Of a DNA stretch of 52,725 nt, positions 1-52,725 are shown piece after piece. The position numbers and the translations under genes are program-made. The stretch's first letter is position 1, and each line of letters begins with the position of its first letter. Source of the DNA: Clostridium tyrobutyricum DSM 2637 = ATCC 25755 = JCM 11008. Lineage in GTDB: Bacteria; Bacillota; Clostridia; Clostridiales; Clostridiaceae. Location: the NCBI RefSeq assembly GCF_000359585.1, contig NZ_APMH01000030.1, positions 1 through 52,725 on the forward strand. The letters run 5' to 3'. The notes under the pieces are model-generated. The model was given only the letters and a program-made list of their open reading frames with translations, was not told where the DNA came from and did no database searches.

Positions 1-24
1 TGGCAGGGTAGGTAGTTGCCAGGT
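1..24 (+). rRNA. rrf: 3' end of 5S rRNA (partial, cut by window edge)
   Basis: The first 24 bases match the conserved 3' end of Gram-positive 5S rRNA: a GGTAGGTAGTTGCCAGG-type segment that closes helix I. A strong intrinsic terminator follows nine bases later. In B. subtilis an rrn operon lies just upstream of csfB (gin), the same neighbour as here. Only the last bases are visible, so the call rests on this short motif, the terminator and synteny. Confidence 0.7.
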
Positions 25-32
25 AATTTTTT

Positions 33-66
33 AAACGCTAAACATTTATGTTTAGCGTTTTTTATA
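33..66 (+). terminator. Intrinsic terminator of the rRNA operon
   Basis: A perfect 12-bp stem (33-44 pairs with 49-60) with a TTTA loop is followed by a T-run on the plus strand. On the minus strand the hairpin is followed by A's, so it ends transcription coming from the left (5S rRNA), not from the sirtuin gene. Confidence 0.85.
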
Positions 67-74
67 CTTGATTA

Positions 75-797
75 TTAAATTGCACTTTTGAGAACTTTAC
101 CTATACTGTCATGTATTGCAATATTGGCTTTATAGTCGTATTGTGTAGAAGATTTGTTTATAAGTACAAGATATTTTCCTTTAAAATAGTCTACTAATCC
201 AGCTGCTGGATATACTACAAGTGATGTTCCCCCTACTATTAAAACATCTGCATTTTTGATATATTGAATGGCACTGTTTAATATGTCCATGTCAAGCCCT
301 TCTTCATACAGAACCACATCAGGCTTTACTAGCCCTCCACAATCATCACATTTGGGTATACTACTATTATTTAGTACATAGTCTAAATCAAAAAATTTTC
401 CACACTTGGTGCAGTGATTTCTATGAATTGATCCGTGAAGTTCCAGTACATTTTTTGAACCAGCCATTTGATGTAAACCATCTATATTTTGAGTCACAAT
501 AGCTTTTAGTTTACCACGTTTTTCAAGTTCGGCCAAAGCATAATGTGCATTATTAGGTTTTGCATTTTTGTATACCATTTTAGCTCTGTAAAAATCAAAA
601 AAATCCTCTGGATGAGATTTGAAGAAACTATGGCTTAACATAACTTCAGGAGGATAGGAAAAATTATTTTTAGTTTTATATAATCCTGCTTCAGATCTGA
701 AATCAGGTATATTAGATTCTGTAGAAACTCCAGCCCCCCCAAAAAATACGATATTATCACTTGAGTCTATAGCAGATTTTAGTTTTTCATAACTCAT
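75..797 (-). CDS. cobB: Sir2-family NAD-dependent protein deacetylase (sirtuin)
   Basis: This NAD+-dependent lysine deacylase (240 aa) removes acyl groups from proteins, giving O-acyl-ADP-ribose and nicotinamide. Visible are the NAD-binding GGAGVST (20-26) and PDFR (31-34), TQNIDGLH (102-109), the catalytic His121 in ELHGS, and a zinc knuckle of Cys129, Cys132, Cys150 and Cys153. The length is typical of class U/III bacterial sirtuins. The start is the ATG at 797, eight bases after AGAGG; a longer GTG start at 806 would overlap the ribosome site. It is the last gene of a minus-strand run with the LD-carboxypeptidase and corA. Its targets cannot be read from the sequence. Confidence 0.93.
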   Translation of the reverse strand: MSYEKLKSAIDSSDNIVFFGGAGVSTESNIPDFRSEAGLYKTKNNFSYPPEVMLSHSFFKSHPEDFFDFYRAKMVYKNAKPNNAHYALAELEKRGKLKAIVTQNIDGLHQMAGSKNVLELHGSIHRNHCTKCGKFFDLDYVLNNSSIPKCDDCGGLVKPDVVLYEEGLDMDILNSAIQYIKNADVLIVGGTSLVVYPAAGLVDYFKGKYLVLINKSSTQYDYKANIAIHDSIGKVLKSAI

Positions 798-850
798 GTT
801 GTTCACCTCTTAGTCAATATTATATCATAAGTGTATTTATTTTATAGATA

Positions 851-1786
851 TTACTTTACAACTGGTTCAAGTACATGAATTGTTTGATTAACACAATCCA
901 TTTTTACATTAGCACCAATTGGAAGAGTTAATCTTGGATAAGAATGTCCACATTGAAAATTAACTATAGTAGGTTTATTAAAACTTAGAATTCTGTCTTC
1001 TAACACTTCATCTAATGTTAGACTGCGATTGTAATTTGGAAGTGTGCAATTGTGAAATTGTCCTAATATTATACCGTTGCATGCTTTAATTTTTCCACTG
1101 AGAATAAGTTGAGTCATCATTCTGTCAATTTTATAAGGATCTTCACTTATATCCTCTATGAATAATATCTTGTTTCTAGTATCAATTTCATAAGGTGTAC
1201 CAATAGTACTTGATAGGAGAGAAAGATTTCCACCAACCAAAATTCCATTAGCTGAAGGTTCGTTGAAGTAATTAGAATTTATAAAATAATTACAAGATTT
1301 TTCTTCAGGGTTCTTTATAGTGAAAGGTTTGTATCCATAAGTTAAGACATTTAAAAAACTTTCCAAAGTTATTTTGTCTTGAAAGTTTGAATTACACATA
1401 GGGGAATGGAAAGTTATAATACCGCATTTCTGATATATGTTATTTATTAATGTAGTTATATCACTAAAACCAGCAAATATTTTTGGATTATTTTTTATAA
1501 TATTAAAATCTATAAGAGGAAGGATTCTCATAGTTCCATAACCACCTCTTACACACAATATCATATCAACAGTAGTATCCAAAAACATATCCATGAGGTC
1601 TTGAGCCCTATCTTCATCTTTTCCAGCTAAATATCCCCATTTATCATATATATGTTTTCCCCCTTTTACATTAAATCCCAATTTCTTTAGGAATTCTACA
1701 CTTTCTTGAATATCTTCATATTTTAGAGGACCCGCAGGAGATACAAGCCCTATAGTACTATTTTTTACAAGTCTGTTACCTAACAA
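851..1786 (-). CDS. LD-carboxypeptidase (peptidase family S66)
   Basis: Family S66 serine peptidases trim the terminal D-Ala from muramoyl tetrapeptides during peptidoglycan recycling; the MccF branch hydrolyses microcin C-type conjugates. The expected Ser-Glu-His triad is visible: Ser in GFSDITTL, Glu in the FIEDISEDPY segment and His in CGHSYPR. The N-terminal TIGLVSPAGP and RGGYGTMR segments are also typical. The longest frame begins at a GTG (1795) that touches the AAGGAT ribosome site; the TTG at 1786 has normal spacing and is preferred. There is no signal peptide, so it is probably cytoplasmic. It lies about 13 bases after corA and 50 bases before the sirtuin gene, so the three are probably cotranscribed. 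Confidence 0.85.
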   Translation of the reverse strand: MLGNRLVKNSTIGLVSPAGPLKYEDIQESVEFLKKLGFNVKGGKHIYDKWGYLAGKDEDRAQDLMDMFLDTTVDMILCVRGGYGTMRILPLIDFNIIKNNPKIFAGFSDITTLINNIYQKCGIITFHSPMCNSNFQDKITLESFLNVLTYGYKPFTIKNPEEKSCNYFINSNYFNEPSANGILVGGNLSLLSSTIGTPYEIDTRNKILFIEDISEDPYKIDRMMTQLILSGKIKACNGIILGQFHNCTLPNYNRSLTLDEVLEDRILSFNKPTIVNFQCGHSYPRLTLPIGANVKMDCVNQTIHVLEPVVK

Positions 1787-1799
1787 AATTATCACATCC

Positions 1800-2741
1800 T
1801 TAAAATAAATCTTTTTTCTTTAAGAAAATTACACATGCTATACATATTAAAGCTGTAACACCATATATATACCAAAAACCATGAGGATTTTTATATAGTG
1901 GAATACCCATAAGATTCATACCAAAAGAACCGAATATTATATTAGGTATTGCCATAACTATTGTTATTGAAGCGAGAAGTTTCATTACAATATTTAGATT
2001 ATTTGATATAAGTGAACCAAAGGCATCCATAGTTCCATTTAGTATATTACTGTATATATTAGTCATCTCTATAGCCTGTTTGTTTTCAATTATAACATCT
2101 TCGAGTATATCCTGATCTTCTGGATACTTCTTTAATAATTCTAATTTTAACATCTTTTCAAGAGTTATTTCATTAGCTTTTAATGAAGTAGAAAAATAGA
2201 CTAATGATTTCTCCAGAGACAGAAGTTGAATAAATTCCTTATTTCTCATCGACTTATGAAGTTTTTGTTCTATGAGGACACTTTTTTTATCTATCTGTCG
2301 CAAATATAAAAGGTAATATACTGATATTCTATAAAGAATTTGTAAAATGAACCTTGAGCGTTTAAATGTATAAAAAGATTTAATTTTATTATTTATAAAG
2401 TCAGTTAATATTTTACTGTTCTTTAAACATATAGTTATTATAGTGGATTCTGTATGGATTATAGCCAAAGGATAGGAATCATACGTTAATGAATTATCTT
2501 CCATTTCGGTAAAAGGTATATCCACTATAACCAATAAATTGTTATCCTCTATATCTATACGAGAGGTTTCTTCTTCATCTAGAGCTGATTTTAGAAATTC
2601 CATAGGTACTTCGGATTCGCTTGATACAATTTGTAATTCTTCTTCAGAAGGAGCAACAATATTTATCCAGCAACCATGCTGAATAGTGTCAAGTGCTTCA
2701 AGAGTCCGCGATTGATCTATAGTTTTATATATTGAAATCAT
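1800..2741 (-). CDS. corA: CorA-family divalent metal (Mg2+) transporter
   Basis: The protein (313 aa) has a soluble N-terminal regulatory domain, a long helical neck and two C-terminal membrane helices. The signature GMN sits at the end of the first helix (FGSFGMNLMGIPL), followed by a hydrophobic second helix and a KKK tail. This is the architecture of pentameric CorA channels for Mg2+, Co2+ or Ni2+. The start is ATG after AGGAGG. It is the first gene of the leftward corA - LD-carboxypeptidase - sirtuin run and diverges from gin. Substrate cannot be decided from the sequence. Confidence 0.88.
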   Translation of the reverse strand: MISIYKTIDQSRTLEALDTIQHGCWINIVAPSEEELQIVSSESEVPMEFLKSALDEEETSRIDIEDNNLLVIVDIPFTEMEDNSLTYDSYPLAIIHTESTIITICLKNSKILTDFINNKIKSFYTFKRSRFILQILYRISVYYLLYLRQIDKKSVLIEQKLHKSMRNKEFIQLLSLEKSLVYFSTSLKANEITLEKMLKLELLKKYPEDQDILEDVIIENKQAIEMTNIYSNILNGTMDAFGSLISNNLNIVMKLLASITIVMAIPNIIFGSFGMNLMGIPLYKNPHGFWYIYGVTALICIACVIFLKKKDLF

Positions 2742-3081
2742 TTAATTTCCTCCTATGTAAGTAATGTAATACATCTTATTATTAGGAATGATGTTGAAAG
2801 TGATTAAAATACTATTTTATAAATAAAAAATATCCTATTATATTATAGCTTATATAATAAACTTTTGAATATGTGATAAAAATAATTATTTATTATAATA
2901 AATTTATTTTAAAATATGAATATACTATTAATGGAGATAAATTTACAAATATATATAGAAAATGAAAACTAACCCCGTGGATTAAATATTATTACACTAA
3001 ATAAAAAAATATAATAAACTTGAATATTATTTGTTTTGAAGTCAATAATTTTAATAAGATATTTTAATTGGGGGAATTTTT
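2742..3081. other. AT-rich divergent intergenic region
   Basis: This 340-bp stretch separates divergent corA and gin. It must hold both promoters, but no clear -35/-10 pair, riboswitch or ORF was recognised. Base composition is extremely AT-rich, with one GC island (ACCCCGTGG) near 2971. In B. subtilis csfB (gin) is read by sigma-F; no convincing sigma-F site was found by eye here. Confidence 0.5.
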
Positions 3082-3294
3082 GTGAATAAAAAACGTTGTA
3101 TTATATGCGGCAGACCTTTAAATGATGGTATAATTATAGATAATAGAGGTATATGTAAATCATGTGAAGAAAGATTAATTAATGTTAAACATGATACCGA
3201 CTTTTATAAATATTATAAAACATGTATAAAGAGATTTATAGTGCCTTTAATTATAAGAGAAGAGGAATGGAATTGTCAGAATTACCACTTTTAG
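3082..3294 (+). CDS. gin: Sigma-G inhibitor Gin (CsfB)
   Basis: This 70-aa zinc-finger protein has CIIC near the N terminus and CKSC about 20 residues on, then an acidic/aromatic DTDFYKYYKTCIKRF segment, the pattern of Gin/CsfB. In B. subtilis Gin binds sigma-G (and sigma-E) to stop premature activity during sporulation. Position supports this: csfB lies upstream of yaaO and tmk in B. subtilis, as here. The start is GTG after GGGGGA. The 3' end overlaps the next gene by about 20-28 bases, suggesting translational coupling. The last residues, encoded in the overlap, are unlike Bacillus Gin. Confidence 0.75.
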   Translation: MNKKRCIICGRPLNDGIIIDNRGICKSCEERLINVKHDTDFYKYYKTCIKRFIVPLIIREEEWNCQNYHF

Positions 3295-4700
3295 AAGGTG
3301 TACTGGATTATATCAAGGAAAACAATATATCATTTTGTATGCCCGGTCATAAAAATGGCAAAGGGTTTTTCAATACTTCCATAGGAAGGGAATTTTTGAA
3401 AAATATAACTAAATTTGATGTTACAGAGGTAGATGGAGTAGATAATCTACATGATCAGAGTGGAATAATTTTAGAGGCAAGCAAAAAACTTTCTGAACTT
3501 TATTGTAGTGAAAAGTCATATTTCTTAGTTAATGGAAGCACTTCAGGTAATATGATTATGATATTCTCCAGTTTAAATGAAGGTGATAAAGTAATAGTTG
3601 AAAGAAATTGTCATAGATCTATTTTAAATGCCTTGATTATGAGAAAAGCTGTTCCTATATATGTACAAAATGTTGTGGATACTAAAATAAATGCTCCTGG
3701 AGCTTTGGATTTGGAGCATTTTTTAAAAACTATACAGGCAAATAAGGATGCAAAAGCTGTAATTATTACCTATCCTAATTACTATGGAATATGTACCAAT
3801 TTAAGATATGTAATAGATATATCCAGAAAGTATAATATGAAAGTACTAGTAGATTCAGCTCATGGTGCACATTTTGGGATATGTAATGAGTTACCTGAAA
3901 ATGCAGTAAAATTAGGCGCAGATATGGTGGTTATGAGCGCTCATAAGACATTACCAAGTTTTACTCAGACAGCATATCTTCATGTGAATAATAACTGTGA
4001 TATTAACAAAGTAAATTTTTATTTTAATGTATTTATAAGTACAAGCCCCTCATATCTTGCACTTTGCTCTATGGATTATGCAAGATTTTATCTTGCTACA
4101 TATGGTAAAGATAAGTATAAAAAACTTATCTGTGAGCTTGATTATTACAAAAATAAAATAAATACAATAGATGGAATGAGGGTGTTAGATAAGCGGTATA
4201 TTGATAATTTAGATTTTGCATGGGATATAGATTCAACAAGATATGTAATAAATTTAGATAAATATTATAGTGCACATCTATTGTTGAAATATCTGAGGAA
4301 AAATAAGATACAGTGTGAAATGAGTGATAGTTCCAATGTTGTATTAATTTTTTCTCCATTTAACAATAGAAGTGAATTTGAAAAATTATATCAAGTTTTA
4401 AATACTTGTAAATTGGAGAATTTGAGAACTGATAGTATAAAGATTACAAATTATGAAATACCTAAAATGAAACTGCTGCCTTATGAAGTTATTTTTAGGA
4501 AAAAGGAATTTATGGATTTAAATTATTCATTAGGAAGAATTTGTGGTGACAGTGTGATACCATATCCACCAGGAATACCTATAATATGTGCAGGAGAGAT
4601 TATAGATTTAAATGTTTTAGAAACTATAAAATATTATAAACATAATAATATAGATTTAATAGGAATAAGTAAAAATTATATACAAGTAATATCAGATTAA
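3267..4700 (+). CDS. Orn/Lys/Arg decarboxylase family PLP enzyme (YaaO-like)
   Basis: This fold-type I PLP-dependent decarboxylase is of the short (~480 aa) Gram-positive YaaO/SpeA type. The N terminus has CMPGHKNG and a TEVDGVDNLHD segment. Further in are NGSTSGN (phosphate binding), DSAHGAHFG with the PLP-pairing Asp, and SAHKTLPSFTQTAYL with the PLP Schiff-base lysine. It probably makes a polyamine precursor (cadaverine, putrescine or agmatine); the substrate is not readable. Start choice: the frame extends upstream to 3222, but the AGAGG at 3261-3265 favours ATG 3267 or, with better spacing, TTG 3273. The gene overlaps gin and precedes tmk by 16 bases. Confidence 0.88.
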   Translation: MELSELPLLEGVLDYIKENNISFCMPGHKNGKGFFNTSIGREFLKNITKFDVTEVDGVDNLHDQSGIILEASKKLSELYCSEKSYFLVNGSTSGNMIMIFSSLNEGDKVIVERNCHRSILNALIMRKAVPIYVQNVVDTKINAPGALDLEHFLKTIQANKDAKAVIITYPNYYGICTNLRYVIDISRKYNMKVLVDSAHGAHFGICNELPENAVKLGADMVVMSAHKTLPSFTQTAYLHVNNNCDINKVNFYFNVFISTSPSYLALCSMDYARFYLATYGKDKYKKLICELDYYKNKINTIDGMRVLDKRYIDNLDFAWDIDSTRYVINLDKYYSAHLLLKYLRKNKIQCEMSDSSNVVLIFSPFNNRSEFEKLYQVLNTCKLENLRTDSIKITNYEIPKMKLLPYEVIFRKKEFMDLNYSLGRICGDSVIPYPPGIPIICAGEIIDLNVLETIKYYKHNNIDLIGISKNYIQVISD

Positions 4701-4716
4701 AGCTGGGAGGACAAAT

Positions 4717-5403
4717 ATGAGAGGAAAGTTAATAGTCATAGAAAGTGGTTCTGATGGAAGTGGTAAGGCTACTCAATCCCAAAAATTATTTAATAGACTA
4801 TATGATGAAAATTATAAAGTTAGAAAAATTGAATTTCCTAATTATAAAAGTAATTCATCGGCGCTTGTTAAGATGTATTTAAATGGAGAGTTTGGTAGTA
4901 ATCCGGAAGATGTAAATGCTTATGCTGCATCTACTTTTTATGCAGTAGATAGATTTGCATCATACAAAACTGAATGGGAGGAATTTTACAAAGCTGGAGA
5001 TATTATTATAGCAGATAGATATACTACTTCAAATATGGTTCATCAGGCTTCTAAAATAAATGATGAGAAAAAAAGAGATGAATTTTTAGAGTGGATAAGC
5101 AATCTTGAGTATAATTTATATAAACTTCCAAAACCTGATTGTGTTATTTTTTTAGATATGCCTCCACAGTATAGTAATAAACTTATAGAAAATAGAATTA
5201 ACAAGTTTACTGGAAATGAAAAAAAGGATATACATGAAAAAAATTATGAGTACTTAAAGAGATGTTATAATAACTCACTTTATATAGCCAATAGGGGAAA
5301 TTGGAATAAAATAAAATGTATAGAAGACAATAAAATTAAAACCGTAGATGAAATACATGATATTATATATTCAATAGTAAAAAAAGAAGTAATTTCAGTA
5401 TAA
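4717..5403 (+). CDS. tmk: Thymidylate kinase (divergent clostridial type)
   Basis: Thymidylate kinase phosphorylates dTMP to dTDP. The 228-aa protein has a P-loop GSDGSGKATQ (residues 11-20), a nucleoside-binding YAVDRF segment, ADRYTTSNM (DRY-type motif) and a LID-like region with NRINKF. The residue after the P-loop lysine is Ala, where Ser or Thr is usual, so the enzyme belongs to a divergent group. Synteny (yaaO - tmk - yaaQ - holB) supports the name. The start ATG follows GGGAGG. Its neighbours are replication and c-di-AMP genes. Confidence 0.82.
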   Translation: MRGKLIVIESGSDGSGKATQSQKLFNRLYDENYKVRKIEFPNYKSNSSALVKMYLNGEFGSNPEDVNAYAASTFYAVDRFASYKTEWEEFYKAGDIIIADRYTTSNMVHQASKINDEKKRDEFLEWISNLEYNLYKLPKPDCVIFLDMPPQYSNKLIENRINKFTGNEKKDIHEKNYEYLKRCYNNSLYIANRGNWNKIKCIEDNKIKTVDEIHDIIYSIVKKEVISV

Positions 5404-5469
5404 ATTATGATAAAATCAAATTAGATAATTATGTATAATTTCAAAAAATTCAGCATATTAGATGGCTGA

Positions 5470-5835
<366 letters not shown>

Positions 5836-5851
5836 TGGGAGGAATCTTTGA

Positions 5852-6796
5852 TTGAATTTCGATGAAATAATAGGACATTATAAAATAAAAGATCAAATAG
5901 TTAAATCAATAAAATTAAAAGATTTTTCTCATGCTCATATTATTGTAGGAGAGGATGGAATAGGCAAAAGTATTATTGCCCGGGAAACAGCTGCTCTTAT
6001 ACTCGGCAAAAGTAGTGATACCCAATGTGTAGATATTGTTGAATGTAGGATAAATGGCAATAAGAAGTCTATTGGTATAGATGAGATTAAGGGAATAATA
6101 GAAGAAGTTAATAAGAAACCTTATGAAGGGGATAAAAAGGTAATTATAATTTATAATGCGGATAAAATTACTGAAGTAGCACAAAATGCTCTTTTAAAAA
6201 CTATAGAAGAACCACCAAACGGGATATATTTAATTTTATTATGCGAAAAATTAGATAGTATTTTAGATACCATTCAATCAAGATGTGAGACATATAAATT
6301 GAACAGATTGAAAGATGAAGATATAGTAATATTTTTAAATAGGAACTTCCCTAATTTACCTGAAGAAGAACGAAAATCAGTTATAGCTTTTAGTGATGGA
6401 ATACCGGGAAGAGCTGAAAGATTTGTAGAAGATTCTTCACTCCATGAGATAAGGGATGTAACTGCACAAGTTTTATTGGAATTACAGGCAGAAGGTATAG
6501 AATTTATATCGAAATACTCTTTATTTCTATTTAAACATAAAGATGAATGGCAGGAGATACTTACATGTATATTGTCTTATATAAGAGATGCTCTCATATA
6601 TAAAGAAACTGGAAATAAGAATTTTCTTATAAATAGTGATAAGTTCAATGATATAAAGAATATGTGCGAAATATTCTCATTTAATAAGTTAAATGGTATC
6701 ATTAATATTATAAAAAGAACAAGGATGAAGCTAGAGGATAATGTAAGCCCAAGTCTGGTTTTTGACTCTATGTTGGTAAACATGCAGGAGGTGTGA
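5852..6796 (+). CDS. holB: DNA polymerase III delta' subunit
   Basis: The clamp-loader delta' subunit (314 aa) is an AAA+ protein that, with delta and tau/gamma, opens the beta clamp. Visible are a P-loop-like GEDGIGKS (residues 29-36), NADKITEVAQNALLKTIEEPP (Walker-B/sensor region) and the SRC motif in IQSRCETY, whose Arg acts as arginine finger. The four-cysteine zinc module of many bacterial clamp-loader subunits is not evident. Start is TTG, eight bases after GGGAGGA. Order darA - holB - ricT matches B. subtilis. Confidence 0.9.
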   Translation: MNFDEIIGHYKIKDQIVKSIKLKDFSHAHIIVGEDGIGKSIIARETAALILGKSSDTQCVDIVECRINGNKKSIGIDEIKGIIEEVNKKPYEGDKKVIIIYNADKITEVAQNALLKTIEEPPNGIYLILLCEKLDSILDTIQSRCETYKLNRLKDEDIVIFLNRNFPNLPEEERKSVIAFSDGIPGRAERFVEDSSLHEIRDVTAQVLLELQAEGIEFISKYSLFLFKHKDEWQEILTCILSYIRDALIYKETGNKNFLINSDKFNDIKNMCEIFSFNKLNGIINIIKRTRMKLEDNVSPSLVFDSMLVNMQEV

Positions 6797-6797
6797 T

Positions 6798-7712
6798 ATG
6801 GTAACAGTTATAGGAGTGCGTTTTAAGAAAGCTGGTAAAATATATTATTTTTCACCAGGTGATTTAGATATAAAAAAAGATACTTATGTTATAGTGGAGA
6901 CAGCCAGGGGTATAGAATTTGGAGAATGTGTTGTAGAACCCAAACAGATAGAAGAAGATGATATTGTATCTCCATTAAAAAACGTATTGAGAATTGCCTC
7001 GGAGGAAGATATAAAAAAACATAATGAAAATAAAGCTAAGGAAAAAGAAGCTTTTTCTATATGCATAGATAAAATAGAGCAGCATGATTTAAAAATGAAA
7101 CTTATAGATGTAGAGTATACTTTTGACAATAATAAGGTGATTTTTTATTTTACTGCAGATGGAAGAGTTGATTTTAGAGAACTTGTAAAAGATCTTGCAT
7201 CTATATTTAGAACAAGAATAGAGCTCAGGCAAATAGGAGTTAGAGATGAAGCTAAGATGATAGGAGGTCTGGGCCCTTGTGGAAGGGCTATGTGTTGTTC
7301 TACATTTTTAGGAGATTTTGCACCTGTATCAATAAAGATGGCCAAGGAACAAAATCTATCACTTAACCCTACAAAAATTTCAGGTATATGTGGCAGACTT
7401 ATGTGTTGCTTAAATTATGAACAAAATACTTATGAAGATATAAGAAGAATACTTCCTAAAGTCCAATCCATTGTGGATACACCTTATGGAAAAGGCGAAG
7501 TTTTAAGCAATTCTGTAGTGGAAGAAAGCATTAAGGTAAAGATAAAAAGCAAAGATGGAGAGGACATGATAGAAAAAGTTTCAATTAAGGATGTAAAGCT
7601 TATTTCAGGTAGTTATGAAGGCAATATTAATGAAGATGAAATTAACAAAAAAGATGTTGAAATTAATGACATACAAGATAAAGATTCAGTAGATAAGCTA
7701 TTTAAAGAATAA
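6798..7712 (+). CDS. ricT: RicT/YaaT, PSP1-domain regulatory Fe-S protein
   Basis: This PSP1-domain protein (304 aa) corresponds to B. subtilis YaaT/RicT. With YlbF and YmcA that protein forms an Fe-S complex promoting RNase Y-dependent RNA maturation and the sporulation and competence decisions. The cysteine-rich blocks CGRAMCC and CGRLMCC expected for cluster binding are present (around residues 160 and 197). The C terminus (after about 260) is acidic and low-complexity. It starts one base after the holB stop, behind GGAGG, so it is cotranscribed. Confidence 0.92.
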   Translation: MVTVIGVRFKKAGKIYYFSPGDLDIKKDTYVIVETARGIEFGECVVEPKQIEEDDIVSPLKNVLRIASEEDIKKHNENKAKEKEAFSICIDKIEQHDLKMKLIDVEYTFDNNKVIFYFTADGRVDFRELVKDLASIFRTRIELRQIGVRDEAKMIGGLGPCGRAMCCSTFLGDFAPVSIKMAKEQNLSLNPTKISGICGRLMCCLNYEQNTYEDIRRILPKVQSIVDTPYGKGEVLSNSVVEESIKVKIKSKDGEDMIEKVSIKDVKLISGSYEGNINEDEINKKDVEINDIQDKDSVDKLFKE

Positions 7713-7729
7713 TAGGAGGATAGTCCTGT

Positions 7730-7933
7730 ATGGAGTCAATATTTAAAATTTCAAATATGAACACAGTAGAAGATATAAATAATATAAGAAAATCTATTTC
7801 AAACAATGAAGGGGTAGTGGCTTGTCAGATAAATTCTGACAAGAAGGAATTAAGTGTAGTATATGATAATTACTTTATAAACAAGGATCTATTTATTCAA
7901 ATACTTGAAGATTTGGGATATACATTGTTATAA
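7730..7933 (+). CDS. Small HMA-like domain protein lacking the metal-binding CxxC
   Basis: This 67-aa protein has the length and beta-alpha-beta-beta-alpha-beta pattern of heavy-metal-associated (CopZ-like) domains: a FKISNMNTVEDINNIRKSI start and a DLFIQILEDLGY end. The CxxC that binds copper is absent; there is only one Cys. A clear GGAGG lies upstream. It directly follows ricT, in the slot where B. subtilis has yabA, but shows no similarity to YabA by eye. The function is unknown; fold assignment is inference from pattern only. Confidence 0.6.
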   Translation: MESIFKISNMNTVEDINNIRKSISNNEGVVACQINSDKKELSVVYDNYFINKDLFIQILEDLGYTLL

Positions 7934-8020
7934 ATTTACCTTTTAAAATTTATATAATTATGATAAAATATCATCGAAGGATGATTTAAAATAAATTTTT
8001 ATGAGGGAGGGGTTTTAGAT

Positions 8021-8194
8021 ATGGCATATAAAATTACTGATGCCTGTGTTAGCTGTGGAGCTTGTGCTTCAGAGTGCCCAGTTGAGGCAATAAGTCAGGG
8101 AGATGCTCAGTTTGTTATAGATGAGAATACTTGTATTGATTGTGGAAATTGTGCTAATGTCTGTCCAGTAGGAGCACCAGTTCAACAAGACTAG
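8021..8194 (+). CDS. fdx: Clostridial 2[4Fe-4S] ferredoxin
   Basis: This 57-aa protein carries two CxxCxxCxxxCP motifs (CVSCGACASECP and CIDCGNCANVCP) and matches the classic clostridial ferredoxin pattern from MAYKI to APVQ. It is the low-potential electron carrier for pyruvate:ferredoxin oxidoreductase, hydrogenase and related enzymes. A strong GAGGGAGGGG precedes the ATG and an intrinsic terminator follows at once, so it can be a monocistronic, highly expressed gene. Confidence 0.96.
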   Translation: MAYKITDACVSCGACASECPVEAISQGDAQFVIDENTCIDCGNCANVCPVGAPVQQD

Positions 8195-8201
8195 TTAAAT
8201 C

Positions 8202-8232
8202 AAAAAGGTTGCCAAAACGGCAGCCTTTTTAA
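8202..8232 (+). terminator. Intrinsic terminator after ferredoxin
   Basis: A 12-bp stem (8202-8213 with 8219-8230, one G-T pair) ends in a T-run, eight bases after the ferredoxin stop. Confidence 0.88.
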
Positions 8233-8346
8233 TTTATAAAAAAGCATGCTAATTATTAAAGAGTATAAAAATTTACACGATTAATTAAATATATAGTTAT
8301 AACAAGTTTAACTTGAAGTAAAATCAATTAATTATGGAGGAAAAGA

Positions 8347-9141
8347 ATGGATATATCTGTTTTTATATTTTTAATTTTTGGACTATTATCGATAGTAGTT
8401 GGATATGTAATTGAAGGCGGACAAGCAGGAGCACTTATGGGACCTACAGCAGCTATGATAGTATTTGGTGGTACAATAGGAGCAGTAGGATTATCATTTC
8501 CCCCAGATATATTAAAAAGAATTCCAAAGATGATTAAGGTAATTATTAGCCCTAGAAAAAGTGATTTACCAGCTTTAATTTCATATTTTAAGGATGTATC
8601 ATTCAAGACTAGAAAAAATGGATTATTGAGTTTGGAGAGTGAAGTATCAAATGATCCTAATTTAGATCCATTTATAAAAAAAGGTCTGCAGCTTGTGGTT
8701 GATGGAGTAGATCCACAGGCCGTAAGAGATATATTGGAATTAGAACTTGAATCTACGTCTGAAAGACATACTCAGGGATCCAATGTATTTGAAAGTGCAG
8801 GAGGATATGGACCTACTATGGGTATTATAGGTACAGTTATGGGGCTAGTTCATGTTTTGGGAAATTTGGAAGATACATCTACATTAGGTTCTAAAATAGC
8901 TACTGCATTTTTAGCTACATTATATGGTATAGGATCTGCCAATCTTTTATGGTTGCCAATAGCTACTAGATTAAAACAGGCAGATGAAAAAGAATATAAA
9001 GAAAAAACACTTATAATTGAAGCAATACTTTACATCCAGGAAGGTATAAATCCAAATACTATAGCAGAGAAATTAAAGAGTTTCTTAAGTAATGATGAAT
9101 TGTTAAAATATCAACAAATGGATGGGAAGGCTGATGTATGA
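8347..9141 (+). CDS. motA: Flagellar motor stator protein MotA
   Basis: MotA (264 aa) is an inner-membrane stator subunit that with MotB couples ion flow to flagellar rotation. It has four hydrophobic segments: two near the N terminus (about 1-20 and 27-50) and two around 150-205. The conserved GPTMGIIGTVMGLVH and LLWLPIATRLK stretches carry the functional prolines; the cytoplasmic loop holds charged helices. The start follows GGAGG. It overlaps motB by four bases (ATGA). No other flagellar gene lies in the window. H+ versus Na+ use cannot be decided. Confidence 0.93.
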   Translation: MDISVFIFLIFGLLSIVVGYVIEGGQAGALMGPTAAMIVFGGTIGAVGLSFPPDILKRIPKMIKVIISPRKSDLPALISYFKDVSFKTRKNGLLSLESEVSNDPNLDPFIKKGLQLVVDGVDPQAVRDILELELESTSERHTQGSNVFESAGGYGPTMGIIGTVMGLVHVLGNLEDTSTLGSKIATAFLATLYGIGSANLLWLPIATRLKQADEKEYKEKTLIIEAILYIQEGINPNTIAEKLKSFLSNDELLKYQQMDGKADV

Positions 9142-9917
9142 AGAAAAGGAAAAAAGGTAAAGAGCCAGATGGTATGAGATGGATGCTTACTTATTTTGAT
9201 CTAATAACTTTGCTTATGATATTTTTTATTGTAATGTATTCAATGAGTCAGGTTGACCAAAACAAATACAAACAACTTTCTCAGTCATTAAAAGTAGCCA
9301 TGGGAGGTGGAAAAACTATAATAGGAACTGATAATACACCTAGTGTTAAGGACAATGTCAATCAGATAGATATACCTGAAAGAGACAATGGTCAAACCAC
9401 ATCCCAGACTGAACAGCAAAAATTTCAAAACTTAAAAAAAGAAGTAGATCAATATTTAAGCAAAAATGGAATGAGTAAAAGTGTAAGTACTTCAGTGGAT
9501 CAAAGAGGACTAGTTGTCAGTATAAATGATACATTGTTTTTTGATACAGGTAAAGCCGATATAAAGCCAAATATCAAGAATAAACTAATAGGAATAGGAA
9601 AGATAGTAAATCAACTTGGAAGTGCAATAAGAATAGAGGGACATACAGATAATGTTCCTATTAGTAACGGCATATATAAATCCAATTGGCAATTGTCAAG
9701 TGTCAGAGCGGCTAATGTTACTCAATTTTTACAAGATAAAGTCGGGATTAGTCCAGAAAAACTTACATCTGTAGGATATGGACAATACAGAGCAATTACA
9801 GATAATTCAACAGATGTTAATAAAGCTAAAAATAGACGTGTAGATATAATTATAGAAAATAGTAAATTTAATGACATTGACAGCAATACAGCAAACTCTC
9901 AAAATAATAAAAAATAA
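9138..9917 (+). CDS. motB: Flagellar motor stator protein MotB
   Basis: MotB (259 aa) has a short basic N terminus and one membrane helix starting at the motif WMLTYFDLITLLMIFF, whose Asp21 is the expected ion-carrying residue. A Gln/Ser-rich linker of about 70 residues follows. The C-terminal OmpA-like peptidoglycan-binding domain shows LFFDTGKADIKP and GHTDNVPISNGIYKSNW, then NRRVDIII. It anchors the stator to the wall. Translation is coupled to motA by a 4-bp overlap. Confidence 0.94.
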   Translation: MKKRKKGKEPDGMRWMLTYFDLITLLMIFFIVMYSMSQVDQNKYKQLSQSLKVAMGGGKTIIGTDNTPSVKDNVNQIDIPERDNGQTTSQTEQQKFQNLKKEVDQYLSKNGMSKSVSTSVDQRGLVVSINDTLFFDTGKADIKPNIKNKLIGIGKIVNQLGSAIRIEGHTDNVPISNGIYKSNWQLSSVRAANVTQFLQDKVGISPEKLTSVGYGQYRAITDNSTDVNKAKNRRVDIIIENSKFNDIDSNTANSQNNKK

Positions 9918-9945
9918 TGTATTACATAATATTTGACCCTTTTCT

Positions 9946-9981
9946 TAATTTAAATTAATATATATATATTAATTTAAATTA
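9946..9981. repeat. Perfect 36-bp all-A/T palindrome
   Basis: Bases 9946-9963 are the exact reverse complement of 9964-9981, with only A and T. It lies between motB and the trmN6 ribosome site. There is no T-run, so it is not an ordinary terminator; it could be a cruciform, an operator or a weak bidirectional stop. Confidence 0.85.
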
Positions 9982-10000
9982 TTGAAACGAGGGTATTTTT

Positions 10001-10768
10001 TTGAAATTAAAATTATTAAAAAATGATGAGACACTTGATGATTTACAACTTAACGGTATATGTATAATACAAAAAAGAGAAGCTTTCAGGTTTGGAGTGG
10101 ATGCAGTACTACTTGCTAATTTTGCCAAAGTAAAATCAAAGATGAAAGTAATAGATTTATGTAGTGGCACTGGAATAATTCCATTTATATTAGCAGGAAA
10201 GACCAATGCAGAGCACATAACTGGTATCGAAATACAAAAAGATATGGTTGATATGGCGAAACGCTCTGCTTGTTTTAATAATATGAAGCAAAGGCTTGAA
10301 TTCATACATAAAGATCTATCAGACTTGAATTTTATGAATAGTTTGTCTAAAGTAGATATAGTTACTGTAAATCCGCCATATAAATTAAAAAATTCAGGTA
10401 TTGTAAGTAAGGATGATAAGAATGCTATAGCGCGACATGAAATATGCTGTACTTTAGAAGATGTAATAAAAGCTGCTAAGAGTGTATTAAAGGATAATGG
10501 AAAGCTGTATATGATTCATAGACCGGAGCGTATTGTAGATATAATGTATATTATGAGAAAGTATTCAATAGAGCCTAAACTTATGAGAATGGTTCAACCA
10601 ACTATTAATAAAGCTCCCAATATGGTTTTAATAGAAGGTAAGAATAATGGAGGGAAATTTCTAAAGTGGGAAGCCCCTCTTGCAATTCATAGGGAAAATG
10701 GTGATTATACTGAAGAAATAAATATCATATATGGAAGAAATGAGAGTGATAAAAATGGCAATAGGTAA
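10001..10768 (+). CDS. trmN6: tRNA1(Val) (adenine-37-N6)-methyltransferase family protein (YabB)
   Basis: This class I SAM-dependent methyltransferase (255 aa) probably methylates an adenine base in tRNA or rRNA. It shows the SAM-binding motif VIDLCSGTGIIPF and the amino-methyltransferase catalytic NPPY (VTVNPPYK), as in TrmN6/YfiC and B. subtilis YabB. The start is TTG with GAGGG seven bases upstream. It overlaps rsmI by about 14 bases, the same yabB-yabC arrangement as in Bacillus (which has yazA between). Confidence 0.88.
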   Translation: MKLKLLKNDETLDDLQLNGICIIQKREAFRFGVDAVLLANFAKVKSKMKVIDLCSGTGIIPFILAGKTNAEHITGIEIQKDMVDMAKRSACFNNMKQRLEFIHKDLSDLNFMNSLSKVDIVTVNPPYKLKNSGIVSKDDKNAIARHEICCTLEDVIKAAKSVLKDNGKLYMIHRPERIVDIMYIMRKYSIEPKLMRMVQPTINKAPNMVLIEGKNNGGKFLKWEAPLAIHRENGDYTEEINIIYGRNESDKNGNR

Positions 10769-11600
10769 ACTCTTTTTGGTTCCTACGCCTATAGGAAATT
10801 TACAGGACATAACACTGAGGGCATTAGATGTATTAAAAAAAGTTGATATAATAGCAGCGGAAGATACCAGGCAGACTCTAAAGCTTTTAAATCATTTTGA
10901 GATAAAAAAGGCTCTTGTAAGTTATCATAAATTTAATGAAAATAATAAAAGTTCTGTGCTGATAAACAAAATTAGAGAAGGAAAAAACATAGCAATTGTA
11001 AGTGATGCAGGAACACCTGGAATTTCTGATCCAGGAAGTGTTATAGCAAAAAAATGTATAGAAGAAGGAATCGACTTTGAGGTTCTTACTGGAGCTACAG
11101 CTATAACTACGGCACTTGTCTACTCGGGATTGGACAGCAGTCATTTTACTTTTAGAGGATTTCTACCGAGGCAAAATAAAGATAAAATAAAGATAATAGA
11201 AGAGCTAAAGGATAGAACAGATACTTTGATTTTTTATGAGTCACCTCATAGATTAAAGGATACATTATCATTTTTAAAGAATAATCTGGGAAATAGAAAA
11301 ATAGCTATATGTAGAGAACTTACAAAAATCCATGAAGAAATATTAAGATTTACTATTGAAGAGGCCTTATTGTATTACAGAGATCAAAATATAAAGGGTG
11401 AGATAGTATTAGTAGTAAGTGGAAAGTCTGAAGAAGAAGTCATAGAAGAAAAAAAGAAAACTTGGGTTAATATAAGTATTGAGGATCATATAAAAAATTA
11501 TATGGATGGAGGACTAGATAAAAAGGAAGCTATTAAAAAAGTGGCGAAGGATAGAAATATATCTAAATCCGACATTTATAAGCATTCTATAGGATTATAG
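10755..11600 (+). CDS. rsmI: 16S rRNA C1402 ribose 2'-O-methyltransferase
   Basis: RsmI (281 aa) modifies the ribosomal P site using SAM. The tetrapyrrole-methylase fold is clear from GKLFLVPTPIGNLQDIT at the N terminus, AAEDTRQTLKLL, the glycine-rich SDAGTPGISDPG and FYESPHRL. The longest frame starts at 10731, but ATG 10755 gives the conserved MAIGKLFLVPTPIGNL N terminus, downstream of GAGAGTG. It overlaps the trmN6 stop by 14 bases. It lies in the yabB-yabC-abrB neighbourhood as in B. subtilis. Confidence 0.92.
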   Translation: MAIGKLFLVPTPIGNLQDITLRALDVLKKVDIIAAEDTRQTLKLLNHFEIKKALVSYHKFNENNKSSVLINKIREGKNIAIVSDAGTPGISDPGSVIAKKCIEEGIDFEVLTGATAITTALVYSGLDSSHFTFRGFLPRQNKDKIKIIEELKDRTDTLIFYESPHRLKDTLSFLKNNLGNRKIAICRELTKIHEEILRFTIEEALLYYRDQNIKGEIVLVVSGKSEEEVIEEKKKTWVNISIEDHIKNYMDGGLDKKEAIKKVAKDRNISKSDIYKHSIGL

Positions 11601-12060
11601 TACTTATACAACCTTTTTAATTTAAAGATTGATATTAATTACATAAAATAATTTCTATAAATTGACTTATTGTGAAAACTGATCTAAGAAAAGCTTTAGA
11701 TTATTAATAAACACGTACATATAATTTTAAATTATAATATTTTTAAAAAATATACTGCAAAAGTTGTGATATTGTTAATTTTATTGTATAATAATAAACA
11801 TGAGTTTAAATTGATAATAAATCATCAGTTTGCATCTTTAATTTAATTGTACATGACAATATATATAGCGGTACACTTTCGACTTTTTAATACTTCAAAT
11901 CTAAATTATTGGCATTTCAGTTAGAAATTTATCTATCTTATTATTAAGTGGATCTAAATTTTGTAGCAATTTGTAGTAATATGCTAATAGTATTATTAAA
12001 ATTTTGAGTATTGTCACTAGCATTTGTTAAGGAATAGTTAATAGGGGGAGGTACAGAATT
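11601..12060 (+). promoter_or_regulatory. 460-bp leader region of the NlpC/P60 gene, with a sigma-A-like promoter
   Basis: A good promoter is seen: TTGTGA (11764-11769), a 17-base spacer and TATAAT (11787-11792). Transcription from it would give an untranslated leader of about 260 bases before the TTG start at 12061. Small inverted repeats (TGATAATAAATCA near 11812; ATGCTA/TAGCAT near 11980-12025) are present. No known riboswitch, including the ydaO/c-di-AMP class often linked to wall hydrolases, was recognised. Otherwise the stretch is featureless AT-rich DNA. Confidence 0.55.
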
Positions 12061-13155
12061 TTGAATAGAAAAACTATATCTGTTGCTATCGCGTTAACGT
12101 TAGCATTGTCAACAGGTGGAAGTGTTTTGGCTGCACCAAGTAGTACAAGCTCTATAAATCAAGTCAAACAACAACAGCAGGAACTGCAAATCAGGGTTGA
12201 AAAATTAGACAATCAGATATCACAAGTATTAGATAAAATTAACAACAATAAGAATGACATTAAAACTATAGCTAAAAATATAGATCAAAATAAACAAAAT
12301 TTAAAAAAAGCAGAAGATAGTATAAATACTCAACAACAGTTATTTAATAAAAGGGCAAGGGCAATGTACATAAATGGTGTAGATAGCTATCTTGGTGTAA
12401 TACTGAATTCAAGCAGTATAAATGATTTTATGTCAAGAGTAGATACAGTAAAAAGAGTAATGACTTCGGATAAAAATGTAATAAGTGATTTAAAGGACAA
12501 AAAGCAACAATTAGCACAGGAAAGAGAAAAATTAAATAGTGAAAGCAATAAACTTCTTGCGCTAAAGACTGATAATGAGAATAAATTAGCCAAGCTTAAT
12601 AGTGATAAATCTACACAAACTAAATTAATAGCAGATTTAGACAAAAAAGAAAAAGCTCTTGAGGCAGCATCTGCAAATGCTGAAAGTAAAAGAGTGGTAG
12701 CTGTAGCAGCGGTTAATGTACAAAAAGTTAGGGAAGCGGCACCTAGAATTCAATCATCTTCATCAGGAAATTCTCAATCTATTTCAAGAGGTGGATCGGC
12801 AGCATCTGCGTCCTCAAGTGCAGTAGTAGCTTATGCATCTAATTTTTTAGGGGTTCCTTATGTTTGGGGTGGAACAACTCCATCTGGATTTGATTGTTCA
12901 GGATTTGTTCAATATGTATATGCTCACTTTGGAATTTCACTTCCAAGAGTTTCACAGGATCAACAAAATGTAGGTACTCCTGTATCTAGATCAGATCTTC
13001 AACCAGGAGATTTGGTATTCTTCGGATCACCTGCATATCATGTAGGAATATATGTAGGAAATGGTTCATACATAAATGCACCTAAAACTGGTGATGTAAT
13101 TAAAATAGCTCCAGTAGACAGATCAGATTTTAGTGGTGGCAGAAGGGTTAATTAA
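12061..13155 (+). CDS. Secreted peptidoglycan hydrolase, coiled coil plus NlpC/P60
   Basis: The 364-aa protein has a signal peptide (about 1-25, ending in VLAAPSS) and a long Gln/Lys/Asp-rich coiled coil (about 30-210, similar in type to PcsB/CwlO). A Ser-rich linker follows, then a C-terminal NlpC/P60 domain (about 248-364). Catalytic Cys lies in FDCSGFVQ and His in YHVGIYVG. The third, polar position reads NAP, where HAP is common. Such enzymes cut the D-Glu to diamino acid peptide bond for growth or cell separation. The start is TTG after GGGGGAGG. Terminators bound it downstream. Confidence 0.92.
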   Translation: MNRKTISVAIALTLALSTGGSVLAAPSSTSSINQVKQQQQELQIRVEKLDNQISQVLDKINNNKNDIKTIAKNIDQNKQNLKKAEDSINTQQQLFNKRARAMYINGVDSYLGVILNSSSINDFMSRVDTVKRVMTSDKNVISDLKDKKQQLAQEREKLNSESNKLLALKTDNENKLAKLNSDKSTQTKLIADLDKKEKALEAASANAESKRVVAVAAVNVQKVREAAPRIQSSSSGNSQSISRGGSAASASSSAVVAYASNFLGVPYVWGGTTPSGFDCSGFVQYVYAHFGISLPRVSQDQQNVGTPVSRSDLQPGDLVFFGSPAYHVGIYVGNGSYINAPKTGDVIKIAPVDRSDFSGGRRVN

Positions 13156-13165
13156 TGTTTTTTCT

Positions 13166-13206
13166 AAGGATACATAGTAATAAGACTATGTATCCTTTAA
13201 TTTTTA
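13166..13206 (+). terminator. Intrinsic terminator after NlpC/P60 gene
   Basis: A perfect 13-bp stem (13166-13178 with 13185-13197) with a 6-base loop is followed by TTAATTTTTATT. Confidence 0.88.
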
Positions 13207-13249
13207 TTCTATATACCATTATGAATATTTGAATTAAATTATTACAATA

Positions 13250-13282
13250 AAAAATAGGCTATTCTAAAATAGCCTGTTTTTA
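13250..13282. terminator. Bidirectional terminator downstream of abrB
   Basis: AGGCTATT (13256-13263) pairs with AATAGCCT (13268-13275). The hairpin has T-runs on both strands: GTTTTT to the right and the complement of AAAAAAT to the left. It serves abrB (minus) and is a second stop for the hydrolase gene. Confidence 0.82.
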
Positions 13283-13290
13283 CAGAAGAA

Positions 13291-13536
13291 TTATCTTCCT
13301 TCTTTTAATTCATTTAAACAATTCTTGCATATATTTTTTCCTTTGTAATTTACAACATCTCTTGCATCACCACAGAAGATACATGCTGGTTCATATTTCT
13401 TTAATATGATTTGTTCACCATCCACGTATATTTCTAAAGCATCTTTTTCAGCAATGTCTAAAGTCCTTCTTAATTCTATAGGAATTACAATTCTTCCTAG
13501 CTCGTCCACTCTTCTTACAACACCTGTTGATTTCAT
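13291..13536 (-). CDS. abrB: Transition-state regulator AbrB
   Basis: This 81-aa DNA-binding protein has an N-terminal swapped-hairpin (AbrB/SpoVT) domain almost identical to B. subtilis AbrB: MKSTGVVRRVDELGRIVIPI, then ELRRTL and KDALEIYVD. The C terminus differs. It holds CIFC (52-55) and CKNC (70-73), a probable zinc-binding pair absent from Bacillus AbrB. In clostridia AbrB homologues control the shift from acid production to solventogenesis and sporulation. The start is ATG behind GGGAGG; a strong promoter lies upstream. Synteny (yabC - abrB - metS) agrees. Confidence 0.95.
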   Translation of the reverse strand: MKSTGVVRRVDELGRIVIPIELRRTLDIAEKDALEIYVDGEQIILKKYEPACIFCGDARDVVNYKGKNICKNCLNELKEGR

Positions 13537-13581
13537 TTATTTTCCTCCCTAAGTTCCATAATTCGACATGAGTATAATTAA

Positions 13582-13610
13582 ATAGTAGCAAAAATTACAT
13601 TAAAAGTCAA
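13582..13610 (-). promoter_or_regulatory. Sigma-A promoter of abrB
   Basis: On the minus strand TTGACT (13610-13605), a 17-base spacer and TACTAT (13587-13582) form a near-consensus promoter. Transcription would start about 40 bases before the abrB ATG. The remaining 13611-13929 region toward the CCA enzyme is AT-rich; nothing else was recognised in it. Confidence 0.75.
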
Positions 13611-13929
13611 TAGATTTTCAAAAAATATTTACATATTTCTTATTAAATGACATTGGAGTGTTAATATAGTAGCTATAAATATAAGATTAATATATCCTAT
13701 AAACCTAGTCATATGAACTATTTTAAAAGATTATAGTTCTAAAAAATTAATAGGAAAAAAATATTAAAATTTTATTTATAATAAAATAGTTATTATATGG
13801 TTAATAAGAAATATATGTCGAAAATATTGTGTAATGGAGAATACTTTATTTATTGTATTAAAAGTAATTTTATATAGGAATAAATTACTTTTATATGATA
13901 GAATAGTATTTAAAGTAGGTGATATATAT

Positions 13930-15324
13930 ATGGATTATATAAAACAATTTATTAAAAATTTGGATCCAATATTAAATGAAATTGGTGGAAATGTTTACCT
14001 GGTTGGAGGATATATAAGAGATAAATTGATAAGTTATAGAAATAAACCCAAGGATGCAGATTTTATATATGATGGAAATATAGAAAAGTTGATAAAAAGG
14101 CTTGAGAAATTGGAATATAAATTTTTCCCAATAAAAAAATCAGCAGGAATATATAGATGTTTGTTAGATGAAAATATTATAGATATTTCTGAAATTAAAG
14201 GAAATTCTATCGAGGAAGATTTAAGTAAAAGGGATTTTACGGTAAATGCCATCGCAATGAAAGTATTACAAAATAAAATAATAGATCCCTTTTATGGAAG
14301 AAGGGCTATTAAAAATAAAATAATTAAATCAGTATCTAAGGAGAGCTTTAATAATGATCCTATAAGAATTTTAAGAGGAATAAGGCTGTATTTGACATTA
14401 GGAATGCATTTTAATAAGGAGACAGAAGATATGCTTGTTAAAGAAGCATATAAGATTTCTGAGGCACCAAAGGAACGAATTCTCTCTGAATTAATGACTA
14501 TGATAGAAAATGATACAGAAGGAAAAGTTTTTGAGTTATTGGATACTTTTTCAGTGCTTAAGTATTTAATACCATATACAGAAGAGTTAAAAACTATTGG
14601 AAAATGTAAATATCACGTAGAAGATGTTTTTACCCACAGTAATTTAACTTATAAGGTTTTTAAAGATATTGTAAAACAAAGAATAAATATAAAAGGTATT
14701 GATTTAATTGAATTTAACAGCAAAATTGGAGAGTTTAGTATTAGAGAATATATTGCACTTGTTTGTTTCTTACATGATATAGGAAAGTACAAGGCTTATA
14801 CAAAAAATAGTGATGGAAGTATAAGTTTTTCTGGACATGAAGAGATTGGATCACAAATATGTAAAGCAATATGTGAAAATTTAAGATTTCCTAAAAAAGC
14901 ATCTAAGTTTGTAGAGGATATTGTAGGAGCTCATATGTATCCACTTAAGTATTTTAAAGATACTGCAGACAATAAAAGAAAAAATTATTATAAATTTTTC
15001 TCCAGGTATGATAAGCTTTCAAAAGTTATACTTATAGTTTCATTTTGTGATAATTATGCTACCAGGATGCTTTTAGATAAAGAAAACGAAAAAGAAAAAT
15101 ATAAAAGGTTTGTTGAAGATATGCTTCATGAATATGATGTATATGCTGAAATAAAAAATAATAAAATTATAGATGGGAATTATATTGAAGATATTTTAGG
15201 TGAAACAGGTTCTATTGTTGGGGATGTTATAAAAAATATGGATGAGTTCAGGTACTTGAAAAGGATAAATACAAAAGAGGAAGCTATAGAATACGTCAAA
15301 AAAATAAAGCTGGCTAGATTATAA
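13930..15324 (+). CDS. cca: CCA tRNA nucleotidyltransferase / poly(A) polymerase family protein with HD domain
   Basis: A class II nucleotidyltransferase (464 aa) that probably adds or repairs the 3' CCA of tRNA. The head domain shows YLVGGYIRDKL and the metal-binding DAD in KPKDADFIYDG. The ERDFTVNA-type motif appears as SKRDFTVNAIAMK, then NDPIRILRGIRL of the RNA-binding neck. A C-terminal HD hydrolase domain carries FLHDIGKYKAY. The frame is open from 13834, but ATG 13930 follows a good AGGTGA and gives the family-typical N terminus. Poly(A) polymerase is possible; the HD domain favours the CCA enzyme. It is convergent with the Cys-rich gene. Confidence 0.85.
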   Translation: MDYIKQFIKNLDPILNEIGGNVYLVGGYIRDKLISYRNKPKDADFIYDGNIEKLIKRLEKLEYKFFPIKKSAGIYRCLLDENIIDISEIKGNSIEEDLSKRDFTVNAIAMKVLQNKIIDPFYGRRAIKNKIIKSVSKESFNNDPIRILRGIRLYLTLGMHFNKETEDMLVKEAYKISEAPKERILSELMTMIENDTEGKVFELLDTFSVLKYLIPYTEELKTIGKCKYHVEDVFTHSNLTYKVFKDIVKQRINIKGIDLIEFNSKIGEFSIREYIALVCFLHDIGKYKAYTKNSDGSISFSGHEEIGSQICKAICENLRFPKKASKFVEDIVGAHMYPLKYFKDTADNKRKNYYKFFSRYDKLSKVILIVSFCDNYATRMLLDKENEKEKYKRFVEDMLHEYDVYAEIKNNKIIDGNYIEDILGETGSIVGDVIKNMDEFRYLKRINTKEEAIEYVKKIKLARL

Positions 15325-15342
15325 TATATGTTTAGTTATTGA

Positions 15343-15460
15343 CAAACAAACTTATCCACAGTGTGGATAAGTTTGTTTGAATTTATGTCTAAATTAATAG
15401 TGACAATGATATAAAGTTATACACAGAAAATGTGTATAACTTTATATGTATTGTGTATAA
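15343..15460. repeat. DnaA-box cluster 1: two perfect inverted pairs plus one more box
   Basis: Five exact TTATNCACA boxes lie in about 110 bp. Boxes at 15352-15360 (TTATCCACA) and 15362-15370 (reverse) form the core of a 37-bp inverted repeat (15343-15379, one centre base). Boxes at 15417-15425 (TTATACACA) and 15431-15439 (reverse) form the core of a 17-bp-arm inverted repeat (15409-15447, GAAAA loop). A fifth box lies at 15452-15460 (reverse). The cluster lies between convergent genes, so the hairpins may also stop transcription. The box match is seen directly; DnaA binding is inferred. Confidence 0.8.
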
Positions 15461-15474
15461 GTTTATAAAATTAA

Positions 15475-16128
15475 TTATTTATCGATAGTTTGAAATGTAG
15501 AGACTATGAAATCAAATTCACCAGGATCAGTTATTTCACCATAATTATCTTCTGATATTCCAGGATAATAATATAATATAAATTTTTCTCTTGTAATAAT
15601 ATCCTGTATTATTATATATTTTTTATCATTTCCTACATTTTGAAGAGTTGCCAAGGTGGTATATTTGCTGTCTTGATTGGTTTTATTATTTGTAAGCGTC
15701 AAATTGAAATTATAGTGTTTTGTGACATTTATCTTTTTTCTATCACAGTAGGCAATAAATGAGTCGCTTTTACATGCCAGACAACTGCCGAATTTACAAT
15801 CAATTGTACAATTAAGACATTGACAAGAGCTGCAATTTTTCAGTTGTTCAATTGATTCTAGGTTATCTTCTTTATAGGTGTTTAAAAGATATATATATTT
15901 ATCACTTTTGAATTTATTAAAAAAGCTGCCGTGTTTAATTTCTGATTCAGTAGATTCGAGTAGATCCATATACTTTTTTAATATATCAAGCTTTACTACA
16001 TATTTTCTTCTAGATAAAATAACATTATCTAAAAAAGGGGATACATTATCTATTGCATAACTTATATCTACAAATAATTTTCCATAATGAGTTTTTTCAT
16101 GATTTATAAATTCATCAACTTTACTCAT
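15475..16128 (-). CDS. Cys-rich protein of the PspA operon (probable zinc-binding)
   Basis: A 217-aa protein of unrecognised family. Residues 1-95 are helical and charged. A dense cysteine cluster (reading CSSCQCLNC, then CKFGSCLAC and a later Cys) lies around residues 98-130, likely binding zinc. The C-terminal third is beta-rich (VGNDKKYIIIQDIITREKF). There is no signal peptide. The start is ATG 16128 behind GAGGTGA rather than the frame's first codon at 16155. It follows pspA closely on the same strand; in B. subtilis a zinc-ribbon gene (ydjG) similarly follows the PspA gene ydjF. Functional link is inference. Confidence 0.7.
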   Translation of the reverse strand: MSKVDEFINHEKTHYGKLFVDISYAIDNVSPFLDNVILSRRKYVVKLDILKKYMDLLESTESEIKHGSFFNKFKSDKYIYLLNTYKEDNLESIEQLKNCSSCQCLNCTIDCKFGSCLACKSDSFIAYCDRKKINVTKHYNFNLTLTNNKTNQDSKYTTLATLQNVGNDKKYIIIQDIITREKFILYYYPGISEDNYGEITDPGEFDFIVSTFQTIDK

Positions 16129-16157
16129 TGTTTTCACCTCATTAAAGTTTAACATGT

Positions 16158-16814
16158 CTATTGATTATTATTTTTATACTTTTTAAGTTCTTCATCTAAG
16201 TTGACTTCATCTAATTTCTCAAACTCTTTATCCAATGAATTATCGTCCCTTAAATCTTCAAGTCCTTTAGACAAAGCTTCTTTTTTTTGAATCTTTCTTT
16301 CGACTTCATCTAAGTTTATTCTATTACTTCCATCATCTACGTTTGCAAGAATTTCATTTACCTTTTTACTTGCTTCAGCATTGTTATATCTTGCAGCAGC
16401 TTCATCTCTATAATTTCTGGCTTTTTGAATTTCATCTTCCAATTCTTTTAACTTTATTTTTATAGCTTCACCTTTAGAATAGGCATCTTTATAGCTTGTC
16501 TCTAAAGATGCATAGGTTTTATCTGCTGTTATTTTTCTTTCCAGGGCTTTTTTTGCCAACTCCTCATTACCCTTATTTAATGCTAGTTTGACTTTACTGT
16601 CAAATTCTTCGGAAGTTCTTTTTGAATCCTCCATCTTCTTTTTTATTTCATGAACATTGCCAAGTATTTGAGCAGATGATAATTTTGCTTTATTTAAGCT
16701 ATCCTCCATGTCACGTAATTTTTGGCCTAAAAGTTCTATAGGGTTTTCAACCTCATCTAATTTATTATTTATCTTAGCCCTGAAGATATTTGATACTCTT
16801 TTAAAAACACTCAT
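16158..16814 (-). CDS. pspA: PspA/IM30 (ESCRT-III-like) membrane-maintenance protein
   Basis: This 218-aa, almost wholly helical, charged protein fits the PspA/Vipp1 family. It begins MSVFKRVSNIFRAKINNKLDEVENP, with an amphipathic helix followed by the typical ENPIELLGQKLRDMED. Coiled-coil helices run through about residue 185 and the tail is acidic. PspA proteins polymerise on stressed membranes and limit ion leakage. The neighbours are a Ser-rich membrane protein upstream and a Cys-rich protein downstream, an operon resembling B. subtilis ydjFGH. Confidence 0.88.
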   Translation of the reverse strand: MSVFKRVSNIFRAKINNKLDEVENPIELLGQKLRDMEDSLNKAKLSSAQILGNVHEIKKKMEDSKRTSEEFDSKVKLALNKGNEELAKKALERKITADKTYASLETSYKDAYSKGEAIKIKLKELEDEIQKARNYRDEAAARYNNAEASKKVNEILANVDDGSNRINLDEVERKIQKKEALSKGLEDLRDDNSLDKEFEKLDEVNLDEELKKYKNNNQ

Positions 16815-16831
16815 TTAATTAACCTCCTTAA

Positions 16832-17410
16832 TTATTTTTTTCTAAATTTATTTATTCTATTAATAATAAATATTAGTATTAATATTACTACTATAAATTT
16901 AACAAAACCCCAGAAAAACCTTGATAAAAGACTAGATTGTCCATAACTACTGGCTGAATTGTAATTATGCCCCCATGGAATTGGAATGGGGATAGGGAAA
17001 AATGATCTTCTATTATTTCCATTATTATAATTTTGAGTTGATGAAGAATTACTAGCTTTTTTATTATAGGATTTTGAATCAGATTTTGTAGAATTTGAAA
17101 AACTTCCTGACTTAAAATCTCCGCTGCTGCTAGAAGAACTATTGTTGCTTTTATATTCCGATTTAGGTTTTGAAAAACTTCCTGATTTAAAGTTTCCACC
17201 CTGAGATCTTGAACTATGGAAGGAACTTCTTGTGGAAGAATGTGATGCAAAACCTCCAGATTTAAAACTTATTAGAGTTGGGGATTTGGCATATGCGGTA
17301 TTTCCCTTATTATGTAAAAAACCTGGTAAAATAGTATTTATTAACAAAAATAAAAAAACAAGAAATACAGCTGTATAAGATTTCTTTTTAAATATTTTGG
17401 ACACCTCCAA
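16832..17410 (-). CDS. Ser/Lys/Asn-rich exported membrane protein of the PspA operon
   Basis: This 192-aa protein has an N-terminal hydrophobic segment (about 12-32), perhaps a signal anchor. A low-complexity Ser/Asn/Lys/Phe region (about 45-140) contains three FKSG(G/S)F repeats. A Pro-rich FFPIPIPIPWG stretch and a C-terminal membrane helix (about 165-185) with a basic tail follow. No catalytic domain is visible. The layout recalls glycine/serine-rich membrane partners encoded next to PspA homologues (YdjH-type). It is the first gene of the operon; pspA follows 17 bases downstream. Function unknown. Confidence 0.72.
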   Translation of the reverse strand: MEVSKIFKKKSYTAVFLVFLFLLINTILPGFLHNKGNTAYAKSPTLISFKSGGFASHSSTRSSFHSSRSQGGNFKSGSFSKPKSEYKSNNSSSSSSGDFKSGSFSNSTKSDSKSYNKKASNSSSTQNYNNGNNRRSFFPIPIPIPWGHNYNSASSYGQSSLLSRFFWGFVKFIVVILILIFIINRINKFRKK

Positions 17411-17641
17411 TAAAATACTTGTTTTTTTATTAATATAATATCATAATAATATTAACTTATCATTATGTGTACAAGTTATAATTATATAATACAGTATTGC
17501 ATACTATATTACAAGTACTATATTATCTTATTTTAAAATAATATGAACTATTTAGCCAACATTTCATTATAAATCTAATTATGTATTACAATACCACTAA
17601 ATTTCTAATATATAGATGATTAAATCCTCAGGATACTTACA

Positions 17642-17686
17642 TTGTAAAGTGGTTATAAATAACTTATAATGATATTATAAGTTATT
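17642..17686 (+). promoter_or_regulatory. Promoter with overlapping palindromic operator for the DUF1836 gene
   Basis: TTGTAA (17642-17647), 17 bases and TATAAT (17665-17670) form a sigma-A promoter. A palindrome with 13-bp perfect arms (17658-17670 and 17674-17686) and GAT centre covers the -10 and start site, an ideal repressor site. The SD of the downstream gene begins five bases after it. Confidence 0.72.
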
Positions 17687-17702
17687 ATTGGAGGGATCAA
17701 AA

Positions 17703-18302
17703 TTGAAAAAAAGTGAATTCGATATGGAATATGTAAAAAATGCTGCTGAAGAAATATCTAAAAATACAATTATACCATATGAAGATTTACCAAGATATGA
17801 TTTATTCTTATCTCAGGTAATAGATTATTTAAATGATAAATTTTCAGGGGAAAAATACACAAATAACATAGTACAAAATTATGTTAAAAATGAAGTAATA
17901 TCAAAACCTGTAAATGGTAAAAAAAGAGGCTATACTAAAGATCATTTAGCTCAGCTCGTATTATTAAGTTATATGAGGCCTATATTATCTACAGAGGAAA
18001 TTAAGAAAGTATTCAGATTGGCCTTTAATGAGATAAATGATGGAGAAGATGATATAATATCATGGGAAAAGGCATATAAAGTATTTTCCTATATACAAAA
18101 AGATAGTTTTAAAAAGATTATTGCAAAGGATTTATTTGATAAGGAAAGATTAAATAATATGATTAAAGACATGAATTTGAAATCCAATGAAGAAGAGGAA
18201 AGAATAGTATTGTTTTTTTCAGTCATGTCTTTAATCTGTCAAGCAAGTTCAATAAAAAATTTAGTACACAGTATAGTAAGTAATTATGAAAAAGAAATTT
18301 AA
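17703..18302 (+). CDS. DUF1836 protein with MerR-like helix-turn-helix
   Basis: This 199-aa protein fits DUF1836, a Firmicutes family with a predicted winged helix related to MerR. The core is YTNNIVQNYVKNEVISKPVN, then KKRGYTKDHLAQLVLLSYMRPILS, resembling the MerR pattern in which a lysine-rich turn is followed by Y(T/S)..(D/H)L. The C-terminal half is helical and could dimerise or bind a ligand. TTG 17703 is the likely start (GAGGGA, six-base spacing). A palindrome on its promoter suggests autoregulation. Targets unknown. It is convergent with ispF with a 4-bp gap. Confidence 0.75.
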   Translation: MKKSEFDMEYVKNAAEEISKNTIIPYEDLPRYDLFLSQVIDYLNDKFSGEKYTNNIVQNYVKNEVISKPVNGKKRGYTKDHLAQLVLLSYMRPILSTEEIKKVFRLAFNEINDGEDDIISWEKAYKVFSYIQKDSFKKIIAKDLFDKERLNNMIKDMNLKSNEEEERIVLFFSVMSLICQASSIKNLVHSIVSNYEKEI

Positions 18303-18306
18303 AACG

Positions 18307-18786
18307 TTATTCAATCTTCTTATTTAAAAGGCATATGCTTTTAGATGATATGCCTTCTTTTCTACCGGTAAATCCAAGCCCTTCTTCAGTAGTTGCCTTT
18401 ATACTTATTAAGTCAATATCGATGTTCAATGTTTTGGATATACAATTTCTCATTTTATCTATATAAGGAAAAATTTTTGGTTCCTGGGCAATTATTATAG
18501 AATCTATATTGCCTATAGTATATCCCTTGTTAATTATTAAATTATTTACATAATATAATAATTTAATGCTGGATATATTTTTATATTTTAAGTCGGTATC
18601 AGGAAAGTGTTTTCCTATATCACCTAAAGCCAATGCTCCAAGCATACTATCCATTATTGCATGTGTGAGCACATCTGCATCTGAATGTCCTAAAAGACCT
18701 TTTGGATAAGGTATAGTTATACCTCCTAGTATTAGTGGTCTATCATCTACTAATTTATGTACATCGTAACCTATTCCAATTCTCAT
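18307..18786 (-). CDS. ispF: 2-C-methyl-D-erythritol 2,4-cyclodiphosphate synthase
   Basis: IspF (159 aa) makes the cyclic diphosphate intermediate of the non-mevalonate isoprenoid pathway. It shows [11 protein letters not shown] with the zinc-binding Asp-x-His, [14 protein letters not shown] with the third His, the GKHFPDTD loop and [16 protein letters not shown] at the C terminus. The longest frame reaches 18849, but ATG 18786 behind GGAGGATAAAT gives the canonical N terminus. Its last codons contain a hairpin that also ends the convergent DUF1836 gene. No other isoprenoid gene is adjacent. Confidence 0.96.
18328..18362 (+). terminator. Terminator of the DUF1836 gene embedded in ispF coding sequence
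   Basis: AAGGCATAT (18328-18336) pairs with ATATGCCTT (18348-18356), followed by CTTTTCT on the plus strand and CTTTTAAAT on the minus. It lies within the last codons of ispF, so coding and terminator functions overlap. Confidence 0.65.
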
Positions 18787-18823
18787 ATTTATCCTCCATA
18801 ATATGTAAAAATTTGTTTTTATA

Positions 18824-18852
18824 AAATAAAAAGGTGCTTTAAAATGCACCTT
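18824..18852 (-). terminator. Terminator after the small basic protein gene
   Basis: On the minus strand AAGGTGC (18852-18846) pairs with GCACCTT (18837-18831), followed by TTTATTTT. It lies between the 60-aa gene and ispF, so ispF depends on read-through or on a promoter inside this short gap. Confidence 0.75.
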
Positions 18853-18862
18853 GAAATTACTA

Positions 18863-19045
18863 TCAAGAGATATATTTTGAATAATTTATTACTTTTTTAT
18901 TAGATATGCTTTTGTTTGAAGAGCTTTCTCTTGTAGGGCTAAATATATTATTAAACAAGTTTTTCAAAAAAGTGATAAGATTAAACTTTCCATGTTTTTT
19001 CTTTCTTGCTTTTGAAAAATCAATTGTGATAACGTTATCTTTCAT
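18863..19045 (-). CDS. Small basic hypothetical protein (60 aa)
   Basis: Family not recognised. The protein begins [20 protein letters not shown], followed by a hydrophobic [14 protein letters not shown] stretch and a Ser/Asn/Lys tail. The KARKKK patch could bind nucleic acid or acidic lipid. Start ATG 19045 has AAGGTGG upstream and a terminator follows the stop, so it looks like a real, separately terminated gene. It lies beside the second DnaA-box region, 780 bp from the next gene. Confidence 0.62.
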
Positions 19046-19219
19046 AATAGCTCCCACCTTCCTTAAATTGTATCTAATTAAATGATATCATATTTTGATA
19101 TCTTTGTTAATAAAATAGTAAGAAATATTTAACTTGAAATGTATTAACATGATAAATTTTAAACACAATATTTATTGAATAAATACCATATAAAAATAAT
19201 TGAATATTTTAAGAGGTAT

Positions 19220-19253
19220 AATTCCTAAGTTCTGATTTCAGAGACTTAGGAAT
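19220..19253 (+). repeat. Orphan hairpin in the 19046-19825 gap
   Basis: AATTCCTAAGT (19220-19230) pairs with ACTTAGGAATT (19243-19253); inner TCTG/CAGA pairing extends the stem with one bulge. It is followed by TATTATAAAA, a poor T-run. No upstream gene on this strand needs it. It could end an unannotated small RNA or be a protein site. Confidence 0.6.
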
Positions 19254-19419
19254 TTATTATAAAATAAATATTGTGCATAAGGATAAAAAGGTAAAATAAT
19301 TTGTTTTAAGAAATAGTACTTTTGAGCTAAGCAGTTTCATTCGGGTAATATATTATATGAAGAATATTATTAAGTTGTTACTGTATATTTTGAAATTTTA
19401 AAATATATCATAAAAAAAG

Positions 19420-19667
19420 TTATGCACAAGTTATACACAAATCTGTGGATAATGTTAATATATATTAATAAAAAAAGTATTAAAAAACATTTTATTTACT
19501 GAAAATTATAATAATAACTGATATTAAACAACTTATAAACAAGCTATCTGTGGATAATGTGTATAAAATGATGAATTAAGTTATTTTAATATTAAAATAA
19601 CAAAAGGTTATAAATATATAATCTGTTGATAATGTTTATAGCTTATATATAAGTACAGTTATACAGA
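19420..19667. repeat. DnaA-box cluster 2 in a 780-bp gene-free region
   Basis: Exact TTATNCACA boxes occur at 19420-19428, 19431-19439, 19444-19452 (reverse), 19549-19557 (reverse) and 19558-19566 (reverse). One-mismatch boxes lie at 19533-19541, 19624-19632 (reverse) and 19659-19667. Between the groups is AT-only DNA (about 19455-19545) that could unwind. It looks like an origin-type array, but dnaA and dnaN are not here. Gene-free 19046-19825 otherwise shows only the hairpin at 19220-19253. Possible roles are DnaA titration, regulation of the next operon or an accessory origin; binding is inferred. Confidence 0.78.
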
Positions 19668-19825
19668 GTATTTAAAAATTTTGTTGATAAATATGATTGT
19701 TATTAGCATTATATATTATTATAATAAGTATGTAACTATTAAATTTAGTATATATGTTATTTTATGCATATTTATTATATTAATGAAAATAATACTTTAT
19801 AAAGCCTGTAGAAAGAAGTGAATAC

Positions 19826-20725
19826 ATGAACAAAAGAGGATTGAAAATAATAATTGCATGTATAATAATTGTTATAGGATTGCTTGGTTTGTGTAATATT
19901 TTAAAGCCTAATTTTTTGCAGGACATAAAATCAAACTCAACCATAAGTAATAAAAATAACATTGATAAATCATTAAAGGTAGTAGATTCTAATGATTATA
20001 AAATACCTAAAGAGAGGGAATTTACAGGAGATGTAATATATAACAACAGTTCTGTACCTGTATTAATGTTTCATTCTATAGATTATGAAAAAGGTAATGA
20101 ATTAAGAATTCCAAAGGATGCATTTAGAGAAAAGATGAAATTTTTAAAGGATAGTGGATATACTACACTAACTTTAAACGAGTTTTATAAGTTTATTGAG
20201 GAAAATAAGCCAGTACCTGAAAAATCTGTGCTTATAACCTTTGATGATGGATATGAAGATAATTATACAAATGCATATCCTGTTTTAAAAGAATTTGGAT
20301 TACATGCTACCATATTTGTCATAACTAGTACGGTAGATAAAGATAGTGGTTACTTAACTTCAAATCAGTTGAGGGAAATGAATAGAAATGGTATAGACAT
20401 TGAAAGTCATACTGTTAATCATGATGATTTAGATAAATTAAGTTATGAAAAGCAGCTTGAGACTTTAAGAAATTCCAAAGAATCTTTAGAAAATATATTA
20501 AATAAAAAAATAGATTATATAGCATATCCATTTGGGCACTTTAATCAAAATACCATTAAGGCTGTACAGGTATCAGGATATAAAATGGCATTTACTACAG
20601 AAAGTGGCTGGGGAAATAAATCTCAGGGAATATACAAATTGCATAGAGTTTATGTAAGTGCCAATCATAACATAAATGAGTTTATGAGAAGATTAAAAGA
20701 TCCCGAATATGATATACATAAATGA
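19826..20725 (+). CDS. Membrane-anchored polysaccharide deacetylase (NodB domain)
   Basis: The 299-aa protein has an N-terminal membrane segment (about 7-24), probably a signal anchor, and a CE4/NodB domain (about 80-295). Motif 1 TFDDGYEDNY carries the catalytic Asp and metal Asp. Motif 2 SHTVNHDD supplies the metal-binding His pair, and YPFGHFN matches motif 3. It likely removes acetyl groups from surface GlcNAc or MurNAc polymers. The PVLMFHSI start is typical of the PgaB/YadE-like branch. It precedes a glucosaminidase gene by 42 bases, suggesting a joint cell-wall role. A DnaA-box array lies upstream. Confidence 0.9.
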   Translation: MNKRGLKIIIACIIIVIGLLGLCNILKPNFLQDIKSNSTISNKNNIDKSLKVVDSNDYKIPKEREFTGDVIYNNSSVPVLMFHSIDYEKGNELRIPKDAFREKMKFLKDSGYTTLTLNEFYKFIEENKPVPEKSVLITFDDGYEDNYTNAYPVLKEFGLHATIFVITSTVDKDSGYLTSNQLREMNRNGIDIESHTVNHDDLDKLSYEKQLETLRNSKESLENILNKKIDYIAYPFGHFNQNTIKAVQVSGYKMAFTTESGWGNKSQGIYKLHRVYVSANHNINEFMRRLKDPEYDIHK

Positions 20726-20767
20726 TAGAGAAAATATTATTCAATAAATAACATGGGGGGAAATATT

Positions 20768-22261
20768 TTGAATAGAAAGTTAAGAACATTGATTTTGGTT
20801 GCAGTTATTTCTTTTACGAGTTTCCAATTTAAGACAACTGTAAGTGCTTATTCAGGCACTAAAAATAGTGTAGATGTTAACAAGGAGTGGTCTGTAAAAT
20901 TTAATAAGACATTAGAATCAGATACGGTTAACAGCAGTAATATAATTGTTAAGGATGCGAGTGGCAATAGTATACCTGTAGCTATAACTTTATCTCAAGA
21001 TAAATATACAGTGTTTATTAGTCCACAAACTTCAGGATATATACCTGGTGCTCAATATACTGTAAATATAAGTAAGGGAGTTAAAGATTCAGCAGGTATT
21101 CCTTTAAGTGAGGCTGGTACGTTGAAGTTTACTCTTGTAAATAAGTATTCTGATGGGACAAGCTATTTAGGATTACCGGTTATAAATTCAAATACATTTC
21201 AACATATGCCACTATTATCTTCCCAAAAACAAGGATTTATATTAAATTCTACAGCTGGTCAGAATGTTAAATATAGAATATTTGTAGCGCAGGATAATCC
21301 ATATAGTGATGGAGCTTTTCAGGAAATAACCCAAAACTATGTATCTCCTGTAAATGGTGTAGTTACAGCAAATAAGGCTTTGGATTCTGGAACAAATGGA
21401 CAAAAATATAAGGCTATTATATATGTAAGAAGAGCAGGGGTATCTACTGGAGCTCATAGGGATATGAATACAGATTATGATAATTATTACATAGATTATT
21501 TTAGATGCGTTGATAGTTCAAGTATTTCAAATGTAAAGTATACCAATTATGATACATCATTGAGTTATGGAGTAAATAAGCAATTGGCATGGGAGAGTTA
21601 TCCTAATGAAGGACCCTATTTTTCTAAAACTGCTAGTTTTACTAATTTAGCCTCTGCCAATCAGATAAAATACTATATGAATCCAAGTAACTTTCTTGAT
21701 TCATATGGAAAATATCAATTTTTGAAACTTAGTTATGAAGATGGTATAAGTGTAGATGATTTAAACAATTTTCTTGCAAACAAGGGTATTTTTAAAGGAC
21801 ATGGACAGGACTTTATAAATGCAGCTAAAGCCAACAATATAAGTGTAAGTTATCTTGTTTCTCATGCAATGCTTGAAACGGGACTTGGAACTTCATATCT
21901 TTCAAGTGGACAGGCAAAATATAATGGAAAAGTTGTTTATAACTTTTTTGGAATAGGAGCAGTAGATAGTGATCCAAATGGTGAAGGTTCCAAAAAGGCA
22001 TATGAAGAAGGATGGTTTACACCTCAACTTGCCATATCAGGTGGAGCTCAATGGCTTTCTAAAAGTTATATAAATAATGCTAATTATAAACAGGACACTA
22101 TCTACAAAATGAGATGGAATCCTGCAGATCCAGGTCAACATCAGTATGCGACAGATATTTCATGGTCATATAATCAGATATCAAATATAATTAATATGAT
22201 AAATATGGCACCTTCATTATATCAAACAGTGTATTTTGACATACCTAAATATGCACAATAA
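20768..22261 (+). CDS. Secreted N-acetylglucosaminidase with N-terminal Ig-like (Big_5) domain
   Basis: This 497-aa autolysin has a signal peptide (about 1-27, cleavage near VSA), a Big_5/SbsA Ig-like domain (about 30-125: KEWSVKFNKTLES, then AGTLKFTLV) and a middle beta-rich region. The C-terminal GH73-type glucosaminidase domain (about 355-480) has ISVSYLVSHAMLETGLGTS with the catalytic Glu, then YNFFGIGA and the ISGGAQWLSKSYI block. It would cleave GlcNAc-MurNAc strands. TTG 20768 is the start; the upstream ATG at 20753 overlaps the GGGGGG ribosome site. Probably cotranscribed with the deacetylase. Confidence 0.9.
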   Translation: MNRKLRTLILVAVISFTSFQFKTTVSAYSGTKNSVDVNKEWSVKFNKTLESDTVNSSNIIVKDASGNSIPVAITLSQDKYTVFISPQTSGYIPGAQYTVNISKGVKDSAGIPLSEAGTLKFTLVNKYSDGTSYLGLPVINSNTFQHMPLLSSQKQGFILNSTAGQNVKYRIFVAQDNPYSDGAFQEITQNYVSPVNGVVTANKALDSGTNGQKYKAIIYVRRAGVSTGAHRDMNTDYDNYYIDYFRCVDSSSISNVKYTNYDTSLSYGVNKQLAWESYPNEGPYFSKTASFTNLASANQIKYYMNPSNFLDSYGKYQFLKLSYEDGISVDDLNNFLANKGIFKGHGQDFINAAKANNISVSYLVSHAMLETGLGTSYLSSGQAKYNGKVVYNFFGIGAVDSDPNGEGSKKAYEEGWFTPQLAISGGAQWLSKSYINNANYKQDTIYKMRWNPADPGQHQYATDISWSYNQISNIINMINMAPSLYQTVYFDIPKYAQ

Positions 22262-22364
22262 AATTTATTTTAGAAATATGTATATTTATAGTATAAATTG
22301 TATATTTTAAAATTAGGATGTATAATATATATTATTATACAATTCTTAATTGGAGTGAGTAAAA

Positions 22365-22925
22365 TTGCTTAAGTGGAAAGAACTTTATGATGAGTGTGTA
22401 AATTGTCATAAATGTGCTCTGGGAAATACAAGAATAAATATGGTTTTTGGAGATGGAAATTCCAAAGCGGATATTATATTTATAGGTGAGGCACCAGGAG
22501 CAGACGAGGACAGAACTGGTATTCCTTTTGTAGGTAGAGCAGGCCAGTTCCTGACAAAGTATTTAGAAGAATTAAATCTTTATAGAAATAAAGACTATTA
22601 TATATGTAATATTTGCAAATGTAGACCTGAAAAAAATAGAACACCTTATGAAGAGGAAGCAAAGACATGTCTTCAATATGTAAGAAATCAGGTTGCACTT
22701 GTAAAACCTAAAATAATAGTATGCTTAGGTGCAACTGCCATGAGATATATATTGGGAACAGATTGGAGAATTACGAGGGATCGGGGCAAATGGGTTGAAA
22801 GAAAGGGATTTTATATGACAACAACTTTTCATCCTTCTGCAATCCTTAGAGATCCAAATAAGAATCAATTGTTTTTAGAAGATTTAAAAGCTATAAATAA
22901 AAAATATAAAGAAATTTCAGCATGA
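22365..22925 (+). CDS. Type-4 (Fe-S) uracil-DNA glycosylase
   Basis: This 186-aa DNA repair enzyme excises uracil. Family 4 signatures are clear: [20 protein letters not shown] (water-activating region) near residue 43, the CxxC at 14-17 plus two Cys in NICKCRP for the [4Fe-4S] cluster, and [12 protein letters not shown] at the C terminus. The length suits family 4. The start is TTG after GGAGTGAG. It lies between the wall genes and the metG T-box. Confidence 0.94.
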
Positions 22926-22928
22926 ATA

Positions 22929-22957
22929 TTGACAGACTGAAATATATAATTTATTAT
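22929..22957 (+). promoter_or_regulatory. Sigma-A promoter of the metG T-box transcript
   Basis: A consensus TTGACA (22929-22934), 17 bases and TATTAT (22952-22957) lie just after the UDG stop. Transcription would begin about 22964. Confidence 0.75.
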
Positions 22958-22963
22958 GTTACT

Positions 22964-23233
22964 GAAAAATGCAATGAAGGAAAGAGTAATAAATCAAGGG
23001 TTCAGGAGAGAGTCAGTGCATGGTGAAAACTGATGAGATATTGATTTATGAATATGGCTCTGGAGCATATTATCTGAAGATATATTAGGGTAATCCGGAT
23101 TTACAGGCGTTATACTGTATAGTGATTTAAATTACTTAGTGAGATTTTTACTGTGAGGTAAAAATGAAATAGAGTGGTAAAGTGTTATTGTATGCCTCTA
23201 TATGGATATGTTATATCTATATAGAGGTTTTTT
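22964..23233 (+). promoter_or_regulatory. T-box leader (methionine specifier) controlling metG
   Basis: The leader has Stem I elements (GAGAG, then GGTGAAAACTGATGAGA) and a specifier ATG at 23054-23056 in the GAATATGGCTCTGGAGC context. The T-box AGAGTGGTAAAGTG follows at 23171-23184, with UGGU complementary to an ACCA tRNA end. A terminator closes it (CCTCTATAT at 23195 paired with ATATAGAGG, then T-run). Uncharged tRNA-Met binding would favour antitermination and raise metG expression. The boundaries are approximate. Confidence 0.88.
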
Positions 23234-23287
23234 ATTGTCAGTATTATAAAAATAATCCATTAAACAAATGTAAAAGGAAAGGAAGTA

Positions 23288-25228
23288 ATGGAAGTGAATA
23301 AAAAAACTTATTATATTACAACACCAATTTATTATCCATCAGCTAAACTTCATATAGGAAATACCTATACTACTGTGGCTGCGGATGCATTAGCAAGATT
23401 TAAAAGATTAACAGGTTATGATGTCATGCTTTTGACTGGAACAGATGAACATGGTCAGAAAATTCAAAGACTGGCTGAAGCCAAAGGTATTACTCCAAAG
23501 GAATATGTAGATAAAATAGTAAGTGGTATAAAAGAACTTTGGGGAATGATGAATATAAGTTATGATAAATTTATAAGAACCACAGATGACTATCACGTAA
23601 ATGCAGTACAGAAAATATTCAAGAAATTGTATGATCAGGGAGATATATATAAGGGAAAATATGAAGGATGGTACTGTACACCATGTGAATCCTTTTGGAC
23701 AGAAACACAACTTGTAGATGGCAAATGTCCTGATTGTGGAAGACCTGTTGAGAAGACAAAAGAAGAGGCATATTTTTTTAAAATGTCAAAATATGCTCCA
23801 AAACTTATAGAATATATTGAGAATCATCCTGAATTTATACAGCCGGAGTCGCGAAAAAATGAGATGTTGAATAACTTCTTAAAACCTGGGCTTCAGGACT
23901 TATGTGTATCAAGAACTTCATTTGACTGGGGCATACCTGTAACTTTTGATAAAAAACATGTTATATATGTTTGGATAGATGCTCTTGTAAACTATATAAC
24001 TGCCCTTGGTTATGGAAGTGACAATACGGAAATGTTTGATAAATATTGGCCTGCAAATGTACATTTAGTTGGAAAGGACATATTGAGATTTCATACAATT
24101 TATTGGCCCATAATGCTTATGGCACTCGGACTTCCTTTACCTAAACAGGTTTTTGGTCATGGATGGCTTCTGGTAAATGGAGGCAAGATGTCAAAATCCA
24201 AAGGTAATGTTGTAGATCCTGTTGTACTTGTAAATAATTTTGGAACAGACCCTGTAAGATACTATTTACTTAGAGAAATTCCATTTGGATCAGACGGACT
24301 ATTCAACAATGAAATATTTATAAATAAAATAAATTCAGATTTGGCAAATGATTTGGGAAATCTTCTTTCAAGAACATGTGCTATGATAGATAAATATTTT
24401 GATGGGATAATACCTGCAGCTTTGGAAAAAAATGATGCAGATGATAGTTTGAAAAAGATAGCTCTTGAAGTTCCTCAAAAAGTAGAGGACAATATGAATG
24501 CGCTTAGAATACCTGAAGCATTGGACAGTATATGGGAGCTTGTAAGCAAATCCAATAAGTACATAGATGAAACTATGCCGTGGATACTTGCTAAAGATGA
24601 ATCTAAAAGAGGAAATCTAGCAACAGTACTTTATAATCTGGCAGAATCTTTAAGGATAATTTCCGTATGTATATCTTCATTTTTACCAGATACCAGCAAG
24701 AAAATAAATGACCAGTTAAATATTAAAACCATATCATGGGAAAGCCTGGATGCCTTTAAGGGTACAAAGTCCGGTACTAAAATAAACAGAGGAGAAGCAA
24801 TATTCCCAAGAATAGATGTTGATAAAAAGATAGAAGAACTTAACAAACTGAAGGAACAGCAGGAAGCTAAAAACAACAAAAAGATGCAACCTATAAAGAA
24901 AAAGATAACTATAGATGATTTTGATAAATTGGATTTAAGAGTAGCAAAAGTAATTAATTGTGAAACTGTAAAAGGAGCTAAAAAACTTCTTAAGTTTAAG
25001 GTTGACATTGGGGGAGAAGAAAGGCAGATTGTATCAGGTATAGCTAAATACTATAAGCCTGAAGATCTTGTAGGTAAATTTGTTATAGTTGTGGCAAATT
25101 TAAAGCCTATTAAATTAAGAGATGAGATTTCCCAGGGAATGATACTTTCAGCTGCATCAGATGATGAAAGCAAACTGTTTACAGCTACCATATCTGGAGA
25201 ATTGGATACAGGAAGTATAGTAAAATAG
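23288..25228 (+). CDS. metG: Methionyl-tRNA synthetase
   Basis: The 646-aa class I synthetase charges tRNA-Met. The catalytic core has PSAKLHIGNTYT (HIGH-type), the zinc-binding CTPC and CPDCGR, and GGKMSKSKGN (KMSKS). An anticodon-binding helical domain follows. A C-terminal EMAPII-like tRNA-binding domain (about 540-646: DKLDLRVAKVINCE and later RDEISQGMILSA) aids dimerisation and tRNA binding. ATG 23288 follows AAGGAAAGGAAG. It is controlled by the T-box upstream and ends at a strong terminator shared with the malic enzyme gene. In B. subtilis metS lies between abrB and yabD, matching the order here. Confidence 0.97.
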   Translation: MEVNKKTYYITTPIYYPSAKLHIGNTYTTVAADALARFKRLTGYDVMLLTGTDEHGQKIQRLAEAKGITPKEYVDKIVSGIKELWGMMNISYDKFIRTTDDYHVNAVQKIFKKLYDQGDIYKGKYEGWYCTPCESFWTETQLVDGKCPDCGRPVEKTKEEAYFFKMSKYAPKLIEYIENHPEFIQPESRKNEMLNNFLKPGLQDLCVSRTSFDWGIPVTFDKKHVIYVWIDALVNYITALGYGSDNTEMFDKYWPANVHLVGKDILRFHTIYWPIMLMALGLPLPKQVFGHGWLLVNGGKMSKSKGNVVDPVVLVNNFGTDPVRYYLLREIPFGSDGLFNNEIFINKINSDLANDLGNLLSRTCAMIDKYFDGIIPAALEKNDADDSLKKIALEVPQKVEDNMNALRIPEALDSIWELVSKSNKYIDETMPWILAKDESKRGNLATVLYNLAESLRIISVCISSFLPDTSKKINDQLNIKTISWESLDAFKGTKSGTKINRGEAIFPRIDVDKKIEELNKLKEQQEAKNNKKMQPIKKKITIDDFDKLDLRVAKVINCETVKGAKKLLKFKVDIGGEERQIVSGIAKYYKPEDLVGKFVIVVANLKPIKLRDEISQGMILSAASDDESKLFTATISGELDTGSIVK

Positions 25229-25229
25229 A

Positions 25230-25268
25230 AAATAAACTGCCGGTATATAATTACCGGCAGTTTATTTC
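25230..25268. terminator. Bidirectional terminator between metG and malic enzyme gene
   Basis: A perfect 16-bp stem (25230-25245 with 25252-25267) with a 6-base loop, GC-rich in the middle and T-rich at both outer ends, serves both convergent genes. Confidence 0.9.
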
Positions 25269-25271
25269 TTG

Positions 25272-26903
25272 TTATATATAATATGGTTCCCATATTTCAT
25301 TTTCTACTGCTTTTTCTGGATCTTCAATAGGATTTCGGTTTATGCCTTCTTTAATTGCTTGAGTTACTACAGCAGTTGCTACAAGTTTTGATGATTCTTT
25401 AAGCATTGATACCGGTGGAAGGATAGGTGCACCTAATTTTGACAGATCCTGAAGAGAAGCAATTCCATTTGCAGCAGCAGAGAGCATGCCATCCGTAACT
25501 ACCTTTGATTTTGCAACTATTATACCAAGACCAAGACCTGGATAAAGAAGTGCATTATTAGCTTGGCCTATTGTGTATGTAACTCCTTTGTATTCCACTG
25601 GATCAGAAGGACTCCCGGTAACTACCAGGGCCTTACCATCTGACCATTTTATAACATCTTCTGCAGTTGCTTCACATAGTTTTGTAGGATTTGAAATAGG
25701 CATTATGGCAGGCCTCTCTGTGGATTTACACATGTTTTTTACAACTTTTTTTGTAAAAGCACCATGAACACCTGAAGTTCCAATAAGTACTGTAGGTTTA
25801 ACTGCATCTACTATTTCTGCCAGATCTTTTAATGGATTTTTAAATTCTCCACTTGGGCGAGCATATTTCTTTTGCCCTTCTGTAAGACCGTCCATATCCT
25901 GAGTTAAAAGTCCCTGCCTATCTACGAGATAAAATTGTGCTTTGGCTTCATTTTCAGTCAATCCGTTTTTAACTTTTTCAAGAAATATTTGATCAGAGAC
26001 ACCAACACCTGCAGTACCTCCTCCAAACACCAATACTATATGATCTTTTACAGGAATTTTTGTAACTTTGGCTATAGCATTCATGGCAGATACCATCATT
26101 ACTCCAGTTCCCTGGATATCGTCATTGAATGTGCATATGTCTTTTCTATATTTTTCAAGAATTTTTCTCGCATTGCCACGGCCAAAATCTTCCCAGTGTA
26201 TGAGAACTTCTGGAAAAAGGTCGAGGGATATTTTAACAAATTGGTCTATAAAATCATCATATATCTTTCCTGTAATTCTATTATGTTTATTTCCTATGTA
26301 TAGTGGATCATTTAAAAGTTTTTCATTGTTTGTACCTGCATCTATTACTACAGGAAGAACATTTTTAGGATTTACACCAGCAGCTACAGTATACACTGCC
26401 AATTTTCCTATTGATATGTCTACACCGTGTACTCCCCAGTCACCTATTCCAAGTACTCCTTCTCCATCTGTTACAACTATAAGTTTAATTTCATCCAGAT
26501 CTTTTAAAGCTGTTTCAATAGAGTTTCTTATATTTCCTGGATTATCTACAGATAAGAATACAGCATCTTTTGGAGTATCAAAATTTTTTGAATAGTTTAT
26601 TACTGCATCTCCTATAGTTGGAGTGTAGATAATTGGAAGAAATTCTGTAACATGTTTTCCAATAACATAGTAGAAAAGAGTGCGATTTGTGTCATATAAA
26701 TTCATTAGAAAAAGGTGCTTTTCAAGGTTATCTTGAATGGACACAATCTTTTCATATGTAATCTTTTCCTGTTCATCTATTGTTCTTACTGCATCAGGCA
26801 AGAAACCCACCAGGTCATATTTTTCTCTTTCATCTTTTGTAAAAGCAGTTCCTTTGTTGAAAAAAGGATTTCTTAATAGATCTTGTCCCATTAAATTAGG
26901 CAT
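25272..26903 (-). CDS. NAD-dependent malic enzyme (malate dehydrogenase, decarboxylating)
   Basis: The 543-aa length fits the large-subunit malic enzymes, which convert malate to pyruvate and CO2 with NAD(P)+. Visible are the N-terminal PIIYTPTIGDAVINYSKNF, VVTDGEGVLGIGDWGVHG, the metal-binding FNDDIQGTG, the dinucleotide fold VFGGGTAGVGVSD and the conserved PISNPTKLCEATAEDVIKWS. NAD rather than NADP is inferred from similarity to the MaeA/SfcA type. Its single-gene unit is convergent with metG. The nearby dicarboxylate symporter could feed it malate, but no operon joins them. Confidence 0.93.
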   Translation of the reverse strand: MPNLMGQDLLRNPFFNKGTAFTKDEREKYDLVGFLPDAVRTIDEQEKITYEKIVSIQDNLEKHLFLMNLYDTNRTLFYYVIGKHVTEFLPIIYTPTIGDAVINYSKNFDTPKDAVFLSVDNPGNIRNSIETALKDLDEIKLIVVTDGEGVLGIGDWGVHGVDISIGKLAVYTVAAGVNPKNVLPVVIDAGTNNEKLLNDPLYIGNKHNRITGKIYDDFIDQFVKISLDLFPEVLIHWEDFGRGNARKILEKYRKDICTFNDDIQGTGVMMVSAMNAIAKVTKIPVKDHIVLVFGGGTAGVGVSDQIFLEKVKNGLTENEAKAQFYLVDRQGLLTQDMDGLTEGQKKYARPSGEFKNPLKDLAEIVDAVKPTVLIGTSGVHGAFTKKVVKNMCKSTERPAIMPISNPTKLCEATAEDVIKWSDGKALVVTGSPSDPVEYKGVTYTIGQANNALLYPGLGLGIIVAKSKVVTDGMLSAAANGIASLQDLSKLGAPILPPVSMLKESSKLVATAVVTQAIKEGINRNPIEDPEKAVENEIWEPYYI

Positions 26904-27031
26904 TTATTAAACACTCCTTGTTGATATATTTTAATAGTTTTTCAACTTTTTATAACTTATAAATCCATATAATGAAGTATACTATACCTATAGCAAAAAT
27001 TAAACTATATAAGGCATATTAAAGATTGTAG

Positions 27032-27049
27032 TTATATTGTACAATATAA
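27032..27049 (+). repeat. 18-bp palindrome before tatD
   Basis: TTATATTGT (27032-27040) is the reverse complement of ACAATATAA (27041-27049). It lies just upstream of the tatD ribosome site (AAAAGGAGAG). It may be an operator; no regulator is identified. Confidence 0.5.
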
Positions 27050-27070
27050 AATAAAAGGAGAGAATTTAAA

Positions 27071-27847
27071 ATGGATTTTGATATATTTGATGCTCATGCA
27101 CATTATGATGATGAGCAATTTGACCAAGACAGGGAAATCATAATAGAAGAACTTGTAAAAGATAGAATTGTAGGAGTGTTGAATTGTGGCGCATCAATAG
27201 AAGGATCAAGGGCTTCTGTGGAGCTTTCAAAAAAGCATGATATATTTTATGCAGCTGTAGGCATACATCCAGAATATGCAGATAAATTTTCAGAGGATAC
27301 AGTTACAGAACTCAAAAATTTGTCTAGAATGCCTAAAGTTAGGGCTATTGGTGAAATAGGACTTGATTATTACTATAAAGAGAATCCACCTAGAGATATC
27401 CAAAAAAAAGCTTTTACAAGACAAATGGAACTTGCTGAAGAGTTGAATCTTCCAGTAATTATTCATGATAGGGATGCTCATGGAGATACCCTTGAAATAA
27501 TAAAGCAATTTAACAGTGTTAAAGGTGAGATACATTGTTTTTCTGGAAGTGTTGAATTTGCTAGAGAGTGCGTTAAACTTGGGTATTATATCGGTTTTAC
27601 AGGAGTGGTAACTTTTAAAAATGCAAAGAAAGTAGTTGATGTGGCAAAAGAAGTTCCACTTGATAGAATTTTAGTTGAAACTGACTGTCCCTATATGGCA
27701 CCGACTCCCTTTAGAGGTAATAGAAACAGATCTGAATACATAAAATTTATAATAGAAAAGATAGCTGAAATAAGACAAATAAGTGCAGAAGAATTGAGTA
27801 GTATAACTATTGCCAACAATAAAAAATTACTTGGAATAAAATCATGA
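27071..27847 (+). CDS. tatD: TatD-family metal-dependent deoxyribonuclease (YabD)
   Basis: The 258-aa amidohydrolase-fold nuclease shows the metal ligands of the family: DAHAHYD at the N terminus, Glu in AIGEIGLDYYY, His in PVIIHDRDAHGDT, His in GEIHCFSG and Asp in ILVETDCPYMAP. TatD enzymes are 3'-5' exonucleases linked to DNA repair and debris removal. Start ATG follows AAAAGGAGAG. Synteny metS - yabD - yabE - rnmV - ksgA is preserved. Confidence 0.94.
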   Translation: MDFDIFDAHAHYDDEQFDQDREIIIEELVKDRIVGVLNCGASIEGSRASVELSKKHDIFYAAVGIHPEYADKFSEDTVTELKNLSRMPKVRAIGEIGLDYYYKENPPRDIQKKAFTRQMELAEELNLPVIIHDRDAHGDTLEIIKQFNSVKGEIHCFSGSVEFARECVKLGYYIGFTGVVTFKNAKKVVDVAKEVPLDRILVETDCPYMAPTPFRGNRNRSEYIKFIIEKIAEIRQISAEELSSITIANNKKLLGIKS

Positions 27848-27997
27848 TATTCATCATATATATATAGTAATTTAGTTATAATATTTTCCATCCGAAAGTA
27901 TTTTCTTTATAGGATTTATAAGGCTGTTAATAAAGTCAATTTGGAATCATAATAATATTTTATTAGTTTATGCATAGAATGCATTTAACAGCCTATT

Positions 27998-28052
27998 AGA
28001 GCGATTATTTGACAGAAATTAAGCTTGCCGTTATAATATTGTGTATCGCTCT
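27998..28052 (+). promoter_or_regulatory. Perfect-consensus sigma-A promoter of yabE, flanked by an inverted repeat
   Basis: TTGACA (28009-28014), exactly 17 bases and TATAAT (28032-28037) make a perfect consensus promoter. It is bracketed by an 8-bp inverted repeat, AGAGCGAT (27998-28005) and ATCGCTCT (28045-28052), the right arm being at about the start of transcription. Such a layout suggests strong transcription kept in check by a regulator, or a cruciform. Confidence 0.85.
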
Positions 28053-28073
28053 TGCCCAGAGGAGGTATTTTTT

Positions 28074-29123
28074 ATGATGGGAAAGTTAAGGACATACGTA
28101 AACAAATATTTTTCCAATGGTCCTAAGACATCAGCAGTTATTATAGCGGTTTTAGTTATAATATTGACTGCAGTAATTTTTAATATGAGAAAGACAATAA
28201 CTATTTCAGTAGATGGCACAGACAAGAAAATAACTACTTTCAGCAGTAACTATGGAAAAATATTGAATGATAACAAAATTAAGGTAGGGCCTAAAGATAA
28301 AGTAACACCTAGTCTAAATAGCAAAGTTTACAACAACGGAAAATTATATATTAAAAGAGCAGTAAAATTGGAAGTTGCTGTTGACGGAAGAAAGGTACAC
28401 ATATATTCTGCAGAAGATGATGTTTTTCATATGTTGGAAGCAGAAAAAATTAAATTGAGAAGTTTGGACAGAGTATCTCCAAGTGGAGATTTACCATTAA
28501 AAAATGGATTGAAAGTATCTGTGACTAGGATTGACAGTAAGGAAGTAAGGACAAATAAATCTATAAAATATGAAACAGTTGTTAAAGATGATGCTGATAT
28601 CCAGCTTGGTAGTAAAAAAGTTATTCAGGAAGGTAGAAATGGAGAAAAAGAGACTGTAACAAGAATTATATATGAAAATGGAAAGGAAACCGCCAGGAAG
28701 GTTATAAGAGAAGTAGTCAAGAAACAGCCTGTACAAAAGGTTGTTGCAATGGGTACTTTATCAGCAGATGCAGTATCTTATACCCCTTCAAGAGGAGGTA
28801 ATTTTTCATATGCTAAATCTCTACAGATGAGATCAACTGCATATACTGCAGATTATGAAAGTACAGGTAAGGGACCTGGGGATCCGGGATTTGGCATAAC
28901 AGCTACAGGTACCGTAGCTAGAAGAAGTAATGTTAGTTCTGTAGCAGTTGATCCAAGAGTAATACCATTAGGCACAAGGTTGTATATAGACGGTTATGGT
29001 TATGCTATAGCTGAAGATACTGGCGGTGCCATTAAGGGAAATAGACTGGATCTGTTTTTCAACTCCAGTTCAGAAGCAAACAACTGGGGAGTAAAAATGG
29101 TTAATGTATATTTCATTGAATAG
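28074..29123 (+). CDS. yabE: YabE-like cell-wall protein: DUF348 repeats, G5 and 3D (RpfB-like) domains
   Basis: The 349-aa protein has an N-terminal membrane anchor (about 20-38), two DUF348 repeats (about 45-150) and a G5 domain (about 155-230: IKYETVVKDDADI, then GRNGEKETVTR). A C-terminal 3D domain (about 258-349) has RSTAYTADYESTGKGPGDPG, then VAVDPRVIPLGTRLYIDGYG and AEDTGGAIKGNRLDLFF. The three Asp residues of the 3D barrel resemble the MltA/RpfB lytic enzymes. It likely acts on peptidoglycan during germination or growth. ATG 28074 lies eight bases after GGAGG. Confidence 0.92.
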   Translation: MMGKLRTYVNKYFSNGPKTSAVIIAVLVIILTAVIFNMRKTITISVDGTDKKITTFSSNYGKILNDNKIKVGPKDKVTPSLNSKVYNNGKLYIKRAVKLEVAVDGRKVHIYSAEDDVFHMLEAEKIKLRSLDRVSPSGDLPLKNGLKVSVTRIDSKEVRTNKSIKYETVVKDDADIQLGSKKVIQEGRNGEKETVTRIIYENGKETARKVIREVVKKQPVQKVVAMGTLSADAVSYTPSRGGNFSYAKSLQMRSTAYTADYESTGKGPGDPGFGITATGTVARRSNVSSVAVDPRVIPLGTRLYIDGYGYAIAEDTGGAIKGNRLDLFFNSSSEANNWGVKMVNVYFIE

Positions 29124-29147
29124 GAGTTTAAACTCCTATTTTTTTTA
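29120..29147 (+). terminator. Terminator overlapping the yabE stop codon
   Basis: ATAGGAGT (29120-29127) pairs with ACTCCTAT (29132-29139) with TTAA loop and an eight-T run. The stem includes the TAG stop of yabE. Confidence 0.88.
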
Positions 29148-30077
29148 TTAAATATTTTTACTGCTTTTTTTAGCTTCCATATAAAATACTTTTACAAATT
29201 TTTTTGTATTTATACGTATGTGAGACATGGAACTATGAATTTCATTTTGTAGTTCAAGCATTCTTTTGCGTACTTCTGTAAAATCAAAAAACTTAGATGA
29301 GTATTCCTCGAATTTAGTATTAGAGTAATCTGTAAGCCCAAGAGAAGCTATATAACTTAAACTCTGGAATATTGCTCTTCTTACCCTTTGTTCTGAAGCT
29401 TTGAATTCTTTTTGTAAGTTTTCTTTTGTGTAAGAACCGCCAAGTCGTTTTATTGCTGTATTCGTAAATAGATCTTTTAAAGAGGGAAAATCCTTTTTAA
29501 AAGAGTTTTCTCTATAATAATCTGAAAGATATTGAAGTATGTCAATAATATCATTACTTCCGTTTTCACTTATCATACCAAGATCTGTTAATATAAATTC
29601 TCCACATTCGATAATATTTTTCTGTACAGTAGATTTTTTATCTATTTTTTTAGATTTTTCAAGACCGAGTATGCTTATAGTTTTCTGAATGTCTTTTATA
29701 GATCTTTGAAGTTTGATATTATTCGATACCTTTTCTATTACTTTTATTACTTCCAGTCTATTAATTGGTTTTGTAATGTAGTATTCTATATTAAGAGAAT
29801 ATGCATCACCTATTATCTTTTTATCTTCTACTTGTGAAAGCATTATAATTTTAAAATCAAAAGATGGTCCTAAATCCTGTACTGTTTGAATCCCATCTTT
29901 AATAGGCATAAGCAAGTCTATGATAAGAATATCCACTTTTTTAAAAGTCAGAATATCTGTATTTATATAAGAGCCATCCTCAGATTCTCCTACTACTTTT
30001 CCAAGATCATAATCTTCAATAATTTCTTTTATCATGGAACGGACTACTTCATCATCGTCAACAATAAAAAAGTTCAT
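29148..30077 (-). CDS. glnL: Response regulator of the GlnL/YcbB type
   Basis: The 309-aa regulator has an N-terminal receiver domain (1-120): acidic VDDDE, phospho-acceptor Asp in ILIIDLLMP, Ser in IMLSQVE and Lys in YYITKPINR. The C terminus is a YcbB-type domain: LSDYYRENSFK, then FKASEQRVRRAI and DYSNTKFEEYSSKFFDF. It closely matches B. subtilis GlnL, which activates glutaminase and glutamine-transport genes with GlnK. ATG 30077 behind AAAGGATG is preferred to the frame start at 30143. It lies four bases after the kinase stop, hence coupled. Confidence 0.88.
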   Translation of the reverse strand: MNFFIVDDDEVVRSMIKEIIEDYDLGKVVGESEDGSYINTDILTFKKVDILIIDLLMPIKDGIQTVQDLGPSFDFKIIMLSQVEDKKIIGDAYSLNIEYYITKPINRLEVIKVIEKVSNNIKLQRSIKDIQKTISILGLEKSKKIDKKSTVQKNIIECGEFILTDLGMISENGSNDIIDILQYLSDYYRENSFKKDFPSLKDLFTNTAIKRLGGSYTKENLQKEFKASEQRVRRAIFQSLSYIASLGLTDYSNTKFEEYSSKFFDFTEVRKRMLELQNEIHSSMSHIRINTKKFVKVFYMEAKKSSKNI

Positions 30078-30081
30078 TATA

Positions 30082-31365
30082 TCATCCTTTCTCAGATAAA
30101 CTTTTAATAGGGAGTGTAATAATAAAAACTGTATTGTTTGCATTTACTTCACTTTTTAATTCTATAGTACCATTTAGTTCTTCTACTAATTTTTTGATAT
30201 ATGGAAGCCCCATACCAGTAGAAGGAGTACCATACATATCATATTTAGTAGTATAGCCAGCTTTAAAAATCAAATTTCTCTTTTTATCAGGAATACCAAT
30301 ACCGTTGTCATGGACTTCAAATCTGATATAATTGTCGACTCTATAAATTATAATTTTTATCATTCCATTTTTGGATATAGATTCTATAGAATTGGATACC
30401 AAATTATTAATAAGTGATAAAGTTGTATAAATATGAATATGTTTTACAGGTGATTTAATGATAAGAAAAAATTTTATATTTTTACCTAATGAGTCTGCAT
30501 ATTTTTTATTGCTATTAATAATTATATTACCTATTTCTTTTATATCCATGTAATCTGTAGAATTTTCGCCGGAAATCATTTTGGAAATACCAGAATATAT
30601 TCTTTGATTATCTTTTTTTATGTCATGTACTTCTCCAGCAATAACAAGTAATTTTTTAGATAATTCATCTATATTTATATTTAAATCTTTACTTTGTATT
30701 TTTCTATATAAATTATAACAGTTTCTAGTTATATTTTCTGCATTTTGAAGGGATTTTTTTAATTCTATAGATTCCTCATACAAATTGGATATTAAAAAAA
30801 TCATATGAGCATTTTGTGTTTGTTGATGATCTATTTCCTGTTCGGTTTTCTGTAATTTGATCATGCTAAAAATTCCAAGAACAAAAATACTTCTTATGAG
30901 AGCTATGAGTATTATTTTGCCTAGTATTATTCCATTAATAGTATCTGATAATATAAAATGTCTGAATACAAGTTCAACTGTACTTGAGCATATTTCTATA
31001 AGAGTAGATAAACCTATTATTATAGGCAAATGGCTTTGAAATCTCTTTACTTTTATTAAATAAAACAGAAGGGAGTAAGTAAAATAATAGAAAAATGTAG
31101 ATAAATGTGTTGAAAAAGAAATAATAAATTCAAAATTATTATTTGAAATTAAATCAACAAATATTCTAAAGGATACTACAACTATGCCTACTATAAATGT
31201 AGGTAAAATCATGGGCATCCTATGTGTAAATAATAACCAGAAGAAAAATATTGGAGTACCTAAGCTTATACGAAAACTATCGTGAAAAGGGAAAAATTTA
31301 AATTCACCTAATACAGGTACTAATAATATAAAAAGGACTATTATGTAAAAATTCTTTTTCGACAA
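30082..31365 (-). CDS. glnK: Sensor histidine kinase of the GlnK/YcbA type
   Basis: The 427-aa kinase has several membrane helices in residues 1-185, then a helical linker. A dimerisation helix carries the phospho-acceptor His in GEVHDIKKDNQ, and the HATPase domain shows NNLVSNSIESI (N box), DNGIGIPDKKRN (G1) and STGMGLPYIKKLVEEL (G2). This is the SpoB/CitA-like class used for metabolite sensing. Start is TTG behind GGGAG. It forms a two-gene unit with the response regulator and is divergent from the symporter gene, the likely target. The ligand (glutamine, glutamate or dicarboxylate) is inference. Confidence 0.88.
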   Translation of the reverse strand: MSKKNFYIIVLFILLVPVLGEFKFFPFHDSFRISLGTPIFFFWLLFTHRMPMILPTFIVGIVVVSFRIFVDLISNNNFEFIISFSTHLSTFFYYFTYSLLFYLIKVKRFQSHLPIIIGLSTLIEICSSTVELVFRHFILSDTINGIILGKIILIALIRSIFVLGIFSMIKLQKTEQEIDHQQTQNAHMIFLISNLYEESIELKKSLQNAENITRNCYNLYRKIQSKDLNINIDELSKKLLVIAGEVHDIKKDNQRIYSGISKMISGENSTDYMDIKEIGNIIINSNKKYADSLGKNIKFFLIIKSPVKHIHIYTTLSLINNLVSNSIESISKNGMIKIIIYRVDNYIRFEVHDNGIGIPDKKRNLIFKAGYTTKYDMYGTPSTGMGLPYIKKLVEELNGTIELKSEVNANNTVFIITLPIKSLSEKG

Positions 31366-31491
31366 TAATTCACATCTCCCAATTTAAAATGGTATATTTA
31401 ATCTATATAAAAGAATATCAGAAATCTGGTAAATATACTATAATATTTAAGAATTTATAGGTAAAAAAATATAATTAAGTGTATTGTCATA

Positions 31492-31536
31492 AAAATAGAT
31501 ATATCGTTAAGAATTTCTTAACAATATATCTATTTT
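31492..31536. repeat. Large inverted repeat between kinase and symporter genes
   Basis: A 13-bp arm (31492-31504) pairs exactly with 31524-31536, then after one mismatch GTTAAG (31506-31511) pairs with CTTAAC (31517-31522), loop AATTT. On the plus strand TTTTGTTATT follows. It lies in the 315-bp divergent region (31366-31680). It could be a regulated terminator in the symporter leader or a regulator site. No other feature was recognised in this gap. Confidence 0.7.
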
Positions 31537-31680
31537 GTTATTAAAGTTAGAAAGTACATTGTAGTTTTATGTAGATTAATATAGATAAGGATATATTATA
31601 AATATAAAGTAAGATAATGTTGGTTTCAATATATAGAAGTATAAAACAGATATTTTAAATTATTAATGAGGTGGAATAGA

Positions 31681-32958
31681 ATGAAAAAATTTAAATGCGG
31701 TTTGGCAGTACAGATAGTTATCGGTCTGATACTGGGTATTGTAGTAGGAAGTGTTTTTTATGGTAATCCAGCTGTTGCAACCTATCTTGAACCTATAGGT
31801 CAGATTTTCCTGAACCTTATTAAGATGATAGTCATACCTATTGTCTTTTCATCATTGGTAGTTGGAGTTGCAGGTGTAGGAAACATTAAAAAATTAGGAA
31901 AATTAGGCGGTAAAACTATTATATATTTTGAACTTATAACTACTATTGCTATTTTTATAGGAATTGGATCCGCTAATATATTTCATCCTGGAAGTGGCGT
32001 AAATATTCATGAACTTTCAAAGGTAAGTATTAAAAGTTATGTGAATACTGTACAGAATACACATCACAGTTTGGCAGATACATTTATAAATATTGTTCCT
32101 AGTAATTTCTTTGAGGCACTTTCTACAGGAAATTTACTTCCTATTATATTTTTCTCTGTTATGTTTGGATTGGGTATAGCAGCTATAGGTAAAAAAGGTA
32201 AAATCGTAATTGAGGTCTGTCAGGGTGTGGCGGATGCCATGTTCTGGATGACGAATCAAATTATGAAGACTGCTCCAATTGGTGTATTTGCTCTAATTGG
32301 AGTTACAATATCAAAATTTGGTATTTCGTCTTTAATTCCATTGGTAAAATTGATTATTACTACATATGGTACAATGGCATTTTTCATAGTAGTTATATTA
32401 GGTATAGTATCCAAAATAGCAGGTACAAGCATTTTTAAAATGTTTAAAATTTTAAAAGATGAAATTATTCTTGCTTACACTACTGCAAGTTCTGAAGCGG
32501 TATTACCAAAGCTTATGGAGAAAATGGAGAAATTCGGATGTCCAAAGGCTATTACATCCTTTGTTATTCCTACAGGATATTCTTTTAATCTGGATGGATC
32601 TACATTGTATCAATCCATAGCAGCCTTATTTATTGCACAGATGTATGGGATTCATATGTCTTTCCCAGCACAAATTAATTTAATAATAGTATTGCTTGTA
32701 GCTTCTAAAGGTATGGCAGGAGTTCCTGGAGCATCTTTTGTAGTTTTACTTGCGACTTTAGGTTCTGTAGGCATACCAATAGAAGGAGTTGCATTTATTG
32801 CAGGTATAGATCGTATTCTTGATATGGCAAGAACTGTAGTAAATATTATTGGTAATTCTCTAGCTGCAGTAGCTATATCAAAATGGGAAGGTAAATACAA
32901 TGCTGTAAAAGGTGATGAATATATTCAAAATTTAAATTCAATAGAGGAAATAGCATAA
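31681..32958 (+). CDS. Dicarboxylate/amino acid:cation symporter (DAACS, GltP/DctA-like)
   Basis: The 425-aa membrane protein has about eight membrane helices and two re-entrant hairpins. HP1 carries the Ser-rich TTASSEAVLPKLM; FVIPTGYSFNLDGSTLYQSIAALFIAQ is the signature helix. HP2 (KGMAGVPGASFVVLL) and the last helix with GIDRILDMARTVVNIIGN (substrate-binding Asp, Arg and Asn) resemble glutamate/aspartate carriers. Substrate is glutamate, aspartate or a C4-dicarboxylate. ATG 31681 with AGGTGG is the start, not 31666. It diverges from the GlnK/GlnL-type system, its probable regulator. Confidence 0.92.
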   Translation: MKKFKCGLAVQIVIGLILGIVVGSVFYGNPAVATYLEPIGQIFLNLIKMIVIPIVFSSLVVGVAGVGNIKKLGKLGGKTIIYFELITTIAIFIGIGSANIFHPGSGVNIHELSKVSIKSYVNTVQNTHHSLADTFINIVPSNFFEALSTGNLLPIIFFSVMFGLGIAAIGKKGKIVIEVCQGVADAMFWMTNQIMKTAPIGVFALIGVTISKFGISSLIPLVKLIITTYGTMAFFIVVILGIVSKIAGTSIFKMFKILKDEIILAYTTASSEAVLPKLMEKMEKFGCPKAITSFVIPTGYSFNLDGSTLYQSIAALFIAQMYGIHMSFPAQINLIIVLLVASKGMAGVPGASFVVLLATLGSVGIPIEGVAFIAGIDRILDMARTVVNIIGNSLAAVAISKWEGKYNAVKGDEYIQNLNSIEEIA

Positions 32959-32984
32959 AAGTATATTCTTGTGTATAAAAAGGT

Positions 32985-33019
32985 AGTCTGGAGTTTATAT
33001 AGCTCAAGGCTGTTTTTTT
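32985..33019 (+). terminator. Intrinsic terminator after the symporter gene
   Basis: AGTCT-GAG pairs with CTC-AGGCT around a TTTATATAG loop (stem with one mismatch and one G-T), followed by GTTTTTTT. Confidence 0.72.
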
Positions 33020-33104
33020 ATTATGAATAATTGAGAAATACATAGTAAAAGTTATAATTTATGATAAAATAAAGCTATTATATTCTATAAATTATGGAGG
33101 ATTT

Positions 33105-33638
33105 ATGATTAAAGAAATTATTGTAGTTGAGGGTAGAGATGATGTAACAGCTGTAAAAATGGCAGTTGATGCAGAGCTTATAGCAGTAGGTGGATTTGGA
33201 ATAAATAAAAAGGTAATAGATAAAATAAAAGAGGCTCAAAAAAGACGTGGGGTTATAGTACTTACAGATCCTGATTTTGCAGGAGAAAAAATCAGAAGAA
33301 TTATTTCAAAACGCGTAAAAAATATAAAACATGCATATATATCCCAGGAAGATGGTATGCGTGATGGAGATATAGGAGTAGAAAATGCATCCCCTGAAGT
33401 TATAAGAAAAGCACTTGAAAATGCAAAGTATGAAGAAAAAGAAGAAAGACATGAATTTGATATAAATGACATGATATTTTTTGAACTTACAGGAGATAAA
33501 AAAGCTAAATGTAGAAGGGATAAACTTGGAAAAAAATTAGGTATAGGATATGCTAATGCAGCACAATTCTTAAATAGGCTAAATAATTATGGAATTACAA
33601 AAGAAGAGTTTAAGAAGGCTTTAAATGAATTAAAATAA
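33105..33638 (+). CDS. rnmV: Ribonuclease M5 (5S rRNA maturation)
   Basis: RNase M5 (177 aa) makes the final double-strand cuts in 5S rRNA precursor with ribosomal protein L18. The N-terminal Toprim domain has [14 protein letters not shown] (catalytic Glu) and [15 protein letters not shown] (DxD-type), followed by a basic C-terminal RNA-binding region. ATG follows ATGGAGG. It precedes ksgA by 23 bases, as in B. subtilis. A 5S rRNA end lies at the start of this window, but it is not adjacent. Confidence 0.96.
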
Positions 33639-33661
33639 TATATGTATATAAGGAGATTTAT

Positions 33662-34498
33662 ATGGAGAAGTTTTCTACCAAGGATATTGTTTATAAATAC
33701 AAATTTAAATTTTCAAAAAATCTAGGACAAAATTTTCTAATAGATGATTCGGTATTGGAGGATATAATATGTGCAGCAGATATCTCAAATGGCGATTTGG
33801 TTATAGAGATAGGGCCAGGAGTTGGAACCCTTACTAGGGAACTCTTAAACAGGGCTAATAAGGTATGTGCAATAGAGCTGGATTCAGGATTGATACCCAT
33901 ACTTCAAGAAGAATTAAAGGACTTTCCTAATTTTGAACTAATACATGGAGATGCATTAAAAACAGATTTCAATAAATTGATTGGTGATTATAGTGAAGTA
34001 AAATTTGTAGCCAATCTTCCATACTATGTAACTACACCTATAATATCAAAAATTTTAACTGAAGATTATAAATTTAAATCTTTAACTATAATGATACAGA
34101 AGGAAGTAGGAGAGAGAATAGCGGCTAAGCCTGATTGTAAACAATATGGTGCTCTGTCTATTTTAGTTCAATATTATTGTGATGTATCTGTAATCAGAAA
34201 AGTAACTCCAGATGCATTTATTCCGAGTCCCAAGGTAGATTCTATTGTAATAAAGCTAGATAGGCTGAGTGAACCTAAAATAGTGTTGAAAGATAAAAAA
34301 TTATTTTTTAAAATAGTAAGGTTGGCTTTTAATATGAGAAGAAAAACTTTATGGAACGCATTGAAACCATTGAAAATTTCCAAAGTAGATATGGAACTTG
34401 CCTTTGAAAGATCAAGTATTGATCCAAGGAGAAGAGGAGAGACTCTTTCTATAAAGGAATTTGGTAAATTATCTGACTCCATACACGAATTATTGTAA
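33662..34498 (+). CDS. rsmA: 16S rRNA A1518/A1519 dimethyltransferase KsgA
   Basis: KsgA (278 aa) dimethylates two adjacent adenines near the 3' end of 16S rRNA, a late ribosome-assembly check. Motifs: [14 protein letters not shown]-binding [15 protein letters not shown], acidic [12 protein letters not shown] and catalytic [13 protein letters not shown], then [12 protein letters not shown]. Start ATG behind AAGGAG. It forms an rnmV-rsmA pair conserved in Firmicutes. Confidence 0.97.
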
Positions 34499-34508
34499 TT
34501 AATTGTTC

Positions 34509-34539
34509 ACTTTTTGGAAGTTGCCTCATATATTATAAT
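34509..34539 (+). promoter_or_regulatory. Possible promoter (sigma-K-like) of the 34566 gene
   Basis: AC (34509-34510), 16 bases and CATATATTA (34527-34535) fit the mother-cell sigma-K pattern (AC-N16-CATAnnnTA). An overlapping TATAAT (34534-34539) has no good -35 for sigma-A. In B. subtilis the gene after ksgA is yabG, which is sigma-K-dependent. This is a pattern match by eye and could be chance in AT-rich DNA. Confidence 0.35.
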
Positions 34540-34565
34540 GAATAAAATATATGGAGGTATAGAAG

Positions 34566-35918
34566 TTGGCGCAAAAAAAGAGTTATAGTAGATATTTTAT
34601 AATATTGCAGGAAGATGAAAAAGGATACTCTTTAGCTTCTGATAAAATTGCTTCAGGATATGCCAAGTTAGAAACTAAAAATGATAAGTGCAAAGTATCT
34701 TATTACGTACAGAATCTAAAAAAAGATAAAACACCTTATTACATGATACTTATATGCAATAAAAACGATGCGAAGAAGATAATTAATGTTGGAGAAATGA
34801 ACATAGATGATTATGGCAGAGCTGATGTTAGCTATGAATATCCGATAAATAATGTATCAGGTAGTGGAATAGGCATAGATAAAGTATCTGGAGCGGCTAT
34901 TGTCAGACTTTTAGATGGAAATATAATAGCTGTAATGAGTGGATTTGCAAGTATGGATATACCTGATTGGCAGTCGTTTGATGTTTCAGAAAATAAAAAT
35001 AAAAAAGCTGAGGGCCAAAAGCCAAAACCAGTAAAACAATCAGATAAAAAGACAGACAATAAAGATAACTCTGGTGTTAAAAAAGAAGTTGAAAAAGCTA
35101 AGGATACTAAAAAGGACAAGAATGCTAAAGATGATAAGGATACAAATAAGAAAACTGTAAAAGACAATAAGAAAGATGACAAAAAAGATAGTCAAAAGGA
35201 TAAAGCTAAACTATCCAATAATAAAAGTATATTTGATGAATATGAGGAAAATATAGAATTGAAGAAAAAAGAAATTAATCCAGAAAAGATGGATAATATT
35301 AAAGATGATAAACCAAAACAGAGATTGGATAAAGAGTCTAGTTTATCAAATAAAATTTCTGATTTAGTTGAAGATGAGAAGATGGAAAAACTACAGGAAA
35401 TCAAAAATATAAATGAAGATGAGTCTAATGATGATAAAATTTATATAGATAATTCAGCTGTAAAAGTTTCACAGAAGAATTATAGAGGACATAATAGGAA
35501 ATCAAAACATGATTTCTTTGGCTTGCTTGTAAAAGGATTTAAGGAAGTTTCAGATGTAACTGGAGAATTAAAAAGATGTAAATGGTATAAGGTACCCGCA
35601 ACATCAATAAATAGTCTTCAAAATACTAGAGATCATAATAAATACACATTCGTATATTGTCCTATGATGCCATATTATAAGTATATAGAAGAGAATTGTC
35701 ATATTTTATTTGGATATAAATATGATAAGAATGGAAATGTTAAATATATGCTTTATGGAATACCTGGAACAAAAAGTAGAAAAGACCAGCCTTATGAAGG
35801 CAGATCTGGATTTGTTACATGGGTACCCTCTTACAGGGGTAAAGATAAATCCGGTTACTGGATAATGTTTTATGACTTTAAAACTGGAACTATACAAATA
35901 CCTATAAAGAAAAAGTAA
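34566..35918 (+). CDS. Unknown protein: two folded domains joined by a long Lys/Asp-rich linker
   Basis: This 450-aa protein was not recognised. Residues 1-140 form a beta-rich domain (YSRYFIILQEDEKGYSLAS, later SGSGIGIDKVSGAAIVRL). Residues 145-300 are a highly charged, disordered K/D/E/N linker with KKDxK-type repeats. Residues 315-450 form a second domain rich in Tyr, Trp and Gly (CKWYKVPATSI, FVYCPMMPYYKYIEENCHIL, GFVTWVPSYRGKDKSGYW). There is no signal peptide or membrane helix. The start is TTG behind GGAGG. It sits where Bacillus has the spore-coat protease gene yabG and may have a sigma-K-type promoter; no protease motif is seen. The next gene begins one base after its stop. Confidence 0.72.
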   Translation: MAQKKSYSRYFIILQEDEKGYSLASDKIASGYAKLETKNDKCKVSYYVQNLKKDKTPYYMILICNKNDAKKIINVGEMNIDDYGRADVSYEYPINNVSGSGIGIDKVSGAAIVRLLDGNIIAVMSGFASMDIPDWQSFDVSENKNKKAEGQKPKPVKQSDKKTDNKDNSGVKKEVEKAKDTKKDKNAKDDKDTNKKTVKDNKKDDKKDSQKDKAKLSNNKSIFDEYEENIELKKKEINPEKMDNIKDDKPKQRLDKESSLSNKISDLVEDEKMEKLQEIKNINEDESNDDKIYIDNSAVKVSQKNYRGHNRKSKHDFFGLLVKGFKEVSDVTGELKRCKWYKVPATSINSLQNTRDHNKYTFVYCPMMPYYKYIEENCHILFGYKYDKNGNVKYMLYGIPGTKSRKDQPYEGRSGFVTWVPSYRGKDKSGYWIMFYDFKTGTIQIPIKKK

Positions 35919-35919
35919 T

Positions 35920-36504
35920 ATGAAATCAACAACTTTAAATAAAAGAAATCTGGGCGTTACTATAATTATAATAGGACTTATAATTATACTATTTATATTT
36001 GGCAATAGTTTTCAGAAGAGATTAAGGTATACGGTATTAATCCAAAATAATATAAGTTCTCTATCAGAATATAGTGAATTAAATGGTAAATTAAAATATA
36101 AACTCCCGTCAAAATGGCATGTGAAAAGGCAGGATATATTTGGAAGGGATATAATATGCCATACAGATTTTATAAGTGATGATAATAAAGTAATCGGTTT
36201 TTTTGAAACATGGAACTTTAAAGGTAATCTCAAAGAGTTTCTAATAAACAGCAAGCTAATATCCGATAAGCAAAATCTTTATAAGACGTATTCTTTGAAT
36301 AGTATAAGTATTGGACAAAAAAATGGATATCTATTAAAATATACTATTACTAAACCAGTAGGAGATAGTTATGTTTGTAATGAGTATTTTATAAAAGATG
36401 GAGATAGATTTTATAGATTTTCATTCTTTATGAGACAAAGTGATTTTAAGGATGATATGGAAACTATATTTAAAGCTATAGTGGAAACCCTTAGGTATGA
36501 TTGA
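35920..36504 (+). CDS. Membrane-anchored PsbP-like hypothetical protein
   Basis: This 194-aa protein has a basic N terminus and one membrane helix (about 12-28). The outside domain is predicted mixed alpha/beta (about 50-190), with YKLPSKWHVKRQ, KNGYLLKYTI and a C-terminal MRQSDFKDDMETIFKAIVETLR. The pattern resembles PsbP-related or DUF-type extracytoplasmic domains, but no family is certain. It begins one base after the preceding unknown gene, so the two are cotranscribed and probably translationally coupled. A terminator follows. Confidence 0.72.
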   Translation: MKSTTLNKRNLGVTIIIIGLIIILFIFGNSFQKRLRYTVLIQNNISSLSEYSELNGKLKYKLPSKWHVKRQDIFGRDIICHTDFISDDNKVIGFFETWNFKGNLKEFLINSKLISDKQNLYKTYSLNSISIGQKNGYLLKYTITKPVGDSYVCNEYFIKDGDRFYRFSFFMRQSDFKDDMETIFKAIVETLRYD

Positions 36505-36512
36505 ACAATGCT

Positions 36513-36549
36513 TTCCCTTCAAGTTTGTTATTGAAAGGGAATTTTTTTT
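36513..36549 (+). terminator. Intrinsic terminator after the unknown two-gene operon
   Basis: TTCCCTTCAA (36513-36522) pairs with TTGAAAGGGAA (36531-36541, one bulge), followed by eight T's. Confidence 0.85.
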
Positions 36550-36558
36550 ATTAAATTA

Positions 36559-36603
36559 TGTTATAATATTGAGAGAGATTTTTAAATATCATGATATTTA
36601 AAA
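36559..36603 (+). promoter_or_regulatory. Extended -10 promoter and 24-bp palindromic operator for the mrp gene
   Basis: TGTTATAAT (36559-36567) is an extended -10 (TGn + TATAAT). Thirteen bases later comes a perfect 24-bp palindrome (36580-36591 against 36592-36603) with centre ATCATGAT, placed at about +6 to +29. This position suits a repressor that blocks transcription of mrp. The regulator is not identified. Confidence 0.62.
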
Positions 36604-36671
36604 TCATATAAAAATTAGTATTATACGAATATTAGAAATTAGTCATAATGAAGAAGGGAAGTAATAATAAA

Positions 36672-37529
36672 ATGAGTAATTGTAATACCTGCCCAAGTAA
36701 TTCCAAGTGTGGCGAGGAAAATAAGAATAAATGCTCCAAACTAATTCCAAGATTTGGAAATATAAAACATATAATAGGCGTCATGAGCGGAAAAGGCGGA
36801 GTGGGCAAATCGACAATAACCGGTACCCTTGCCATAAAATTAGCGCACAAAGGATATAAAGTTGGAGTACTAGACGGAGATATAACTGGACCATCCATGC
36901 CCAGATTTTTTGGAATAAATACTAAAAGAGCTAATATAGCTCAAGTAGAAGGTACACAAGATGTAAAATTTTCTACTGTAAATACAAAATTAGGAGTAAA
37001 GGTTATCTCATTGAATCTTTTGACGGAAAAAGAGGAACAGCCGGTTATATGGAGGGGACCTGTTATTACTGGAGTATTGACACAAATGTATTCAGATACT
37101 CAGTGGGGAGAATTGGATTATCTTTTAATAGATATGCCTCCTGGAACAGGTGATATAGCACTTACTATAATGCAGGAAGTACCTCTTGAAGGTATAGTTA
37201 TTGTTTCAACACCGCAGGATATGGTATCAATGATAGTTAAAAAAGTAGTTATAATGGCTGAAAAGATGAATATAAATATAATTGGAGCTGTAGAAAATCT
37301 CTCATATGTTAAATGTGAAAAATGTGGCGAAAAAATAAGATTATTTAGTAAAAAGTCTGCTAGGGAACAGGCTGCGTATTTAGGATTACCTCTTCTTGCT
37401 GAATTACCTATGGATCTAGAATTGGCGGATAGTATGGAAGATGGAAATGTAGAAGATTACATATGTAATTCAGTTGATTATAATACTTTAATTGAGAATT
37501 TTATGGATAGCTTAAATAAAAATAGATAA
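36672..37529 (+). CDS. mrp: Mrp/NBP35-type Fe-S cluster carrier ATPase
   Basis: This 285-aa P-loop NTPase of the Mrp/ApbC family scaffolds and delivers [4Fe-4S] clusters. Visible are a deviant Walker A GKGGVGKST with MSGKGG start, VGVLDGDITGPSMPRFF, IDMPPGTGDIALT (Walker B) and the C-terminal cluster-binding CEKCGEK. An extra N-terminal Cys-rich piece (NCNTCPSNSKCG, then NKCSKL) recalls NBP35. ATG 36672 behind AAGGGAAG is preferred; ATG 36648 has no ribosome site. The next gene encodes a [4Fe-4S] ferredoxin. Confidence 0.92.
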   Translation: MSNCNTCPSNSKCGEENKNKCSKLIPRFGNIKHIIGVMSGKGGVGKSTITGTLAIKLAHKGYKVGVLDGDITGPSMPRFFGINTKRANIAQVEGTQDVKFSTVNTKLGVKVISLNLLTEKEEQPVIWRGPVITGVLTQMYSDTQWGELDYLLIDMPPGTGDIALTIMQEVPLEGIVIVSTPQDMVSMIVKKVVIMAEKMNINIIGAVENLSYVKCEKCGEKIRLFSKKSAREQAAYLGLPLLAELPMDLELADSMEDGNVEDYICNSVDYNTLIENFMDSLNKNR

Positions 37530-37695
37530 AGTATTTAAAGCTGAAATGAATATTAACATCCTAATTGGTCAATAATTATTAATGTATAGTATGTTGTGAG
37601 TTGTCGAATTAAGTCTTTTTATATATCAATATAAATGAAGATTAAAATCGAAAAATTGCATATTTTTCTATGTAAAACTTTATTGAGGAGAGGAT

Positions 37696-37896
37696 GTGAT
37701 ATTTGTGGAAGCAGAAGTTGATAAGGATGTCTGTATAGGATGTGGCATGTGCCCAAGTGTATGTCCAGATGTGTTCACTATGGAGGATGACGGAAAAGCT
37801 GGTACATTGGTAAGTGAAATTCCAAATACATCTGAAGATTCAGCAAGGGAAGCAAGGGATGGATGTCCTGTGGATGCTATATCTATAAATGAGTAA
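37696..37896 (+). CDS. Single-cluster [4Fe-4S] ferredoxin
   Basis: The 66-aa electron carrier has one CIGCGMCPSVCP motif and a distal DGCPVDAI whose Cys completes the cluster; the spacing fits monocluster ferredoxins of the Thermotoga/Bacillus type. The start is GTG at 37696 or GTG at 37705 (both behind GAGGAGAGG; the second gives better spacing). It follows mrp by 166 bases and ends at a bidirectional terminator. Partner enzyme unknown. Confidence 0.9.
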   Translation: MIFVEAEVDKDVCIGCGMCPSVCPDVFTMEDDGKAGTLVSEIPNTSEDSAREARDGCPVDAISINE

Positions 37897-37906
37897 TTAT
37901 TGATAT

Positions 37907-37946
37907 AAAAAACTGTACGCAAATAATTATGTACAGTTTTTTATTT
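37907..37946. terminator. Bidirectional terminator between ferredoxin and thiT
   Basis: AAAAAACTGTAC (37907-37918) pairs with GTACAGTTTTTT (37931-37942), giving T-runs on both strands. Confidence 0.88.
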
Positions 37947-37955
37947 TATGATTAT

Positions 37956-38579
37956 TTAATAAGTTCCCTTTAAAATACTTTCAATACGTTTAAGTGGTAA
38001 TAAAGCAACTATAACCAAGCATATAATACCTTCAATCAACATAAAAATACCATTCACAGATAATGAATAAATTATAGGAGACATGCCTTTTGGAGCAAAA
38101 CTTCCGAAAAATAATACCCCTGATATAAAGTGACATATAAATCGTCCTAAAATAGCAGCCAAAGTTCCCAGTAATTTATAATTTTTAAAATATCCTGCAA
38201 TACCAAGCATCATAAAAGGAAGAGGATAGTCGAATATAACTTGTACAGGTTGAAGTATATATGGATCTAATATTAAATTTATAATACCATATAGAAAACC
38301 TGTAAGAAAACCTAGTTCTGGACCATAAAAAAAGGCTATAAGCAATATAGGTATCATACTTCCCAGAGTTATGTTTCCACCTTGTGGCAAATGATACAAT
38401 CTAAATATTTCTAATATAGTAGCAAGTGCCAATGCAATTCCTATATGAGTTATTATGTGAGTATTAAATTCTACCTTTTTTATTTTAGTAATAAACAAAA
38501 TAAAAATTATCAAAGCTATGAGTGTAAATATTGCGCTCGGATGTGATATTATTTCTACAAAATTTTTTGATAATGACAT
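37956..38579 (-). CDS. thiT: Thiamine-specific ECF transporter S component ThiT
   Basis: ThiT (207 aa) is the thiamine-binding membrane subunit of an energy-coupling-factor transporter; its shared EcfAA'T module is not in this window. About six hydrophobic helices are present. Conserved stretches are LPQGGNITLGSMIPILLIAF, LDPYILQPVQVIFDYPLPF and LGRFICHFISGVLFFGSF. A TPP riboswitch directly upstream confirms the substrate. ATG 38579 follows AAGGGGG. Confidence 0.94.
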   Translation of the reverse strand: MSLSKNFVEIISHPSAIFTLIALIIFILFITKIKKVEFNTHIITHIGIALALATILEIFRLYHLPQGGNITLGSMIPILLIAFFYGPELGFLTGFLYGIINLILDPYILQPVQVIFDYPLPFMMLGIAGYFKNYKLLGTLAAILGRFICHFISGVLFFGSFAPKGMSPIIYSLSVNGIFMLIEGIICLVIVALLPLKRIESILKGTY

Positions 38580-38639
38580 GGGAATCCCCCTTTATATTTT
38601 AGAGGTACATAAAAAGAGGAAAGTTTTCCATAAAAACCA

Positions 38640-38726
38640 CAATTAGCTTCCCTACGCTGGTATTATCCAGATCAGGTAAAGGGTTAATGTATATTTCTCA
38701 GCTTTAAAAGCACCCCTAGCATCAAA
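38640..38726 (-). promoter_or_regulatory. TPP riboswitch (THI element) upstream of thiT
   Basis: Read on the minus strand, GCTAGGGGTGC, GCTGAGA, ACCCTTTACCTGATC, then TGGATAATACCAGCGTAGGGAAGC form the complete thi box with helices P1-P5. The typical CTGAGA and ACCTGAT cores are both present. A short GGAAAACTTTCC hairpin with CTTTTT follows (about 38617-38634) and may be the expression platform. TPP binding should lower thiT expression. Confidence 0.95.
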
Positions 38727-38754
38727 ATTATTATAGTATATCCATATAAATAAT

Positions 38755-38946
38755 TCAACAAATTGGAGGACTTGATATATTAGTATGACCTCTTCCAGTC
38801 ATATTTGTATTAGATAGTTCTATGTTAATATTATCTCCTGTTTTAAAGTTACAGGGAAGATAAGAAGTTGATATATTTACAGTTGAACCGTCACAAAAGG
38901 CTACTGTGGCTTCTGTATTACTTGAATCTATTATTTTTCCCATCAT
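38755..38946 (-). CDS. Small conserved-looking beta-rich protein (63 aa)
   Basis: A 63-aa protein: MMGKIIDSSNTEATVAFCDG, then TVNISTSYLPCNFKTGDNINI. The alternating hydrophobic pattern suggests a small beta barrel resembling DUF3006-like proteins; two internal Cys and a C-terminal Cys. AGGAG lies ten bases before ATG 38946. It is read on the same strand, just upstream of the TPP riboswitch, and may share the promoter region. Function unknown. Confidence 0.6.
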   Translation of the reverse strand: MMGKIIDSSNTEATVAFCDGSTVNISTSYLPCNFKTGDNINIELSNTNMTGRGHTNISSPPIC

Positions 38947-39155
38947 AGATATATTACTCCTTTAAATTTCACGTAAAATATGTTTTCGGTTTTTAATTGT
39001 AGTATAATATTTAAGCATGCTCTTAAATTTATTTTGTGAAACCTTAAAAAAATTATTCTATGAATTTTAATATTATAATTCAGACCAAATTGGAGAATTT
39101 TTATAGTAATCCAGTAAAAATAGGCTTAATGTAAAATAAGCACTAAAGATAGGAA

Positions 39156-39209
39156 TTGATATTTATAAAGGTAAATAGTATAATTACATGGGTACGCAAT
39201 ATATAGTGG
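39156..39209 (+). promoter_or_regulatory. nrdDG promoter with a candidate NrdR box
   Basis: TTGATA (39156-39161), 17 bases and TATAAT (39179-39184) form a sigma-A promoter. At 39194-39209 the 16-mer ACGCAATATATAGTGG matches the NrdR consensus ACACWATATMTWGTGT at 14 of 16 positions and overlaps the expected transcription start. NrdR usually binds paired boxes; a second box 31 bp upstream was not found. Confidence 0.6.
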
Positions 39210-39225
39210 TTTGGAGGAATATTAT

Positions 39226-41334
39226 ATGCTACATGTTGTAAAAAGAGATGGAAGAAAAGTAGAATTTAATTCTATTAAGATAACTAATGCTATAAAAGGG
39301 GCATCAGATGAAATAGGCTTTGAGCTAAAAGAAAGTGAATTTATTGATTTAACTCAAAAAATTACCGAACATATAGAAAGTTTGAATTTGAAGGAAATAA
39401 AAGTAGAAGATATACAAAATATAGTTGAAGAAGTACTTATAAGTAAAGAATATAGAACGATCGGACAAGCTTATTCCAATTATAGAAGAGACAGGAATAA
39501 TATAAGAGAAATAAAATCTGATCTTATGAAAGCTATAGATAAAATAGGTATTGAGACAGATAGGGATAATGCAAATGTTGGTAATAATTATAGCTCAAAG
39601 CTTTTAAGAATAGCAAGCGAATCAAATAAGTGGCATAATCTGGCTACCATGCCTAAATATTTAGCCAAGGCACATGAAAACGGAGATGTATACTATCACG
39701 ATCTTGATTCCTATAACTTAAGCATTAATTGTCTGCACATACCTACAAAAGAGGTATTGTTGAATGGATTCAATACAGGATATGGTAATATAAGAAAGCC
39801 AAAGAGAATAGGATCTGCCGCTGAATTATCATGTATATTATTACAATCATCACAAAATGATATGTTTGGTGGACAATCTCATCCGGATTTTGACAATGAC
39901 ATGGCTGTGTTTATTGAACCTACAAGGAAGGAAATAATAAATGATCTAAAAGAGATAGGAATAGATGACAATAACATGGAAGAAATATCCAATAGGAAAT
40001 TAAGAAAAAATGTAGAACAATCAATGCAGGGTATAATATACAACTTGAATACTATGCACTCAAGAGCAGGTTCCCAAGTACCATTCAGCTCTATTAATTT
40101 GGGTATTCCAAGGTCAAGAGATGCGGCTTTGGTATGTGAAGTATTTTTAACTGAGTATGAGAAAGGACTTGGACAGGGAGAACAGCCCGTATTTCCTAAT
40201 ATAATATTTAGAGTAAAAGATGGGGTAAACAAAAAGCAGGGAGATCCTTATTACTATTTGTTTAAAATTGCCTGCAGGGTAGCGGCAAGGAGAATGAATC
40301 CTACTTTTATGAACATGGATGCAGATTTCAATAAATTTTATTATGACCAGGGAATAGTCCCATCTACTATGGGATGCAGAACATATGTATGTTCAAATGT
40401 AAATGGACAGGCCGGACCAAAGGGTAGAGGCAATATAGCTCCAACTACAATTAACTTACCACGAATAGGTATTTTAGCTAAAGGGAATATAAATAAATTT
40501 TTTAGACTTCTTGATGATAGATTGGATCTTTCAAGAGAATCCCTAATGCATAGATACGATACACTTAAGAAGTTAAAGGTTAAAGATCTTCCCTTTGTTG
40601 CAGGTCAGGGACTTATGAAGGGTTCTGAAAATTTAGGTGAAGAGGATTCTATAGAGCCTATATTAAAACAGGGAACATGGGGTATAGGATTTATTGGACT
40701 TGCAGAGACTTTAGTTGCTCTTACAGGAAAACATCATGGACAAAGTAAAGAATCAAGAGAACTTGGTTTTAAAATTATATCTTATATCAGAAATTATACA
40801 GATAAGTTGACAGAAGATACTCATTTGAATTGGAGCTGTTATGCCACACCAGCAGAAGGTCTAAGTGGCAAGTTCATAGTCAAGGATAAAAAGATATTTG
40901 GAGAAATAGAAGGAGTTACAGATAAAGATTATTATACTAATTCATATCATGTACCCGTAAATTATGCCATATCCATAAAAGACAAAATTGATATAGAAGC
41001 GCCATATCATAAATTATGTAATGGAGGGCATATAAGTTATATTGAGCTTGATGATTATCCATCAGAACAGACAATTTATGATATAATAAACTATGCATAT
41101 ACCAATACTAATATAAGCTATATAGGAATAAATTTTCACATAAGATATTGTAGAAAGTGTGGTACTTATCTTCATGGAGAGGATAAATGTCCGAAGTGTG
41201 GCAGTAGTGACATTCAGGGAATATCAAGAGTTACGGGATACCTTTCATTAGATGAGAGATTCGGAGAAGGAAAAGTAGCAGAAAGAAAAGATAGAATATC
41301 ACAGGCTTCTGGAAAGCATGTTTATAACGTATAA
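39226..41334 (+). CDS. nrdD: Anaerobic (class III) ribonucleoside-triphosphate reductase
   Basis: NrdD (702 aa) reduces NTPs to dNTPs using a glycyl radical. The N-terminal ATP-cone (about 1-90: VVKRDGRKVEFNSIKI) gives allosteric control. The core includes the HDLDSYNLSINCLHI and MGCRTYVCSNVNGQ regions with active-site Cys. Near the C terminus lie a zinc site (CRKCGTYL, CPKCGSS) and the glycyl radical motif SRVTGYLSLDERFG. ATG 39226 is the start because TTGGAGG, the ribosome site, lies inside the longer frame starting at 39211. It is followed by nrdG. Confidence 0.97.
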   Translation: MLHVVKRDGRKVEFNSIKITNAIKGASDEIGFELKESEFIDLTQKITEHIESLNLKEIKVEDIQNIVEEVLISKEYRTIGQAYSNYRRDRNNIREIKSDLMKAIDKIGIETDRDNANVGNNYSSKLLRIASESNKWHNLATMPKYLAKAHENGDVYYHDLDSYNLSINCLHIPTKEVLLNGFNTGYGNIRKPKRIGSAAELSCILLQSSQNDMFGGQSHPDFDNDMAVFIEPTRKEIINDLKEIGIDDNNMEEISNRKLRKNVEQSMQGIIYNLNTMHSRAGSQVPFSSINLGIPRSRDAALVCEVFLTEYEKGLGQGEQPVFPNIIFRVKDGVNKKQGDPYYYLFKIACRVAARRMNPTFMNMDADFNKFYYDQGIVPSTMGCRTYVCSNVNGQAGPKGRGNIAPTTINLPRIGILAKGNINKFFRLLDDRLDLSRESLMHRYDTLKKLKVKDLPFVAGQGLMKGSENLGEEDSIEPILKQGTWGIGFIGLAETLVALTGKHHGQSKESRELGFKIISYIRNYTDKLTEDTHLNWSCYATPAEGLSGKFIVKDKKIFGEIEGVTDKDYYTNSYHVPVNYAISIKDKIDIEAPYHKLCNGGHISYIELDDYPSEQTIYDIINYAYTNTNISYIGINFHIRYCRKCGTYLHGEDKCPKCGSSDIQGISRVTGYLSLDERFGEGKVAERKDRISQASGKHVYNV

Positions 41335-41361
41335 TACAAATATTGAAAACAGGTGATGGAT

Positions 41362-41868
41362 ATGGAGCATAACAAAGTGAGGTTATCAGGTATAGCTTAT
41401 GAGAGCCTGGTAAATGGACCTGGGCTTAGAAGGGTATATTTTGCTCAAGGCTGTGGACACAATTGCCGCGGCTGCTTTAATCCATCTACTCATTCTTTTT
41501 ATGATGGAGAATTGAGAGACATAGATATGTTGGTTGAAGATATAAAATTAAATCCTATGATACATGGCGTAACATTTTCAGGTGGTGATCCATTTTATCA
41601 GGCAGAATCTTTTTCATATATGGCAAATAAAATTAAAACCCTTGGATTGAACATATGGTGCTATACAGGATATAAAATTGAGTATATACTAGATAATAAG
41701 GTTGAATATGGTCTAGAACTTCTAAAAAATATAGATGTGCTTGTAGATGGAAAATTTGATGAAGATAAAAAGGTTGCTTCACTTAAATTTAGAGGTTCTA
41801 GTAATCAGAGAATTATAGATGTAAAAGCAAGTATTCATTCAAGAAATATAGTTCTAATTGATATCTAA
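41362..41868 (+). CDS. nrdG: Anaerobic ribonucleotide reductase activase (radical SAM)
   Basis: NrdG (168 aa) uses SAM and a [4Fe-4S] cluster to make the glycyl radical on NrdD. The cluster motif CGHNCRGCFNP (CxxxCxxC), the GVTFSGGDPFYQ SAM-binding motif and the ESLVNGPGLRRVYFAQGC N-terminal block are all typical. ATG 41362 suits the AGGTG ribosome site; upstream GTG/ATG codons overlap it. It lies 27 bases after nrdD, as in most anaerobes. Confidence 0.97.
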   Translation: MEHNKVRLSGIAYESLVNGPGLRRVYFAQGCGHNCRGCFNPSTHSFYDGELRDIDMLVEDIKLNPMIHGVTFSGGDPFYQAESFSYMANKIKTLGLNIWCYTGYKIEYILDNKVEYGLELLKNIDVLVDGKFDEDKKVASLKFRGSSNQRIIDVKASIHSRNIVLIDI

Positions 41869-41917
41869 ACATAATATTATATGGAATAGTTAATACTTTA
41901 TATAGGGAAGTGATATT

Positions 41918-42283
41918 ATGAGTGATGATTCTAAAATAGAAGTGTGTGATTGTTATGAAGTTCATGATAAACTTATAGATTGTGTAAAAAAGACGATGCT
42001 TGATGAAGATACATTCGTTAAATTATCCTCTCTCTTTAAAGTCCTGGGGGATTATACCAGAATAAAAATTATATATGCTTTGTTTAAAACGGAATTATGT
42101 GTTTGTGACATTGCAGAAGTGCTTAATATGAGTCAATCTGCTATATCACATCAACTCAGGATATTGAAGTCAGCACGCCTTGTTAAATTCAGAAGAGCTG
42201 GAAAGCTTGTATATTATTCCTTGGATGACGAACATATAAATCAATTGTTTAATGCTGGTTTAGAGCATGTAGTTATAGGATAA
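41918..42283 (+). CDS. ArsR/SmtB-family metal sensor, CadC-like
   Basis: The 121-aa winged-helix repressor has N-terminal EVCDCYEVH, and ELCVCDIAEVL in helix alpha-3, the Cys-x-Cys of Cd/Pb/Zn sensors of the CadC type. The DNA-reading helix reads SQSAISHQLRIL, then the wing GKLVYYSLDD and a C-terminal DEHINQLFNAGLEH. CadC represses a metal-efflux pump gene; no pump gene is next to it here, so its target lies elsewhere or it is autoregulatory. ATG behind GGGAAGTGA. Confidence 0.9.
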   Translation: MSDDSKIEVCDCYEVHDKLIDCVKKTMLDEDTFVKLSSLFKVLGDYTRIKIIYALFKTELCVCDIAEVLNMSQSAISHQLRILKSARLVKFRRAGKLVYYSLDDEHINQLFNAGLEHVVIG

Positions 42284-42321
42284 AAAACTGCCTCAAAATA
42301 AATTTTGAGACAGCTTTTTTA
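42282..42321. terminator. Bidirectional terminator between cadC-like gene and metallo-hydrolase gene
   Basis: AAAAAACTG-CTCAAAA pairs with TTTTGAG-CAG-TTTTTT around a TAAA loop, with one internal mismatch. It overlaps the stop codons of both convergent genes. Confidence 0.85.
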
Positions 42322-42954
42322 TTTGTAATCTAGTATTTTTACATCTTTATATTGATTTTTACAATCATCAGATAGGTTTAAATAATTTTTATCAATATAT
42401 TTTCCACTTTTAATATATTTGAGAAAAGTTTCTAATCCATCTAATTCAAATGATAAATCAGGTGTTTTATAATGCATTGGAATTATAATATGAGGATTTA
42501 TTAGTTTTGCTACTTCAGCAGCTTCTTTTCCATCTATAGTAAAATTACCGCCTACAGGTATAAATAGTACATCTATTGATTTAAGATTATTAATTTCTTC
42601 TTTGGATAATATGTAACCTAGATCTCCTAGATGACATAGTCTATATCCATCCATCTCAATTATAAAAATTATGTTTTTACCTCTTTTTGCACCTTTTACT
42701 TTATCATGATAGGAAGGAAATCCTTTTATTGAGATATTTTGAAAATTAAAATCACCTGTTTTATCTATTATATTTGGACATGTTATTTTTTGTGTGTAGT
42801 CGTGATCAAAATGATGATGACTTATAGTAACTGCGTCTACATTACCACTAAATACCTTATATCCAGTTGAATCATCAAAAGGATCGGTTAAAACTTTTAT
42901 GTTGTTTGAATCTTCCAGTATAAAACTAGAATGACCAAGCCACGTTATTTTCAT
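42319..42954 (-). CDS. UlaG-like metallo-beta-lactamase-fold hydrolase
   Basis: The 211-aa metal-dependent hydrolase has the start MKITWLGHSSFILE, the metal motif SHHHFDHDY, CHLGDLGY and PMHYKTP, the pattern of the UPF0173/UlaG-like group. The substrate is unknown; family members act on lactones, phosphodiesters or nucleic acids. ATG 42954 has AGGAGATGA upstream. It is a single gene divergent from the ileS T-box. Confidence 0.88.
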   Translation of the reverse strand: MKITWLGHSSFILEDSNNIKVLTDPFDDSTGYKVFSGNVDAVTISHHHFDHDYTQKITCPNIIDKTGDFNFQNISIKGFPSYHDKVKGAKRGKNIIFIIEMDGYRLCHLGDLGYILSKEEINNLKSIDVLFIPVGGNFTIDGKEAAEVAKLINPHIIIPMHYKTPDLSFELDGLETFLKYIKSGKYIDKNYLNLSDDCKNQYKDVKILDYK

Positions 42955-43034
42955 AAAATCATCTCCTAGTTTAATATTAAGAACATTATAACATTATATT
43001 TAGATATTTATTGTAAAAAATAGTATAAAAATAT

Positions 43035-43063
43035 TTGACAATAAAAAATGTCTATAATATAAT
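43035..43063 (+). promoter_or_regulatory. Perfect-consensus sigma-A promoter of the ileS T-box transcript
   Basis: TTGACA (43035-43040), exactly 17 bases and TATAAT (43058-43063). Transcription would begin about 43070, giving a 310-base leader. Confidence 0.85.
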
Positions 43064-43069
43064 TAAGTC

Positions 43070-43342
43070 GATTACGTAAAATAGTATAGTTGAATATTGA
43101 AAGTTTTGAACAGGAAGAGTATTTAAATCGTGTTACTGAAAGAGAGCGAAGTATAGGTGAAAATTCGCAGGAGGATTTAAAGAAAATCACCTGGGAGCTA
43201 AAGAACTGAAATAATTATTAATTTAGTAGGTTTTTTCGTATTTCCACGTTAAGGAGTAAAATGTATTTGTATTTTTTGAAATTTACACATAGGTGGTAAA
43301 GCGAATATCAACTTCGTCCTATTTATAGGATGAAGTTTTTTT
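43070..43342 (+). promoter_or_regulatory. T-box leader (isoleucine specifier) controlling ileS
   Basis: Stem I shows GAAGAGTA, GAGAGCGAAGTATAGGTGA and the specifier ATC (43186-43188) in the GAAAATCACCTGGGAGC context, aligned exactly with the ATG of the metG leader. The T-box AGGTGGTAAAGCGA is at 43291-43304. The terminator stem starts AACTTCGTCCTA (43310-) and pairs with TAGGATGAAGTT, then a T-run. Uncharged tRNA-Ile should promote read-through into ileS. Confidence 0.9.
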
Positions 43343-43378
43343 ATTTAAGATATTGTAGGCTATAGAAAGGAGTTAATT

Positions 43379-46300
43379 ATGTATAATAAGATTGATAACT
43401 CTAAAAGTTTTATTGACAGGGAAAAAGATGTAGTGGACTTTTGGAAAAAAAATAAAATTATTGAAAAGAATTTTGAACTAAATAAAGATGGTAAGTATTT
43501 TACTTTTTATGATGGACCACCAACTGCTAATGGTAATCCGCATATAGGTCATGTTCTAACTAGAGTCATGAAAGACTTTATAATAAGATATAAGGTAATG
43601 AAGGGCTATAATGTTTTAAGAAAAGCAGGATGGGATACACATGGACTTCCAGTTGAACTTGAAGTGGAAAAAAGTCTTGGAATATCAGGAAAACCACAGA
43701 TAGAAGAATATGGAGTTGAAAGTTTTATAAAAAAGTGTAAGGATAGTGTATTTACTTATATAAGTGAATGGAAGGAGATGTCTGATAGAATAGGATTCTG
43801 GGTTGACATGGATAATCCTTATGTTACTTATCATAATGACTATATAGAATCAGAATGGTGGGCTTTAAAGCAGATATGGGATAAAGGCCTTTTGTATAAA
43901 GGATACAAAGTTGTACCATATTGCCCAAGATGCGGAACAGCACTTTCATCACATGAAGTATCTCAAGGATATAAAGATGTAAAGGAAACATCAGTTTATG
44001 TTAAGTTTAAACTAAAAGATTCAGATAAGTATATGCTTGCATGGACTACAACTCCGTGGACTCTTCCAAACAATATGGCACTTGCAATAAATAAAACTTA
44101 TGATTATGTAGAAGTAATAAATAAAGGCCAGCACCTTATATTGGCAGAATCTCTTTTAGGAAAATTGGAAGAAGAATATGAAGTAGTAAGAAAGTTCAAG
44201 GGAGAAGAGCTTTTAGGATTGGAATATGAGCCAATGTTTAATTTTGTAAAATATGAAGGAAAGGCTCATTATGTTATACATGGAGACTATGTTACTCTTA
44301 CGGATGGTACGGGAATTGTTCATACAGCACCTGCATTTGGTGAAGATGACAGCAATATATGTAAAGAGTATGATATACCAGTTGTAAATTCTGTAGATAC
44401 TCAAGGAAGATACAAAGATGAGGTTACCCCATGGAAAGGTTTGTTTGTCAAGGATGCAGACCCTAAAATAATAAAATATTTAGAAGAAAACAATATTTTA
44501 TATAAATCCGAAAAATTCACTCATTCATATCCATTTTGCTGGAGATGTGATACGCCGCTTCTATACTATCCAAGAGACACCTGGTTTATAAAAATGTCTT
44601 CCATGAGAGATAAACTAGTTGATAATACTAACAGTACCAATTGGTATCCAGATAACATAAGGACAGGAAGGTTTGGAAAATTCGTAGAGGGTGCTATAGA
44701 TTGGGGACTCAGCAGGGAGAGATACTGGGGTACACCACTTCCAATCTGGGAATGTGAATGTGGCCATAAGGAATGTATTGGAAGTATTGAAGAACTTAAG
44801 GAAAAGGGAATAAATGTACCTGAGAATATAGAACTTCATAAGCCATACATAGATAATGTTAAATTGAAGTGCCCGCACTGCGGCAAAGAAATGAAGAGAG
44901 TAACTGAGGTAATAGATTGTTGGTTTGATTCAGGGTCAATGCCATTTGCACAACATCATTACCCTTTTGAAAACAAAGAATTGTTTGAAGAAAATTTCCC
45001 TGCTCAATATATAACAGAGGCAGTAGATCAAACAAGAGGATGGTTTTATACTCTTATGTCAATATCTACAATCTTATTTCATAGAAGTCCATTTGAAAAC
45101 TGTATGGTATTAGGTCATGTTTTAGATAAACATGGACTTAAAATGTCAAAGCACAAGGGAAATGTATTGAGTCCAACTGTAGTTTTGAATAATGAAGGAG
45201 CAGATGCTACAAGATGGTATTTTTATACTTCAAGTGCACCATGGCTTCCATCAAGGTTTTATGAAGAAGCAGTTCAGGATACTCAAAGAAAATTTTTGGG
45301 AACCTTTTGGAATGTATATTCATTTTATGTGTTATATGCTGATTTAGATAATTTTAACCCGTTGGATTATAAAGATTTTAAATCTGAGAATATAATGGAT
45401 AAGTGGATATTATCAAGATTGAATTCACTTATAAAAGAGACAGAGAAGCATTTAGACAAATATGAAGTAACTCAAGCTGCCATAAATATAGGAGAATTTG
45501 TAGATAGCCTTTCTAATTGGTATGTAAGAGTTAACAGGGCAAGATTCTGGAATTCTAAATTGGATACTGACAAAATAAGTGCATATGTAACACTTTATAA
45601 AGTGTTAACTACTTTAAGTATGATAGCAGCACCATTTGTACCATTTATGACAGAGGAAATTTATCAAAATTTAGTAGTAAAATTAGATAAAGATGCTCCT
45701 GAGAGTGTACACTTGTGTAGATGGCCTGAATATGATGAAACTGTTGTAGATAAAACTCTGGAAGATGATATGTCAGAAGCATATAGAATAGTTAAGCTTG
45801 GAAGAAGTGCCAGAAATACAGCTAATATAAAGAACAGACAGCCACTTTCAGAAATGCTTGTAAGTTCCAAGACTCTTCAAGATTATTATGGAAATATAAT
45901 AAGAGAAGAACTCAATATAAAGAAGGTAGAATTTGATGCAGATCTATCAAAGTATGTTAATTTTGATATAAAACCAAATCTTCCTGTATTGGGTAAAAAA
46001 TATGGAAGATTTATACCGGAAATCAGAAAACAAATATCTTCATTGGATCAAATGGAGCTTTCAAAGAAGATAAAAGCAGGTGAATCTGTTTATCTTGATA
46101 TAAATGGACAAAAAATAGAATTGAATTCTGATAATTTACTTATTACAATGCAGGGATTAGAGGGATTTGCATTTGCAGGTGAGGGCACTATAGGTATAGT
46201 ACTTGAGACAACTATAACGGAAGAACTTAAAGAAGAAGGAAATTTGAGAGAAATATTAAGTAAAGTACAAAACTTGAGAAAAGAAAGTGGTTTTGAAGTT

Positions 46301-46486
46301 GCAGATACTATAAAATTATATGTTTCAGGTAATACTTATCTTGAAGATATAGTTAAAAAATTTGAACAGCAAATTAAGCGGGAAACACTTGCATGTGAAA
46401 TTCTGTATAATCAAAATTTTAATTACAATGATTACAAGATAAATGGAGAAGATTTTAAAATTGCAGTAGAGTTATTAAAAAAATAA
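43379..46486 (+). CDS. ileS: Isoleucyl-tRNA synthetase (long, type 2-like)
   Basis: The 1035-aa class I synthetase charges tRNA-Ile. It has [21 protein letters not shown] (HIGH), CP1 editing domain sequences ([33 protein letters not shown]), the [18 protein letters not shown] segment, zinc-type CECGHKEC and KCPHCGKE, and [13 protein letters not shown] (KMSKS variant with His). The length and absence of a C-terminal CxxC zinc site suit the eukaryote-like IleRS2 class, which is often mupirocin-insensitive; class is inferred. Start ATG behind AAAGGAG; T-box controlled. Confidence 0.96.
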
Positions 46487-46512
46487 GTTTGATAAGTTTT
46501 ATTTATAAAATC

Positions 46513-46554
46513 AAGGTTATAGTCATATGGATGAATTTGTGTGATTATAACCTT
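46513..46554 (+). terminator. Probable terminator after ileS
   Basis: AAGGTTATAGTCA (46513-46525) pairs with TGATTATAACCTT (46542-46554, one G-T pair). The following TATGTAGATAATTTTT is only partly T-rich, so efficiency is uncertain. Confidence 0.6.
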
Positions 46555-46599
46555 TATGTAGATAATTTTTGTAGTATATGTCAATATAATAAAATTAAC

Positions 46600-46628
46600 T
46601 TGTAATAGTTACAATTTACAAGTATAAT
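46600..46628 (+). promoter_or_regulatory. Sigma-A promoter of ccpA with overlapping inverted repeat
   Basis: TTGTAA (46600-46605), 17 bases and TATAAT (46623-46628). An inverted repeat ACTTGTAA (46598-46605) and TTACAAGT (46616-46623) covers the -35 and spacer and could be an operator. A weak cre-like sequence (GAAAACGTATCGG near 46637) lies before the gene. Confidence 0.7.
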
Positions 46629-46661
46629 TATTAAAAGAAAACGTATCGGTAGGTGAAAAAA

Positions 46662-47657
46662 ATGGCAGCATCAATTAAAGATGTAGCTAAAGAGGCAGGT
46701 GTTTCTATAGCTACAGTTTCAAGGGTATTAAACGATGTAGACGTTGTAAATGAGGAAACTAAGCGAAAAGTATTAGAAGCTATAGATAAGCTTGGCTATA
46801 GGCCGAATATAATAGCTAGAAGCCTTAAAACACAAAGAACCAAAACTATAGGGATAATAATACCTGATATATCAAATCAATTTTACCCTGAGATAGTGAG
46901 AGGGGCTGAAGATGTAGCGAACATATATGACTATAATATAATGCTTTGCAATACGGATTTGGACTTTGAAAAAGAAATGGAATACCTTAGAGTTCTCAAA
47001 GAAAAAATGGTAGATGGAGTTCTGTATATGAGTGCATCACTAGAACCAGCTATATTGAAGTTAATAAAACAACTTCAACTTACCATGGTATTAGTGGAGA
47101 CTGCAAATGATAATGAGGATATACCAAGTGTTACTATTGACAATAAAAAAGCAGCTTATGATGGAGTCAATTATTTAATTGAAAGAGGTAATAAAAAAAT
47201 AGCTTATATAGGTGCTCATGAGGATGAAGAAAATGCCAGTGCAGTTAGATATATAGGATATAAGGAAGCTCTAAAGGACAATAACTTTAGTATTGATGAT
47301 AATATTACTTGTTTTGGAGGCCTAAAAGCTAAAGATGGATATGATGGCATGAATCAAATACTGGATAAGCAGAGTATAGATTCAGTATTTTGCTGTAGTG
47401 ATGAACTTGCTATGGGGACTATAAATGCACTTAGAGACCGCAATATAAGAGTTCCGGAAGATGTAGATGTAATAGGATTTGGAAATATATATTCAGCATC
47501 TGTATTCTATCCAAAGATAACTACAGTAGCTCAACCTATGTATGATATGGGTTCGGTAGGTATGAGAATGCTAATAAAGCTTATAAACAAACAAAAAGTT
47601 GAAAATACAAAATATGTATTAAATCATGAATTGATTAAGAGGGATTCATGTAAATAA
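46662..47657 (+). CDS. ccpA: LacI-family catabolite control regulator CcpA
   Basis: This 331-aa LacI-type regulator has the HTH SIKDVAKEAGVSIATVSRVL, hinge YRPNIIARSLKTQ and a periplasmic-binding-fold effector domain: TIGIIIPDISNQFYPEIVRG, then GNKKIAYIG, DELAMGTINAL and VAQPMYDMGSVGMRML. The last block and overall sequence strongly resemble CcpA, which with HPr(Ser-P) controls carbon use in Firmicutes. ATG 46662 suits TAGGTG; the GTG at 46653 is less likely. It has its own promoter downstream of ileS. Another LacI member cannot be excluded. Confidence 0.85.
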   Translation: MAASIKDVAKEAGVSIATVSRVLNDVDVVNEETKRKVLEAIDKLGYRPNIIARSLKTQRTKTIGIIIPDISNQFYPEIVRGAEDVANIYDYNIMLCNTDLDFEKEMEYLRVLKEKMVDGVLYMSASLEPAILKLIKQLQLTMVLVETANDNEDIPSVTIDNKKAAYDGVNYLIERGNKKIAYIGAHEDEENASAVRYIGYKEALKDNNFSIDDNITCFGGLKAKDGYDGMNQILDKQSIDSVFCCSDELAMGTINALRDRNIRVPEDVDVIGFGNIYSASVFYPKITTVAQPMYDMGSVGMRMLIKLINKQKVENTKYVLNHELIKRDSCK

Positions 47658-47719
47658 CGAAGAATATTTCTGGAATAATATATATAACAAAGGGGTAAAC
47701 TATTAAGAAAGGGAAATTT

Positions 47720-48325
47720 ATGGTAGAGAGATTAATAGATTTGGTTGTTCTTGTATTGGATAAAACGGGGTATGTAGGTGTATTTATAGCCATGGCTCTT
47801 GAAAGTGCATGTATTCCAATACCTAGCGAGGCTATTCTACCTTTTGGAGGTTATTTGAGCTATTTAGGAAGGCTAAGTATAATTCCTGTTGTGATTTTTG
47901 GAACATTAGGAGGAACTGTAGGTTCTTGTGTAGCTTACTATATAGGAAAAATTGGTGGAAGGCCTCTGGTAGAAAAATATGCAGATAAACTTAGGTTATC
48001 TAAATCACATATACAAAAAAGTGATGATTATTTTAATAAATATGGTGAAAGAATAGTATTTTTTTCTAGATTATTGCCTATAATTAGAACATTTATATCA
48101 CTTCCTGCAGGAATAAGTAAGATGAATTTTAAAAAATTTGTTGTATATACCTTAATAGGTTCTACTTTATGGAGTGTTATTTTAGGTTTTGCAGGATACA
48201 AAATGGGAGAAAATTGGATAACCATACGTGAATGGTTTCATTTTGCAGATGTAGCTTTAGTTGTTATAGTGATTGCATTTGTAGTTTACAAGATACTTAC
48301 CAAATTTAAAAAGTCAAAAGTGTAA
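47720..48325 (+). CDS. DedA-family membrane protein
   Basis: The 201-aa protein has hydrophobic segments at about 8-28, 50-72, 135-158 and 172-192. DedA signatures are FIAMALESACIPIPSEAILPFGGYLSY near the N terminus, GGTVGSCVAYYIGKIGGRPLVEKY and the conserved FFSRLLPIIRTFISLPAGISKM. DedA proteins are thought to flip undecaprenyl phosphate or phospholipids. Start ATG behind AAAGGG. It follows ccpA by 62 bases and may be cotranscribed; a strong terminator follows. Confidence 0.92.
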   Translation: MVERLIDLVVLVLDKTGYVGVFIAMALESACIPIPSEAILPFGGYLSYLGRLSIIPVVIFGTLGGTVGSCVAYYIGKIGGRPLVEKYADKLRLSKSHIQKSDDYFNKYGERIVFFSRLLPIIRTFISLPAGISKMNFKKFVVYTLIGSTLWSVILGFAGYKMGENWITIREWFHFADVALVVIVIAFVVYKILTKFKKSKV

Positions 48326-48349
48326 TTAAAAACTATACATAAATTAAAG

Positions 48350-48398
48350 GAATTTTGTACATTGAATTATATTTAATGTACAAAATTCTTTTTTTTTG
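48350..48398 (+). terminator. Intrinsic terminator after dedA
   Basis: A perfect 14-bp stem (48350-48363 with 48375-48388) is followed by nine T's. Confidence 0.9.
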
Positions 48399-48411
48399 TC
48401 TAACGGTTTTT

Positions 48412-48440
48412 TTGTAAATCATATATTTCCATGGTATAAT
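48412..48440 (+). promoter_or_regulatory. Sigma-A promoter of the helicase gene
   Basis: TTGTAA (48412-48417), 17 bases and TATAAT (48435-48440), about 79 bases before the gene. The helicase gene thus has its own transcription unit. Confidence 0.7.
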
Positions 48441-48518
48441 TTAACATAAAAGTAAGTATATTAATAAGTTGAATGGATTAATTATCGGTGCCTTACATAT
48501 GAAAAAGGAGGATATTAT

Positions 48519-51500
48519 ATGCATGAAAGAGAAAAGATAGAGAATATATTTTCTTATCTGTTAAGTTTAAAGAATTTGAATGAGAAGACTATAAAGGATG
48601 TATATGATTACGAAAGAGTGTACTGGGAAGAAAAGTTTTTAAATTTATCTGGGTGTATTATAAACAAAAATTCTGCAAATGATTCTTGGATAGAAATAAA
48701 TGAAAAATCCGCATATATGTATGATGAATTCTTTAAATTATATCAGGAAAGTGAAAAAAGAGGAGAAAACTTTGAGATAATATGTGGATCTGGACTTATA
48801 TGCTGGGAAGTAGATAATGAAAAAATTAGATACCCACTTCTTGAAACAAGGATGAGAATAGAATTTAATAACTTAAAAAAGACATTTGCCTTAGTACCTT
48901 CAGGGAAGACTAAATTTCAGAGTTCAATATTTGAAGATATTCAAAAACTAAATATAAATAGTATATTAGATTTGGAAGACAAGATAAATAATATGAATTT
49001 GGATCCTAGAGTTAAAGAGGATGCTAAGATGGCATTTTCAAATATAATAGCATGCATAAGTAAAAATGGGAAAATAGAAGATGGATATTTTTCAAAGGAT
49101 AAAGTTAAATTTTATAATTTCCCTGTAATATATAATACTTTTGTAATATTTGTTAGGAAAAACAATATGAGATTATGGCAGGTTGAGATTAATAATATAT
49201 TAAAAAAGGTAAGAGAAGGATATCCTATACCTGAAACTATCAAGGCCTTAGTTCAAGAAAACAATGACAATCAACAAAAGGCGAATAAGGGAGAAGATAT
49301 GAATGAATGGAAAAAGGTGTCACAAGATGTACTTTTCCCACTTCCTGCAAACTCAGAACAAAAAGAGATAATAAAGAGAATATCAGAAAATTATGGAGTA
49401 GTGATGCAGGGACCTCCCGGGACTGGAAAAAGTCAAACTATAGTGAATTTAGTATGTCATTTGCTTGCTCATGGAAAAAGGATATTGGTTACAAGCCAGA
49501 CGGATAGGGCACTTAGAGTACTTATCAAAAAAATACCTGAGAATATAAGACCTCTTTGTATAAGTCTCCTTGGAAATGATGCGGAATCATTTAAAGAGCT
49601 TAGTGATTCAGTAAGACAAATAACCAACAATTTATCTTTAGATCCTAAAAACATGCATAATGATGCGGAGTTGTTAAGAGAGCAGCTAAAGTCCTGCATA
49701 GAAAACCAAAAGATTCTGTATAGAAAACTAAAAGAAGTACAAGCATTGGAAAATGAGACTATAAATTATGATAGCAAAAAGTATACCATGGTAGATATTG
49801 CAAAGTGGGTAAATAAAAATTCAAACAGGTATTCATGGATTGAAGACGATGTTAATATAAAAAATGATATGCCAATTTCAAATCAACAATTTGATTTGCT
49901 TACGGGTTTATTAGGTGAAGTGGATAAAGAACAAAAATTAAGATTTGATAGTATAAAGAGTGTTTTGGATAAGTTTCCTGAAAATGAGAAGGTATATTCT
50001 ACTATATCCAATTATAAAAAATTGAAAGCAGACAATAAAAAAGCTATAGAGAACTTAAAAGATTGGTATATACCATATAAGCATAATTGCAATTATGATG
50101 AACTTTTAAAAGCTATTTATGATTGTAGAGATAATATAATTAAACTCAAGGGTAGTATGTGGGAGGATATTTTTAAAAGTTATCATCAGAATGAGGCTAC
50201 CAGGCAGGTATTTAAAGATGTATATTATAAGTCTTCAAATTTGTTATTGATGCTTACTAAAATTTCAAATGATTTAAGAAACCATAAAGTAGAATTGCCA
50301 GAAGAGAGTATAGATAAATTTACTAAAGGATTTGAAATTGTATATAGAGCATTAGATGAAAAGAAAAAGATAGGCAGACTATTTAAAATTGTTCATCCAG
50401 AATGTGGATATATATTTTCCAAGTGCACTATAGATGATAGACCACTTTCAAATATGGACCAGGCATTTGTTATAAAATTATTTCTTCAGAAAAGGGACAT
50501 ATTAAGAAAGTTAAAGAATGTATGGATTAATACTATGAAAGATTATGGATTTCAAAATAAGAATTTTAGTAAAAATGATATAAATATATTGGATATACAA
50601 GAAAACTTTAAAAAGTTAAAACTTATTGTTGAGTGGAATCAGAAGTATAAAGTAAATATATTAGCTAATATTGGTAAGATAGTTTTTCCTAAATCAATAG
50701 ATTTATATGACATAAAAACTTATGATTATTTGATAGAATGTGTAAATAGTATGAAAAATGTTGATGAGTACAATGAGGCCAAAGTATATTTGAATACTAT
50801 TAAAAAATTGATGCGCTCAATTGATAATGATGTAAATAATCAATTAGAATCAGGTAATATATCCGAGAAACTTGCGGAAAAGCTATCTACAGAGTTAAAG
50901 AATATAAAAGAAGTAAATCATAAGATATCGTTAATTAATGATTTGACGAAAAAATTGTCAAGAATATGTCCTAATACTACTCGAAAAATAGTTAAATATT
51001 GGGATCAATCAAAAAATATGTATAAGAGTTTTGAAAAGGCATGGCAATGGTCCCAATGGAACAATCTTTTAAATAAGATAGGTTCACTGAATCCAGAAAA
51101 GATTGAACAAAAATTGGAGAGAGAAAAAGCAAGAGAAAAACTTATAATAAAAGAATTAGTAGCCAAGAGTACATGGTACAATCAGATAGTTAACACAAAA
51201 GAAAGCCAAAAGAGAAGTTTGTTTTCATGGATGCAGGCAGTAAAAAGAATTGGCAAAGGTAGAGGAAAAATGGTATCAAAGTATAGAAAAATAGCTCAAA
51301 ACGAGATGGAAAAGTGTAAAGAAGTTATTCCTGTATGGATCATGCCTTTAAATAGAGTAATTGAAAATATAAAATTAAATGATAATTTGTTTGATGTAAT
51401 AATATTTGACGAAAGTAGTCAGAGTGATATATTTTCACTATGTGGACTTATGAGAGCTAAACGTGCAGTTATAGTAGGAGATGATAAGCAAATAAGCCCT

Positions 51501-52625
51501 GAAGTTATAGGTGTTGATCAAAAATTAGTATCAAGTCTGATAGAAAAATATCTTAAGGATATACCTGATAGACAGTGGTTTGATCTTCAAACAAGTCTCT
51601 ATGATACTGCACTTAGAGTATTTCCTAATAGATTGATGCTAAAGGAGCATTTTAGATGCGTACCTGAGATAATAAGATTTAGTAATGATATTGTTTACTC
51701 AGGAGATATAAAACCATTGAGATATCCAAGTTTGAGGGAAACTTTCAATCCTCCTATAAATGCTATTAAGGTAGATGGTAAAAGGGATACTAGAAAACCT
51801 ATAAATAATATAGAGGCGGAAGCTATAGCAGATAAAATAACAGAATGTTGTAAAAACAAAAAATATAATGGTATGAGTATGGGGGTTATATCACTTTTAG
51901 GAGAAGCTCAGGGAAATTTGATAGAAACTATTTTAAGAAGAAAAATTGGAGTAAAGGAAATGATAAATAGGAGAATAGTATGTGGAGATGCCTATTCTTT
52001 TCAAGGAGATGAAAGAGATGTAATGTTTTTGTCCATGGTAATTTCAAATAATGTCAAATTTGCACCACTTTCCAGGGACAATGATATGAGAAGATTTAAT
52101 GTAGCTGCAAGTAGGGCTAGAAATCAGATGTGGCTTTTTTATTCAGTTAATTTGGAAGATTTGAGCGAGGAGTGCATAAGATACTCATTGTTGAATTATT
52201 GCTTGAATTATAACAAGTATAGTATTCATAAGAAAAATTTAGGACAAGTATTTCAATCTGATTTTCAAAAAGATGTATATACAATTATAAAGAATGCAGG
52301 ATATAGAGTAAAACCTCAAATAAAGATAGGAAAATACAATATAGACTTTATGATAGAGGGTTCTAGAAATAGAGTTGCTATTATATGTGATGGAGACGAA
52401 TTGGAGGAAAAATATAACTTTAAGGAAAATATAGAAAGACAGCTTGACCTTGAAAGGGTTGGATGGACATTTTTAAGAATTAGAGGTAGTGAATTTTATC
52501 TAAAATCGGAAACTGTTATGAATAAGATATTTAACAAGCTGGACAGTATTGGAATAAAAAGATATAGGGCCCAGATTAATTCTTCTAACAGCAGTGAAGA
52601 GACCAAAAATCTTAAGGCCGTATAG
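48519..52625 (+). CDS. Very large SF1 (AAA_11/AAA_12) helicase with C-terminal PD-(D/E)xK-like domain
   Basis: The 1368-aa protein has a unique N-terminal region (1-260), then motif I QGPPGTGKSQT (about 295-304) and Ia LVTSQTDRALRVL. A 600-aa helical, coiled-coil-rich insert follows. Motif II is IIFDESSQSD (about 960), III VIVGDDKQISP, IV LKEHFRCVPEII, V YSFQGDERDVMF and VI NVAASRARNQMW (about 1190). Residues 1245-1365 resemble the MTES_1575/Vsr-like nuclease: YNIDFMIEG, ICDGDELEE, ERVGWTFLRI. The family's usual Glu in I-E-x-D-G reads Ile here, so cleavage activity is doubtful. Such fusions suggest nucleic-acid surveillance or phage defence; no restriction or methylase partner is adjacent. 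ATG behind AAAGGAGG. Confidence 0.85.
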   Translation: MHEREKIENIFSYLLSLKNLNEKTIKDVYDYERVYWEEKFLNLSGCIINKNSANDSWIEINEKSAYMYDEFFKLYQESEKRGENFEIICGSGLICWEVDNEKIRYPLLETRMRIEFNNLKKTFALVPSGKTKFQSSIFEDIQKLNINSILDLEDKINNMNLDPRVKEDAKMAFSNIIACISKNGKIEDGYFSKDKVKFYNFPVIYNTFVIFVRKNNMRLWQVEINNILKKVREGYPIPETIKALVQENNDNQQKANKGEDMNEWKKVSQDVLFPLPANSEQKEIIKRISENYGVVMQGPPGTGKSQTIVNLVCHLLAHGKRILVTSQTDRALRVLIKKIPENIRPLCISLLGNDAESFKELSDSVRQITNNLSLDPKNMHNDAELLREQLKSCIENQKILYRKLKEVQALENETINYDSKKYTMVDIAKWVNKNSNRYSWIEDDVNIKNDMPISNQQFDLLTGLLGEVDKEQKLRFDSIKSVLDKFPENEKVYSTISNYKKLKADNKKAIENLKDWYIPYKHNCNYDELLKAIYDCRDNIIKLKGSMWEDIFKSYHQNEATRQVFKDVYYKSSNLLLMLTKISNDLRNHKVELPEESIDKFTKGFEIVYRALDEKKKIGRLFKIVHPECGYIFSKCTIDDRPLSNMDQAFVIKLFLQKRDILRKLKNVWINTMKDYGFQNKNFSKNDINILDIQENFKKLKLIVEWNQKYKVNILANIGKIVFPKSIDLYDIKTYDYLIECVNSMKNVDEYNEAKVYLNTIKKLMRSIDNDVNNQLESGNISEKLAEKLSTELKNIKEVNHKISLINDLTKKLSRICPNTTRKIVKYWDQSKNMYKSFEKAWQWSQWNNLLNKIGSLNPEKIEQKLEREKAREKLIIKELVAKSTWYNQIVNTKESQKRSLFSWMQAVKRIGKGRGKMVSKYRKIAQNEMEKCKEVIPVWIMPLNRVIENIKLNDNLFDVIIFDESSQSDIFSLCGLMRAKRAVIVGDDKQISPEVIGVDQKLVSSLIEKYLKDIPDRQWFDLQTSLYDTALRVFPNRLMLKEHFRCVPEIIRFSNDIVYSGDIKPLRYPSLRETFNPPINAIKVDGKRDTRKPINNIEAEAIADKITECCKNKKYNGMSMGVISLLGEAQGNLIETILRRKIGVKEMINRRIVCGDAYSFQGDERDVMFLSMVISNNVKFAPLSRDNDMRRFNVAASRARNQMWLFYSVNLEDLSEECIRYSLLNYCLNYNKYSIHKKNLGQVFQSDFQKDVYTIIKNAGYRVKPQIKIGKYNIDFMIEGSRNRVAIICDGDELEEKYNFKENIERQLDLERVGWTFLRIRGSEFYLKSETVMNKIFNKLDSIGIKRYRAQINSSNSSEETKNLKAV

Positions 52626-52725
52626 TTTCACAACTTATATATAATAGACATATATTATAATATGCTTTAATAATTAGGAAGTTCACAAGCAATAATTAGA
52701 CCAGCTAGTAAAAGTCAATAGAAAT

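Follow-up and report, generated by a model that had tools for sequence, protein, structure and literature searches.

A conserved arrangement of DnaA boxes outside oriC in Clostridiaceae: a candidate DnaA control locus

The window analysed here, a stretch of 52,725 nucleotides that makes up the whole of contig C30, one of the 76 contigs of its genome, carries an arrangement of DnaA boxes that is conserved in the genus: a head-to-head pair lies about six helical turns before a triple of one forward and two reverse boxes (+ - -), and a second array is found 4 kb away. The triple occurs in 18 genera, is nearly always single in a genome and lies outside oriC, and it is origin-proximal in those relatives in which the distance could be measured. 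Judged from its sequence and distribution, the element is likely to be an origin-proximal DnaA-binding control locus akin to the DnaA-box clusters of Bacillus subtilis. Since the same box spacing recurs in many related bacteria, it probably acts as a sponge or switch that helps to time DNA replication. We regard it as a putative control locus of this clostridial family, made up of conserved DnaA boxes, for which we infer binding of DnaA, an effect on initiation and either uptake or recharging of DnaA. A site of DnaA titration or reactivation, as already proposed in the initial annotation, is the best-supported class of function: the boxes persist in the same order and at the same spacing where adjacent genes and stems differ.

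Box arrangement in the window and the genus

Five exact TTATNCACA boxes were located at 15352-15460 in a scan of the window, four of them within two perfect inverted repeats (Table 1). The boxes and repeats had been described in the initial annotation, as had the position between convergent genes; a box scan, a repeat scan and the orientation of the flanking ORFs confirmed all three. Not foreseen there were the third box of the triple, the second cluster at 19272-19566 and the spacing that the inverted pair shares with E. coli DARS. In the core triple the offset is 14 between boxes I and II and 21 between boxes II and III (positions 0/14/35), abbreviated below as (14,21). Over the whole window, 14 exact boxes were counted versus 4.29 expected, and this number was reached in 0 of 100 shuffles. 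Genome-wide enrichment of the motif was slight (192 boxes versus 171 for the reversed control motif); inverted box pairs separated by 1-12 nt were detected at 4 sites in 3.01 Mb, 3 of which lie in the window, versus 1 for the reversed control. The box arrangement at 15343-15460 far exceeds chance.

Table 1. Positions of the boxes, inverted repeats and flanking genes in the window
Feature	Position	Strand	Sequence	Remarks
CCA-type nucleotidyltransferase gene	13834..15324	+		PolyA_pol and HD domains; ends just before the element
First inverted repeat	15343..15379	.		arms 15343-15360/15362-15379 of 18 bp, 100% complementary, 1 nt between; head-to-head boxes 1 bp apart plus 9 outer arm pairs
First-repeat boxes	15352-15360, 15362-15370	+, -	TTATCCACA	exact
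Second inverted repeat	15409..15447	.		arms 15409-15425/15431-15447 of 17 bp, 100% complementary, 5 nt between; outer arms flank boxes I and II
Core triple	15417..15460	+		boxes I, II and III
Triple boxes I, II, III	15417-15425, 15431-15439, 15452-15460	+, -, -	TTATACACA	exact
Cys-rich ORF, convergent	15475..16155	-		no Pfam match; homologues anchor the element in several genera
Second DnaA-box cluster	19272..19566	.		six exact boxes: 19272 (-), 19420 (+), 19431 (+), 19444 (-), 19549 (-), 19558 (-)
Variant box	19533	+	TTATAAACA	completes a + (16) - (9) - array in the second cluster

For comparison within the genus, 13 loci (12 relatives and the window) were chosen via the CCA-type gene and not via the boxes; the orthologues in the 12 other genomes have 50-60% identity, and a search with the same protein among named genomes gave 3 loci. 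The initial annotation had suggested an alignment of the gap between the CCA-type and the Cys-rich gene across relatives, and in this gap DnaA boxes are kept in all 12 relatives. Gene order is likewise kept, except that extra DNA has been inserted downstream of the CCA-type gene in G004, G010 and G012; G003, G005 and G006 have an extra gene within the second gap, the one before the deacetylase gene. With inserted DNA counted as part of the gaps, 86 of the 95 exact boxes fall into the two gaps (35 into the CCA/Cys gap and 51 into the deacetylase gap) and 9 into the remaining 100.9 kb of the 13 loci; 200 shuffles of the gap letters yielded 2.05 boxes on average and never more than 6.

When the boxes were relaxed to TTDTNMACA, all 13 loci of the genus were found to contain the triple + (14) - (21) -. 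Among 34 loci (13 of the genus and 21 others), 18 have a head-to-head pair with offset 10 upstream of the triple, at a distance of -62 to -65 in 15 loci and of -126 in 3 mutually close relatives. The pair is absent in G004, G010 and G012, in which the triple still stands beside the Cys-rich gene. Other genera have other upstream box sets, for example -80+, -64-, -55-, with distances that are fixed within each genus. In eight aligned rows of the genus (G005 and G006 being left out as near copies of G003), conservation was 0.92-0.96 in box columns versus 0.60-0.65 in arm columns. Because pair and triple are separated by either 62-65 bp or roughly double this distance, corresponding to approximately 6 or 12 helical turns, DnaA may form an ordered assembly on the double-stranded element.

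The second cluster is situated between a small ORF adjoining ispF and a polysaccharide deacetylase gene, upstream of the latter. It is kept in the genus, its 51 exact boxes being spread over the 12 loci, including the window, in which it was compared (the stretch from G009 spans just 3.8 kb). Triples with offsets (16,9) in 8 and (13,9) in 6 of the 13 genus loci are the next commonest after (14,21) and match the arrays of the second cluster. A third cluster outside the origin was noticed in the same genome (G000 contig C6:21119-21180, corresponding to L005:5120-5181), where four exact boxes lie between two minus-strand ORFs, three of them as + (15) - (9) - and the fourth as +.

Distribution in the family and distance to the origin

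The relaxed triple was detected in 54 of 206 genomes of the family and in 18 of its 46 genera, including 13 of 13 genomes of the genus of the window, versus 0 of 206 genomes for a reversed-pattern control; 8 Mb of simulated sequence contained 0 matches. It is single in 53 of the 54 genomes and occurs twice in one. The strict triple is absent from 152 of the 206 genomes and from 28 of the 46 genera, including 68 of 68 genomes of genus g17. A search of 225 genomes of the order, among them the 206, returned the same matches as the family search, with the triple in 0 of 19 genomes of the other two families.

A looser search covered 48 genomes, of which 42 lack the strict triple, and gave matches in 28. 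These include related + - - triples with offsets (12,21) in 4 of 10 g17 genomes and in G019, (13,21) in G068 and (15,21) in G060, while many others are unrelated in spacing. The triple of G060 is located near homologues of AbrB and DUF1836. Three of the g17 triples (L126, L127 and L130) overlap the end of a long open frame, which is a different place from that of the window element, and none of ten window proteins had a homologue within 1.5 kb of them. At these three loci, two reverse boxes spaced by 9 bp come after the (12,21) triple. A search with the Cys-rich protein matched in 61 of 116 genomes; among the best 30 loci, the strict triple was present in 12 (7 of the genus), and in L066 boxes were present and the strict triple absent. 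In a scan of viral contigs, a slightly stricter triple matched in 2 stretches, L150:492-535 and L151:3626-3669.

In 28 of 30 loci, the triple has a homologue of one of the window genes at a distance of no more than 1.5 kb, and the gap that bears the triple varies by genus, being found beside the Cys-rich gene, beside the deacetylase gene, upstream of DUF1836 or near AbrB. According to simple ORF calls for the 30 loci, the triple is located between convergent ORFs in 22, upstream of DUF1836 in 3, between tandem ORFs in 2 and in an ambiguous setting in 3. To the left of the element in the window, at 10001-13536, genes for a small-domain methyltransferase, a tetrapyrrole methylase family protein and an AbrB-like protein were observed. 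Their arrangement may resemble the order yabB-yabC-abrB next to yabA, a DnaA regulator, in B. subtilis.

The window being a whole contig, distances to oriC are those of relatives. In a sample of 24 of the 54 genomes with a triple, chosen for few contigs, 18 had dnaA and a triple on one contig, and the distance was 79-736 kb in all 18 and within 230 kb in 13; for three of these (G004, G012 and G137) it was taken across the contig ends under the assumption of a circle. The nearness to oriC may just reflect inherited gene order. In the genome of the window, a canonical bipartite origin with the order rpmH, boxes, dnaA, boxes, dnaN is located on contig C38 (gene names were read from ORFs, and dnaA was recognised by Pfam), and this gene context is absent at the element. 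The DnaA protein of the host contains the DNA-binding domain Bac_DnaA_C. An origin-proximal site would be copied soon after initiation, and the copied site could take up DnaA or change its nucleotide state, so that initiation would be timed and not repeated too early. By analogy, uptake of DnaA as assumed for the clusters of B. subtilis is the safer guess; since the box gap equals that of E. coli DARS, a head-to-head dimer could also release its ADP as it does there.

Alternative roles and the hairpin arms

In its strict form, the latter reading would make the element a clostridial DARS analogue, with boxes I and II holding two ADP-DnaA molecules head to head, promoting ADP release and raising ATP-DnaA before initiation, which we consider unlikely. 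According to excerpts of the literature, E. coli DARS1 and DARS2 have three boxes in common, which are equally spaced in the two sites and of which box I points against the other two (PMC5742627); ADP release is attributed to the head-to-head contact of boxes I and II (PMC8682772, PMC5742627). We read DARS1 as TTATCCACT-5-TGTGGATAA-3-TGTGTATTA and DARS2 as TTATTCACC-5-TGTGGATAG-3-TGTGAAGAA; here, boxes I-III were assigned in this analysis from the shared spacing and from the primers, printed in the consulted excerpt, that had replaced boxes I-III, and the letters of the second primer adjoin box III. A different choice of boxes in DARS2 with offsets 17 and 29 was dropped, since DARS1 shows a shared core of 14 and 12. 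The clostridial triple has the same number of boxes in the same + - - order, with box I opposite to II and III, and an identical I-II offset of 14 (5-bp gap). In contrast, the II-III offset is 12 (3-bp gap) in both E. coli sites and 21 (12 bp) here, and because of this different placement of the third box we did not file the triple as DARS. One matching spacing among, by our estimate, about fifteen possible ones is weak evidence, and the related triples found elsewhere have I-II offsets of 12, 13 and 15. B. subtilis lacks datA and DARS according to excerpts of two sources (PMC5295017, PMC13220808). DARS2 of E. coli needs IHF and Fis. Reviews, in the portions consulted, know of no DARS-like recharging site in Gram-positive bacteria. 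It is equally doubtful that the usually single-copy element of Clostridiaceae recharges DnaA from the ADP to the ATP form via a head-to-head dimer across the 5-bp gap, acting in the genus as a two-part complex with the second array 4 kb away. If it were a recharging site, a mechanism of gamma-proteobacteria would gain a Gram-positive counterpart. The constant box geometry, found in 18 genera of a single clostridial family, makes the element a direct place to ask whether replication in these bacteria is timed through uptake or through recharging of DnaA.

The boxes might also be DnaA-regulated promoter sites for neighbouring genes, mainly for DUF1836 or for the deacetylase gene beside the second cluster. 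The second cluster indeed occupies the deacetylase gap, upstream of that gene, and the triple is located upstream of DUF1836 in 3 of 30 loci; however, 22 of 30 loci have the triple downstream of the ORFs on both sides, and the neighbouring gene differs between genera, which makes a promoter function improbable.

The two perfect inverted repeats raise the possibility of a plain bidirectional terminator between convergent genes, the stem of which would read as DnaA boxes by chance. Both hairpins fold strongly as RNA on both strands (z -5.65 to -7.21) and are terminator-like on the plus strand by consensus match, with a stem followed by a T-rich tail, versus an average of 0.0 in shuffles, and most loci (22 of 30) lie between convergent ORFs; Rfam gave no structured-RNA match in 10000-22000. 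The outer arms of the first repeat differ in sequence among the genomes of the genus, with G001 pairing only when shifted, and pair better within their own genome (0.71) than when swapped across genomes (0.43; 0 of 5000 permutations, 8 distinct loci). Over all 15 distinct loci the difference was smaller (0.50 versus 0.37, 2 of 5000), because the loci of genera g4 and g8 are without extended arms. For the arms of boxes I and II, pairing was 0.42 versus 0.37 when swapped (55 of 5000, 33 distinct loci) and 0.44 versus 0.35 in the genus only (18 of 5000); all these permutations ignore relatedness. Full-length arms of the second repeat are rarely kept, 8 paired flank bases being found in 3 of 34 loci (G000, G008 and L102). 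The outer arms of the first repeat bear out the earlier suggestion of a selected symmetry within the genus, and the second repeat does so only weakly.

Against a plain terminator as the main role, the boxes of the first pair persist and the paired arms are gone in g4 and g8, the other genera with this pair (8 loci), box columns are better conserved than arm columns, the third box, which is unpaired, keeps its offset of 21 bp, and 5 of 30 triples have a setting other than convergent genes. A plain terminator as the main role was rejected on the triple setting, the loss of arms with boxes kept and the column conservation, and we consider it highly improbable. The initial annotation had named loss of the boxes with retention of the stems in relatives as a sign of plain terminators. 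Mostly the opposite was found, as in g4 and g8, and stems are not kept independently of the boxes, with G001 as a partial exception: its first pair is down to one-mismatch boxes and a slightly shifted hairpin is still readable. A terminator regulated by DnaA, the other function suggested there, is unsupported as the main role of the triple because 3 of 30 triples are upstream of a gene and 2 are between tandem genes. On sequence grounds the hairpin arms appear to be secondary to the boxes; given the different conservation of box columns and arms and the armless loci of g4 and g8, the stems seem to have been added later to an older box grammar, and they may double as mRNA 3' end for the convergent genes. 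In this genome, a role of the hairpins as terminator or in forming mRNA 3' ends is possible, because both score as terminator-like. A second replication origin, to which the dense boxes in AT-rich gaps might point, was rejected because the canonical bipartite origin lies on C38, where the box spacing is different, and with no initiator gene among ten neighbours scanned it is extremely improbable.

Comparison with known DnaA-binding loci

Among the publications judged by their titles and the first lines of their abstracts, none dealt with a site of DnaA boxes away from oriC in Clostridium; PMC7561715, in the part consulted, treats the origin of C. difficile. Like the candidate control locus, E. 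coli datA consists of DnaA boxes in non-coding DNA away from oriC; between its boxes datA requires an IHF site, as described in an excerpt of PMC4585315. For B. subtilis, excerpts of two sources report six DnaA-box clusters outside oriC and early initiation after deletion of all six (PMC5295017, PMC13220808). In the excerpt of PMC5295017 these clusters are judged to be without a significant role because a strong effect was seen only with all six removed, and reviews, as far as excerpted, state that no regulator of the ATP/ADP balance of DnaA is known in this species. The element described here resembles these clusters in its dense DnaA boxes in non-coding DNA outside oriC of a Gram-positive host. 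In the 18 relatives with a measured distance (79-736 kb), the triple is origin-proximal. The B. subtilis clusters are reportedly called oriC-proximal in the title of a paper by Okumura et al. from 2012. The clostridial element differs from the B. subtilis clusters, as far as these are described, in the fixed order and spacing of its boxes across genera and in the second array 4 kb away.
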